The notes under the pieces: model-generated | Seen by the model: only the letters and a program-made list of their open reading frames with translations | Told to the model about the DNA's origin: nothing | Database searches by the model: none | Assembly: GCA_003220595.1 (NCBI GenBank) | Contig: QHSZ01000126.1 | Coordinates: forward strand, 1 to 45,584 | Direction: 5' to 3' | Length of the DNA: 45,584 nt | Source: Candidatus Rokuibacteriota bacterium | GTDB taxonomy: Bacteria > Methylomirabilota > Methylomirabilia > Rokubacteriales > CSP1-6 | In this document: piece after piece, positions 1-45,584 of the stretch | Numbering within the stretch: the first letter of the stretch is position 1 | Layout: each line of letters starts with the position of its first letter | Made by a program: the position numbers and the translations under genes

Positions 1-2007
1 CGGATTGTTGAGTTCGTGGGCCATGCCGGACAGGAGTGTGCCGAGTGCCTTCAGCTTGTCCGCCTGCATCAGCTGACCCTGCGTCTCCTGCAGCTCACGC
101 AGCTTGGTCTGGAGCTCGCCATAGAGACGTACCTTTTCCAGCGCGAGCGCGGTCTGATGGGCGAGGCTCGTCAGCACGCGACGCTCTTCGTCGCCGAAGC
201 GGTGCGGGGCGCGGTAGTAGGCCGCGAGGACGCCGATCGGCTGATCGCGGACGCCGAGAGGCACGACGATGCCGGCGTGGATGTCATGGGCGGTCAGGTG
301 GGCGGGGATCGCGAAGCGGCGCTCCCGGGACAGGTCCTCGACCTGGACGGTGGCCTTGTGCAAGAAGGTATAGCCCGCGAAGGAATCGGCGGAGGGCGTG
401 ATCGTCACCACGCCGACCGTACCCGGCTGCCAGCCAAGGCCCGCCTCCAGGCGGAGGCGGCCCGTGCGCGCGTCGAACAGGAAGAGTCCGAGGCAGTCGG
501 CTCCAAGCAATGCCCGGGTGAGCCGCATCGCATCCCGCCGGATCGGCTCCTCGCTGTTGGCTTCGAGAAGCCGTTGGGAGAAGTCGTGGAGGGCGCCGTC
601 GTGACGAGCCTTGAGGACGAGCCGGTCGAAGGACCGCCCATTCTCGATCGCCACGGCTGCCTGCGTGCCGAATGCCGAGAGCAGGTCGACGTCCGCGGCG
701 GTGAACTCCCGTTCGCGACGGTAGAAGACGGAGAGAGCGCCGTAGATCTCTCCGGTTTGGCTCGAGAGCGGAATGGCCATCACGGATTCCAACCGCTCGG
801 CGCGCATTTGCGTCACGACCGGGAGCGGGAAGGGCACCGCCGGATCATCTTCGAGGAGGCAGGTCGAGACGGGCCGCCGCTCGGCGACGGCGACCCCCGA
901 CGCACCTCGGCCGAGCGGCATCTCGAGGCCCGACACCAGCTGGTCGCTGATCGCGCCGGCGCGACTCATCGCGACGAGCACGCGTTCTTGCTCGTCGAAC
1001 CGAAAGAGGATCGCGCCATCGGCACCGGACACATCCAGCGCCTTCGTCACGATCGTCTGCGCGATCTCCGCGAGGTCGAGGCTTCGCACGAGCGCCTGGC
1101 CCGCCCGATGGAGGACGTCGAGGTCCCGCTGCCGCGCGCGTGCCTCGCGATAGAGCCACACCTGCTCCCGCAAGAGCCCGACGAAGATGACGCCGACGCC
1201 GATCGGTCGCGCGAGGCCCGCCAGGTACCACGGAATGCTGTACCGAAAGGGGCAGATCAGAACCCCGATCAGCCCCAGCATCCAGATATACGTGGCGAGG
1301 AGCAGGTAACTGGCGAACGGATCACGCGCGAAGTATCGGCGTAGGCCCCCCCACAATGCCCACACGCCCGCGGTGCCGATCACGAAGCCGCCCGTCCAGA
1401 GCCCGAAGGGCGTGAACCGCCCGGGGGGCATGACCAGAGAGGGAAGGAGAGGACGCACCTCGATGACACCCACGACGACGACCACGCTGAGCGCAACGAC
1501 GACGGCGCCGATCCACAACCTGGTGCGGTCCGTGAGCGAGAAGCTGCGGTCGCCGGAGTGGGCAGCCAGGCCAATGCCGGCCAGTCCGGCCAGATAGCTG
1601 AGGAAGAAGAAGTACGGGGCGATGCCCGCATTCACCCCGGGAGTGCCTGGGTAGTCAGGCTGGGCGAGGATGTGGGCCAGCGCCAGAAGCGCGGTCAGCC
1701 CGAGGGTGGTTCCCAATCCCGCCGACCGGACGTCCTGGCGGAGCCTGTGGCGCTCGAGGCAGAGGTAGCCGATACCGATCGCCACGAGCGCGAAGGGCGT
1801 ATCGAAGATGGGGACCGCGTAGGGAATCACGAATCGGCGCGGCAACCCGGGTGAGCCGAGGCAGAGGGCGGCTTCGTAGACGATCCCTAGGGTCAGGCCT
1901 AGGAGGATTGGTAGGGACAGCGCCAGTCGCCGCGAGCGCCGCGGGCTCGCCTCGCGCGTGGGCCGTTCCCTCACTTCTACTTCCTTCGGAAGATTCGGAA
2001 TCTTCAT
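1..2007 (-). CDS. Membrane-bound sensor histidine kinase with two GAF domains (partial, C-terminus cut by window edge)
   Basis: I translated the minus strand directly: 669 codons are open from ATG at 2007 to base 1. Residues 1-25 are basic and hydrophilic. Residues about 27-290 form several hydrophobic segments (a multi-pass sensory membrane region). Residues about 300-450 and 470-625 read as two GAF domains; the second ends in LAHQTALALEK. A short coiled linker follows, and the frame runs off the window inside the HisKA H-box MAHELNNP, with phospho-acceptor His about residue 664. Known for the family: input through membrane/GAF domains drives autophosphorylation and transfer to a response regulator. 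The dimerisation remainder and the ATPase domain must lie beyond base 1, so the partner regulator is unknown. The start is supported by hydrophilic N-terminal content; the Shine-Dalgarno (GAGAAG) is weak. The opening codons overlap a 17-bp palindrome. Confidence 0.9.
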   Translation of the reverse strand, partial: MKIPNLPKEVEVRERPTREASPRRSRRLALSLPILLGLTLGIVYEAALCLGSPGLPRRFVIPYAVPIFDTPFALVAIGIGYLCLERHRLRQDVRSAGLGTTLGLTALLALAHILAQPDYPGTPGVNAGIAPYFFFLSYLAGLAGIGLAAHSGDRSFSLTDRTRLWIGAVVVALSVVVVVGVIEVRPLLPSLVMPPGRFTPFGLWTGGFVIGTAGVWALWGGLRRYFARDPFASYLLLATYIWMLGLIGVLICPFRYSIPWYLAGLARPIGVGVIFVGLLREQVWLYREARARQRDLDVLHRAGQALVRSLDLAEIAQTIVTKALDVSGADGAILFRFDEQERVLVAMSRAGAISDQLVSGLEMPLGRGASGVAVAERRPVSTCLLEDDPAVPFPLPVVTQMRAERLESVMAIPLSSQTGEIYGALSVFYRREREFTAADVDLLSAFGTQAAVAIENGRSFDRLVLKARHDGALHDFSQRLLEANSEEPIRRDAMRLTRALLGADCLGLFLFDARTGRLRLEAGLGWQPGTVGVVTITPSADSFAGYTFLHKATVQVEDLSRERRFAIPAHLTAHDIHAGIVVPLGVRDQPIGVLAAYYRAPHRFGDEERRVLTSLAHQTALALEKVRLYGELQTKLRELQETQGQLMQADKLKALGTLLSGMAHELNNP
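1989..2005. promoter_or_regulatory. Perfect 17-bp palindrome over the histidine kinase start codon
   Basis: GAAGATTC-G-GAATCTTC is an exact 8+1+8 inverted repeat that begins in the third base of the kinase ATG (2007-2005). As DNA it has the form of a homodimer operator. As RNA it could fold into a 6-bp hairpin with a 5-nt loop immediately after the start codon. It also encodes residues 2-6, so chance plus coding constraint cannot be excluded. Confidence 0.4.
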
Positions 2008-2074
2008 TTTGGGCTTCTCACCATGCCCGCACTCGCGCCTTACCGTCAAGAGAAATGAGTCGTAAGTACTTGAA

Positions 2075-2096
2075 TTTCCGGACTAAATTCCGGAAA
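2075..2096. promoter_or_regulatory. 22-bp inverted repeat TTTCCGGA-N6-TCCGGAAA in the kinase/selC divergent spacer
   Basis: TTTCCGGA (2075-2082) and TCCGGAAA (2089-2096) are perfect inverted arms separated by CTAAAT. The site lies about 70 bp upstream of the kinase start and 157 bp upstream of tRNA-Sec, in the only clearly AT-richer part of the spacer. There is no T-run, so an operator is more likely than an intrinsic terminator. Binding protein unknown. Confidence 0.4.
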
Positions 2097-2210
2097 GACG
2101 CCACGGAGTAGCGTCCGGGCAGAGGCGTCGGCCTCTTCTGAGGCGAGCTGGACCGACGCGTTCTAGCGCTGCTTGAGGCAGGTGGTGAGAATCGGCCTCC
2201 CGAGGGGCGG

Positions 2211-2219
2211 TGGTACACT
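2211..2219 (+). promoter_or_regulatory. Extended -10 promoter candidate for tRNA-Sec
   Basis: TGG-TACACT is a TGn extended -10 element about 33 nt before the first base of tRNA-Sec. No good -35 hexamer is seen 17 bp upstream. Transcription would begin near 2226. It resembles the TGG-TATGAT element before the oxidoreductase gene at 44420. Confidence 0.4.
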
Positions 2220-2252
2220 CTGAAGGCTTTACCGAAGCGGACTTACAGTGCC

Positions 2253-2350
2253 GGAAGCGTCTAGGAACCCGGTGGGCCTCCCGGACTTCAAATCCGGCGG
2301 ACCGTTCTAGACAAACGGTCGATGGGTTCGACTCCCATACGCTTCCGCCA
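2253..2350 (+). tRNA. selC: tRNA-Sec, anticodon TCA
   Basis: This 98-nt gene has the hallmarks of a bacterial selenocysteine tRNA. The 8-bp acceptor stem is GGAAGCGT (2253-2260) with ACGCTTCC (2339-2346), followed by G73 and an encoded CCA (2348-2350). The anticodon stem CCGGA/TCCGG carries loop CTTCAAA with TCA at 2288-2290. The long variable arm GACCGTT/AACGGTC (2300-2306, 2314-2320) has a 7-nt loop. The T arm is ATGGG-TTCGACT-CCCAT. The D arm is the least clear part. It decodes UGA when delivered by SelB. It lies just upstream of a short operon containing selA and selB, and only 11 nt before the next start codon, so it is probably processed from a transcript shared with the downstream mRNA. 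Confidence 0.96.
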
Positions 2351-2361
2351 TCAGGAGGCTC

Positions 2362-2895
2362 ATGGCCAAGCACGATCGGCGGTCGAAACCAGAATGGCGG
2401 GTGCAGCGGCGGCAGCGTCGTGTCCTCGTGAGCGCGGCGCTCGTCGTCGGCGCGGTCGTCGTGGGCTATTTCGCCTACCGCGCGGGCGCGAATCTGCCGG
2501 GCCAGCAGTTCGCGGATCTCGGGAACCTCCACATCCCCACTGCGGAGTCTCCGCACGCGCCCTACAATTCGGATCCGCCGACGTCCGGGCCGCACCTGCC
2601 CTACATCGCGTCCTGGGGCCTGCACACGCGGCCGATCGCGCCCGAGCTCCAGGTGCACAACCTCGAGGACGGCGGAGTGCTCGTCCAGTACAATTGCGAG
2701 TGTCCGGAGCTGGTCGCGAAACTCTCCGCGGTCGTGCAGAGGTACGATAAGTATGTCATCCTCGCGCCCTATCCCCCGATGAAGAGCAGGCTCGCGCTCA
2801 CCGCGTGGACGCGCCTCGACGCGCTCGAGGACTTCGACGAGGCGCGGGTCGTCCGCTTCATCGAGACGTACCGTGGGATCGACCACCACAAGTAG
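2362..2895 (+). CDS. DUF3105 family membrane-anchored protein
   Basis: The 177-residue product has a very basic N-terminus, one transmembrane helix (about residues 21-39) and a soluble extracytoplasmic domain. The motif YNSDPPTSGPH followed by a Cys pair (YNCECP) is typical of DUF3105, a family of unknown function. A strong AGGAGG (2353-2358) precedes ATG 2362, and that site begins three bases after the CCA end of tRNA-Sec, tying the gene to selC. The 3' end overlaps the next gene by 23 nt. The conserved Cys/His residues could bind a metal, but nothing in the sequence proves this. A link to selenium metabolism is only suggested by position. Confidence 0.85.
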   Translation: MAKHDRRSKPEWRVQRRQRRVLVSAALVVGAVVVGYFAYRAGANLPGQQFADLGNLHIPTAESPHAPYNSDPPTSGPHLPYIASWGLHTRPIAPELQVHNLEDGGVLVQYNCECPELVAKLSAVVQRYDKYVILAPYPPMKSRLALTAWTRLDALEDFDEARVVRFIETYRGIDHHK

Positions 2896-3391
2896 GCGCA
2901 CGTCGGCGCTCGGGGCGCGGCTCAGGCCCGCGGCCCTCGCGACCGTGGCCCTCCTCGGCGCCGGCTGCGGCCGGCTCTACGTCTCGCCGCTCGCGCCGCC
3001 GCCCCACCGCGAGGAGATCGAGGCCAAGTACGACACGGCGTGGACGGCGATCGTCCGCGCCCTCGCGAAGGAAAACGTGCCGCTCCGGGCCATCGCCCGC
3101 GACTCGGGTGTCATCGCCTCCGACGACTTCGTCGCGCCGATCGGCGTGTACGCCGACTGCGGCCGCATCGGCGACGAGCTGATCGAGGGCGACGCGCTGG
3201 TCGCGTTCACGGTCTTCGCCGAGCCCGACGGCACGCGCACGAGGATCCAGGTCAACTCGAAGATGCGCACGCACCTGCACCGCCGGGGCTCGAGCGGGAA
3301 GTTCAAGCTGGAGCCGGTGTTCACCTGCGCGTCGACCGGACGCTTCGAGGCGAACCTCCTCGACGCCGTCCGCGAGCTCGTCCGGCAGTAG
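2873..3391 (+). CDS. Putative outer-membrane lipoprotein, distantly BamC-like
   Basis: The 172-residue product starts at GTG 2873 inside the previous gene. It has a basic n-region, a hydrophobic stretch and a lipobox-like LLGAGC, placing the lipidated Cys at residue 32. The -3 position is Gly rather than Leu, slightly atypical. The mature part contains the pattern of a Tyr/Asp-led helix, a long amphipathic helix and a strand with RDSGVIASDDF, which recalls the repeat domain of BamC/NlpB-type lipoproteins. That resemblance is by eye only. Its gene overlap indicates translational coupling with the DUF3105 gene. Function is not assigned. Confidence 0.72.
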   Translation: MGSTTTSRRTSALGARLRPAALATVALLGAGCGRLYVSPLAPPPHREEIEAKYDTAWTAIVRALAKENVPLRAIARDSGVIASDDFVAPIGVYADCGRIGDELIEGDALVAFTVFAEPDGTRTRIQVNSKMRTHLHRRGSSGKFKLEPVFTCASTGRFEANLLDAVRELVRQ

Positions 3392-3394
3392 GCC

Positions 3395-3679
3395 GTGCCG
3401 TCCCGGCTGGCGGACCTCATTCGGAAGGCGCGGCGCCTCGCGGCCGAGCGCGACAAGCTCATCGACGGCCTCGCGACCGAGTGGACGCGCGCCCTCCGTG
3501 GTCAGGGTCTCTCCGCGGCGGACCTCGACGAGCTGTGGGCCGGTCTCGTCGAGGAGGCCGTGCGCCGCGGCGGCCAGGCCGGCGACGGGAAGTGGACCGC
3601 GCAGGCCTGGCGCCACGAGACGCAGGAGGTCATCGCCCGCGTCCGCAAGAAGGTCGAGACCGCGCTCGATGAGCGCTGA
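3395..3679 (+). CDS. Small charged helical protein of unknown function
   Basis: A 94-residue ORF begins at GTG 3395, three bases after the preceding stop, and ends inside selA with an 11-nt overlap. The composition is rich in Arg, Glu, Ala and Leu. It is predicted mostly helical, with no signal or membrane segment. I recognise no family. Tight packing between two coding regions and the absence of stop codons in this frame support a real gene, though in DNA this GC-rich an open frame is weaker evidence than usual. Coupling to selA suggests co-expression. Confidence 0.6.
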   Translation: MPSRLADLIRKARRLAAERDKLIDGLATEWTRALRGQGLSAADLDELWAGLVEEAVRRGGQAGDGKWTAQAWRHETQEVIARVRKKVETALDER

Positions 3680-5060
3680 CCGCGACGCCGCGCTGCGTGG
3701 CCTGCCCTCGGTCGACCATCTCCTCCGCGCGCTCGCCGGCCGCCCCGAGCTCCAGGGGGTCCCCCGCGCGCGGTTGACCGCGCTCGTGCGCGAGACGCTG
3801 GACGCCGAGCGCCGGCGCGCGCGCGAGGGGCACGCGGCCCCGGCCGCGGCCGACGCGCTCGCCGTGCGCGTCGTGGAGCGTGCGCGGCGGACCGGCCTCT
3901 TCTCGCTCCGCCCGGTGATCAACGCCACCGGTGTCGTGCTCCACACGAACCTCGGCCGCGCGCTCGTGAGCCCGCTCGCGATCGAGCGCCTCCAGGCGGT
4001 CGCGGCCGCGTACTCGAACCTCGAGCTCGACCTCGCCACGAAGGAGCGGGGCTCGCGCTACAGTCACGTCGAGGCGCTCCTAGGGCGGCTCACTGGAGCC
4101 GAGGACGCGTTGGTCGTCAACAACAACGCCGCCGCGGTGCTCCTGGCGCTGGAGACGCTCGCCCACGGCCGTGAGGTCGTCGTCTCGCGGGGCGAGCTGA
4201 TCGAGATCGGCGGCGAATTCCGCATCCCCGACATCATGGTCCGCAGCGGCGCCGTGCTCCGCGAGATCGGGACGACGAACCGCACGCACCTCCGGGACTA
4301 CGCCGACGCGATCGGCCCGAGCACGGCGCTCCTCCTCAAGGTCCACACCTCGAACTACCGTGTCGTCGGCTTCACCGCCGAGGTCTCGTCACGCGAGCTC
4401 GTGGAGCTCGGCCGCGAGCGTGGGATCCCCGTCATGGAGGACCTCGGCTCGGGCTCGCTCGTGGACCTCCGCCCGTGGGGCTTCCCCTACGAGCCGACCG
4501 TGCCGGAGGCGGTCGCCGCGGGGCTCGACCTCGTCTCCTTCTCGGGCGACAAGCTCCTCGGTGGCCCGCAGGCCGGCATCGTCGTCGGCCGGCACGCCGT
4601 CGTCGGGCGGCTCAAGAAGAACCCGTGGAACCGCGCGCTCCGGATCGACAAGTTCACGATCGCCGCCCTCGAGGCCACGCTGTACGCCTACGAGTCGGGC
4701 GCCGCGCTCGAGACGATCCCGACACTCCGACTCCTCACCGAACCCCTCGCCGCGGTACGGGGCCGCGCGAAAGGCCTGCTCCGGCGGCTCACGCCCGCGT
4801 GCCGCGAGCGCCTCGGGGCGCGCGTCGTGGACGACCGCGCGCAGGTGGGCGGCGGCGCCTTGCCGACGGTGGAGCTGCCCACCGCGGGGCTGGTCGTGGG
4901 TCGCGACGCGCAGGCGGCCATGCGGCTCGACGCGCGCCTGCGCGAGGGCGACCCGCCGGTGATCGGGCGGATCGTGGACGACCAACTCCTGCTGGACTGC
5001 CGGACGGTGCTTGCCTCGCAGATCGGCGGGCTCGCAAAGGCGCTCGAAGCGCTCCAATGA
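3669..5060 (+). CDS. selA: L-seryl-tRNA(Sec) selenium transferase SelA
   Basis: The 463-residue product is a PLP enzyme that converts seryl-tRNA-Sec to selenocysteyl-tRNA-Sec with selenophosphate. An N-terminal helical domain (1-60, with PSVDHLL) is followed by the fold-type I core containing INATGVVLHTNLGRA. The motif SFSGDKLLGGPQAG places the Schiff-base lysine at residue 295, the same number as in E. coli SelA. Length matches the family. ATG 3669 lies inside the end of the upstream ORF, giving coupling, and longer in-frame extensions lack homology. The stop codon is part of an ATGA that opens a mini-ORF in the following repeat. The selenophosphate synthetase gene selD is not in the window. 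Confidence 0.96.
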   Translation: MSADRDAALRGLPSVDHLLRALAGRPELQGVPRARLTALVRETLDAERRRAREGHAAPAAADALAVRVVERARRTGLFSLRPVINATGVVLHTNLGRALVSPLAIERLQAVAAAYSNLELDLATKERGSRYSHVEALLGRLTGAEDALVVNNNAAAVLLALETLAHGREVVVSRGELIEIGGEFRIPDIMVRSGAVLREIGTTNRTHLRDYADAIGPSTALLLKVHTSNYRVVGFTAEVSSRELVELGRERGIPVMEDLGSGSLVDLRPWGFPYEPTVPEAVAAGLDLVSFSGDKLLGGPQAGIVVGRHAVVGRLKKNPWNRALRIDKFTIAALEATLYAYESGAALETIPTLRLLTEPLAAVRGRAKGLLRRLTPACRERLGARVVDDRAQVGGGALPTVELPTAGLVVGRDAQAAMRLDARLREGDPPVIGRIVDDQLLLDCRTVLASQIGGLAKALEALQ

Positions 5061-5125
5061 CCGACGCGCACCTGGCTCAGGCCACCCACGGTGCGCGCCG
5101 GCCTCGCGGACCCCGCTACACATGA
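5057..5125 (+). other. Mini-ORF 1 in the selA-selB spacer (22 codons)
   Basis: ATG 5057 overlaps the selA stop as ATGA, and the frame ends at TGA 5123-5125, which overlaps the next ATG. The peptide opens [12 protein letters not shown] and is Arg-rich at the end. No homologue is recognised. It may be a translational relay rather than a functional peptide, or simply a by-product of the repeat. Confidence 0.3.
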
Positions 5126-5181
5126 GCGACGCGCACCTGGCTCAGGCCACCCACGGTGCGCGCCGGCCTCGCGGACCCCGC
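5057..5181 (+). repeat. Two tandem copies of a 60-bp repeat between selA and selB
   Basis: Bases 5057-5116 and 5122-5181 are identical except at 5061/5126 (C versus G), a 65-bp period. Each copy opens with ATGA and ends in GGACCCCGC. The first is followed by TACACATGA, the second by unrelated sequence. Each carries a potential hairpin CACC-CAC-GGTG. The first copy starts within the last codons of selA. A diverged relative lies between gatA and gatB at 19764-19816, so this is a family and not only a local duplication. Confidence 0.9.
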
Positions 5182-5253
5182 GACTTGATCATAGGCTCGC
5201 CTCGGACGGCGGGGCCCCAGCCCCGCGACGTTCTGCGGCTCGCAAAGCCATGA
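5122..5253 (+). other. Mini-ORF 2 in the selA-selB spacer (43 codons)
   Basis: It opens [12 protein letters not shown], sharing 19 of its first 20 residues with mini-ORF 1, then continues with unrelated sequence to TGA 5251-5253. That stop overlaps the selB ATG as ATGA. No Shine-Dalgarno precedes it, and none precedes selB, so termination-reinitiation may carry ribosomes across. Coding status is unproven. Confidence 0.3.
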
Positions 5254-7154
5254 CCCGCCACGTCGTGGTCGGGACGGCCGGCCACATCGACCACGGCAAG
5301 ACCTCGCTGGTCAAGGCGCTGACCGGCATCGACACCGACCGCCTGCCGGAGGAGAAGGCGCGCGGCATCACGATCGACCTCGGCTTCGCGTTCCTCGAGG
5401 AGCCCGGCGGGCTCACGATCGAGATCGTGGACGTCCCCGGCCACGAGCGCTTCGTGAAGAACATGCTCGCCGGGGTCGGTGGCATCGACCTCGCCATGCT
5501 CGTGATCGCGGCCGACGAGGGCGTGATGCCGCAGACGCGCGAGCACCTGGCGATCTGCTCCCTCCTGCGCATCCGGGGTGGCCTCGTGGCGCTGACCAAG
5601 ACCGACCTCGTCGAGCCCGACTGGCTCGAGCTCGTGCGCGACGACGTCGCCACGCTGGTGCGCGCGACCTTCCTCCAGGGCGCGCCCATCGTGCCCGTGT
5701 CGGCGAAGACGGGCGCGGGGCTCCCCGAACTGCGCCAGGCCCTGCGGCGGCTCGCGGAGTCCGTCCCCGAGCGCGCCGTGGACCAGCTGGCGCGGCTGCC
5801 CATCGACCGAGTCTTCACGGTGAAGGGGTTCGGCACCGTCGTGACGGGGACCCTCGCCGCCGGGCGGCTCGCGGTGGACGACCGCGTCGAGGTGTACCCG
5901 AAGGGCGTGGAGGCGAAGGTCCGCGGCCTCCAGACCCACGGCCACCCCGTCGCCGAGGCGCGCGCCGGGCAGCGGACGGCCGTGAATCTCCAGGGCGTCG
6001 AGCGCGCGGCGCTGGAGCGCGGCGACGTCCTGGCGCACGCGGGCACGCTGGTGCCCGCGGTCCTCGTGGACGGCACGCTCGAGCTCCTCCCGGACGCGCC
6101 GCGCGGGTTGAAGACGCGGACGCGCGTGCGCTTCCACGCGGGGACGAGCGAGATCATGGCGCGCGTCCTCCTCCTCGACCGCGCGGAGCTCGCCCCCGGC
6201 GAGACCGCGTTTGCGCGCTTCCGGCTCGAGGCGCCGCTCGTCGCCCTGCCGAGCGACCGGTTCGTGGTGCGCTCGTACTCGCCGATCGTGACGATCGGGG
6301 GCGGGACGCTCCTCGACGTGGATCCGCCGCGCTTCAAGCGCAAGGCGCCGGCCCTGGTCGCGCATCTCACGCTCCTGCAGACCGGCGGCCCCGAGGTCGT
6401 ATTGGAGGAGCACGTCCGCCACGTCGGCGCCGCGGGCGTGCGCCTCACCGCCCTCTCGGGCCGCGTGCCCTTCGGCCCCGAGCGCCTGCGCGGCCTCCTC
6501 GACGCGCTCGTGGCGGCTGGCCGCGTGCTCGTCGTGGACCGCGACTGGTTCCTCCACCCGGAGAGCGGCAGCCGCCTGCGCGCGCTCGTCGTCGGCGCGC
6601 TCGCGGCCTTCCACCGCGCGCATCCTCTCCGACCCGGCATGTCGCGGGAGGAGCTGCGGGGGCGGTCGGGCGGCGCCGACGAGCGCGTCTTTGCGGCGCT
6701 CCTCGCGGCCCTGGAGACGGAGGGCGTCGTGAAGAGCGAGCGGGACAAGGTGCGGCTCGCGGCGCACGAGGTGCGGCTCACGCCCGAGCAGCAGCGCGTC
6801 GTGGACCAGATCGAGCAGGAGTTCCTCCGGGCGGAAGCGGCGCCGCCGAGCCCGGACGAGGCGCTCGCCCGCGCGGGCCTCCGCGGGGACGAGGAGCACG
6901 AGCTCTTCCAGGTGCTCGTCCAGTCGGGAAGGCTCCTCCGCGTCAAGGAGTCGCTCTTCTTCCACGCCCGGGCGCTCGACGCGATCCAGCAGAAGCTCGT
7001 CGCCATGCTCCGGGAGCGCAAGGAGATCGGTCCGGCGGACATCAAGGACCTCCTCGGCATCTCCCGGAAGTACGCGATCCCGCTCCTCGAGTTCTTCGAT
7101 CAGCGCCGCGTGACGACCCGCGTGGGCGAACGGCGGGTCTTGCGCGGGGGGTAG
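5250..7154 (+). CDS. selB: Selenocysteine-specific translation elongation factor SelB
   Basis: The 634-residue GTPase delivers Sec-tRNA to UGA codons at a SECIS hairpin. The G1 motif [12 protein letters not shown] lies at the N-terminus, with [13 protein letters not shown] (G3) and TKTD (G4). EF-Tu-like domains II/III follow ([17 protein letters not shown]), and then the C-terminal winged-helix array (about 380-634) that reads the mRNA hairpin. Length fits bacterial SelB. I start at ATG 5250 because homology begins at [12 protein letters not shown]; the open frame upstream runs through the tandem repeat and has no homology. There is no Shine-Dalgarno; the ATG overlaps the stop of mini-ORF 2. 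Confidence 0.96.
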
Positions 7155-7188
7155 GGGCGCGCTAAGGTGTCTCGGAAAGGAGCCAACC

Positions 7189-7383
7189 ATGTTTGGTCTT
7201 GGCTACCAGGAGCTGCTCATCATCCTCGTGATCGTGCTGATCTTCTTCGGCGCGAACAAGCTGCCGGATCTCGCCCGCTCGCTCGGCTCGAGCATGAAGG
7301 AGTTCAAGAAGGGCGTACAGGAGTCCTCCAAGGACGAGCCGACCGCCGCCGCCAAGAAGGAAGAAGAGAAGAAGGCGTCGTAG
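7189..7383 (+). CDS. tatA: Sec-independent translocase subunit TatA/TatE
   Basis: The 64-residue protein has one N-terminal membrane helix (ELLIILVIVLIFFG), the hinge, the amphipathic helix with KLPDLARSLG and a Lys/Glu-rich tail. This is the standard TatA build, and TatA forms the pore that exports folded proteins. AAAGGAG sits 8 nt before ATG 7189. No tatB or tatC is adjacent. At least two Tat-type substrates are encoded in the window: the ABC binding protein (RRDFLK) and the dehydrogenase small subunit (TRRSLILG). It probably has its own promoter in the short spacer after selB (TAAGGT near 7164). Confidence 0.93.
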   Translation: MFGLGYQELLIILVIVLIFFGANKLPDLARSLGSSMKEFKKGVQESSKDEPTAAAKKEEEKKAS

Positions 7384-7401
7384 CCGTTTCGCGTTGTACG
7401 G

Positions 7402-7407
7402 TATGAT
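7402..7407 (+). promoter_or_regulatory. -10-like hexamer 6 nt before the retropepsin-like gene
   Basis: TATGAT ends 6 nt before ATG 7414. The 9-mer GGTATGATC occurs twice, at 7400-7408 and 7411-7419, once as the -10 and once across the start codon. The block GTACGGTAtgATC..CAGGT closely matches the one before the helicase gene at 15790. Confidence 0.45.
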
Positions 7408-7413
7408 CCAGGT

Positions 7414-8040
7414 ATGATCGGGTCGGCGGCGCTCGTGGCGGCACTTCTCCTGCTGCTCGCGTGGCCGACCGTATCTCCCGCCGAGATCTATCGCTGGACC
7501 GACGAGCGCGGGGTCACGCACTACTCCGAGGGGTTCGAGAGCGTGCCGGAACAGTACCGCGCGCGCGCCGCGCCGACCGGCCTCCACAATGCCCCGCTCG
7601 TGTCACCCCCACCCGCTGGCGACCGACCGACGGCGCCTGGCCGCGTCGTGGCGACGGCGACGGGCGGCACGGAGATCAAGTTCACGCCGGGCCGCGAGAT
7701 CCTGGTGGACGCGCGCCTCAACGGTGGTACGCCGGTCACGCTGCTCCTCGACACGGGCGCGCAGCGAACGGTGATCAACCCCCGCGCGCTCGTCGCGGCG
7801 GGTGTCGCGCTCCAGACGGGCCGTGCCGTGCAGATGAAGGGGGCGACCGGCACGGCGAGCGTCAACACCGTCCAGGTGGACTCGGTCGAGGTCGGCGAGG
7901 CCAGGGTCGCCACGCTCGTGGTGATCTCCCACGACATCGACCACGACGGCGTGGACGGGCTCCTCGGGCGCGACTTCCTCGATCAGTTCAAGGTCTCGAT
8001 CGACAATAAGGAAGGTCTGGTCACCCTCAACCCGAGGTGA
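7414..8040 (+). CDS. Exported DUF4124 / retropepsin-like aspartic protease
   Basis: The 208-residue product has a cleavable signal peptide (about 1-24), then the short DUF4124 motif (IYRWTDERGVTHYSE), a Pro-rich linker and a clan AA aspartic protease domain. The active-site motif LLLDTGAQRTVI places the catalytic Asp at 113, and the fold closes with DGLLGRDFLD, typical of single-domain retropepsin-like enzymes that work as dimers. It probably acts in the periplasm or envelope on an unknown substrate. ATG 7414 follows a -10-like hexamer by only 6 nt, so the mRNA may be leaderless. It sits between tatA and ileS with no evident functional link. Confidence 0.85.
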   Translation: MIGSAALVAALLLLLAWPTVSPAEIYRWTDERGVTHYSEGFESVPEQYRARAAPTGLHNAPLVSPPPAGDRPTAPGRVVATATGGTEIKFTPGREILVDARLNGGTPVTLLLDTGAQRTVINPRALVAAGVALQTGRAVQMKGATGTASVNTVQVDSVEVGEARVATLVVISHDIDHDGVDGLLGRDFLDQFKVSIDNKEGLVTLNPR

Positions 8041-8053
8041 CGCGCGGCCGTGT

Positions 8054-8059
8054 TAGGAT
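8054..8059 (+). promoter_or_regulatory. -10-like hexamer before ileS
   Basis: TAGGAT lies 13 nt before the chosen ileS start (8073), so a transcript would carry only about 6 nt of leader. No convincing -35 is seen. Confidence 0.35.
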
Positions 8060-8072
8060 GACCCTCCCGGTC

Positions 8073-10886
8073 ATGGACTACAAGGCCACGCTCCATCTCC
8101 CGAAGACGGCCTTCCCGATGAAGGCCAACCTGCCGCAGACCGAGCCGAAGATGCTCGAGTGGTGGGCCGAGACGAGGATCTACGCGCGCCTGCGCGAGAC
8201 CTCGGCGCAGCGTCCGCTCTGGATCCTGCACGACGGCCCGCCCTACGCCAACGGCAACATCCACCTCGGGACCGTGCTCAACAAGGTCCTCAAGGACGTC
8301 GTCGTGAAGTCACGCTCGATGCTCGGCTTCAACGCGGTCTACGTCCCGGGCTGGGACTGTCACGGGCTGCCGATCGAGCACCAGGTGGACAAGGAGCTCG
8401 GGCTCGACTCGGCCTCGATCGACGTGCGGCGCGCGATGGATCCCGTGGAGAAGCGGCGGAAGTGTCGCGAGTACGCGCTACGCTTCATCGACATTCAGCG
8501 GAACGAGTTCAAGCGGCTCGGCGTCTTCGGCGACTGGGAGCACCCCTACGTCACGATGGCGCCCGATTACCAGGCGATCATCGCGCGCGAGTTCGGACGC
8601 TTCGTCGGCCGCGGTCTCGTCCACAAAGGGCTGAAACCGGTCCACTGGTGCATGCACTGCAAGACGGCGCTCGCCCAAGCCGAGGTCGAGTACGAGGACC
8701 AGCGCACGTCGTCGATCTACGTCAGGTTCCCGCTCGTCGGCGCGCTGCCGGCCGCGCCGAACGCGCCCGCGCCCTCCCTGGTGATCTGGACCACCACGCC
8801 GTGGACGCTCCCGGCGAACCTCGCCGTCGCCGTCCACCCGGACGAGGCGTACGTCGCGCTCGCGCATGGCGGCGAGACGCTTGTCGTCGCCGCCAAGCTG
8901 GCCGACGCCTTCGTCGCGACCGCGAGCCTGCACGGCGCGCGGGAGGTCGGCCGGGTCCCCGGGCGCCATCTCGTGGGCCTCGAGTACCGTCACCCGTGGA
9001 TCGACCGCACGGGCAAGGTGGCCGCCGCGTCGTTCGTCGCGATGGATACGGGCACGGGGCTGGTCCACATCGCCCCGGGCCACGGGGAGGAGGACTACGA
9101 GCTCGGGCGGTCGCTCGGGCTCAAGGTCTACAACCCGGTCGATGACGACGGGCGCTTCGTCCCCGGGGTGGAGCGCTTCGCGGGGCTCACCGTCTGGGAC
9201 GCCAACCCGAAGATCGTCGAGCACCTCCGGTCGCTCGGCATGCTCGTCGCCGAGCGTCCGCTCGACCACACGTACCCGCACTGCTGGCGCTGCAAGAACC
9301 CGACGCTCTTCCGCGCGACCGAGCAGTGGTTCATCGAGCTCGACAAGCTCGGGTTTCGCGCGCGCGCCCTCGACGCCATCAAGCGTGACGTCCAGTGGAT
9401 CCCGCCGTGGGGCGAGGAGCGGATCTTCAACATGGTCGCGCACCGTCCGGAGTGGGTCATCTCGCGCCAGCGCGTCTGGGGCGTGCCGATCGTCGCCTTC
9501 TACTGCGAGGCCTGCGGGACCCTGCTCCTCGAGGAGCGGATCGTGGAGCACGTCGCCGGGATCTTCCGCGAGGGACAGGGCGCCGACGAGTGGTACGCGC
9601 GCGAGTCGGCCCGCCTCCTGCCGGCGGGCACGCGGTGCGCGAAGTGCGGCGGCGCGGGGTTCCGGAAGGAGACGGACATCCTCGACGTCTGGTTCGACTC
9701 CGGGTGCAGCCACGCGGCGGTGCTCGAGACGCGGCCCGAGCTCCGCTGGCCGGCCGAGATGTACCTCGAGGGATCGGACCAGCACCGCGGCTGGTTCCAG
9801 TCCTCGCTGCTCGAGTCGGTCGGCACGCGCGGCGCGCCGCCGTACAAGAGCGTGATCACGCACGGCTTTTTCGTCGACGGCGAGGGACGGAAGATGTCCA
9901 AGTCGCTCGGCAACGTCATCGGCCTCGACGACCTCCTGCCGAAGTACGGTGCCGAGATCCTTCGCCTGTGGGTGGCGGCCGAGGACTATACCCAGGACAT
10001 CCGGGTCTCCTTCGAGATTCTGGATCGGCTCTCCGACGCCTATCGGCGCATCCGCAACACGTTCCGCTTCCTGCTCGGCAACCTGGGCGATTTCGTGCCC
10101 GAGCGCGACCGGCAGTCGTATGCGCGCCTGGACGAGCTCGACCGCTTCATCCTCGACCGGCTCGGGCGGCTCATCGGGCGCGTCCGGCGCGCGTACGAGG
10201 AGTACGAGTTCCACACGGTCTTCCACGCGGTCCACAACTTCTGCGCCGTGGACCTTTCGGCGCAGTACCTCGACATCATCAAGGACCGTCTCTACACCTC
10301 GGCGGGCGACGACCCGCGTCGGCGGGCGGCCCAGACGGCGTGCTACGACATCTTCACCGCGCTCGCGCGGCTCCTGGCGCCGATTCTGACGTTCACCTCC
10401 GAGGAGGCGTGGCGCTACCTGCCCGGCGCCCGGAGCGAGAGCGTCCACCTCGAGCGGTTCCCCGAGGAGCCGGTGGAGTGGCTCGACGACCGGCTCGCGG
10501 GCGAGTGGAGTCGCCTCCTCGAGGTACGCCGCGAGGTCGCGAAGGCGCTCGAGACCGCGCGCGCGCGTGGGCTCATCGGGAGCGGGCTCGAGGCGCGCGT
10601 CGTCCTGATGCACGCGCCCGAGGACCTGCCCGCGCTCCTCCGTGCCAAGCGCGCGCTCCTGCCCACGCTCTTCATCGTCTCGCAGGTGGAGCAGGAGGCG
10701 GCGCAGGCGAAGCCCGCTATCCGCTACGAGAGCCAGGAGATCCCGGGCCTCGTCGTCGGCGTGGACAAGGCGCGGGGCCGGAAGTGCCAACGCTGCTGGA
10801 CCTGGAGCGAGCAGGTCGGCGCGAGCCGCGACCACCCCGAGCTCTGCGAGCGCTGCCTCCCCGTGGTGACCGGCCGTGCGAGGTGA
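8073..10886 (+). CDS. ileS: Isoleucyl-tRNA synthetase
   Basis: This 937-residue class I synthetase charges tRNA-Ile. PPYANGNIHLGT carries the HIGH-type motif (His about residue 64), the CP1 editing domain follows, and GRKMSKSLGN has its KMSKS at about 607. A C-terminal zinc finger (CQRCW...CERC) marks the bacterial type. ATG 8073 is chosen because MDYKATLHLPKTAFPM aligns with the usual IleRS N-terminus; an earlier in-frame ATG (8058) overlaps a promoter-like hexamer. The 3' end including the stop codon is duplicated 54 bp downstream. Confidence 0.97.
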   Translation: MDYKATLHLPKTAFPMKANLPQTEPKMLEWWAETRIYARLRETSAQRPLWILHDGPPYANGNIHLGTVLNKVLKDVVVKSRSMLGFNAVYVPGWDCHGLPIEHQVDKELGLDSASIDVRRAMDPVEKRRKCREYALRFIDIQRNEFKRLGVFGDWEHPYVTMAPDYQAIIAREFGRFVGRGLVHKGLKPVHWCMHCKTALAQAEVEYEDQRTSSIYVRFPLVGALPAAPNAPAPSLVIWTTTPWTLPANLAVAVHPDEAYVALAHGGETLVVAAKLADAFVATASLHGAREVGRVPGRHLVGLEYRHPWIDRTGKVAAASFVAMDTGTGLVHIAPGHGEEDYELGRSLGLKVYNPVDDDGRFVPGVERFAGLTVWDANPKIVEHLRSLGMLVAERPLDHTYPHCWRCKNPTLFRATEQWFIELDKLGFRARALDAIKRDVQWIPPWGEERIFNMVAHRPEWVISRQRVWGVPIVAFYCEACGTLLLEERIVEHVAGIFREGQGADEWYARESARLLPAGTRCAKCGGAGFRKETDILDVWFDSGCSHAAVLETRPELRWPAEMYLEGSDQHRGWFQSSLLESVGTRGAPPYKSVITHGFFVDGEGRKMSKSLGNVIGLDDLLPKYGAEILRLWVAAEDYTQDIRVSFEILDRLSDAYRRIRNTFRFLLGNLGDFVPERDRQSYARLDELDRFILDRLGRLIGRVRRAYEEYEFHTVFHAVHNFCAVDLSAQYLDIIKDRLYTSAGDDPRRRAAQTACYDIFTALARLLAPILTFTSEEAWRYLPGARSESVHLERFPEEPVEWLDDRLAGEWSRLLEVRREVAKALETARARGLIGSGLEARVVLMHAPEDLPALLRAKRALLPTLFIVSQVEQEAAQAKPAIRYESQEIPGLVVGVDKARGRKCQRCWTWSEQVGASRDHPELCERCLPVVTGRAR

Positions 10887-10946
10887 GCGGCGCCGCGCCG
10901 CGAGCCGAGCGGTGAGATGGGGCGGGGCCGTGCGAGGTGAGCGGCG
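10872..10946 (+). repeat. 21-bp direct repeat spanning the ileS stop codon
   Basis: GGCCGTGCGAGGTGAGCGGC plus one G occurs exactly at 10872-10892 and 10926-10946. The first copy contains the ileS stop codon (TGA 10884-10886). The spacer between is GC-rich with further GAGC/GAGG fragments. It looks like a small local duplication, and is unrelated in sequence to the selA-selB repeat. Confidence 0.85.
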
Positions 10947-10967
10947 AGCCGTGACGTCGTCAGCGAC

Positions 10968-11465
10968 ATGACGCGAACCGCCGCGGCGCGCCTCGCGATC
11001 GTCGCGGGCGTCGTGGTCGTCCTCGATCAGCTCAGCAAACTGCTCGCCCTCGACCGACTGGCCCCGGGCACCCCCCTCCCGGTGATCGACGGCGTCCTCT
11101 CGCTCACGCTCGTCATGAACCGCGGCCTCGCCTTCGGTCTCCTCGGCGGCGTGCCGACGGGCTTCCGCTGGATCGTCGTGCTGCTCTCCGTCGCCGCCCT
11201 CGTCGTCCTCGTGCGCGTGGCGCTGCACGTGCTGCCGCGCGGCAGCGTCATCGACCACGGCACGCTCGGCCTGGTCTTCGGCGGCGCCGTGGGCAACCTG
11301 ATCGACCGCTGGCGCTTCGGCGCGGTCGTCGATTTCGTGGACGTCTACTATCGCGCCTGGCACTGGCCCGCGTTCAACGTCGCCGACTCCGCGATCAGCG
11401 TCGGCGTGGTGCTCCTCGCACTCCGACTCATGACCGAACGCGGGGGCGGGCGGTCTCGCGCGTGA
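10968..11465 (+). CDS. lspA: Lipoprotein signal peptidase (signal peptidase II)
   Basis: The 165-residue polytopic membrane protein has four hydrophobic segments. The aspartic-protease signature GNLIDR (Asp113) and FNVADSAI (Asp140) form the catalytic pair that cleaves prolipoproteins before the lipidated Cys. The usual VMNRGLAFG loop is present. Its stop overlaps the GTG of the next gene (GTGA), so the two are translationally coupled. A substrate candidate, the lipoprotein at 2873, is encoded in the window. Confidence 0.95.
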   Translation: MTRTAAARLAIVAGVVVVLDQLSKLLALDRLAPGTPLPVIDGVLSLTLVMNRGLAFGLLGGVPTGFRWIVVLLSVAALVVLVRVALHVLPRGSVIDHGTLGLVFGGAVGNLIDRWRFGAVVDFVDVYYRAWHWPAFNVADSAISVGVVLLALRLMTERGGGRSRA

Positions 11466-12385
11466 CGGTGTTGCGCGTCGAGTCCGCGGCCGTCGGGATG
11501 CGGCTCGACCGGTGGGTGACCGAGCGCTTCCGCGAGCTGTCACGCGCGCGCGCCCAGGGCCTGATCGACGACGGCCACGTGCGGGTGAACGGCGGCCCCC
11601 GGAAGCCCGCGCACAGGCTCCGGGCGGGCGAGCTGGTCGAGATCGAGATCCCGCCGCCGCCTCCGGAGACGCTCACGCCCGAGCCCGCGGCGCTCGCGAT
11701 CGTGCACGAGGACGAGCAGGTGCTCGTCCTCGACAAGCCCGCCGGGCTCGTCGTCCATCCGGGCGCAGGCCACGCGCGCGGGACACTCGCCGCGGCGCTG
11801 CTCGCCCACGCCCCGGGGATCGCCGGTGTGGGCGGCCCACGTCGCCCCGGCATCGTGCACCGGCTCGACAAAGACACCTCGGGCCTGCTCGTCGTCGCCA
11901 AGACGCGCGCCGCCTACGACTCGCTCGTCGAGCAGCTCGCGCGTCGCACGGTGACGCGGACCTATGTGTCGGTCCTGCACGGCCGCGTTCGGTCGGACGC
12001 GGGCGTCGTGGACAAGCCGATCGGCCGCCACCCGCACGACCGCGTGAAGATGGCGGTGCGCCCGGCGGGCCGCGGTCGGCGCGCCGTCACACGCTATCGC
12101 GTCCTCGAGCGCTTCGCCGACTTCACGCTCGTCGAGGCGCGTCTCGAGACGGGTCGCACGCACCAGATCCGGGTCCACATGGCGTCGCTCGGCCACCCGG
12201 TCGCGGGCGACTCGGTCTACGGCGGCCGACGCCGGCGGCCGCTCCCTGTGCCCCTCCAGGGGCTGGCGCTCCACGCCGCGGCCCTCGCGTTCCTGCACCC
12301 CGGCACGGGTGAGCTCAGGGAATTCACGGCGCCGCTCCCGGCTCGGATCGGCCGGCTCCTGTCTCAGTTGCGCGACAGCCGCTGA
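11462..12385 (+). CDS. rluD: RluD-type 23S rRNA pseudouridine synthase
   Basis: The 307-residue product has an N-terminal S4 RNA-binding domain (LDRWVTERF...VRVNG) and the RluA-family catalytic core with HRLDKDTSGLLV, putting the catalytic Asp at 138, as in RluD. It isomerises uridines, classically in helix 69 of 23S rRNA; the exact sites cannot be told from sequence. The lspA-rluD arrangement is common in bacteria. It starts at GTG 11462, overlapping lspA by 4 nt. Confidence 0.92.
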   Translation: MTVLRVESAAVGMRLDRWVTERFRELSRARAQGLIDDGHVRVNGGPRKPAHRLRAGELVEIEIPPPPPETLTPEPAALAIVHEDEQVLVLDKPAGLVVHPGAGHARGTLAAALLAHAPGIAGVGGPRRPGIVHRLDKDTSGLLVVAKTRAAYDSLVEQLARRTVTRTYVSVLHGRVRSDAGVVDKPIGRHPHDRVKMAVRPAGRGRRAVTRYRVLERFADFTLVEARLETGRTHQIRVHMASLGHPVAGDSVYGGRRRRPLPVPLQGLALHAAALAFLHPGTGELREFTAPLPARIGRLLSQLRDSR

Positions 12386-12499
12386 GGGGTGGCGCGTCGG
12401 ATTTGCCACAACCCACGCGGCGAGGACGACGAATCGTGGTATTCCGGAGGCGCGCGTCGTGGCACAGGCTTTGCGGGCGCCTACGATGGACGTGTGGGA

Positions 12500-12505
12500 T
12501 AGAAT
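12500..12505 (+). promoter_or_regulatory. -10-like hexamer at the glmU start
   Basis: TAGAAT ends 13 nt before ATG 12519 and overlaps the alternative in-frame ATG at 12504. The spacing is the same as at ileS. No clear -35. Confidence 0.4.
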
Positions 12506-12518
12506 GAACAACACGAAG

Positions 12519-13901
12519 ATGAAAGATCTGACGATCGTCATCCTCGCAGCGGGCGAGGGCAAGCGGATGCGCTCGCGACAGCCCAAAGTGCTGCACCCGC
12601 TCTGCGGCCGGCCGCTGCTCGCGTACGGTCTGAGGACGGCGCGGGCCCTCGCCGACCGGATCGTGGTCGTTGTCGGGCCGACCGCCGACGGCGTGCGCGC
12701 CGTGGCGGGCGAGGGCGTCACCGTCGTCGAGCAGCGCGAGCGCCTCGGCACCGGCCACGCGGTCCTCCAGGCGCGGCCGGCCGGCGGCGAGGGCACGATC
12801 CTCGTCCTGCCGGGAGACACGCCGCTCCTCTCGGGCGAGACGCTCGAGCGTCTCGTGCGCCACCACCGGTCCACGGGCGCGGTCGCGACGGTGCTCACCG
12901 CCGTCGTGGATCGACCGCAGGGCTACGGGCGGATCCTGCGTCAGAGCGGGCGGGTCAAACGCATCGTCGAGGACCGCGACGCGACGGACGACCAGAAGAA
13001 GATCGTCGAGATCAACACGAGCGTCTACTGCCTCGAGGCCAAGCGGCTCTGGAAGGCGCTCGCGGAGGTCAAGCCCGACAACGACCAGGGCGAGTACTAT
13101 CTCACCGACGTCATCGGCATCCTGGCGCGGGCGGGCGGGCGCATCGAGGCCGTCGCCGCCCCCGACCCGGTCGAGGCGCTCGGGATCAACGACCGCAAGC
13201 AGCTCGCCGCGCTCGCGGCGATCCAGCGCCGCCGCATCCTCGACCGGCTCATGGAGGCCGGCGTGACGATCCTCGACCCCGCGAGCACCTATATCGAGGA
13301 CGCCGTCACGATCGGCCCCGACAGCGTCGTGTACCCCCAGGTCGTCCTCGAAGGCGCGACGGCGATCGGCAGCGAGTGCGTCGTCGCGTCCGGCTGCCAC
13401 GTGACGGCCAGCCGCCTCGGCGACCGCGTGAGGCTCAAGCCCTACTGCGTGCTCACCGACTCGGTCGTCGAGGACGGCGCCGTGCTGGGGCCGTTCTGCC
13501 ATCTGCGACCGAAGTCGCACGTCGGCGCGGGCGCCGAGATCGGGAACTTCATCGAGCTCAAGAAGGCGAGGGTCGGGCGCAAGACGAAGGCGCACCACGT
13601 CGGCTACCTCGGCGACGCCGTCATCGGCGACCACGTCAACATCGGCGCCGGCACGATCTTCGTCAACTACGACGGCGCCGCCAAGCATCAGACGGTCGTG
13701 GGCGACGGCGCGTTCGTGGGGAGCAACTCGAGCCTCGTCGCGCCGCTCACCGTCGGAGAGGGCGCCTACATCGCCGCGGGGTCCGTCATCACCAAGGACG
13801 TGCCGGCCGACGCGCTCGTCCTCGAGCGCTCACCACTGGTCGTGAAAGAAGGCTGGGCCGCCCGCCGGCGCGCGACGCGGGCCGCCAAGCCGAAGGAATA
13901 G
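12519..13901 (+). CDS. glmU: Bifunctional GlmU (GlcN-1-P acetyltransferase / GlcNAc-1-P uridyltransferase)
   Basis: The 460-residue enzyme makes UDP-GlcNAc for peptidoglycan and outer-membrane glycans. The N-terminal pyrophosphorylase domain begins TIVILAAGEGKRM and includes LPGDTPLL. The C-terminal half is a left-handed beta-helix of hexapeptide repeats (about 240-440) with the acetyltransferase motif GNFIELKKARVG. I start at ATG 12519 (MKDLTIV); ATG 12504 would add five residues but overlaps a -10-like hexamer. glmS follows 6 nt after the stop, so the two consecutive amino-sugar steps are one operon. Confidence 0.95.
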   Translation: MKDLTIVILAAGEGKRMRSRQPKVLHPLCGRPLLAYGLRTARALADRIVVVVGPTADGVRAVAGEGVTVVEQRERLGTGHAVLQARPAGGEGTILVLPGDTPLLSGETLERLVRHHRSTGAVATVLTAVVDRPQGYGRILRQSGRVKRIVEDRDATDDQKKIVEINTSVYCLEAKRLWKALAEVKPDNDQGEYYLTDVIGILARAGGRIEAVAAPDPVEALGINDRKQLAALAAIQRRRILDRLMEAGVTILDPASTYIEDAVTIGPDSVVYPQVVLEGATAIGSECVVASGCHVTASRLGDRVRLKPYCVLTDSVVEDGAVLGPFCHLRPKSHVGAGAEIGNFIELKKARVGRKTKAHHVGYLGDAVIGDHVNIGAGTIFVNYDGAAKHQTVVGDGAFVGSNSSLVAPLTVGEGAYIAAGSVITKDVPADALVLERSPLVVKEGWAARRRATRAAKPKE

Positions 13902-13907
13902 GCTGCC

Positions 13908-15746
13908 ATGTGCGGGATCGTCGGCTACGTCGGTGACAAGAACGCGGTCTCGATCATCGTCGAAGGCTTGAAGCGCCTCGAGTACCGCGGCTACGACTCG
14001 GCCGGCATCGCCGTGCTGCAGGCCGGCAAGCTGGAAGTGCGGCGGGCGGCAGGGCGGATCAAGGGCCTCGAGGGAGTCCTGCGCGAGCGACCGGTCCAGG
14101 GCTCGCTCGGGATCGGCCACACGCGCTGGGCGACCCACGGCCGGCCCTCCGAGGAGAACGCCCACCCGCACACCGACTGCGACGGCGCGCTCGTGGTCGT
14201 CCACAACGGCATCCTCGAGAACTACCTCGAGATCAAGGAGCGCCTCCTCGCCGAGGGCCACCGCTTCAGGTCCGAGACAGACACCGAGGTGCTCGCCCAC
14301 CTGGTCGAGCACCACCTCCGAGCGACGGGCCGGCTCGACCGGGCCGTGCGGGCGTCGCTGGCCGAGGTCCGCGGCTCCTACGCGATCGGCGTCGTCGCCG
14401 CGGCCGCGCCCGACCGGCTGATCGCCGCGAAGCACGGCGCGGGCAGTGTCGTCGTCGGGCTCGGGCGTGGCGAGATGTTCATCGCCTCCGACATCCCGGC
14501 GATCCTCTCGCACACGCGGGACGTCGTGATCCTCGAGGACGACGAGGTCGCCGTCGTGACGGCCGCCGGCGTCGAGCTCTCGACGCTCGCGGCGGAGCCC
14601 GTCCAGCGCGATCCGGTCCGGATCCTCTGGGACCCGATCATGGCGGAGAAGGGCGGGTACCGGCACTTCATGCTCAAGGAGATGTACGAGCAGCCGCGCG
14701 CGATCACCGACACCTTCCGCGGCCGCATCGCCCCCGAGACCGGCAGCATCGTCCTGCCCGACCTGAGCCTCGATCCCGGCACCGCGCGCTCGATCCAACG
14801 CGTCGTGCTGGTGGCTTGCGGCACGGCCTACCATGCGGCGCTGCTCGGGCGGACGATGATCGAGCGCCTGGCCGGCCTGCCGGCCGAGGTGGACCTCGCC
14901 TCCGAGTTCCGCTACCGCGACGCACTCGTCGGCCCGGAGACCCTCGTGGTCGCCATCTCCCAGTCGGGGGAGACGGCCGACACGCTCGGCGCGGTGAAGG
15001 CGGCGCGGCTCAAGGGGTGCCCGATCCTCGCCATCACCAACGTCGTCGGCTCGGCGCTGGCGCGCGAGGCGACGGGCGTGCTCTACATGCACGCGGGGCC
15101 GGAGATCGGCGTCGCCTCCAGCAAGGCGTTCACCACCATGATCGTCGCCGGCTATCTCCTCGGCCTCTGGCTCGGCCGCCAGCGGAACGCGATCACCGCG
15201 GAGGACGTGAAGAAGCGCATCCACGACCTCGTCGAGATCCCGCGGCTCGTGGAGAAGACGCTCGAGCTGGACGGCCGCATCGCCGCGCTGGCCCGCGAGC
15301 TCGCGCACGCGAAGGGCTTCCTCTACCTCGGGCGCGGCCTCCAGTACCCGATCGCTCTCGAGGGGGCGCTGAAGCTCAAGGAGATTTCCTACATCCACGC
15401 CGAGGGCTACGCGGGCGGCGAGATGAAGCACGGGCCGATCGCCCTGATCGCCGACGACCTGCCGGTCGTGGCGCTCGTGCCGCGCGACGGCTCCTACGAC
15501 CGCATGCTCGGCAACATCGAGGAGGTGCGCGCGCGCGAGGGCAGGCTGATCGCCGTCTGCCACGCCGGTGACCGGACGGTCGCGTCGAAGGCCCGCGACG
15601 TCATCGAGGTCCCGCCCTGCGCGGAGCTGCTCGCGCCGATCCTCACCGTCGTCCCGCTCCAGCTCCTCGCGTACCACATCGCGGTGCGTCTGGGCTGCGA
15701 CGTGGATCAGCCGCGCAACCTGGCCAAGTCGGTGACGGTGGAATAG
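13908..15746 (+). CDS. glmS: Glutamine-fructose-6-phosphate aminotransferase
   Basis: This 612-residue enzyme makes glucosamine-6-phosphate, the first step toward UDP-GlcNAc. After removal of Met, the N-terminal Cys of CGIVGYVG is the glutaminase nucleophile. RGYDSAGIA follows at about 27-35. Two SIS isomerase domains fill the C-terminal half (SQSGETADTLGA; SSKAFTTM), ending in DQPRNLAKSVTVE, the usual terminus. No glmS ribozyme is present in the 6-nt spacer after glmU, so control must lie upstream. Confidence 0.97.
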   Translation: MCGIVGYVGDKNAVSIIVEGLKRLEYRGYDSAGIAVLQAGKLEVRRAAGRIKGLEGVLRERPVQGSLGIGHTRWATHGRPSEENAHPHTDCDGALVVVHNGILENYLEIKERLLAEGHRFRSETDTEVLAHLVEHHLRATGRLDRAVRASLAEVRGSYAIGVVAAAAPDRLIAAKHGAGSVVVGLGRGEMFIASDIPAILSHTRDVVILEDDEVAVVTAAGVELSTLAAEPVQRDPVRILWDPIMAEKGGYRHFMLKEMYEQPRAITDTFRGRIAPETGSIVLPDLSLDPGTARSIQRVVLVACGTAYHAALLGRTMIERLAGLPAEVDLASEFRYRDALVGPETLVVAISQSGETADTLGAVKAARLKGCPILAITNVVGSALAREATGVLYMHAGPEIGVASSKAFTTMIVAGYLLGLWLGRQRNAITAEDVKKRIHDLVEIPRLVEKTLELDGRIAALARELAHAKGFLYLGRGLQYPIALEGALKLKEISYIHAEGYAGGEMKHGPIALIADDLPVVALVPRDGSYDRMLGNIEEVRAREGRLIAVCHAGDRTVASKARDVIEVPPCAELLAPILTVVPLQLLAYHIAVRLGCDVDQPRNLAKSVTVE

Positions 15747-15792
15747 TCGCGCTCGGCGCGGGCGCCGGGCCTCGCGTGGCTTCGCGGTACGG

Positions 15793-15798
15793 TACAAT
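15793..15798 (+). promoter_or_regulatory. -10-like hexamer before the helicase gene
   Basis: TACAAT ends 6 nt before GTG 15805. The surrounding block GGTACGGTACAATC..CAGGTG matches the one before the gene at 7414, suggesting a shared promoter class with a very short or absent leader. Confidence 0.5.
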
Positions 15799-15804
15799 CG
15801 CCAG

Positions 15805-17964
15805 GTGCTCGACCGCGAGGCGCTCCTCGTCGATCTGAACCCGCCGCAGCGCGAGGCGGTGACGGCGGGCGACGGGCCCCTCCTCGTGCTCGCGGGCGCC
15901 GGCAGCGGCAAGACGCGGGTCATCGCCCACCGGATCGCATGGCTCCTCGGCGTCCGCGGGGTGCCCCCGAAGCACGTCCTCGCCGTCACCTTCACGAACA
16001 AGGCGGCCGGTGAGATGGCGCGCCGGGTCGAGGAGCTCCTGCTGCCTGCGGGCATCGGCGCGCCGGTCATCGCCACGTTCCACGCGGCCTGCGTGCGGAT
16101 CTTGCGAGCGCACATCCGCCACATCGGTTACCCGCCGCACTTCACGATCTACGACGAGGACGATCGGCTGTCGCTCGTGAAGGAATGCATGCGCGAGCTC
16201 GACCTGACCGATCGGACCTGGACGCCGGCGGCGCTCGTCCACCGGATCAGCGCGGCGAAGAACCAGATGGTCTCGGTGGGCGACGTCGAGCACGCGGCGC
16301 GGAGCCCGCGCGAGGAGAGGATCGCCCAGCTCTACCGGCGTTACCAGGAGCGGCTCACCGCGGCCGCCGCGGTGGACTTCGACGACCTTCTGCTCCTCAC
16401 CGTCCGGCTCTTCGACGAGGCCCCCGAGGTGCTCCGCTGGTACCGCGGCCTCTTCACCCACGTCCTCGTGGACGAGTACCAGGACACGAATCGCGCCCAG
16501 TACCGGATCATCCGCCAGCTGACGGCGGAGCACGGAAACATCTACTGTGTCGGGGACCCGGACCAGTCGGTCTACCGCTGGCGCGGCGCGGACATCCGGA
16601 ACATCCTCGACTTCGAGACGGATTTTCCCGGCACGCGGGTCATCCGGCTCGAGCAGAACTACCGATCGACCAAGCGCATCCTCGCGATCGCCGCCGCCGT
16701 CATCGCCCACAACGTCTCGCGCAAAGACAAGGCCCTCTGGACCGAGAACGCCGAGGGGGAGCGCGCCCAGGTCTATCGCGCCTGGGACGAGCACGAGGAG
16801 GCGAACTTCGTCGCCCAGGGGATCCTCTCCGCGCGCACGTCCGGCACGCCGTGGGACGACATCGCGGTCTTCTACCGCACCAACGCCCAGTCGCGCGTGC
16901 TCGAGGACGCGCTGCGCCGCGGGGGCGTGCCGTACGTCATCGTCGGGTCGGTCAGGTTCTACGAGCGCAAGGAGATCAAGGACGCGCTCGCGTACCTGCG
17001 CCTCGTCGTGAACCCGGCCGACGACGTCGCCTTCCGCCGCGCGATCCAGGCCCCGGGCCGCGGCAGCGGCCGTGCGACGCTCGTGCGCCTCGATGAGCTG
17101 GCCACGCGCGAAGGGCGGTCCCTCCTCGCCGTCGCGGCGGCACCGCCCGCAGACGTCACGGGCAAGCCCCGCCGGGCCCTCGAGGAATTCACGGCCCTCG
17201 TCGCGACGCTCGCCCGGAAGCGGGCCGGGACGCCCTTGCCCGCGTTCATCGACGAGGTGCTGAACGCCTCCGGCTACCGCGAGGACCTCCGCCAGGAGCG
17301 CTCGTCGGAGGCCGAGGCGCGCCTCGAGAACCTGGAGGAGCTGATCGCCGCCGCCGAGGACTACAACGGGTCGCAGGCGTCGCCCTCGCTCGAGGGCTTT
17401 CTCGACGGCGTCGCCCTCGTCAGCGATGTGGACGAGCTGCCGGCCGGGACACGCGGCGTGACGCTCATGACCCTCCACTCGGCCAAGGGGCTCGAGTTCC
17501 CCGTCGTGTTCCTCACGGGCATGGAGGAGGGCGTCTTCCCTCACGCGCGCTCGATGGCCTCCACGGACGAGGTCGAGGAGGAGCGGCGGCTCTGCTACGT
17601 CGGTGTGACGCGTGCGAAGGACCGCCTCGCGATCTCCTACGCCCTCCACCGGCGGATGCACGGTTACGGCCTCGGCGAGCCGTCGCGCTTCCTGCTCGAG
17701 ATGCCCGAGGAGCACCTGGTCCTGCTCGGCGCCGCCGGCCGCGCCGAGGGGCGGAGCGAGGCGGACGTCGAGGCCACGCCCTTCGACGGGGGCGGCGACG
17801 ACCTCCCGCTGAAGGTCGGCGCGCGCGTGCGCCACGGGCGCTGGGGCGAGGGCCTCGTGGTCGGCGTCGAGCGGAGCGGCGGCGACACGCTCGTGACGGT
17901 TCGCTTCGCCTCGGTCGGGCGGAAGCAGATCTCGCTCCAGTACGCGCAGCTCGAGGAGCTCTGA
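15805..17964 (+). CDS. pcrA: ATP-dependent 3'-5' DNA helicase, PcrA/UvrD type
   Basis: The 719-residue SF1A helicase shows all core motifs: [10 protein letters not shown] (I), VDEYQDTN (II), [14 protein letters not shown] (III), LEQNYRST (IV), [15 protein letters not shown] (V) and [11 protein letters not shown] (VI). The C-terminal 45 residues ([13 protein letters not shown]...) form the Tudor-like domain that contacts RNA polymerase in PcrA/UvrD. It acts in nucleotide-excision and replication-conflict repair. It starts at GTG 15805, just after a -10-like hexamer. GAGGAG near its 3' end serves gatC. Confidence 0.95.
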
Positions 17965-17966
17965 CG

Positions 17967-18278
17967 GTGCCGGACGCGGAGCGCCCGCCCATGATCAGCC
18001 GGGAGGACGTGCTCCACGTGGCGCGGCTCGCGCGGCTCGAGCTCAGCGAGCCCGAGCTCGAGAAGATGCGCGAGCAGCTCAACTCGATCCTGACCTACAT
18101 CGACCGGCTCAAGGAGCTCGACGTCACCGGCGTGGAGCCGACCTCGCACGCCGTGCCCATGGTCAACGTGATGCGCGACGACGTCGTCGTTCCGTGCTTC
18201 CCGCGGGACGAGATGCTGGCCAACGCGCCCGACCGTGTCGGCGAGTTCTTCCGCGTGCCGCGGATCATCGAGGACTGA
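17967..18278 (+). CDS. gatC: Asp-tRNA(Asn)/Glu-tRNA(Gln) amidotransferase subunit C
   Basis: The 103-residue GatC wraps GatA and GatB and stabilises the amidotransferase. [18 protein letters not shown] and the C-terminal [13 protein letters not shown] are family signatures. GTG 17967 has GAGGAG 8 nt upstream, inside the helicase gene. ATG 17991 is a possible shorter start. The order gatC-gatA-gatB is canonical. Confidence 0.95.
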
Positions 18279-18280
18279 GC

Positions 18281-19738
18281 GTGACCGACACGCCGATCCA
18301 CGAGCTGGCGGACGCCTATCTTCGGGGCGAGACGACGCCGACGGCGGTGACGGAAGCCTATCTCGCGCGCATCGCCAGGCTCGACGACCGGCTCGGCGCC
18401 TACCTCACGGTCACGCGCGAGCAGGCACTGCGCGCGGCGGCCGCATCGGACGCGCGCTACCGGGCGGGCACGCCGCTCGGTCCGCTCGACGGCGCGCCGC
18501 TCGCCTACAAGGACGTCCTCTGCACGCGCGGCGTCCGGACCACCTGCGGCTCCAGGATCCTCGAGGGCTTCGTGCCCCCCTACGATGCGACCGCCATCGA
18601 GCGTCTGGGCGCCGCGGGGGCGGTGATGCTCGGCAAGGGCAACATGGACGAGTTCGCCATGGGCTCCTCCACGGAGTATTCGGCCTTCAAGCCGACGCGC
18701 AACCCCTGGGACCTCGCCCGCGTGCCCGGGGGCTCGTCGGGCGGTCCCGCCGCCGCGGTCGCCGCAGGCCTTGCCGCGGGAGGGCTCGGCACCGACACGG
18801 GCGGCTCGATCCGCCAGCCCGCGGCGTTCTGTGGCATCGTGGGGCTCAAGCCCACCTACGGGCGCGTCTCGCGCTACGGGCTCGTGGCGTTCGGCTCCTC
18901 GCTCGACCACATCGGGCCGTTCGCGAGGGACGTCACCGACGCGGCGCTCCTGCTCGCGGCGATGGCCGGCGCGGACCCGCGCGACGCGACGTGCGTGGAG
19001 GCACCCGTGCCCGACTACGCGGCGGCGCTCGCGCGGGGCGTGCGGGGCCTGCGCCTCGGCGTCCCCGACGAGTACTTCATCGACGGCATGGACCCGGAGG
19101 TCGAGCGCGCCGTCCGCGACGCGGTGGACGTGCTGCGGGGACTCGGCGCCACCGTCGAGCGCGTCTCGCTCCCGACGACGCGCCACGCGCTCGCCACCTA
19201 CTACGTGATCGCCCCGGCGGAGGCCTCGTCGAACCTCGCGCGCTACGACGGGGTGAAGTACGGCCTGCGCGTCGCCGGGGCGAAGGACCTCATCGAGATG
19301 TCGAGCCGCACGCGGGCGGCGGGCTTCGGCGCCGAGGTCAAGCGGCGGATCATGCTCGGCACCTACGTGCTGTCGGCGGGCTACTACGAGGCGTACTACG
19401 GGCGCGCCCAGAAGGTGCGGACCCTCGTCCGCCGCGATTTCGAGGCGGCGTTCGGCCGTGTGGACCTGATCGTCGCGCCGATGACGCCGAACGTCGCCTT
19501 CAAGCACGGGGAGAAGGAAGACCCGCTCTCGATGTACCTGAACGATGTCTTCGCCGTCCCGGCCGATATGACGGGGCTTCCGGCGATCTCGGTGCCGTGC
19601 GGATTCAGCGCCGAAGGGCTGCCGATCGGTCTCCAGTTCATCGGCAAGGCGCTCGACGAGCCGACGCTCCTGCGCGCCGCCCACGCCTACGAGCAGGCGA
19701 CGCCGTGGCGCACGCGTCGGCCGAGTGTCCCGTCATGA
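18281..19738 (+). CDS. gatA: Asp-tRNA(Asn)/Glu-tRNA(Gln) amidotransferase subunit A
   Basis: The 485-residue amidase-signature subunit releases ammonia from glutamine or asparagine. [10 protein letters not shown] supplies the catalytic Lys, and [14 protein letters not shown] and [16 protein letters not shown] supply the cis-Ser and nucleophilic Ser. GTG 18281, two bases after the gatC stop, gives the standard N-terminus; the longer open frame upstream overlaps gatC without homology. The stop is part of an ATGA that opens a 17-codon ORF in the following repeat. Confidence 0.95.
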
Positions 19739-19816
19739 GCGCGCGCGGACCCCGCCACACCGCACCTTGGGCAGGCCACCTACGGTGAGAGCCGGACTCG
19801 CGGTCCCCGCTACAAT
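19735..19816 (+). repeat. Diverged copy of the selA-selB repeat between gatA and gatB
   Basis: Bases 19764-19816 align with 5068-5120 without gaps, about 45 of 53 identical by eye, including CAGGCCACC, CTCGCGG and CCCCGCTACA. The preceding 19735-19760 starts with ATGAGCG and ends GGACCCCGCCACAC, resembling the two ends of another unit with the middle missing. As in the sel locus, the element starts on the stop codon of the upstream gene. The hairpin CACC-TAC-GGTG is retained, and a second (GGAC-TCGCG-GTCC) is perfect only here. Confidence 0.75.
19811..19816 (+). promoter_or_regulatory. -10-like hexamer at the end of the repeat, overlapping the gatB start
   Basis: TACAAT overlaps ATG 19815 and is followed 4 nt later by an in-frame GTG (19821). 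The same TAyAAT-N4-GTG layout occurs before ftsE. If active, this promoter would give a leaderless gatB message starting at GTG. Confidence 0.4.
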
Positions 19817-21254
19817 GGACGTGGTCATCGGGCTCGAGGTCCACGCCCAGCTCCTCACGCGCTCGAAGATGTTCTGCGGCTGCGCGACCACATTCGGCGC
19901 GGCGCCGAACTCCCAGACCTGCCCGGTGTGCCAGGGCATGCCCGGCTCGCTGCCGGTCGTCAACCGGCGGGCGGTCGAGTTCGGGATCCGGACCGCGCTC
20001 GCCTTCAACTGCCGCGTCAACGAGGCGTGCCGGTTCGCCCGGAAGCACTACTACTACCCGGACATGCCGAAGAACTTCCAGATCAGCCAGTACGAGGAGC
20101 CGCTCGCCGAGGATGGCGCGCTCGAGATCGACGTCGACGGGGCGTCGCGCACGATCGGCATTCAGCGGCTCCACCTCGAGGAGGACGTCGGCAAGCTCGT
20201 CCACGAGGGCACGCTCGAGACAGCCCAGGCGAGCCTCGTGGACTTCAACCGCTCGGGCGTCCCGTTGATGGAGACCGTCTCCCGCCCCGATCTCCGCTCG
20301 CCCGAGGAGGCGGCCGCGTACCTCCGCGCCTTCCGCGCCGTGCTCGTCTACCTCGGCGTCTGCGACGGCAACATGGAGGAGGGCTCGCTCCGCTGCGATG
20401 CGAACGTCTCACTGCGTCCGCGCGGCTCGTCGGAGCTCGGCACGAAGGTCGAGATCAAGAACATGAACTCGTTCAAGAACGTCCAACGCGCCCTCGAGTT
20501 CGAGGTGCGCCGCCAGGCGGAGGCGCTCGAGGCGGGCCTACGCCTGGTGCAGGAGACGCGCCTCTGGGACGCCGAGCGGGGCTACACCCGGTCGATGCGC
20601 TCGAAGGAGTTCGCGCACGACTACCGGTATTTTCCGGAACCCGACCTGGTGCCCTTGCGGATCGACCGCGCGTGGGTAGACGCGATCCGCGCCGGACTGC
20701 CGGAGCTTCCGCGCCAGCGGCGGCAGCGGTTCCTCCGCCAGTACGGGCTGCCCGCCTACGACGCGGAGCTGCTCACCCACTCCCAGGCGCTCGCCGACTA
20801 CTTCGAGGCGGCGACGGGCGAGCTCCCACAGGCCAAGCTCGTCTCGAACTGGATCATGTCCGAGCTCCTCCGGGTGCTGCCCGCGGATGACGAAGCGGCC
20901 ATCCGAGCAGCCAAGATCACGCCGAGGCACTTGGCGGGTCTCCTGAAGCTCATCGAGGACGGGACCATCAGCGGCAAGATCGCGAAGGACGTGTTCCAGA
21001 AGATGGTCGTCTCGGGCGAGGAGGCCCGGGCGATCGTCGCGCGCGAGGGCCTGACACAGCTCGCCGACGAGCCGGCGCTCGCCGCCGTCATCGACCAGGT
21101 CATTGCGCGCAACCCCAAGGCGATCGAGGATTTCCGGAAGGGCAAGACCGCCGCCGCCAAGGCCCTCGTCGGCCAGATCATGAAGGCCACTCAGGGCAAG
21201 GCCAACCCCGCCATCGTCAATCGCCTGCTGGAGGAGAAGCTGTCTAAAATCTGA
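19815..21254 (+). CDS. gatB: Asp-tRNA(Asn)/Glu-tRNA(Gln) amidotransferase subunit B
   Basis: The 479-residue subunit recognises and phosphorylates mischarged t[14 protein letters not shown] opens the cradle domain, with Cys residues CGCATTF and CPVCQGMPG forming the zinc site and [21 protein letters not shown] the active site. The C-terminal YqeY-like tail ends [16 protein letters not shown]. The start is ATG 19815 or GTG 19821, both in frame; upstream frame belongs to the repeat. Presence of GatCAB implies indirect charging of Asn- and/or Gln-tRNA. Confidence 0.96.
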
Positions 21255-21264
21255 GGCTGCCCGC

Positions 21265-21270
21265 TATAAT
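21265..21270 (+). promoter_or_regulatory. Consensus -10 hexamer before ftsE
   Basis: TATAAT is a perfect consensus -10, preceded by CCCGC as in the gatB element. GTG 21275 follows after 4 nt and ATG 21284 after 13 nt. No -35 is evident because the upstream bases are the end of gatB. Confidence 0.5.
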
Positions 21271-21283
21271 CGAAGTGCCCGCC

Positions 21284-21955
21284 ATGATTGAGCTTCACCG
21301 CGTGTCGAAGGTGTTCTCGGTCGGGCCCGTGAAGGTCCCAGCGCTGAGTGACGTCTCCCTGCGGATCGCCAAGGGCGAGTTCGTGGTGCTCACGGGCGCG
21401 TCGGGCGCCGGAAAGACGACGCTCCTCCGCCTGCTCTACCGCGACGACGTGCCGAGCGATGGGGAGGTCCAGGTCCTGGGGGAGGACGTCGCCTCGCTCC
21501 GCCGCTCGGAGGTCGCGGCCCTCCGCCGCTCGATCGGCGTCGTCTTCCAGGATGCGAAGCTCCTGCCCGCGCGCACCGTCTACGAGAACGTGGCCTTCGT
21601 CCTGCGCGTCCTCGGCACGCCCAAGCGCGAGATCACCCCGCGCGTCTTCGACGCCCTGCGCACCGTGGGCATCTCGGCGCGCGCCCAGGCCTACCCGGCT
21701 CAGCTCTCCCAGGGCGAGGCCCAGCGCGCCTCGCTCGCCCGCGCGATCGTGCGTCAACCGTCGCTGCTCCTCGCCGACGAGCCGACGGGGAACCTCGACG
21801 ACGCGATGGAGGCCGAGATCATCGATGTCATCAAGGACATTCGAGCGGGCGGGACGACCGTCATCCTCGCCACCCACCAATCTCGGCTCGTCCGGGCGCT
21901 CCGCCGGCGGACCATCACGCTCGACGGCGGGTACCTCCTGAAGGACGAGGGCTAA
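21284..21955 (+). CDS. ftsE: Cell-division ABC ATPase FtsE
   Basis: The 223-residue ATPase has Walker A GASGAGKT (38-45), Q-loop VFQDAKLLP, Walker B LLLADEPTGNLD and the switch His in ATHQ. The signature is LSQGEAQR instead of the usual LSGGEQQR, a mild variant. With FtsX it couples ATP hydrolysis at the divisome to periplasmic wall hydrolases. I use ATG 21284 (MIELHRVSKVF); GTG 21275 would add three residues and sits where a leaderless message would start. Confidence 0.93.
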   Translation: MIELHRVSKVFSVGPVKVPALSDVSLRIAKGEFVVLTGASGAGKTTLLRLLYRDDVPSDGEVQVLGEDVASLRRSEVAALRRSIGVVFQDAKLLPARTVYENVAFVLRVLGTPKREITPRVFDALRTVGISARAQAYPAQLSQGEAQRASLARAIVRQPSLLLADEPTGNLDDAMEAEIIDVIKDIRAGGTTVILATHQSRLVRALRRRTITLDGGYLLKDEG

Positions 21956-21958
21956 GAC

Positions 21959-22843
21959 GTGCTCGGCTTCCTGATCGGCGAGGCCCTCCGTGACCTGCGA
22001 CGCGCCGGCCGCGTCGCGGTGAGCGCGATCGTGCTGATCACGCTCTCGCTGGCCGCCCTCGGAGGCTTCTGGCTGCTCTCCGCGAATCTCGCGCGGGCGG
22101 TCGCGAACTGGCGCGAGCGCGTCCGCATCATCGTCTACCTGAAGCGCGAGCCCGCGGCGAGCGAGGCCCCGGCGCTCGTCGAGCGCGTCCAGGGCGTGCC
22201 CGGCGTCGCGAGCGTCGTCTACCTGAGCAAGGCGGACGCGCTCAAGTCGCTGAAGGAGATCCTCGGCAAGGACGCGAGCGTCGTCGCCCAGCTCCCCGCG
22301 AACCCGCTCCCCGCGTCGCTCGAGGTGACGCCCGCCGCCGCGGCCGCGACGCCGGACGGCGCGCGTACCCTGCTCAGGAACCTCCAGGCGCTGCCCGAGG
22401 CCGAGGAGGTGGCGGGGAGCGCTGACTGGGTCGAGCGGCTCTCCCAGTGGCAGCGCCTCGTCACGACGATCGGCCTCGGGATCGGCGCCGTCCTGGCCGT
22501 CGCCGCGATCCTCACCGTGACGACGTCGACCACGCTGATCCTCCACGCGCGCCGGCACGAGATGGAGATCATGCGTCTCGTCGGCGCGCCTGAGGCGGCG
22601 ATCCGCCTACCGCTGCTGCTCCAGGGGATGCTACAGGGGCTCCTCGGCGCGCTCCTGGCGCTCGGCGCGCTCGTCGTGGCGCACGAGCTCGTCGCGCCGC
22701 GCCTCGAGCCGCTGGTCAATCTCACGCTGGGCCTCTCGCACCTCCAGTTCTTGCCGCTCGCGAGCCTGATGATGCTGCTCGCGGCGGGCACGCTGCTGGG
22801 GGCGCTCGGCGGCTGGCTCGCGCGGGGGCGCCGCGAGCCATGA
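21959..22843 (+). CDS. ftsX: Cell-division permease-like protein FtsX
   Basis: The 294-residue protein has four membrane segments (about 20-42, 172-196, 220-245, 264-286). The large periplasmic loop between the first two (VRIIVYLKREPAASEAPALV...) is the region that binds hydrolase activators in the family. GTG 21959 has GAGGG upstream. It overlaps the next gene by 4 nt (ATGA), giving a tight FtsE-FtsX-EnvC unit. Confidence 0.93.
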   Translation: MLGFLIGEALRDLRRAGRVAVSAIVLITLSLAALGGFWLLSANLARAVANWRERVRIIVYLKREPAASEAPALVERVQGVPGVASVVYLSKADALKSLKEILGKDASVVAQLPANPLPASLEVTPAAAAATPDGARTLLRNLQALPEAEEVAGSADWVERLSQWQRLVTTIGLGIGAVLAVAAILTVTTSTTLILHARRHEMEIMRLVGAPEAAIRLPLLLQGMLQGLLGALLALGALVVAHELVAPRLEPLVNLTLGLSHLQFLPLASLMMLLAAGTLLGALGGWLARGRREP

Positions 22844-24051
22844 GCCGAGGCGTGCGCGCCCTGTCGCTCCTCGCGCTGCCCTGGCTTCTCGCCCTCGCAG
22901 CCCCCGCGGCGGGCCAGCCGCCCAAGCGCGAGGATCCGGTGACGAGCGAGCAGAAGAAGCTCCAGCAGACGCAGGAGCGGCTCAAGGAGGAGCGTGCGAA
23001 GGCCGCCGCCGCGCGCGCGCGCGAGACGTCGCTGCTCGCCGAGCTCGAGCAGAGCGAGCGCCGCCTGGCGGTGAAGCAGGCCGAGGTCCATCGACTCGCG
23101 GAGCGCATCAAGCGCACCCAGGCGGACGTGACCGTCCTCCGCACCGAGATCGGCCGCCTCCAGGGCCAGCGCGGGGGCCAGGAAGACGCGCTCGCCCGGC
23201 GGCTGCGGGCGATGTACCGCGTCCACGCCCAGGGCGGCGCGCTGCCGGTCATCCTGAGCAACGACGACCCCATCGCGCGTGCGGCGGCCGTCCGGCACCT
23301 CACGAGCCTCGCCGCCCTGGACGCTCGCCTGATCCAGGAGTATCGTGGAACGTCGGAAAAGTTGGCCGACCGAAAGAGCCGGGAGGAGACGCGCCAGCGG
23401 GAGCTGGCGGGGCTGCACGCCGACGCCCAGCGCGAGCAGGGCGAGGTGGACCTCGAGGCGGCGAAGCGGCGCACGCTCCTGGCGAAGGTGCGGGACGAGC
23501 GGGCCTACCACGAGCGCATGGTCGGCGAGCTCACCGAGGCCTCGAAGCGCCTCGAGGGGTTCATCCGCGACCTTCAGGCCAAGCAGCGCAAGCTGGCGAA
23601 GATCCCGCCGCCGAAGGGCGGCGTCGAGCCGCCGAGCGTCGGGTTCGGAAGCCTGCGCGGGCGGCTGCCGTGGCCGACCGAGGGACGCATCGTGGCGCCG
23701 TTCGGCGCCCAGGTGCATCCGCGATTCGGCACCCGGACTTTCCGGAATGGCGTGGACATCGAGGCGCCCGAGGGCAAGGACGTCGGGGCGGTCTACGCGG
23801 GCCTCGTGATCTACACGGGATGGTTCAAGGGCTACGGCAACCTGATCATCCTGGATCACGGCAACGAGTACTACACGCTCTACGCCCACGTCGCCGAGAT
23901 CGAGGTGAAGGAGGGCGAGGACGTGAAGCAGGGACAGCGGATCGGCACCGTCGGCGACACGGGGTCGTTGGCGGGGCCTCGGCTATACTTCGAGGTGCGC
24001 TATCAGGGCAAGGCCCAGGATCCGGCGGAGTGGCTCCGCCAGCGGGGGTAG
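22840..24051 (+). CDS. envC: EnvC-type murein hydrolase activator (degenerate LytM/M23 domain)
   Basis: The 403-residue product has a signal peptide (1-25), a long coiled coil (about 33-245) and a C-terminal LytM domain (about 275-403). The zinc ligands of active M23 peptidases are mostly missing: the HxxxD His is Asn303 (NGVD), and the HxH pair is replaced by Arg381 and Tyr383 (RLYFEVR), although LYAHV is kept. E. coli EnvC is degenerate in the same way (SLYFEIR) and works by activating amidases under FtsEX control. The same role is inferred here from domain build and operon. Confidence 0.9.
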   Translation: MSRGVRALSLLALPWLLALAAPAAGQPPKREDPVTSEQKKLQQTQERLKEERAKAAAARARETSLLAELEQSERRLAVKQAEVHRLAERIKRTQADVTVLRTEIGRLQGQRGGQEDALARRLRAMYRVHAQGGALPVILSNDDPIARAAAVRHLTSLAALDARLIQEYRGTSEKLADRKSREETRQRELAGLHADAQREQGEVDLEAAKRRTLLAKVRDERAYHERMVGELTEASKRLEGFIRDLQAKQRKLAKIPPPKGGVEPPSVGFGSLRGRLPWPTEGRIVAPFGAQVHPRFGTRTFRNGVDIEAPEGKDVGAVYAGLVIYTGWFKGYGNLIILDHGNEYYTLYAHVAEIEVKEGEDVKQGQRIGTVGDTGSLAGPRLYFEVRYQGKAQDPAEWLRQRG

Positions 24052-24078
24052 TGCCAGAACCGGGATGAGGGGGACTCC

Positions 24079-25317
24079 ATGAAGAAGGCGTTCGTGATCA
24101 GCGCTCTTCTCGTCGTGCTGACGCTGTCGCTCGGCGGATCCGCGGTGAGCAAGGGGACGGACAGCGGCGCGACGTATGAGCAGCTCAGGCTGTTCACGGA
24201 GGTGCTCTCGATCGTCCAGAACCAGTACGTGGACGAGGTGCCCCCGAAGGACCTGATCTACAGCGCCATCAAGGGGACGCTCCGCGGCCTCGACCCGCAC
24301 AGCTCGTTCCTCGATCCCGAGAGCTATCGCGAGATGCAGGTCGAGACGTCGGGCAGCTTCGGCGGCCTCGGCATCGAGATCACGCTGAAGGACGACGTCC
24401 TCACCGTCGTGGCGCCCATCGAGGGCACCCCGGCCTACCGCGCGGGGCTCCAGACCGGCGATCGCATCGTCAAGATCGACGGCCTCTCCACGAAGGACAT
24501 GCAGCTCTCCGACGCCGTCAAGCGCATGCGGGGCAAGCCCGGCACCAAGGTGACCGTCACGATCGCGCGTGAGGGCTGGACCGAGCCGAAGGACTTCGAG
24601 ATCGCGCGCGAGCAGATCCGGGTGCAGTCGGTGCGCGCCCACGATCTCGGCGGCGGCATCGCCTACCTCAAGCTCCGCCAGTTCCAGGAGCAGTCGCCCG
24701 GCGACATGTCGGCCGCGCTCGACAAGGCGTCCAAGGCCGGCATGAAGGCGCTGATCCTCGACCTCCGCAACAACCCCGGCGGGCTCCTCACGGCGGCGGT
24801 GGAGGTGACCGAGGAGTTCATCGACGACGGCAAGCTCGTCGTCTACACCGAGGGGCGCGTGCGGAACCAGAACATGCGCTTCTCGGCGCACGCGAAGAAG
24901 TCCTACCCGAACCTGCCCATGGTCGTCCTGGTCAACCAGGGCAGCGCCTCGGCCTCGGAGATCGTCGCGGGGGCGCTGCAGGACTGGGGGCGCGCGATCA
25001 TCGTCGGCGCGCAGACCTTCGGCAAGGGCTCGGTGCAGACGATCATTCCGCTCTCCGACGGCTCGGGGCTCCGGCTGACGACGGCCAAGTACTACACGCC
25101 CAAGGGCCGCTCGATCCACGGCAAGGGCATCACGCCCGACATCGTGGTCGAGATCCCGAAGGAGACGGCCGTGCGCGACCGGGTCCAGCCGGTGCTCGAC
25201 CCGCTCGAGGAGCTCAGGAAGGACGTCCAGGTCCAGCGGGCGATCGACGTGATCAAGACCATGCGCATCATCGAGCAGCAGCGTCCGGCGACCCAGGTCC
25301 AGGCCCGGCCGCAGTAA
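24079..25317 (+). CDS. ctpA: C-terminal processing peptidase (S41)
   Basis: The 412-residue product has a signal peptide, then an S41 protease interrupted by a PDZ domain (about 95-175, GGLGIEI...GDRIVKIDG). Catalytic Ser291 in NQGSASASEIV and Lys316 in FGKGSVQT are 25 residues apart, as in Tsp/CtpA. It trims C-termini of envelope proteins. An ftsEX-envC-ctpA order is common in Gram-negative lineages, linking it to control of wall hydrolases. AGGGGGA precedes ATG 24079. Confidence 0.94.
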   Translation: MKKAFVISALLVVLTLSLGGSAVSKGTDSGATYEQLRLFTEVLSIVQNQYVDEVPPKDLIYSAIKGTLRGLDPHSSFLDPESYREMQVETSGSFGGLGIEITLKDDVLTVVAPIEGTPAYRAGLQTGDRIVKIDGLSTKDMQLSDAVKRMRGKPGTKVTVTIAREGWTEPKDFEIAREQIRVQSVRAHDLGGGIAYLKLRQFQEQSPGDMSAALDKASKAGMKALILDLRNNPGGLLTAAVEVTEEFIDDGKLVVYTEGRVRNQNMRFSAHAKKSYPNLPMVVLVNQGSASASEIVAGALQDWGRAIIVGAQTFGKGSVQTIIPLSDGSGLRLTTAKYYTPKGRSIHGKGITPDIVVEIPKETAVRDRVQPVLDPLEELRKDVQVQRAIDVIKTMRIIEQQRPATQVQARPQ

Positions 25318-25414
25318 GGCTCCGCGCGCTTCTTGGGGCGATGCTGGCCGGAGCGGCGGCCGCATCGCCCTTGTTGTTTGTACGGCCCCGCTGGGAAGGG
25401 ACACACGGATCGAG

Positions 25415-26419
25415 ATGCTCGTGCTGGGGATCGAGAGCTCGTGCGACGAGACGGCGGCGGCGGTGCTCGCCGACGGCCGCCGCGTGCTGTCGAGCGTCGT
25501 CGCCTCGCAGGACGCGCTCCACGCCCCCTACGGCGGGGTCGTCCCCGAGCTCGCCTCCCGCCGGCACCTCGAGATGATCGTGCCAGTCGTGGAGAAGGCG
25601 CTCGCCGACGCCGGCGCGCGCCTGCCCGACCTCGACGGGATCGCCGTCACCCAGGGCCCCGGCCTCGTCGGCTCCCTGCTCGTCGGCTGCGCGGTGGCGA
25701 AGGCGCTGGCCTGGGTCTACCGCACGCCGCTCGTCGGCGTCAATCACCTCGAAGGCCACATCTACGCCGCGTTCCTGACCGACGACCCGCCGGCGCACCC
25801 GTTCCTCGCCCTCGTCGTCTCGGGCGGCCACACCGCGCTCTACCACGCGCGGGCGCCGCTCGAGTACGCGCTGGTCGGCCAGACGCGCGACGACGCGGCG
25901 GGCGAGGCGTTCGACAAGGTCGCGAAGCTCCTCGGCCTCGGCTTCCCCGGCGGGCCGATCATCGAGACCACGGCGACCACGGGCGACCCGAAGGCGATCA
26001 CGTTCCCGCTCGCGCACATGTCCGACCGCGCCCCCGACTTTTCCTTCAGCGGCGTCAAGACGTCGGTCTCGCTCTACGTCAAGCGTTACGGGCATCTCTC
26101 CGGTCAGCAGGTCGCCGACGTCGCCGCCTCGTTCCAGGCGGCGGTCGTGAAGATGCTCGTCCGGAAGTCGGTCAAGGCCGCGCTGCGCCTCGGGGTGAAG
26201 CGCCTGGTGCTGACGGGGGGCGTCGCGGCCAACGGCCCGCTGCGCGCCGGGCTCGCGGCGGAGGCCGCAGAGCACGGCCTCACCGTCCACGTCCCGCCGC
26301 GCCCGCTCTGCACCGACAACGCGGCGATGATCACCGCGGCCGGGACAGAGCGCCTCCGGGCGGGCGAGCGCGCCGACCTGACGCTCAACGCCGTGCCCGA
26401 CATGGTGCTCGCTGCGTGA
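25415..26419 (+). CDS. tsaD: tRNA threonylcarbamoyladenosine biosynthesis protein TsaD
   Basis: The 334-residue ASKHA-fold enzyme transfers threonylcarbamoyl to A37 of ANN-decoding tRNAs. ESSCDETAAAVL opens the protein, the metal ligands are in NHLEGHIYAAF, and LTGGVAANGPLR is near the end. No tsaB/C/E is nearby. The 97-nt spacer after ctpA holds nothing recognisable. The stop overlaps the GTG of the kinase gene (GTGA), so TsaD and the two-component pair are cotranslated. Confidence 0.95.
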   Translation: MLVLGIESSCDETAAAVLADGRRVLSSVVASQDALHAPYGGVVPELASRRHLEMIVPVVEKALADAGARLPDLDGIAVTQGPGLVGSLLVGCAVAKALAWVYRTPLVGVNHLEGHIYAAFLTDDPPAHPFLALVVSGGHTALYHARAPLEYALVGQTRDDAAGEAFDKVAKLLGLGFPGGPIIETTATTGDPKAITFPLAHMSDRAPDFSFSGVKTSVSLYVKRYGHLSGQQVADVAASFQAAVVKMLVRKSVKAALRLGVKRLVLTGGVAANGPLRAGLAAEAAEHGLTVHVPPRPLCTDNAAMITAAGTERLRAGERADLTLNAVPDMVLAA

Positions 26420-27485
26420 ACTACGAGGCGGTGCTGGCGGGTCTCCCCGATGCGGTCATCGCGGTGGACACGAGCCTCCGGATCGTGTTCTGGAACGCCG
26501 CGGCCGAGGTGCTCACCGAGCGCTCCGCCCGCCGCGCCGAGGGCCGCCTGGTGAAGGAGGTCTTCCCGGCCGAATCGTCGGTCGTCCGCCGGCTCGGCGA
26601 GACGCTGGCGACGGGCGAGAGCCGCTCGGAGCCCGAGGCGCTCGTCGAGCGGCCGGACGGCAGGCCGGTGCCCGTCTCGATCGTGACGGCGCCGCTCTTC
26701 GGTCGCGACGGCAGCGTGGAGGCCGCGGTCGCCGTGCTGCGCGACCTCTCGCGCATCCGCCAGCTCGAGGCGGAAGTGCGCCGCGGTGAGACGCTCGCCG
26801 CCGCCGGACGCATGGCGGTCGGCCTCGCCCACGAGATCCGCAACCCGCTCGGCGCGATCCGCGGCGCCGTGCAGCTCTTGAAGCGCGAGCTTCACGCCGA
26901 GCGGCGCCTCGCGGAATACACGGACGTCCTCGTCACCGAGGTGGACCGCGTCAACCGGATCATCGAGATGCTGCTGGACCTGGCGCGTCCCGTCCAGCTC
27001 CGCCTCGTCCCGCTCAACCTCCACCAGCTCCTCGAGGCCGTCGCGCTCCTCGGCGAGGAGGGGGCGCGCGAGCGGAACGTCGCGCTCGTGCGCCGCTACG
27101 ACCCGAGCCTGCCGCCGATCCTCGGCGACGAGGACCGCCTGCTCCAGGTTTTTCACAACCTGGTCCGCAACGCGCTGGACGCCATGAAGGACGGCGGCCG
27201 GCTCACGCTCACGACGCGCGTGAGCCTCAACCCGCTCTTCGGCAAGATGGATCTCGGCGCGGGCCAACAGCACATGGTCGAGGCAATCTTCGCCGACGAG
27301 GGCGCCGGGATCCCGGCGGCGGCGCGCGCCCGGATCTTCGACCCGTTCTTCACGACCAAGGACAAGGGCCTGGGCCTCGGGCTCGCAATCTGCCACCGGA
27401 TCCTCGAGGAGCACCGGGGCGCGATCCAGGTCGAGTCCACCGAGGGCCGCGGCACCACCGTGACCTGCTTCCTCCCCATCGCCAA

Positions 27486-27489
<4 letters not shown>
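26416..27489 (+). CDS. NtrB-like PAS sensor histidine kinase (soluble)
   Basis: The 357-residue kinase lacks membrane segments. A PAS domain (about 5-110, DAVIAVDTSLRIVFWNAAAE) precedes HisKA with GLAHEIRNPLGAIRG (phospho-His139) and an HATPase with NLVRNALDAM (N box), DEGAGIP and GLGLGLAI. The arrangement matches NtrB. It starts at GTG 26416, overlapping tsaD by 4 nt, and its stop overlaps the regulator's ATG. The signal is unknown; without PII genes here, nitrogen control is not established. Confidence 0.92.
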
Positions 27490-28928
<1,439 letters not shown>

Positions 28929-28958
28929 AGGGTACCTCGGAGCCGGACCCTACGCAGC

Positions 28959-28987
28959 TTGACTCGTGTTCTGGACGCTCCTAGATT
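28959..28987 (+). promoter_or_regulatory. Sigma-70-type promoter of the cyclase gene
   Basis: TTGACT (28959-28964), a 17-bp spacer and TAGATT (28982-28987): five of six and four of six consensus matches. Transcription would start near 28994, leaving about 3 nt before ATG 28997, a nearly leaderless mRNA. This is the best promoter in the window. Confidence 0.7.
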
Positions 28988-28996
28988 GGCTACGGG

Positions 28997-31900
28997 ATGC
29001 AGTGTCCAGCGTGCCGGCACGAGAACTCCGACGGGCAGAAGTTCTGCGGTGAGTGCGGTGCACGGCTGACCCCAGCGACCCTCGGAGCGACGACGGCGGC
29101 CACCCCACCGCCCCCGGCGCCCGCCTCACGTCCACCTGCCGTCTCGGACCGGTTCGCATCACCCGCCGCCTACACGCCCAAGCACCTCGCCGAGAAGATT
29201 CTCACCTCCAAGGGCGCCCTGGAGGGAGAGCGGAAGCGCGTCACCGTGATGTTCTCGGATGTGTCGGGTTTCACGGCGATGTCCGAGCGCCTCGACCCCG
29301 AGGAAGTCCACGCCATCATGGATCGCGCCTTCGAGGTCATCCTCGGTGAGGTGCACCGCTACGAAGGCACGATCAACCAGTTCCTCGGCGACGGCGTGAT
29401 GGCGCTGTTCGGCGCGCCGATCGCGCACGAAGACCATGCCCATCGCGCGCTCAGCGCTGCGCTCGCGATCCAGCGGGAGCTCGAACCGCTGGCCGACGAC
29501 GTGCGACGGATGCACGGCGTCGAGTTCCGAATGCGCATGGGCATCAACACGGGCCTCGTCGTGGTCGGCGCCATCGGCAAGGATCTGCGGATGGATTACA
29601 CGGCGGTGGGGGACACGGTGAACCTGGCGGCCCGGCTCTTGGGGCTCGCCAAGCCGGGTCAGGTGGTCGTCAGCGGACGCACGCAACACCTCCGCGATGG
29701 GTTCTTCGTCTTCGAGGATCTTGGCGCGTTTCAGGTCAAGGGAAAGGTCGAACCGGTTCGCGCGTATGCCGTGATCAGCGAGATCACTGGCCGCACCCGA
29801 CTGGAGGTGTCGAAGGAGCGCGGGCTGACACCGCTGGTCGGCCGCCATCGCGAGCTTCAGTCTCTCGCGGACATGCACCGCCGGGCGGCCGACCGCCAGG
29901 GCGCCATCGCGCTGGTCGTGGGCGATCCTGGCGTCGGCAAATCGCGCCTGCTCTACGAGTTCCTGCGACGGCTCGATTCGGCCGGAGTCCTCGAGCTGGA
30001 AGCGACCTGCGTCTCCTATAGCCGCTCCATGGCGTACCGCCCCATCGTGGAGCTGCTGCGCCGATACCTCGGTCTCTCCGATGCAAGCACCCACGAGGAA
30101 CTCCGGAGCCGCGTCGCCGAACAGCTTCGATTCCTGGGCCTGGAGGAAGAGGAGCGATGTGTCCTGCTCGCCCACTTCCTGGGCGTGTCCGCCCCGCAGG
30201 AATTTCTCAATCGCCTGTCGGGCCCCCAGCTCAAGGAGCGCACCTTCGGCGCCCTTCGCGAGGTGATTCTCCGTGCGAGCGAGACCGCCCCCCTCATCCT
30301 GATCGTCGAGAATCTCCACTGGGTCGACACGGCCTCCGAGGAATTCCTCGCGCATCTCGCGGGGGGCCTGCCCGGTCATCGCGTCCTGCTGGTGTTGACG
30401 ACGCGGCCGGGCTGGGCGGTCTCGTGGCTCGTCCCTCCGCTGACGGAGACGATCAGCCTCGAGGGCCTCGGCGCTGGCGACGTCCGGGGGATGGTCCGAA
30501 CCCTGCTCGCCGCGGAGGAGGTCTCCGAGCAGCTGTTCAAGATTCTCGCGGACAAGAGCGAGGGAAATCCTCTGTACGTGGAGGAGATTCTCCGTCAGCT
30601 TCAGGAGACGGGCGGGGTCGTGGTCGAGGACAGCGAGGCGCGGCTCAGGAGCGCTGACGTGACGGTCCCGGCGACCATCCACGACATCATCGCGGCCCGC
30701 GTCGACCGGCTTGCGGAGCCGCTCAAGCAGACGCTTCAGGGGGCGGCGGTGGTGGGCCGACGATTCGGCATTTCGCTCCTGTCTCGCATCCTCGAGGTCG
30801 CCCCGGATCCGGTGGCCGGGCACCTCCGGGAACTCCATGGCCTCGACTTCGTCTTCCCGAGCGCGCAGGAGCCGGAGCCGATGTACAGCTTCAAGCACGC
30901 GCTGACCCAGGATGTGGTGTATGCGGGCGTGCTGGAGCGCCGCCGGCGCCAGCACCACGCGGCTGCGGGTCACGGTCTCGAGGAGCTGTACGCCGGGCGA
31001 ATCGACGACGTGGTGGAGTTTCTCGCGTATCACTTCGGGCGCAGCGCGGAGGCCGAGAAAGCCGTCGACTACGCGATCCTCGCCGCCACGAAGGCGCAGC
31101 GCCGCTGGGCCAATACGGAGGCCCTGGCGTTTTTCGACGATGCGCTCAAGCGTCTCGAGGGAATGCCGGACACGGAATCCAACCGGCAGCGCCGGATCGA
31201 CGCCGTGGTGAAGCAGGCGGAGGCCATGTTTGCGCTCGGTCGCCACGCCGAGCAGGTCAAGGCCCTCGAGGCGATTGGCGCCCTCACGGTGGACGCCGAT
31301 CCGCAGCGCCGGGCGGCCTGGCTATGCTGGACGGGCTTCCTCCACAGCCTCACGGGAGCGCGGCCCGAGGTGCCCATCGCCTACTGTACCGAGGCGATCG
31401 CCCTCGCCGACCTCGTCGGTCTCGACGACATGCGGGCCTTCGCGGAGTGTTGCCTCACCCACGTCTATGTCGTGGCAGGAAAGCTTGAGGAAGCACTTCA
31501 AACCGGCGAGCGCGCTCTCGCCTTCTTCGCGGCGCGCGGCAACATCTGGTGGGCATGCCGAACGCTGTGGGGGCTCAGCATGGCCTGCAACGCGATCGGC
31601 GAGTGGGAGCGAAGCCTCGGCTATTGCCGCCGGGGTCTCGAGCACGGGCAGGAGGTCAACGACCTCAGGCTGAAGGTCGTCGGCCTGTGGCGGACGGGCT
31701 CGACCCACATCCTGAGGGGCGACGCTGAGACGGGCGTGCGGTACTGCGACCAGGCGCTGGCGCTCTCGCCGATCCCCTTCGACGCTGCGACGGCGCGGGC
31801 CCTCAAAGGATTCGGGCTTGCCAAAGCGGGCAAGACCGAGGAAGGGATCGCCCTGCTCGAGGGCGTGGCGGCGTGGCTGGATCAGCAGCAGCTCCCATAC

Positions 31901-32302
31901 ACGCGCTCGGTCGTCGGCCTTGATCTCGCCGAGAGCTACCTGCGCCACGGCGCGCGCGCGCGCGCACACACAGTCGCCGAGACCGTACGCAGTGCGAGCC
32001 ACGAGCTCGGCTATCGCCATCTCGAGGGCTGGGCGGAACGACTGCTCGGCGAGTGCGCGGGCCCCGAGGCCCCGACAATCGCGGCCGCGCATCTCACGCG
32101 CGCGGCCGAGATCCTGGAAACGACAGGCGCACGGAATGAGCTGGCGAAGACACTCGTCGCCCAAGCGGCGCTCAAGACGGCGGCCGGCGATTCGCCGGGT
32201 GCCCGCGGGCTCCTGGAACGCGCCCTGACGACCTTCGATGCGCTCGGGACGCTCGACGGACCCGACCGCGCTCGCACGCTGCTCGCCGAACTCGCTGGTT
32301 GA
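28997..32302 (+). CDS. Class III nucleotide cyclase fused to ATPase and TPR-like region
   Basis: The 1101-residue product starts with a zinc ribbon (Cys3, 6, 17, 20) and a Pro-rich linker. The cyclase domain (about 75-255) has metal-binding Asp88 (MFSDVSGFT) and Asp132 (FLGDGVMALFG) and transition-state Asn209 (GDTVNLAARL). A STAND-like AAA ATPase follows (about 280-600, Walker A GDPGVGKS near 309), then an alpha-helical repeat tail (about 640-1100). The purine-selecting Lys is Gln here (INQFLGDG), so ATP versus GTP preference is uncertain. Such proteins are usually signal-integrating cyclases. Monocistronic, with its own promoter and a hairpin after the stop. Confidence 0.9.
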   Translation: MQCPACRHENSDGQKFCGECGARLTPATLGATTAATPPPPAPASRPPAVSDRFASPAAYTPKHLAEKILTSKGALEGERKRVTVMFSDVSGFTAMSERLDPEEVHAIMDRAFEVILGEVHRYEGTINQFLGDGVMALFGAPIAHEDHAHRALSAALAIQRELEPLADDVRRMHGVEFRMRMGINTGLVVVGAIGKDLRMDYTAVGDTVNLAARLLGLAKPGQVVVSGRTQHLRDGFFVFEDLGAFQVKGKVEPVRAYAVISEITGRTRLEVSKERGLTPLVGRHRELQSLADMHRRAADRQGAIALVVGDPGVGKSRLLYEFLRRLDSAGVLELEATCVSYSRSMAYRPIVELLRRYLGLSDASTHEELRSRVAEQLRFLGLEEEERCVLLAHFLGVSAPQEFLNRLSGPQLKERTFGALREVILRASETAPLILIVENLHWVDTASEEFLAHLAGGLPGHRVLLVLTTRPGWAVSWLVPPLTETISLEGLGAGDVRGMVRTLLAAEEVSEQLFKILADKSEGNPLYVEEILRQLQETGGVVVEDSEARLRSADVTVPATIHDIIAARVDRLAEPLKQTLQGAAVVGRRFGISLLSRILEVAPDPVAGHLRELHGLDFVFPSAQEPEPMYSFKHALTQDVVYAGVLERRRRQHHAAAGHGLEELYAGRIDDVVEFLAYHFGRSAEAEKAVDYAILAATKAQRRWANTEALAFFDDALKRLEGMPDTESNRQRRIDAVVKQAEAMFALGRHAEQVKALEAIGALTVDADPQRRAAWLCWTGFLHSLTGARPEVPIAYCTEAIALADLVGLDDMRAFAECCLTHVYVVAGKLEEALQTGERALAFFAARGNIWWACRTLWGLSMACNAIGEWERSLGYCRRGLEHGQEVNDLRLKVVGLWRTGSTHILRGDAETGVRYCDQALALSPIPFDAATARALKGFGLAKAGKTEEGIALLEGVAAWLDQQQLPYTRSVVGLDLAESYLRHGARARAHTVAETVRSASHELGYRHLEGWAERLLGECAGPEAPTIAAAHLTRAAEILETTGARNELAKTLVAQAALKTAAGDSPGARGLLERALTTFDALGTLDGPDRARTLLAELAG

Positions 32303-32303
32303 G

Positions 32304-32340
32304 CCACGTCCGCTCAGCAAGCGGACGCGTCCTGACGTGG
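32304..32340. terminator. Hairpin between convergent genes, possible bidirectional terminator
   Basis: CGTCCGCT (32307-32314), loop CAGCA and AGCGGACG (32320-32327) form a perfect 8-bp stem just after the cyclase stop. CCACGTC (32304-32310) can alternatively pair with GACGTGG (32334-32340). The genes converge here. There is no T-run, so termination by this hairpin alone is uncertain. Confidence 0.45.
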
Positions 32341-32350
32341 ATGATGCGGG

Positions 32351-33949
32351 TCACGCGGCCGGGTGCGCCGTGGAGTCGCCCCGGCTCGCGGGCCGGAGCC
32401 GCGCCGCGATGTGCTCGGCTGCTCGCACGGCCAATGCGGCGATGGTGAGCGTCGGCGGGGAAGCACTGGCCGTGACGAAGCACCCGCTCCCCACCAGGTA
32501 GAGGTTGGGGACGTCGTGGGCCTTGAGTGCCACGTCCACGACGCTGGTTCCGGGGTCGGTACCCATCCGGTGAGTTCCGATCTGGTGCGCGGCGAAGGAG
32601 AGGCCGGTGGATCGCACGTCGGTCAGGCCCATGGCCATCAGGATCTTCTGCGCGACCTCCTTGGCGTCGTCGAGCGCCTTGCGCTCGTACTTGCCGACGA
32701 TGTAGTGGATGTGCGGCGCGGGGCTGCCGAAGTAATCGCGGACGTTCGCGTTGAGAGAGATCGTGTTGATGCGGTCGGGCAGCTGTTCGGCGTATACGCG
32801 GATACCGAGCCAGTGCCCAAACTCCTCCCGCACACGCGTGCGCAGCGCCTCACCCCATTGGCCGCTGGCGCCGGCGATCCGCTCCGGCGTCGGTCCCGCG
32901 GAGTTCAGGAACTCGAGGAGGAAGGCTCCGTGCGTTGCCCGATCGCGCTCGATGGCGAACTGTCGGGACATGGCGGTCGAGAACCCGATGCGATACGGAT
33001 ACACGTTCTCGCGGGCGCGCCCGGTGAGGTCGATCGACGGGTGCGACATGAAGAACTTCCCCACCAGCCCGCTCCGGTTCGCGAGCCCGCCCGGGAATTC
33101 GCGTGAGGCGGAGAGGAGGAGGAGCCGGGCGTTCTCGACCGCCCCGCCCGCGAGCACGAACACCCGGGCGTTGAGGCGGTGCTGGACCTTGTCGGGCTTC
33201 GCGTACACGGCCGCGCTCACGCCGCCCGAGCGGTCGAGCTCGAGCCTGAGCACCGTCGCCTCGGTGACGACCTGCGCATAACCGGTCGCCTCCGCTTGCG
33301 GAACGTGGGTCAGGTCGACGCTCGCCTTGGCTCCGGTGGGGCAGACCTGGCAGGTCCCACAAGCTCGGCACTGCGGGCGTCCCGCATAGGCCACCGAGTT
33401 GCGTGCTTGCGGCAGGTGATGAAGTGCGATCCCGAGAGGCTGGCAGGCGCGCGTGAACAGGCCGTCGGAGTAGCTGAAGGAAAAGGGCGGGAGTGGGAAC
33501 GGGGCGCTACGCGGCGCGGCCCACGGCTCGTCGGCCACCCCGGCGACACCGAGCATTCTCTCGGCTTCCGCATAGTAGCCGTCGAGATCCTGGTACGAGA
33601 TCGGCCAGTCGTCGGCGATCCCGTACAGTGATTTCAGCCGGAAGTCGTTCGCGTGGAGCCGGAGGGCATGACCTTCCCAGTGCAGGGTGCTCCCGCCGAC
33701 GCCGCGCGCCCTTCTCCCGCCCAATTGGTACGGGACGGGCCCGCCCACGGTGTAGCGATCCAGCCCTGGCAGCGGAGTCGCCCAGGGACTCTCACCTCTG
33801 ACGTATCGCCGCACATACTCCGGCCGCCGGGCGAAGTCGTGCCGGGGACCGGATTCGAGGACGACGACGCGGATGCCGCGGCGGGCGAGCTCGAGCGCTA
33901 GAATCCCGCCGGCGGCACCCGCGCCGACGATGGCGACCTCGGCCTCCAC
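32351..33949 (-). CDS. GMC-family FAD-dependent dehydrogenase (gluconate/sugar dehydrogenase-like large subunit)
   Basis: The 532-residue flavoprotein opens with the FAD Rossmann motif VGAGAAGG (8-15). GGSTLHWEG is the second GMC-type signature, and the C-terminal domain carries the active-site His (HQIGTHRMG) and the closing ASPPTLTIAALAVRAAE. CRACGTCQVCP (Cys194, 197, 200, 203) forms a CxxCxxCxxC cluster that could bind an iron-sulfur centre, as in FAD-dependent sugar dehydrogenases. The substrate is probably an alcohol or sugar and cannot be named. It has no export signal and may be carried through Tat with the small subunit encoded just upstream. No cytochrome c subunit is in the window. 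Confidence 0.88.
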   Translation of the reverse strand: MEAEVAIVGAGAAGGILALELARRGIRVVVLESGPRHDFARRPEYVRRYVRGESPWATPLPGLDRYTVGGPVPYQLGGRRARGVGGSTLHWEGHALRLHANDFRLKSLYGIADDWPISYQDLDGYYAEAERMLGVAGVADEPWAAPRSAPFPLPPFSFSYSDGLFTRACQPLGIALHHLPQARNSVAYAGRPQCRACGTCQVCPTGAKASVDLTHVPQAEATGYAQVVTEATVLRLELDRSGGVSAAVYAKPDKVQHRLNARVFVLAGGAVENARLLLLSASREFPGGLANRSGLVGKFFMSHPSIDLTGRARENVYPYRIGFSTAMSRQFAIERDRATHGAFLLEFLNSAGPTPERIAGASGQWGEALRTRVREEFGHWLGIRVYAEQLPDRINTISLNANVRDYFGSPAPHIHYIVGKYERKALDDAKEVAQKILMAMGLTDVRSTGLSFAAHQIGTHRMGTDPGTSVVDVALKAHDVPNLYLVGSGCFVTASASPPTLTIAALAVRAAEHIAARLRPASRGDSTAHPAA

Positions 33950-33968
33950 GGCGAGCCCTTACCGCGAG

Positions 33969-34550
33969 CTAGCGCTCAGGGCTCGTGTAGCGCGCGAGAT
34001 CGCCGCACTTCCCGGGGAACGCGCCGTACCCGACGACGGCCCAGCCCGCCGGAGAGGCATAGTAGCCGCCGATGAGATCGGGCACCGCGCGCGTCCGAAC
34101 CTCACGTGCTTTCTTGGGGAACGGGCCGAGATTCTCTTCGGGACGCACCGCCGAGGAGAAAAGCCGGTGGCGGGTGATCAGCGCGCCGCGCTGAGCGAGA
34201 TCAAGGCTCGAGAATCTGGCCCCGGCGAGGCTGTCGAGCAGGCCGGCAGTCGTCCGATAGAGCTCGAGGTAGTATCCGCCGCCCTGCGTTGTGCGCCGCT
34301 CGATGTGGTCGACGAGATACTCGCGCTCGACCGGCGACAGAGGCCCGTCCCCCACGAGCACCTCGGCGAACGCCACGAGATCCTCGAGTTGCGATCTGGA
34401 AAGCGCCGCTGCCGCCGGCTCCGCCGCGAGCTGAGCCGACGCGGTCGCGGCGGCGTGAGCTCGCCCGCCGGGGGACCGCAGCACCCCCGACGGATTGAAC
34501 CCCAGCGCCGCCGCGACTCCGAGGATCAGGCTCCGTCGAGTGAGCGTCAC
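33969..34550 (-). CDS. Tat-exported dehydrogenase small subunit (gluconate 2-dehydrogenase subunit 3 family)
   Basis: The 193-residue product starts at GTG 34550. The N-terminus carries a twin-arginine signal (TRRSLILG plus a hydrophobic stretch ending near AHAAA). The mature helical part (LSRSQLEDLVAFAEVL...YYASPAGWAVVGY) has the look of the small subunit that accompanies GMC dehydrogenases and carries them across the membrane. It lies 19 nt before the GMC gene, fitting a two-subunit enzyme. An open frame extends farther upstream but overlaps the next gene and lacks a signal in the right place. Confidence 0.8.
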   Translation of the reverse strand: MTLTRRSLILGVAAALGFNPSGVLRSPGGRAHAAATASAQLAAEPAAAALSRSQLEDLVAFAEVLVGDGPLSPVEREYLVDHIERRTTQGGGYYLELYRTTAGLLDSLAGARFSSLDLAQRGALITRHRLFSSAVRPEENLGPFPKKAREVRTRAVPDLIGGYYASPAGWAVVGYGAFPGKCGDLARYTSPER

Positions 34551-34555
34551 CGAGC

Positions 34556-34912
34556 CTAGGGTTCGACCGTCTTGATGGCCGGAGCGCAGACGACCGCCAG
34601 CCGGTCGAAGCCCGGCCGGAGCGCTATCGTCTCGAAGCCAAACGGATCCTCGAGCGTGACGACAGCCCTCGGCCCCGCGGGAAACGGGGGGGCGTCGTAG
34701 CACTTCAGATGGTCGGCACTGAACGGATCAAAATTGCCATTGAGCACGGGCCCGTGTTCCACCGTCGCCTGGGGCGCGCCCGAGGGGTCCACGCTCGTCG
34801 GCGTGCACAGCAGCCTGGCCCTGCCAAGCTGCACGTGCTGATGGGTGCCGAACTGGTCGGTCAGCGTGAGGACGTAAGGAGAATCGGCGCCGTTGATAAC
34901 GTAGCAATGCAA
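34556..34912 (-). CDS. DUF7450-like secreted protein, apparently frameshifted at its start
   Basis: The frame contains two half-repeats (HCYVINGADS...LTLTDQFG...RARLLCTPT and DHLKCYDAPPF...VTLEDPFG...LAVVCAP), a pattern I associate with DUF7450-type proteins. The ORF opens at TTG 34912, but the frame is clear up to 34990 and encodes a signal-like PLIGSSAVVAHA. A perfect AGGAGG (35006-35001) with ATG 34994 lies just upstream in a different frame, directly before an in-frame TGA (34993-34991). A small indel within the signal peptide, or a sequencing error, would explain this. Function unknown. It sits between the protease and dehydrogenase genes. Confidence 0.65.
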   Translation of the reverse strand: MHCYVINGADSPYVLTLTDQFGTHQHVQLGRARLLCTPTSVDPSGAPQATVEHGPVLNGNFDPFSADHLKCYDAPPFPAGPRAVVTLEDPFGFETIALRPGFDRLAVVCAPAIKTVEP

Positions 34913-35029
34913 CAGCTGGACCGAGACCCCTGAGCCCTGTCCGCCGCCACCGGCATGGGCGACGACCGCGGACGAGCCGATGAGTGGCCTTCATGTTGTT
35001 CCTCCTTCTGGCCGCCTCATGTTGGCCGC

Positions 35030-37765
35030 CTAGTATCTGTCCACGGGCCGAACGGTGATCGTGTCTGTACCCCGGACCCCTTCGCCGCCAAGAGTCATGG
35101 CGTCCAGCACCACGTTGGAGACGCCGTCGGGGAGCAACTTCGCGCTGGCCTTGAACACGCAGACGAGGTCGGCCCGGCCGTCGCGGTTGACGTCGAACCT
35201 GCCGCAGAGGAAGTGTCCGAAGAACTGGAACACGTGGCGAGACCAGATCCCCGACCCCTGGGCGGACGCGCCGGTGAGAAGGATCGAGGCCGGATCGAGC
35301 ATGGTCGCGTCGCGCGTGGCGCTGCTGAAGATCACCGCCACGATGAACGGCCTGAAGTCGTCATCGAAGTCCTCACGCCGAGCCGTCTCTCGAGGAATCA
35401 GGACGGTCTTGATGACGACCGCGCAGGCGTCGGCGTTTTGACTGGGATTGCGCGTCAGAGGGCAGTTATCGTCGAAGTCTACGATACCGTCCCCATCGGT
35501 GTCGACGCTGATGAACCTGGCGTCGTCGGCGGTGATTTCGGGGGTCTCGAAGGTGTGGGCACCTTCAGCGAAGTCCAGTGAGGCCCGGAAGTTGAGTTTG
35601 ATGTTCTGCCAATCGTTGAAGCCGGCCAGCGTCTCGCCCGGCGAGTCCCCGCAGCCGGCAATGACGAACTTGTTGAGGTCCCGACCAACGCCTGTCTCCG
35701 TCGTCGTGTTGATGAGGTTCCAGTTGATCGGGCCGGCGCCCGAGGTGACTTTGGGCTTGAGCACATTGGTAGGAGGGGTGGGGACTGGCGGTCCGAACGC
35801 GATGTTGCCGGAGTAGCCACCGATGCCCGCGGACTCGTCCAGGCTCAACTCGTTCAGCGTGAGCAGCGTTTGCCGGGAGTAGTCTAACGGGAACGGATTG
35901 ACCGGGCTGCTGAACTGGTAGACATAGTTCATCCGGCTCGTGTAGTTGGGCTTGCAGTTGACGTTCTCGAAGCCCCCGTGGCGCAGGCTCAGGTTGTGTC
36001 CCAGCTCGTGCATGAAGGTCCCGCCCTGCTGGTCCGTGGTCCCCACGTTGTGGCCGCCTACCGGGACCTGCGCGAAGCCCCCGAGCGAGACCATGAGGTC
36101 GTTGCCCAGGATCTCGGCGCAGCCCGAGGAGCCGCTGCCGGTCTGGTTGTGCACGAAGAGAGCGTAGTGGTACGCGTAGCGCTTGGTGCTGAGCCGCTGG
36201 GCCGCGTTCGTCGCGCCGCGTTCGGCTGCGGTTCCGAACCACGTGGCCTTGAGCGTGTCGTAGTTCGCGTCACCGGCAGCGGGCAGCGGCGTGCAGGGGA
36301 CGAGGGCCGTATTCGTGGTGTGGAGCGGGGGGCCGGTCACTGTCCCGTCGGTCGTGAGCTGATCGTCGATCTGGACGTGTAGCCTGATGCCCGTCGTGCC
36401 GTCCGGATTGGTGACCGGCGCGATGCCGAACGCGTTGGCCACGTTGGCGATCGCCACCGGATCGGGCCTGTGGAACTGCATGAAGTCGGCCTCGACGAAG
36501 ATGTCCTTGTGGTTGGGACTCGCGCACTCACCGGCATCGAAGGCGCCGTTACCGTTCATGTCCACGCAGAGGGTGACGCCGCGGAACGCGGTGCTCCGGT
36601 TCGTGGTGTAGACGCCGTCGACGCTGATCCCCGGAAGGCCGTCACTCCAGAAGCTGCCGTTCTCCCAGCAGTCCAGGAGACCGTCGCCGTCGGCGTCCGG
36701 GGCGCTGCCCGTGACCTGATCACACGCCGCCGGAAACCGCAGCGGCGCTCCCGCGTTCTGGCCGCTCGTTCCAGCCGCCACTTCGAGGCCGATCAGTCGA
36801 CCGAAGGTCGTGCTAGAACTCGAGCCAACGGCATCCTTCGTCCACAGGACGTCCCTCAGCGGGGCCTGGAGCCCAAAGCTCCCCGGATCGTCCGGAACCC
36901 CTGCGGGATCGACCATCGTCACTCCTGCGGGGAGGGTTATGCTGAAGGACCTTACGAGGTTGCCGTTGGTCTTGTCGAGCTGCCGGATCGTTGATGGACC
37001 GCCGGTCGGCGCCGCACACGCGACGAAGAGACTCACGCCTGCGACCCCAATCCCGGAGACCGGCGTAGTGCAGCCTGACGGGATCGTCGCCGGCACGGCG
37101 GCGACTCCGGTCGCGGTGAGATGGAGGATATTGGAGCCCGCCGAGGTCTGGTAGACCGTCTTGTCCTTCGTGTCCCACGCGATTCCATTGCAGTTGGAGC
37201 CGGCAGACCCGGTGAAAAGGGGAGTCACCGCGCCTGGGGCGCCTGCCGGGTCGAACGGGCTGAAGTGAATCACGTAGACGTCGCCATGTGCTGGCGCGGT
37301 TGGTGCCGAAGCGATGGAAAGGGAAGTGAGGACCGGGCCACCACTGATGTTCGTGCAGCCGAGGAGATCCCCGGTGTCGGCTCGGTACGCCAAGGCGTTC
37401 CATGGAGTCGCGACCGAGGTGAGGATCGTCGTCTTGAGGACGGCGGACGTCGCCGACGTGTCGCTCGTGACGGGGTCGAGGAAGAAGAGTCTGGATTGAG
37501 TGCCCTCACTCGAAGTAACGCAGCTGGTCACCACGAGGCTGGGGATCGCGGGGAAACCCGCCTTCCCACCCGATACGATCGCGACAGCCGTTCCGAAGTC
37601 GGTGGAGGATTCGCTGAAGCTGCACCCCGCCGTACTGGGAATGCTGACACTCTTGATGACATCCCCGACGGCCGCCTCGGAGGCACGCGTGGACGTCGCG
37701 AGAGCCAGAACGATCGCCAATCCTAGAACAACTCGCTTCACGAAAACTCGGCTCTTCCCGCTCAT
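35030..37765 (-). CDS. Secreted metzincin-type zinc metalloprotease with calcium-binding repeats
   Basis: The 911-residue product has a signal peptide (about 8-30) and a Gly/Ser/Thr-rich beta-propeller-like N-terminal half. DADGDGLLD and DMNGNGAFD look like calcium loops. The protease core has HELGHNLSLRHGG near residue 586 (HExxHxxxxxH) and a downstream SRMNY that could be the Met-turn. DTDGDGIVDFDDNCP is a thrombospondin type 3-like repeat and DVNRDGRADL a further EF-like loop. It probably degrades extracellular protein. ATG 37765 has GGTGGAG upstream; GTG 37774 is an alternative. First gene of the minus-strand operon. Confidence 0.85.
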   Translation of the reverse strand: MSGKSRVFVKRVVLGLAIVLALATSTRASEAAVGDVIKSVSIPSTAGCSFSESSTDFGTAVAIVSGGKAGFPAIPSLVVTSCVTSSEGTQSRLFFLDPVTSDTSATSAVLKTTILTSVATPWNALAYRADTGDLLGCTNISGGPVLTSLSIASAPTAPAHGDVYVIHFSPFDPAGAPGAVTPLFTGSAGSNCNGIAWDTKDKTVYQTSAGSNILHLTATGVAAVPATIPSGCTTPVSGIGVAGVSLFVACAAPTGGPSTIRQLDKTNGNLVRSFSITLPAGVTMVDPAGVPDDPGSFGLQAPLRDVLWTKDAVGSSSSTTFGRLIGLEVAAGTSGQNAGAPLRFPAACDQVTGSAPDADGDGLLDCWENGSFWSDGLPGISVDGVYTTNRSTAFRGVTLCVDMNGNGAFDAGECASPNHKDIFVEADFMQFHRPDPVAIANVANAFGIAPVTNPDGTTGIRLHVQIDDQLTTDGTVTGPPLHTTNTALVPCTPLPAAGDANYDTLKATWFGTAAERGATNAAQRLSTKRYAYHYALFVHNQTGSGSSGCAEILGNDLMVSLGGFAQVPVGGHNVGTTDQQGGTFMHELGHNLSLRHGGFENVNCKPNYTSRMNYVYQFSSPVNPFPLDYSRQTLLTLNELSLDESAGIGGYSGNIAFGPPVPTPPTNVLKPKVTSGAGPINWNLINTTTETGVGRDLNKFVIAGCGDSPGETLAGFNDWQNIKLNFRASLDFAEGAHTFETPEITADDARFISVDTDGDGIVDFDDNCPLTRNPSQNADACAVVIKTVLIPRETARREDFDDDFRPFIVAVIFSSATRDATMLDPASILLTGASAQGSGIWSRHVFQFFGHFLCGRFDVNRDGRADLVCVFKASAKLLPDGVSNVVLDAMTLGGEGVRGTDTITVRPVDRY

Positions 37766-38005
37766 CGTCTCCACCCTTCCTTCGTCCTACCACCGACAAC
37801 ACGATCAGTGATGAACCGCTCGAGTCTGAGAGGGATCAGGAGGTCGGCGGTGCTGTCTGTATCCCCGCGCTGGAACTCCGAGAGCCCGTATCTCGTACTC
37901 AGTCTCCGCACCTGGCCCAGTGCACCTATGAATCGCTCAGCTGCGACATCGATGAACGCCGCCCGCTACGCAGTTGACTTTTACCTTGCCGTGGACTAGA
38001 CGTCG

Positions 38006-38023
38006 ATACGTAGTTCTACGTAT
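38006..38023. promoter_or_regulatory. Perfect 18-bp palindrome between the protease operon and the LuxR-type gene
   Basis: ATACGTAG-TT-CTACGTAT is an exact 8+2+8 inverted repeat in the 291-bp spacer between divergent genes. Its size matches lux-box-type operators. It is 8 bp upstream of a TACTAT -10 candidate, covering the -35 position of the regulator gene, and 241 bp from the protease start. The remaining spacer (37766-38005) holds no gene I can support. Confidence 0.6.
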
Positions 38024-38031
38024 TACCGTTC

Positions 38032-38037
38032 TACTAT
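38032..38037 (+). promoter_or_regulatory. -10 candidate for the LuxR-type regulator
   Basis: TACTAT (four of six) lies 19 nt before ATG 38057. The 18-bp palindrome occupies the -35 region, which would suit autoregulation. A second candidate, TTGACT (37974-37979) with a 17-bp spacer and TAGACG, is weaker. Confidence 0.35.
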
Positions 38038-38056
38038 CGTTCCACGCATTTCCGGA

Positions 38057-39169
38057 ATGGTCGCTCGTGGGCCGGGGGGCGGGTTGGGGCGCTTAACTCA
38101 GCGGGACCTTCGGGCCCTCGGTGCCTGCGTCACGGAGATCTATGCGCTCCTCGATCTCGACACCTTCCGCGAGCACGTGGTTCGTGCGATCGCGAAAGTC
38201 GTTCCGGCCGAGGTCATCACGTACACCGAGATCGGGCGTCGTGGACAGCCCACCGTCCGGGTCCTGCATCCCGCCCGTGCCGTCACTTCTGACCTCATGC
38301 TGGCCTTCGAGCACCACAGGCACGAGCACCCTCTCATCAAGCATTTCGGTGACAACCCTCACGGTCGCGCCGCCAAGATCTCTGACTTCTTGACCCAGCG
38401 CGAGTTTCGTCGCCTTGGGCTCTATGACGAGTTCTTTCGCCAGATCGGTGTGGACCACCAGATGGTCGTTGGGCTCCCCGCGCCATCGCCGCGGGTCGTT
38501 GGCGTTGCGCTGAACCGGAGCGGATTGGACTTCTCGGAGCGCGATCGGTTGCTCTTGAGCGCGCTCCGGCCCCACATCGTCCAGGCTCTTAGGAACGCCG
38601 AGTCGTTTTCTCAGATGAAGGGAGAGGTCGCGCTGGTCCTGCAGGGGCTGGAGGAGATCGGACGGGGGATCGTACTATTGGGACCGGACGGCGGGATCAG
38701 GTCTGCCACGCGGCTGGCGCGTCAGTGGTTGACGACCTACTTCGGCCATCGAGCCGAACGGGCGAAACGCCTACCGGATGCTCTCGAGCGCTGGGTCAGA
38801 TTCCAGGGGACGACCGTCAACGGCTCCGGTGACGTCCTCTCCGCTCGCAAACCCCTGATCGTGGAGGGCGAGGATCGCCGTCTCGTCGTGCGGCTCATCC
38901 CTGCGTCTGGCGGCGGTCTGCTCCTGCTGGAGCAGCGACACACCGCCGCCACCCCTGCGTCGTTCGAGTCCCTGGGGCTCAGTCGTCGAGAAGCCGAGGT
39001 GCTGGCCTGGGTCGCACAGGGCAAGACCGACGCCGTCATCGGGACGATCCTGAGCCTGAGCTCCCGCACGGTCGCCAAGCACCTCGAGCATATCTACCAG
39101 AGGCTCGGCGTCGAGAACCGATCGGCGGCGGTCGCGCTTGCGCTCACGACGCCGCTGGCGACGCAGTAG
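38057..39169 (+). CDS. LuxR-family transcriptional regulator
   Basis: The 370-residue protein has an N-terminal sensory region (about 20-180, GAF-like), a second PAS-like segment (about 190-290, GIVLLGPDGGIRSATRLA) and a C-terminal LuxR HTH (about 305-365) with LSRREAEVLAWVAQGKTDAVIG and SSRTVAKHLEHIYQRLGV. It has no receiver domain and no clear autoinducer-binding signature, so its ligand is unknown. It is divergent from the protease-dehydrogenase operon with an 18-bp palindrome between, which makes it the likely local regulator. Codon bias is less extreme than in the housekeeping block. Confidence 0.88.
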   Translation: MVARGPGGGLGRLTQRDLRALGACVTEIYALLDLDTFREHVVRAIAKVVPAEVITYTEIGRRGQPTVRVLHPARAVTSDLMLAFEHHRHEHPLIKHFGDNPHGRAAKISDFLTQREFRRLGLYDEFFRQIGVDHQMVVGLPAPSPRVVGVALNRSGLDFSERDRLLLSALRPHIVQALRNAESFSQMKGEVALVLQGLEEIGRGIVLLGPDGGIRSATRLARQWLTTYFGHRAERAKRLPDALERWVRFQGTTVNGSGDVLSARKPLIVEGEDRRLVVRLIPASGGGLLLLEQRHTAATPASFESLGLSRREAEVLAWVAQGKTDAVIGTILSLSSRTVAKHLEHIYQRLGVENRSAAVALALTTPLATQ

Positions 39170-39197
39170 GCTCCCGCCAACGCCCGTTTCCGAAGAT

Positions 39198-40997
<1,800 letters not shown>

Positions 40998-41101
40998 TCA
41001 AGCCGAGCGACGTGTCAAGGCTACGCCCGAACCCGGGCTCGAGCAAGCCGCGCCGGGTCAGCGCCGCGGCCCTTCCAGGACCAGCGCCGCGCCGGCCGTC
41101 G

Positions 41102-41959
41102 CTACGTGCCGGAGACCGCGCCCGAGACGAGGCCGCTGACCAGGTAGCGCTTGAAGCAGTAGTAGAGGACCACGGGCGGGATCGCGTAGACCGTCGAGAC
41201 GGCCATCAGGAGGTTCCAGGGCGCGTTGTCGGTCGTGAGGAAGTTCGACATCGCCACCGGGAGCGTCACCCGCGGCTCGCCCGTCAGGAGGAGCAGGGCG
41301 TAGAGGTACTCGTTCCACGCGTAGAGGAAGGCGTAGGTGCCGATCGCGATCAACGGCGGGCGGATCAGCGGCAGATAGAGGTGGATGAAGGTGGCGAGGG
41401 TCCCCGCGCCGTCGATCGCCCCGGCCTCCTCGATCTCGGGCGGGAGTGAGCGCGCGTAGTCGCTCAGGACCCAGAGCGCGTACGGCGAGGCGAAGGTCAC
41501 CATGGCCAGGATGAGCGAGAGCTTCGTATCGATCAGATCGTAGTCGGCCATCATCTTGAAGAACGGGATGGAGAGGAACGAGGACGGGATCACGTAGGTG
41601 AAGAGCGTGAGCCCCGAGACGAAGCGCCGGAACCGGAAATTCAGGCGCGCCATCGCGAACGAGCCGAGCGCGGCGATCGCCATGACCAGCACCATGGCCC
41701 AGACCGCGACGGCCAGGCTGTTGCCGATCTGGCGCCAGAAGTAGCGGACGAAGGGGTTGTCCTGCCCCATCGTGTAGGTGTAGCTCCGCACGGTCGGGTG
41801 CTCGACGTAGAACCCCGGCTTGAACAGGTCGTCCGTCGGCGTGAACGAGAGCAGGAGCATGTAGTAGACGGGAAAGAACGTCCAGACCAGGATGACGATC
41901 GCCAGGATGGAGAGCCCGAGCCGGAGCCCGCGCCGCTTTCCCCGTCCGGGCGCGCTCAT
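41102..41959 (-). CDS. Carbohydrate-type ABC transporter permease (MalG-like)
   Basis: The 285-residue inner-membrane protein has six predicted helices. The EAA loop EEAGAIDGAGTLATF...LP in its C-terminal half docks the ATPase. FNLTF-like N-terminal periplasmic features and VAMSNFL near the end match the MalG/UgpE group. ATG 41959 overlaps the stop of the other permease by 4 nt. Its stop lies 110 bp before the thiC riboswitch. The transported substrate is not evident. Confidence 0.9.
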   Translation of the reverse strand: MSAPGRGKRRGLRLGLSILAIVILVWTFFPVYYMLLLSFTPTDDLFKPGFYVEHPTVRSYTYTMGQDNPFVRYFWRQIGNSLAVAVWAMVLVMAIAALGSFAMARLNFRFRRFVSGLTLFTYVIPSSFLSIPFFKMMADYDLIDTKLSLILAMVTFASPYALWVLSDYARSLPPEIEEAGAIDGAGTLATFIHLYLPLIRPPLIAIGTYAFLYAWNEYLYALLLLTGEPRVTLPVAMSNFLTTDNAPWNLLMAVSTVYAIPPVVLYYCFKRYLVSGLVSGAVSGT

Positions 41960-42828
41960 ATCTTCACCCAGCGGAGCAGCAGGCCGATGAAGCCGAGCGT
42001 CACGGGCAGCGCCACCGCGAAGGTCGCCAGCCCCCACTCGAGCCGCCCCATCTGGAACGTGTACCGGTACGCGAGCGTCGCCAGCACGTGGGTCGAGTCG
42101 CCCGGCGCGCCGCCCGTCATGAGCCACGGCACCGTGAAGTCGCCGAGCGTGAACACCATCGAGAGCAGCGTGCAGATCAGATAGAGGTTCCGGAGCAGCG
42201 GGAACGTCACGTAGCGGAAGTTCTGCACCGGCGAGGCGCCGTCGATCGCGGTCGCCTCGTAGAGCTCGTTCGGGATGGCGCGCCGGCCCGCGAGGAAGAT
42301 GATCGTCCAGAAGGGCAGGTACTTCCAGATGTGGAAGACCATCACGGCGCCGAGGGCGGTGTCGTGCTGGGCGAGCCAGGGCACCGAGGCGAAGCCGAGC
42401 TTCGTCAGCAGGTGATTGAAGATCCCCCACTGCGAGTTGAGCATCCAGCGGAACGAGAGGACGCCGGGCAGCGCCGGGACCGCCCACGGGATCAGGAACA
42501 GCGCCGCGAGGATCCGGATCCAGCGGAAGGGATAGTCGAGGATCCCCGAGAGGAGCAGCGCCAGGACGAGCTTCACGTTGACGGCGAAGCCCACGTACCA
42601 GAGCGTGTTGACGAGCGTGGCGCGGAAGGTCGGGTCGGCGAAGAGCGCACGGTAGCTGTCGGCGTCGAGCGCGTACCAGACCCCGAAGGCCATGGGGTAA
42701 ATCACGAACGCCGCGAAGAGAAAGAGGAGCGGCGCCGTGAAGAGAAAGCCGTGCGTGGTGCGGGAGCGGAGCAGCCGCGCGACGCGCGTCGGAGCTCGTC
42801 TGGCTCCGGCGCGCGGCGTGGGGCTCAT
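41956..42828 (-). CDS. Carbohydrate-type ABC transporter permease (MalF-like)
   Basis: The 290-residue protein has six predicted helices, beginning about residue 28, and the EAA loop ELYEATAIDGASPVQNF, typical of the MalF/UgpA group. It would pair with the MalG-like permease encoded next, with which it overlaps by 4 nt. It lies 10 nt after the binding-protein gene. No ATP-binding subunit is encoded between the three genes or up to thiC, so the pump probably borrows an MsmX/UgpC-type ATPase encoded elsewhere. Confidence 0.9.
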   Translation of the reverse strand: MSPTPRAGARRAPTRVARLLRSRTTHGFLFTAPLLFLFAAFVIYPMAFGVWYALDADSYRALFADPTFRATLVNTLWYVGFAVNVKLVLALLLSGILDYPFRWIRILAALFLIPWAVPALPGVLSFRWMLNSQWGIFNHLLTKLGFASVPWLAQHDTALGAVMVFHIWKYLPFWTIIFLAGRRAIPNELYEATAIDGASPVQNFRYVTFPLLRNLYLICTLLSMVFTLGDFTVPWLMTGGAPGDSTHVLATLAYRYTFQMGRLEWGLATFAVALPVTLGFIGLLLRWVKI

Positions 42829-42838
42829 CGGGACGGAC

Positions 42839-44257
42839 TTACTTGTAGCCGGCGAAGATCGCCTTCATCCGCTCGATCGCCTCGTCGGCGGCCTTGTCGG
42901 CCGGCCACTTGTCGATGGCGATGCGGGCCATGGCCTTGCCCCAGATGTTCTCGTCGTAGACCTGGGAGAAGGCCGGGTGCTTGTAGTGCTCGAAGACCTT
43001 GTTGTCGCGATCGAGGAAGATCGTCGTCGCCACCGGGACGTGCATGTCCTTCTGGCCCTTCGGGCCCCTGTGGCCGGCGCGCCAGAAGGGGTCGGCGGCG
43101 ACGTCGGTGAAGGCGGGGAACCAGCGGCCGTTCGCCGCCTTGATGTACTCGGTGAACCGGTTCTTCTCGACGACGAACTTGATGAACTCCTTGGCGAGCG
43201 TCGGGTTCTTCGAGCCCTTCGGGACGACGATCGTCTTGACGGCCGAGAGGTAGCGGGCCTTCTTGCCGTCCGGGCCGTCCGGCCACTCGATCGTCGCCAT
43301 GTTGTCGAAGTAGTTCTTCTTCTCGGGATCGTCCTTGTTGAAGAACTGGGCGGCCGGGATCGATTGCGACGGGTTCGGCGTCATCACGACGAGCCGGCTG
43401 TGGAAGCCCGCGTTGTTGTCGCCGTCCGTCCAGTTCGTCGCATCGGGCGGCACGTAGCCGGACGTGAAGAGCTCACCGAACCAGGTGAGCGTCTTGATGA
43501 CGGCGTCGCGGTTCTTCGGCTGGTCGGCGACGACCTTGCCGTCCTTGTCGAGGACCTCGCCGTTGAACGAGAGCAACGCCATGTCGAAGTTGTACAGGGT
43601 GTCGGAGGCGCGCGTGGATTCGGTCATGCCGATGCCGTAGAGCTTGCCGTACTTGGCGGGGTCCTTCTTGCGGAGGGCGTCCTGCGCCTTCTTCCAGTAG
43701 CTCCAGTACTCGTCCCACTTCATCGGGATCTGGGCCGGGTCGTCCGCCATCCCGACCTCGCGAAGGAGGTCGCGCCAGTAGTGGATGTGCATCGTCTGGG
43801 CTTCGATCGGCACGCCGTAGTACGCGCGCTTCTTCGTCTTGCCGTTCATGACGTAGCCGACCTGGAGCATCTTCTCGTTGTAGCGGGGCTTGAGCGTCTG
43901 GATGACGTCCGAGACGTCGGCGAGCTGATCGCTCCAGCCGTACTTCGGCACGACCTGCCAGTCGTTGAAGAAGCAGAAGGCCACGTCGGGCACGCGGTGG
44001 GCGATCAGCGCGGCGTTGATCTTCTTGAGCAGGTCCTCCTGGGCCGTGAAGGACAGGTCCACCTCGGCCTTGTGCGCCGCCTCGAACTCCTTCACGATCT
44101 TCTGCATCGCGGCGTCTTCTTCGGGGTAATAGCCCTTGTTCCACCAGACGGTCAGCTTCTGGCCCTGGGCGAGCGGCGTGGCCGGCGTGCCGAGCACTGA
44201 GGCGGCGCCGACGCCCAGAGCGGTGGTCTTCAGGAAGTCACGACGGGTCTGACGCAT
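42839..44257 (-). CDS. Extracellular solute-binding protein, family 1 type, Tat-exported
   Basis: The 472-residue product has a twin-arginine signal (RRDFLKTTALGVGAASVLG) and a two-lobed binding-protein fold with LTVWWNKGYYPEEDAAMQKIVKEF at the start of lobe one and LAKEFIKFV in the closing helices. It is the periplasmic receptor of the ABC transporter formed with the two permeases downstream. GAGGAGG precedes ATG 44257. The Tat signal on a binding protein suggests folding or cofactor binding before export. Substrate unknown; family members usually bind oligosaccharides or polyols. Confidence 0.92.
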   Translation of the reverse strand: MRQTRRDFLKTTALGVGAASVLGTPATPLAQGQKLTVWWNKGYYPEEDAAMQKIVKEFEAAHKAEVDLSFTAQEDLLKKINAALIAHRVPDVAFCFFNDWQVVPKYGWSDQLADVSDVIQTLKPRYNEKMLQVGYVMNGKTKKRAYYGVPIEAQTMHIHYWRDLLREVGMADDPAQIPMKWDEYWSYWKKAQDALRKKDPAKYGKLYGIGMTESTRASDTLYNFDMALLSFNGEVLDKDGKVVADQPKNRDAVIKTLTWFGELFTSGYVPPDATNWTDGDNNAGFHSRLVVMTPNPSQSIPAAQFFNKDDPEKKNYFDNMATIEWPDGPDGKKARYLSAVKTIVVPKGSKNPTLAKEFIKFVVEKNRFTEYIKAANGRWFPAFTDVAADPFWRAGHRGPKGQKDMHVPVATTIFLDRDNKVFEHYKHPAFSQVYDENIWGKAMARIAIDKWPADKAADEAIERMKAIFAGYK

Positions 44258-44284
44258 GAGTCCTCCTCACTTCTGACACAGTTC

Positions 44285-44341
44285 GCCCCCGGCGGGGGCA
44301 GTGGCGGCGGGAGTATAGCGCATGCTGACGCGGGCTCACAA
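44285..44341 (-). promoter_or_regulatory. Promoter and leader hairpin of the ABC transporter operon
   Basis: On the minus strand TTGTGA (44341-44336), 18-bp spacer, TATACT (44317-44312). The leader then contains GCCCCC-GCC-GGGGGC (44299-44285), a 6-bp hairpin 27 nt upstream of the start codon. No riboswitch is recognised in the leader. Confidence 0.5.
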
Positions 44342-44388
44342 GGCGCGGGCCGGCCGTCCGAGGGGGTCGAGGCTCATCGAGCCCGGCG

Positions 44389-44419
44389 TGGTATGATCGA
44401 CGCCACTCGGGAGGCGTCG
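44389..44419 (+). promoter_or_regulatory. Extended -10 and start-site hairpin of the oxidoreductase gene
   Basis: TGG-TATGAT (44389-44397) is followed at once by CGACGCC-ACTCGGGA-GGCGTCG (44398-44419), a perfect 7-bp stem with an 8-nt loop that ends against ATG 44420. The Shine-Dalgarno GGGAGG lies in the loop and 3' arm, so folding would mask it. If transcription starts about 7 nt after the -10, part of the stem would be missing from the RNA. Confidence 0.45.
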
Positions 44420-45584
44420 ATGAAGATCTGCTTCTTCCACCTCATGCCGTACCGGTTTCTCCCCGACGACTTCGAACAGCGGTACCGGTCGGTCTGGGTC
44501 GACCCGCCCCACAGCCTCTTCGACCCCGAGAAGTGCAGCGGGCTCTACCACGAGTTCCTCGACGAGCTCGAGTTCGCCGAGGCGCAGGGCTTCGACGGCC
44601 TCTGCGTCAACGAGCACCACAACAACGCCTACGGCCTCATGCCGTCGCCGAATCTCATGGCGGCGACGCTGACGCGGCGGACCTCGCGCGCGGCGGTCAT
44701 CGTCCTCGGCAACAGCCTGGCCGCCTACAACCCGCCCCTCCGCGTGGCCGAGGAGTTCGCCATGCTCGATCTGCTGAGCCGGGGCCGCCTGGTGGCGGGC
44801 TTCCCCGTCGGCACCTCGATGGACATGAACTTCGCCTACGGGATCGATCCCGCCACGCTGCGCGAGCGGTATTACGAGGCCCACGACCTCGTCGTGCAGG
44901 CGTGGACGCGCCCCGAGGTGTTCGCCTTCAACGGCAAGTACACGCAGGTACGCTACGTGAACATCTGGCCGCAGACGCTCCAGAAGCCCCACCCGCCCGT
45001 GTGGATCCCGGGCGGGGGCAGCGTCGAGACCTGGGAGTGGACGGCCAAGCTCGACTACGTCTACTGCTATCTCTCCTACTACGGGTACAAGCGGGGCAAG
45101 GCGACGATGGACGGCTTCTGGGAGGCCATCGCGCGCGTGGGGGCCGACGACAACCCCTACCGGGCGGGATTTCTACAGCTCGTGTGCGTGGCGGACACGG
45201 ACGCGGAAGCGGAACGCCTCTACTTCGAGCACGTGCACTACTTCTACCAGAAGTGCCTGAACGTCTGGGAGGGCTTCGCGGAGGCCCCGGGCTACCGCAC
45301 GGTGAAGACGCTCCAGACGGGGACCAAGCCGCAGGTCGGCGCCCAGGCGAAGAAGGTCCGCCAGTCGCTCGACTGGCAGAAGTATCTCGACCAGGGCTAC
45401 GTGATCGCCGGGAGCCCCAAGACCGTTCGCGAGCAGCTGGCCGAGTGCATCAAGAGCCTCCGCGTCGGCCACCTGATGGTGCTGCTCCAGATCGGCTCGA
45501 TGCCGAAGGACCTGACCCTCCACAACACCGCGCTCTTCGCGAAGGAGGTCCTGCCGCACGTGCGCGACATGTGGCCCGGCTACA
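44420..45584 (+). CDS. LLM-class flavin-dependent oxidoreductase (luciferase-like), 3' end cut by window edge
   Basis: I translated this directly: 388 codons are open from ATG 44420 to the window end. The TIM-barrel features of the bacterial luciferase family are present: EFAEAQGFDGLCVNEHH at the first strands, PLRVAEEFAMLDLLSRGRL, VAGFPVGTS, and IAGSPKTVREQLAE near the C-terminus. Family enzymes use reduced FMN or F420 to oxidise substrates such as alkanes, aldehydes or sulfonates; the substrate cannot be told. Only a few residues are likely missing. It is divergent from the ABC transporter operon. Confidence 0.93.
   Translation, partial: MKICFFHLMPYRFLPDDFEQRYRSVWVDPPHSLFDPEKCSGLYHEFLDELEFAEAQGFDGLCVNEHHNNAYGLMPSPNLMAATLTRRTSRAAVIVLGNSLAAYNPPLRVAEEFAMLDLLSRGRLVAGFPVGTSMDMNFAYGIDPATLRERYYEAHDLVVQAWTRPEVFAFNGKYTQVRYVNIWPQTLQKPHPPVWIPGGGSVETWEWTAKLDYVYCYLSYYGYKRGKATMDGFWEAIARVGADDNPYRAGFLQLVCVADTDAEAERLYFEHVHYFYQKCLNVWEGFAEAPGYRTVKTLQTGTKPQVGAQAKKVRQSLDWQKYLDQGYVIAGSPKTVREQLAECIKSLRVGHLMVLLQIGSMPKDLTLHNTALFAKEVLPHVRDMWPGY

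Follow-up and report, generated by a model that had tools for sequence, protein, structure and literature searches.

The closest described counterparts of the arrangement reported here are the MIRUs of mycobacteria. These repeats, whose inner ORF is oriented along the neighbouring genes, were reportedly first described in the senX3-regX3 operon, by Supply et al. in 1997, and their target in that account is said to be the DTGA at which a stop and a start codon of the operon overlap. MIRUs are 40–100 bp long and occupy 41 locations in M. tuberculosis H37Rv (PMC2734929), and the units in senX3-regX3 are 77 and 53 bp (PMC4213456). According to a 2025 review, they appear to be mobile and insert at start codons, where the inner ORF is coupled to the gene at −4 nt, and this coupling probably limits the harm of the insertion (PMC12548453). 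Translational coupling by termination-reinitiation is described at ATGA and TGATG overlaps (PMC6728339, PMC12548453). Nothing relevant to MIRU-like repeats outside mycobacteria, or to repeats of Rokubacteria, was found in the open-access literature searched. Another class of short repeats, REP/BIME, is palindromic and linked to Y1 transposases (RAYT).

The window analysed here is a stretch of 45,584 nucleotides from a genome of Candidatus Rokubacteria, organisms of soil or groundwater. It contains a sel locus in which selA and selB are separated by an insert composed of two units of a 65-nt repeat (A) and one unit of a second repeat (B) (Table 1). A preliminary description of this DNA had joined selA, two mini-ORFs and selB through three successive ATGA overlaps, and the sequence confirms all three. 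It had also given the two mini-ORFs a shared unit. The direct repeat is there (5057–5119 and 5122–5184, 63 nt at 97% identity with a spacing of 65; period 65 in Tandem Repeats Finder), but mini-ORF 2 extends over two distinct elements, A unit 2 and the B unit. The B unit has a 22-codon frame of its own, which closes at 5253 in the ATGA of selB. The first two ATGAs do not count as separate coincidences – since 65 mod 3 is 2, any 65-nt unit opening with ATGA and free of inner stops has its frame closed by the copy that follows.

The three frame shifts add to zero, so that selA and selB share one frame. Selenocysteine read-through of the selA TGA into selB was considered and set aside: nothing points that way, and the agreement of frames is a one-in-three chance. 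Homology of SelB to its relatives begins at codons 1–3. As had been noted for the second mini-ORF and selB, no Shine-Dalgarno motif of the GGAG, GAGG or AGGA type was seen before 5122 or 5250 when the sequence was inspected. The window is also stop-free in the common frame between the selA TGA and the selB ATG (5061–5249), and a 94-aa ORF with no Pfam match (3395–3679) overlaps the start of selA by 11 nt.

Table 1. Features of the sel locus and of the selA-selB insert, in positions of the window
Feature	Position	Strand	Basis or remark
tRNA-Sec gene, upstream in the sel locus	2253..2350	+	ARAGORN; Rfam RF01852, 68.3 bits
selA, L-seryl-tRNA(Sec) selenium transferase	3669..5060	+	NCBIfam TIGR00474, 591 bits; gene model
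ATGA, left border of the insert; selA TGA stop and mini-ORF 1 start overlap	5057..5060	+	sequence
Repeat A unit 1, 65 nt	5057..5121	+	75 A units aligned from the same genome
Mini-ORF 1, 22 aa	5057–5125	+	
ATGA linking A unit 1 and A unit 2	5122..5125	+	sequence
Repeat A unit 2, opens mini-ORF 2	5122..5184	+	
Mini-ORF 2, 43 aa	5122–5253	+	
TTGA, A/B border	5185..5188	+	out of phase as mini-ORF 2 stop; in-frame TTG start
Repeat B, one unit, TTGATCATAGGCTCGCC...GCC then ATGA	5185..5253	+	genome matches
ATGA, right border of the insert; mini-ORF 2 and the B frame end here, selB starts	5250..5253	+	
selB, selenocysteine-specific elongation factor	5250..7154	+	NCBIfam TIGR00475, 374 bits

Both repeats are dispersed. 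In the 4.06-Mb genome to which the window belongs there are at least 50 matches to the repeat stretch as a whole, at least 61 to the A unit and at least 39 to the B unit, these counts being lower bounds because part of the candidates was scored. 64 distinct A/B arrays were read in this genome, 49 of which contain A units, and the number of copies per array ranges from one to three. Of 60 relatives, 29 have related copies, and 28 of these 29 belong to the same family (Candidatus Rokubacteria); an exact-pattern scan for the A core through 84,980 species genomes returned only Candidatus Rokubacteria / Rokuibacteriota. The junctions that carry the repeat include two in a trp operon of the same genome (L152, contig C150). 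There are three units between trpF and trpB (11592–11786, array 62) and a single 66-nt unit between trpB and trpA (13003–13065, array 63), the latter running in frame into a TTG start of trpA.

Two further repeat configurations were seen in the course of this reading. The B core is found in reverse orientation as well, flanked by co-directional genes and with ATGA at both ends (L053 1501–1670 and L075 174–227), possibly as a separate family that shares the core. A third repeat (GGGGCCCCCCACGTCGA) lies directly 5' of A units that have no left DTGA (L012, L138, L143 and L152 1696).

Empty sites were found in relatives. In a relative of the same genus (G001), selA and selB meet in a direct GTGA overlap (ctGTGAAGCACGTC) with no insert, and direct overlaps, GTGA or ATGA, are frequent at this junction across the family, in several other genera too, as in G014, G011, G002 and G017. 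For 14 other arrays, five relatives were searched with the left flank up to the DTGA plus the right flank after the DTGA. The uninterrupted form was found for ten of these arrays (1, 2, 4, 5, 21, 23, 57, 58, 62 and 63). Their empty junctions are mostly ATGA or GTGA, and the best cases align without gaps across 284–300 nt; the exceptions, which align with no DTGA at the junction column, are array 57 in L170, array 58 in L179 and array 5 in L178.

The placement of all 64 arrays relative to genes was read with a home-made, codon-based gene caller trained on the window, whose genes it models sensibly, and the placement counts depend on it; gene starts are computed and the assemblies are fragmented. 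The arrays prefer the stop/start overlaps of operons. 37 of the 49 A-arrays have a co-directional gene on either side, both reading in the direction of the repeat (manual count). The left DTGA contains the TGA stop of a called gene in 17 of the 49, and the terminal DTGA is the downstream start in 27 and is in frame with it in 5 more. Where a downstream start falls within 10 nt of an A-array, it has A at +4 in 26 of 27 cases, compared with 35 of 82 other genes (43%, P = 3e-7). A terminal DTGA is present in 33 of the 37 co-directional arrays and in 5 of the 12 others (P = 0.002, manual counts), though P values such as these overstate independence, since the copies share ancestry. In about a quarter of the A-arrays the terminal DTGA is absent or the genes around the array are arranged differently.

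Of 58 DTGA-to-DTGA steps measured, 38 are 65 nt long, and 38 close the frame exactly. Among 29 last units, 23 end their frame in the start of the downstream gene (14 of 20 for A, 9 of 9 for B), with a B-to-gene step that is 65 nt and closed in all nine, while five of the six A-to-B steps are 63 nt. Followed from the upstream stop to the downstream frame, the chain is intact in 21 of 27 arrays, with 13.1 expected when the spacers are dinucleotide-shuffled with their length and ends kept; with the window array left out, it is intact in 20 of 26, with 13.0 expected. Given the shared ancestry of the copies, this excess says mainly that the design of the unit preserves the chain.

Evidence on the chain that is in part independent comes from the selA-selB junctions of other genera. 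Six junctions combine a DTGA at the stop of selA with a spacer of 60 nt or more, and 5 of them reach the SelB frame, with 1.1 expected. Without the window this is 4 of 5, with 1.0 expected, and when G005 and G026 are in addition counted once it is 3 of 4 (P = 0.03). The path consists of one hop in G016; in G005 and G026 it passes through a TTGA, beyond which it stays in frame with SelB, and in G013 it is in frame from a GTG that overlaps the selA stop. The chain is broken in L089, and there is no DTGA at the selA stop in L088, L098, L101 and L104. The spacers of G025, G013 and G005 hold repeats that are dispersed in those genomes, and the selA-selB junction has thus been invaded several times.

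The preliminary description had pointed to the selA-selB spacers of relatives, for copy number and a conserved ATGA phase, as a check. The chain is kept at five of the six junctions, the window among them; relatives carry other repeats at this junction, and the chain is not kept in L089 or in the four relatives without the DTGA. It had also counted a repeat retained with its ATGA lost as evidence against its proposal. Such a loss is partly seen, in that selB has no ATG in G005 and G026, though there the chain continues via the TTGA and in frame into SelB.

The loss of the selB ATG in G005 (L086) and G026 (L092) is near 1453–1501, and the frame is open from there into an A-like unit with an in-frame TTG; SelB may have a repeat-encoded N-terminus in these two genomes. 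In G013 (L091, 1345–1501) the selB frame runs from the GTG at the selA stop through a different dispersed repeat, and an N-terminal extension of 52 residues is possible for its SelB.

Several explanations of the insert other than tolerated insertion were weighed. The mini-ORFs might encode functional small proteins, as two similar open frames, each with a start and a stop, would suggest. Across the 75 A units, however, the three codon positions are equally variable (entropies 0.42/0.46/0.44), which indicates that the peptide is not selected, and the common core is read in two frames, as MSDARL... and, in one subfamily, as MTPRAP.... The arms around the core are 23+42 nt in 21 units and 24+41 nt in 8 units, both adding up to 65 nt, so that a difference of one base before the core is compensated after it; uncompensated arms (23+41 or 24+42) are found in 5 units. 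Taken per array, this compensation has P = 0.004, although each subfamily may be one event. Neither mini-ORF peptide has a Pfam match. What is conserved is the stop/start spacing, kept at 65 nt and open, and not the encoded peptide, and a small-protein function is hardly credible. An effect through RNA structure, or as a promoter or terminator between selA and selB, was judged quite unlikely. The main stem is not kept among the copies – pair 10-38 forms in 20% of the units and pair 12-36 in 53% – and a conserved RNA hairpin was rejected on the grounds that key pairs are broken in many or most of them, even though the fold of the window copy is more stable than that of its shuffles (z = −3.46). 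Scans of the selA-selB spacer found no sigma-70-type promoter, no intrinsic terminator and no Rfam match. In favour of a promoter is the precedent of M. tuberculosis, where separate expression of regX3 can come from the senX3-regX3 region with its MIRUs (PMC4213456).

That SelB of the window itself starts within the repeat, at GTG 5091, with a repeat-encoded N-terminal extension, is very improbable. ATG 5250 is at the conserved position and makes a −4 overlap, as do the starts downstream of other arrays; against this, the selB frame is open back to 5061, and in G005, G026 and G013 selB is without its usual ATG and the only in-frame starts are in or upstream of the repeat. The remaining explanation is the one put forward in the preliminary description, that the repeat has been selected as a regulatory relay for the ratio of SelB to SelA, with the number of units tuning the loss per termination-reinitiation step. 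The relay is consistent with the more-than-chance retention of the chain at selA-selB in several genera whose repeats differ, and with a selB that has no Shine-Dalgarno motif. But dozens of unrelated junctions carry the identical repeat family, the same-genus relative has no insert, several relatives have spacers without a chain, and selection merely against breaking the coupling would yield the same pattern. A selected relay is unlikely; the repeat might regulate SelB relative to SelA, but the pattern can be explained without such a role. Of the earlier proposal, the termination-reinitiation form survives, being kept beyond chance in both comparisons above. The setting of SelB against SelA by a device specific to sel finds no support, with the same repeat at trpF-trpB, trpB-trpA and many other places and its absence from the nearest relative.

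The selA-selB spacer is probably a composite insertion of dispersed MIRU-like repeats at a DTGA overlap, one that would preserve coupled translation by means of in-phase mini-ORFs. The ancestral junction would have been a direct stop/start overlap, GTGA or ATGA. The repeats would have entered at this overlap, with a DTGA remaining on either side of the insert and at each unit border. Every A or B unit provides roughly 65 nt of open frame, beginning in one DTGA and as a rule ending in a following one. After terminating at the end of selA, ribosomes would reinitiate on a mini-ORF and, after a further termination, on selB, with no need for a Shine-Dalgarno sequence; that they follow the chain in this way is plausible. 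With in-phase open units between DTGAs, an insertion would do little harm to coupled translation, and we infer that tolerance, not regulation, explains the pattern. The repeats themselves were probably mobile rather than spread by recombination.

The likeness to MIRUs is one of architecture. Both are short intergenic direct repeats (40–100 bp in M. tuberculosis, 65 here) found at tens of loci, with tandem copies. Insertion at a start codon, with an inner ORF at −4 nt to the gene, is present for the A-arrays. The DTGA target has its parallel in the ATGA and GTGA empty sites of relatives, for selA-selB and for several other arrays. Orientation along the genes is seen in the co-directional majority of A-arrays, although B occurs in the other orientation as well, and the senX3-regX3 unit lengths are 2 mod 3, as is 65. 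The differences are the Rokubacteria host, the combination of two families in one array, with B downstream, and the empty sites in relatives, which are shown here.

Known termination-reinitiation systems resemble the selA-selB junction in the chain of stop/start overlaps, the absence of a downstream Shine-Dalgarno motif and the co-directional operon genes. They differ in that the coupled frames here are copies of a repeat, with an unconserved peptide, placed in series between two genes. REP/BIME elements likewise have many short dispersed intergenic copies, some of them in arrays. The repeats described here have no kept stem, and no inverted repeat was found in the region; a Y1 transposase of the IS200/IS605 or RAYT type was discarded as the mover, as a match to PF01797 is found nowhere in the genome. 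The preliminary description had known of no described case in a sel operon. For the sel operon this looks right, but the architecture is described for mycobacterial MIRUs (PMC12548453). The principle is thus already known from MIRUs, while the repeat family, the phylum and the operon look new.

A broader proposition, to which we give about even weight, is that Rokubacteria have independently evolved a set of mobile mini-elements, A and B at the least and spread over several genera, whose target is the stop/start overlap of operon genes and which are built as in-phase mini-ORFs. Selection would act on the stop/start spacing and not on the peptide, and selA-selB would be a junction repeatedly invaded by different families. 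The results caution against taking each such spacer as gene-specific regulation. The dozens of natural insertions with empty-site relatives offer material on termination-reinitiation through one to four serial mini-ORFs, and also let one ask if selection keeps such chains. Insertion into junctions of coupled translation has so far been a topic for mycobacteria, and the finding suggests that it arose in other bacteria too.

Follow-up and report, generated by a model that had tools for sequence, protein, structure and literature searches.

The known systems closest to the regulator described here include the LuxR-type quorum-sensing activators LuxR, TraR, CviR and QscR, with which it shares a GerE helix-turn-helix (HTH) and a ligand domain of GAF-like fold. 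Conserved tryptophans in the ligand pocket mark the LuxR receptors that respond to acyl-homoserine lactones. The regulator differs from LuxR-type activators in giving no match to the Autoind_bind family, in having no tryptophan in residues 1–223, in an added PAS-like middle domain and in the letters of its putative operator, ATACG-N8-CGTAT. What the operator class has in common with that of LuxR-type activators is a palindrome next to a −35 element (class II); according to a review, the lux box sits immediately upstream of the −35, and shifting the box abolishes activation (PMC13043044).

Three further systems invite comparison. VqsR, an orphan LuxR protein of Pseudomonas aeruginosa, is the closest structure to the N-terminal domain; unlike VqsR, the present regulator is 361–370 aa long with an extra middle domain, and family searches in Pfam and NCBIfam showed no sequence-level match to VqsR. 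EpsA (XrtB/PEP-CTERM-associated, TIGR03020) resembles the regulator in its HTH and leaves the N-terminal part unmatched; for a tie to exported proteins, the family name is the only hint. The NarL/FixJ-type response regulators found near urtA-like genes in Proteobacteria have the same HTH subtype and the same operator class (ATACGTCGATTGACGTAT and kin), but they carry a receiver domain, which the regulator studied here lacks.

The divergent spacer and its conservation

The DNA analysed is a stretch of 45,584 nt from a Candidatus Rokuibacteriota genome (G000), referred to below as the window. It holds a spacer from which a protease operon on the minus strand and a LuxR-type regulator gene on the plus strand diverge (Table 1). 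Within the spacer lies ATACGTAGTTCTACGTAT, an exact inverted repeat with 8+8-bp arms and a TT centre. Shuffled versions of the window are expected to hold no match to it. The palindrome, which the original prediction had reported correctly, exceeds chance. It occurs once in the whole 4.06-Mb genome, and a single occurrence in G000 was also found for ATACGTAGNNCTACGTAT, for TACGTAGNNCTACGTA when its TACGTAG arms were allowed as many as two mismatches and for ATACG-N8-CGTAT. With its single site, G000 has no genome-wide regulon of this kind.

Table 1. Features of the divergent locus, in coordinates of the window.
Feature	Position	Strand	Remarks
GMC oxidoreductase of the operon	32351..33949	-	
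Tat-signal-like protein of the operon	33969..34703	-	without Pfam match; probably starts internally
Small exported protein of the operon	34556..34912	-	G053 counterpart 160 aa, with signal-like N-terminus
Exported metalloprotease-like protein, predicted target	35030..37765	-	Reprolysin_3, HELGHNLSLRH, weak TSP3; start ATG 37765
Conserved spacer block, both predicted promoters and operator	37973..38023	.	45/51 identical in G000 and two G053 alleles
Predicted regulator −35, TTGACT	37974..37979	+	17 nt before TAGACG; prediction only
Predicted protease-operon −10, TAAAAG	37978..37983	-	17 nt from −35; kept in both G053 alleles; prediction only
Predicted regulator −10, TAGACG	37997..38002	+	3 nt before operator; prediction only
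Predicted protease-operon −35, TCGACG	38001..38006	-	one base common with operator; prediction only
18-bp palindromic operator (putative), ATACGTAGTTCTACGTAT, class ATACG-N8-CGTAT	38006..38023	.	exact repeat; unique; conserved in G053; class found 5' of homologues
Regulator: GAF-like N-domain, PAS-like middle, GerE/LuxR HTH	38084..39169	+	starts probably at TTG 38084; ATG 38057 opens a longer frame
Regulator N-domain, GAF / LuxR ligand-domain fold	38105..38614	+	residues 17–186 of the longer frame; VqsR LBD match
GerE helix-turn-helix	38978..39142	+	residues 308–362; Pfam E 5.2e-16

The locus recurs in one other genome, G053, which gave the sole close match to the regulator and the sole close match to the protease (77% identity each) among the 99 genomes searched. 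The exact palindrome is present there twice. The copy on contig C8 stands 5' of the regulator gene, and the edge of that contig still includes the beginning of a protease gene; the copy on contig C73 stands 5' of a full-length protease gene. Since the two contigs overlap at 91% identity and their combined gene order is that of the window, they probably represent a single locus in two strain variants; the doubled spacer itself suggests strain variation or assembly duplication. The two spacer versions are C8:1–426 and C73:1–425, and one of the contigs stops at the palindrome. Downstream of the regulator and convergent to it lies thiC (39198–40901, minus strand), in the same order in G053. Both the regulator–protease pair and an exact copy of its site thus recur at the orthologous locus, and the proposed link of the regulator to the protease operon is supported.

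When the three alleles are aligned, a block that opens with GTTGACTTTTA and closes with the last base of the palindrome is identical at about 45 of 51 bases (counted by hand on the alignment line). It is the sole well-conserved stretch of the spacer, the remainder of which aligns poorly and with indels, and no other conserved block nearer the protease start was seen in this alignment. The block includes two predicted promoters that overlap and face opposite ways. The palindrome covers the predicted start point of the regulator promoter and adjoins the predicted −35 of the protease promoter. The original prediction had set it in the −35 region of the regulator; this placement is rejected, because the palindrome follows the predicted regulator −10, beginning 3 nt after it.

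On the protease side, TCGACG-17-TAAAAG in the window compares with TGGACG-17-TAAAAG in both G053 alleles, and the differences among alleles fall between the hexamers, bar the one in this −35. The protease −35 and −10 match the consensus at 4/6 positions each. Of the T positions in the window, 0.06% begin a hexamer of at least 4/6 that has a −10 scoring 4/6 or better exactly 17 nt away. The built-in consensus scan with its strict cut-off returned no promoter between 37700 and 38120, so both promoters rest on conservation and on the homologues.

Domain structure of the regulator

The regulator probably starts at the TTG rather than at the ATG upstream of it, because most homologues begin there with M-x-(R/Q/H)-L. 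Its AlphaFold model has a mean pLDDT of 89.4 and a pTM of 0.70. The best structural match of the N-terminal domain is the VqsR ligand-binding domain (5xhx_B; Z 15.5, rmsd 3.1, 163 aligned residues, 14% identity), with phytochrome GAF domains so close behind that the fold leaves the ligand undefined. Residues about 200–297 of the model form an alpha/beta domain that looks PAS-like by the order of its elements.

At an E value of 0.01, GerE is the sole Pfam match of the regulator, which confirms it as LuxR-type, and neither Autoind_bind nor Response_reg is found. The best NCBIfam match is EpsA, restricted to the HTH, with a score of 66.5 against a cut-off of 170. The statement that the protein lacks a standard autoinducer domain is therefore right as to Pfam, whereas the N-terminal domain does have the GAF-like fold of LuxR ligand domains. 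As the first tryptophan of the translation comes no earlier than residue 224, the known acyl-homoserine-lactone pocket is absent; quorum sensing through acyl-homoserine lactones was rejected on these grounds, namely the missing Pfam domain and the missing tryptophans. A search for LuxI-type synthases matched in 0/2 genomes, yet it matched in 0/14 controls as well. Control by density or nutrients, also part of the original prediction, is unsupported.

An operator class among regulator relatives

The 300 bp before each gene were scanned for 25 full-length relatives of the regulator, 15 of them from Methylomirabilota genomes and ten from contigs labelled Acidobacteria, Granulicella, Deltaproteobacteria, Nitrospira, Betaproteobacteria, Burkholderiales, Rubrobacter or Bryobacterales. 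Shared ancestry was not corrected for in any of the counts and p-values given here. The window regulator is a full-length member of this family (alignment A3), with GAF-like domain, middle domain and GerE HTH, and has the family site upstream of its own gene. ATACG-N8-CGTAT stands exactly 5' of 11/25 homologues and with at most one mismatch 5' of 15/25. The homologue of G059 has a twelfth exact site, which falls outside the 11/25 through a mis-set gene start; until that start is corrected, it is among the ten homologues with no site even at one mismatch. Spacing is fixed: exact matches at gaps of 2–7 and 9–14 numbered zero in the 25 upstream regions, as did exact matches to the reversed control, and shuffled upstream regions gave a mean of 0.005 regions with a match. 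Five Methylomirabilis-like genomes hold 28 exact sites versus 0 for the reversed control. Two ATACG-N8-CGTAT places in G028 were rejected as operators; they lie inside predicted genes and look like chance. The homologues in L062 (G059), L080 (Rubrobacter) and L084 (Bryobacterales) look split in two frames, which may reflect sequencing error or decay.

While the outer ATACG and CGTAT are constant, the inner bases differ by member (TAG/CTA, TCA/TGA, GAA/TTC, CCA, CAT, GCA). The first inner base is C in 7/7 members with Q or H after the TV of the recognition helix and in 1/6 members with A or G at that position (Fisher p 0.005, tabulated by hand and with shared ancestry ignored). Relatives with a receiver domain in Proteobacteria, which have N after TV, show ATACGTC..GACGTAT sites a few kb upstream.

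Sites of the form ATACGTC(G/A)..TGACGTA(T/A), or close variants of it, were noted at the receiver–GerE loci L098, L122, L135, L137, L140, L095, L100, L104, L138 and L147; in the two loci checked, L098 and L137, the site has a urtA-like gene on its far side. In G033 and G016, ATACGTAGggCTACGTAT and kin, the same palindrome or one that differs by a single base, occur at L186 3395–3412, L187 3984–4001 and L189 4028–4045, where they overlap or touch the start codons of genes for single-receiver-domain proteins.

The palindrome is very probably the operator of the adjacent regulator, judging from the sequence comparisons above. That some other DNA-binding protein binds it is improbable. Such a binder would account for the palindromes at single-receiver genes in G033 and G016, two genomes for which the homologue search returned no full-length relative of the window regulator; against it, the operator class tracks the regulator family over Methylomirabilota and over contigs labelled Rubrobacter and Bryobacterales, and the sixth base of the site tracks a residue of the recognition helix. 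More remote still is that the repeat works in RNA rather than in DNA, as a 5'-terminal hairpin of the regulator mRNA. A stem is possible in the predicted transcript, but folding of the leader is unexceptional (z −1.39), homologues fix the letters ATACG/CGTAT while the inner pairing is imperfect (e.g. 7/9 pairs), and in some of them the site lies upstream of the −35.

Promoter register at related sites

The position of promoters relative to the operator was read from 53 distinct sites with at least 6/9 palindromic pairs, giving 106 flanks. A −35 of at least 5/6 occurs in one fixed register, its first T being the last T of the site, on 26/106 flanks, and on 0/106 flanks in each of 11 other registers. 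At every listed site the strong hexamer is present on one side only; therefore it is a promoter element and not an extension of the operator. The weaker TCGACG that faces the protease in the window stands in this register.

Sites differ in where they stand relative to the promoter of the regulator gene. In six promoters (G000, G053, G078, G077b, G059 and G065), TTGAC(T/A) is followed after 15–18 nt by a −10, and the operator begins 2–5 nt after this −10, over the start point. In three others (G077a, G062a and G066) the site adjoins the regulator's own −35, implying self-activation, and in two (G045 and G019) the expected start point comes about 73 bp downstream of it. Because these positions differ (over the start, next to the −35, near −73), family members would differ in the sign of their effect. 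Two sites of G077, at L049 4641–4658 and 4690–4707, are 49 bp apart, and each is next to an outward TTGAC −35; one of these promoters points toward a multicopper oxidase gene and the other toward the regulator itself.

These arrangements bear on how the single palindrome of the window might serve its two neighbours. A regulator dimer would bind the palindrome as an operator common to two overlapping divergent promoters. Bound directly upstream of the −35 of the protease/oxidoreductase operon, it would activate that operon in the class II manner known from LuxR; at the same time it would cover the start point of its own gene and so repress itself, and the signal would be sensed by its GAF-like domain. 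One operator for the overlapping divergent promoters is favoured because the promoters are conserved, the register is kept and the 240 bp from operator to protease ATG are typical, related sites lying about 200–460 bp from the start of many exported targets. We lean toward this full two-way arrangement, activation of the protease operon together with repression of the regulator, with a caution that the locus recurs in just one other genome, G053, and there on broken contigs. The autoregulation that had been proposed earlier agrees with it by position, through the operator 3 nt after the predicted regulator −10.

Rather less probable is that the regulator, through the palindrome, represses only itself and that the protease escapes its control, using a promoter of its own further downstream. 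The position after the regulator −10, which recurs in several homologues, would suit a plain autorepressor, as would the 240 bp to the protease start and the weakness of the divergent hexamers. Yet all three alleles keep a −35 in the register that faces the divergent gene, and the flank facing that gene reaches at least 4/6 in 7/7 repressor-type promoters (the six listed above and that of Rubrobacter L080). Since the site fixes that T, the figure is to be set against the T-starting hexamers of the window, 9.3% of which reach at least 4/6. The lack of a further conserved block nearer the protease start and the clear class II sites of two homologues, G077a and G062a, also speak against repression alone.

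The protease operon and other predicted exported targets

The predicted target matches Reprolysin_3 in Pfam at 26.2 bits, above the cut-off of 22.4, and has the zinc motif HExxH...H. Metzincins usually have G at one position of this motif where HELGHNLSLRH has S. Against solved structures the protease sequence gave one marginal match, to an OmpA-family protein and over the repeat region only. With a small exported protein, a Tat-signal-like protein and a GMC oxidoreductase behind the protease, "protease-dehydrogenase operon" is a fair description. Taken as a whole, the earlier interpretation of the locus survives in its LuxR-type regulator, its 18-bp operator and its protease link; its −35 placement is corrected, and its density or nutrient control is unsupported.

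Exported proteins are frequent at related sites. Genes were called by longest frame and codon-position GC score and not by a trained gene finder, so the neighbour counts are approximate. The nearest divergent gene is signal- or membrane-like in 10/12 homologues with an exact upstream site, some gene starts being uncertain; by comparison, the N-terminus is signal- or membrane-like for 43/142 genes of these loci that encode 150 aa or more. Among the ten, the protein of G077b is a polytopic membrane protein, and the two exceptions are G062a and Rubrobacter. The other 13/25 homologues include one (Deltaproteobacteria) with such a divergent gene, if a short overlapping frame is skipped; for the remaining 12, the divergent gene is not signal- or membrane-like, or there is none in the data. 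For the 27 distinct flanks whose −35 reaches 5/6 or better, manual reading placed a first gene in reach of 25, and 16 of these first genes are signal- or membrane-like (binomial p 0.0005, ancestry ignored). The exported neighbours vary, from metalloprotease, Kelch-PKD and IPT/TIG with RHS to TIG, multicopper oxidase and Ig-like proteins.

In three Methylomirabilis-like genomes (L169 4149, L175 4034 and L165 4004), a divergent pair of genes flanks the site, one encoding an exported HbpS-like protein and the other an exported YVTN/YncE-like beta-propeller (Pfam assignments on the L169 pair only). At L181 (G077), too, the protein that the site faces is similar to these HbpS-like proteins.

A family of regulators and its significance

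Neither the operator class nor the −35 register rule was found described in open-access text, a search that sequences shown in figures would escape. The regulator family is apparently undescribed; the LuxR-like operator logic itself was already known. A wider reading is offered tentatively, as possible rather than probable: that these proteins form a GAF-sensor LuxR family of several phyla, independent of acyl-homoserine lactones, that uses ATACG-N8-CGTAT with an inner-base code in many modules of one regulator and one exported protein. The three inner bases per arm would be the specificity code, read by the residue after TV, with Q/H going with C, N with T, and G/A mostly with T or G. A module would consist of one operator common to two overlapping divergent promoters and an adjacent exported protein, the targets being protease, Kelch, IPT/TIG and multicopper oxidase proteins.

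From one palindrome the analysis arrives at an operator rule that can be tested, for a family of regulators in soil and methane-oxidising bacteria that are mostly uncultured, the Rokubacteria and Methylomirabilis. In each genome the rule predicts targets, many of which are exported, and it hints at how these organisms may time the secretion of enzymes.
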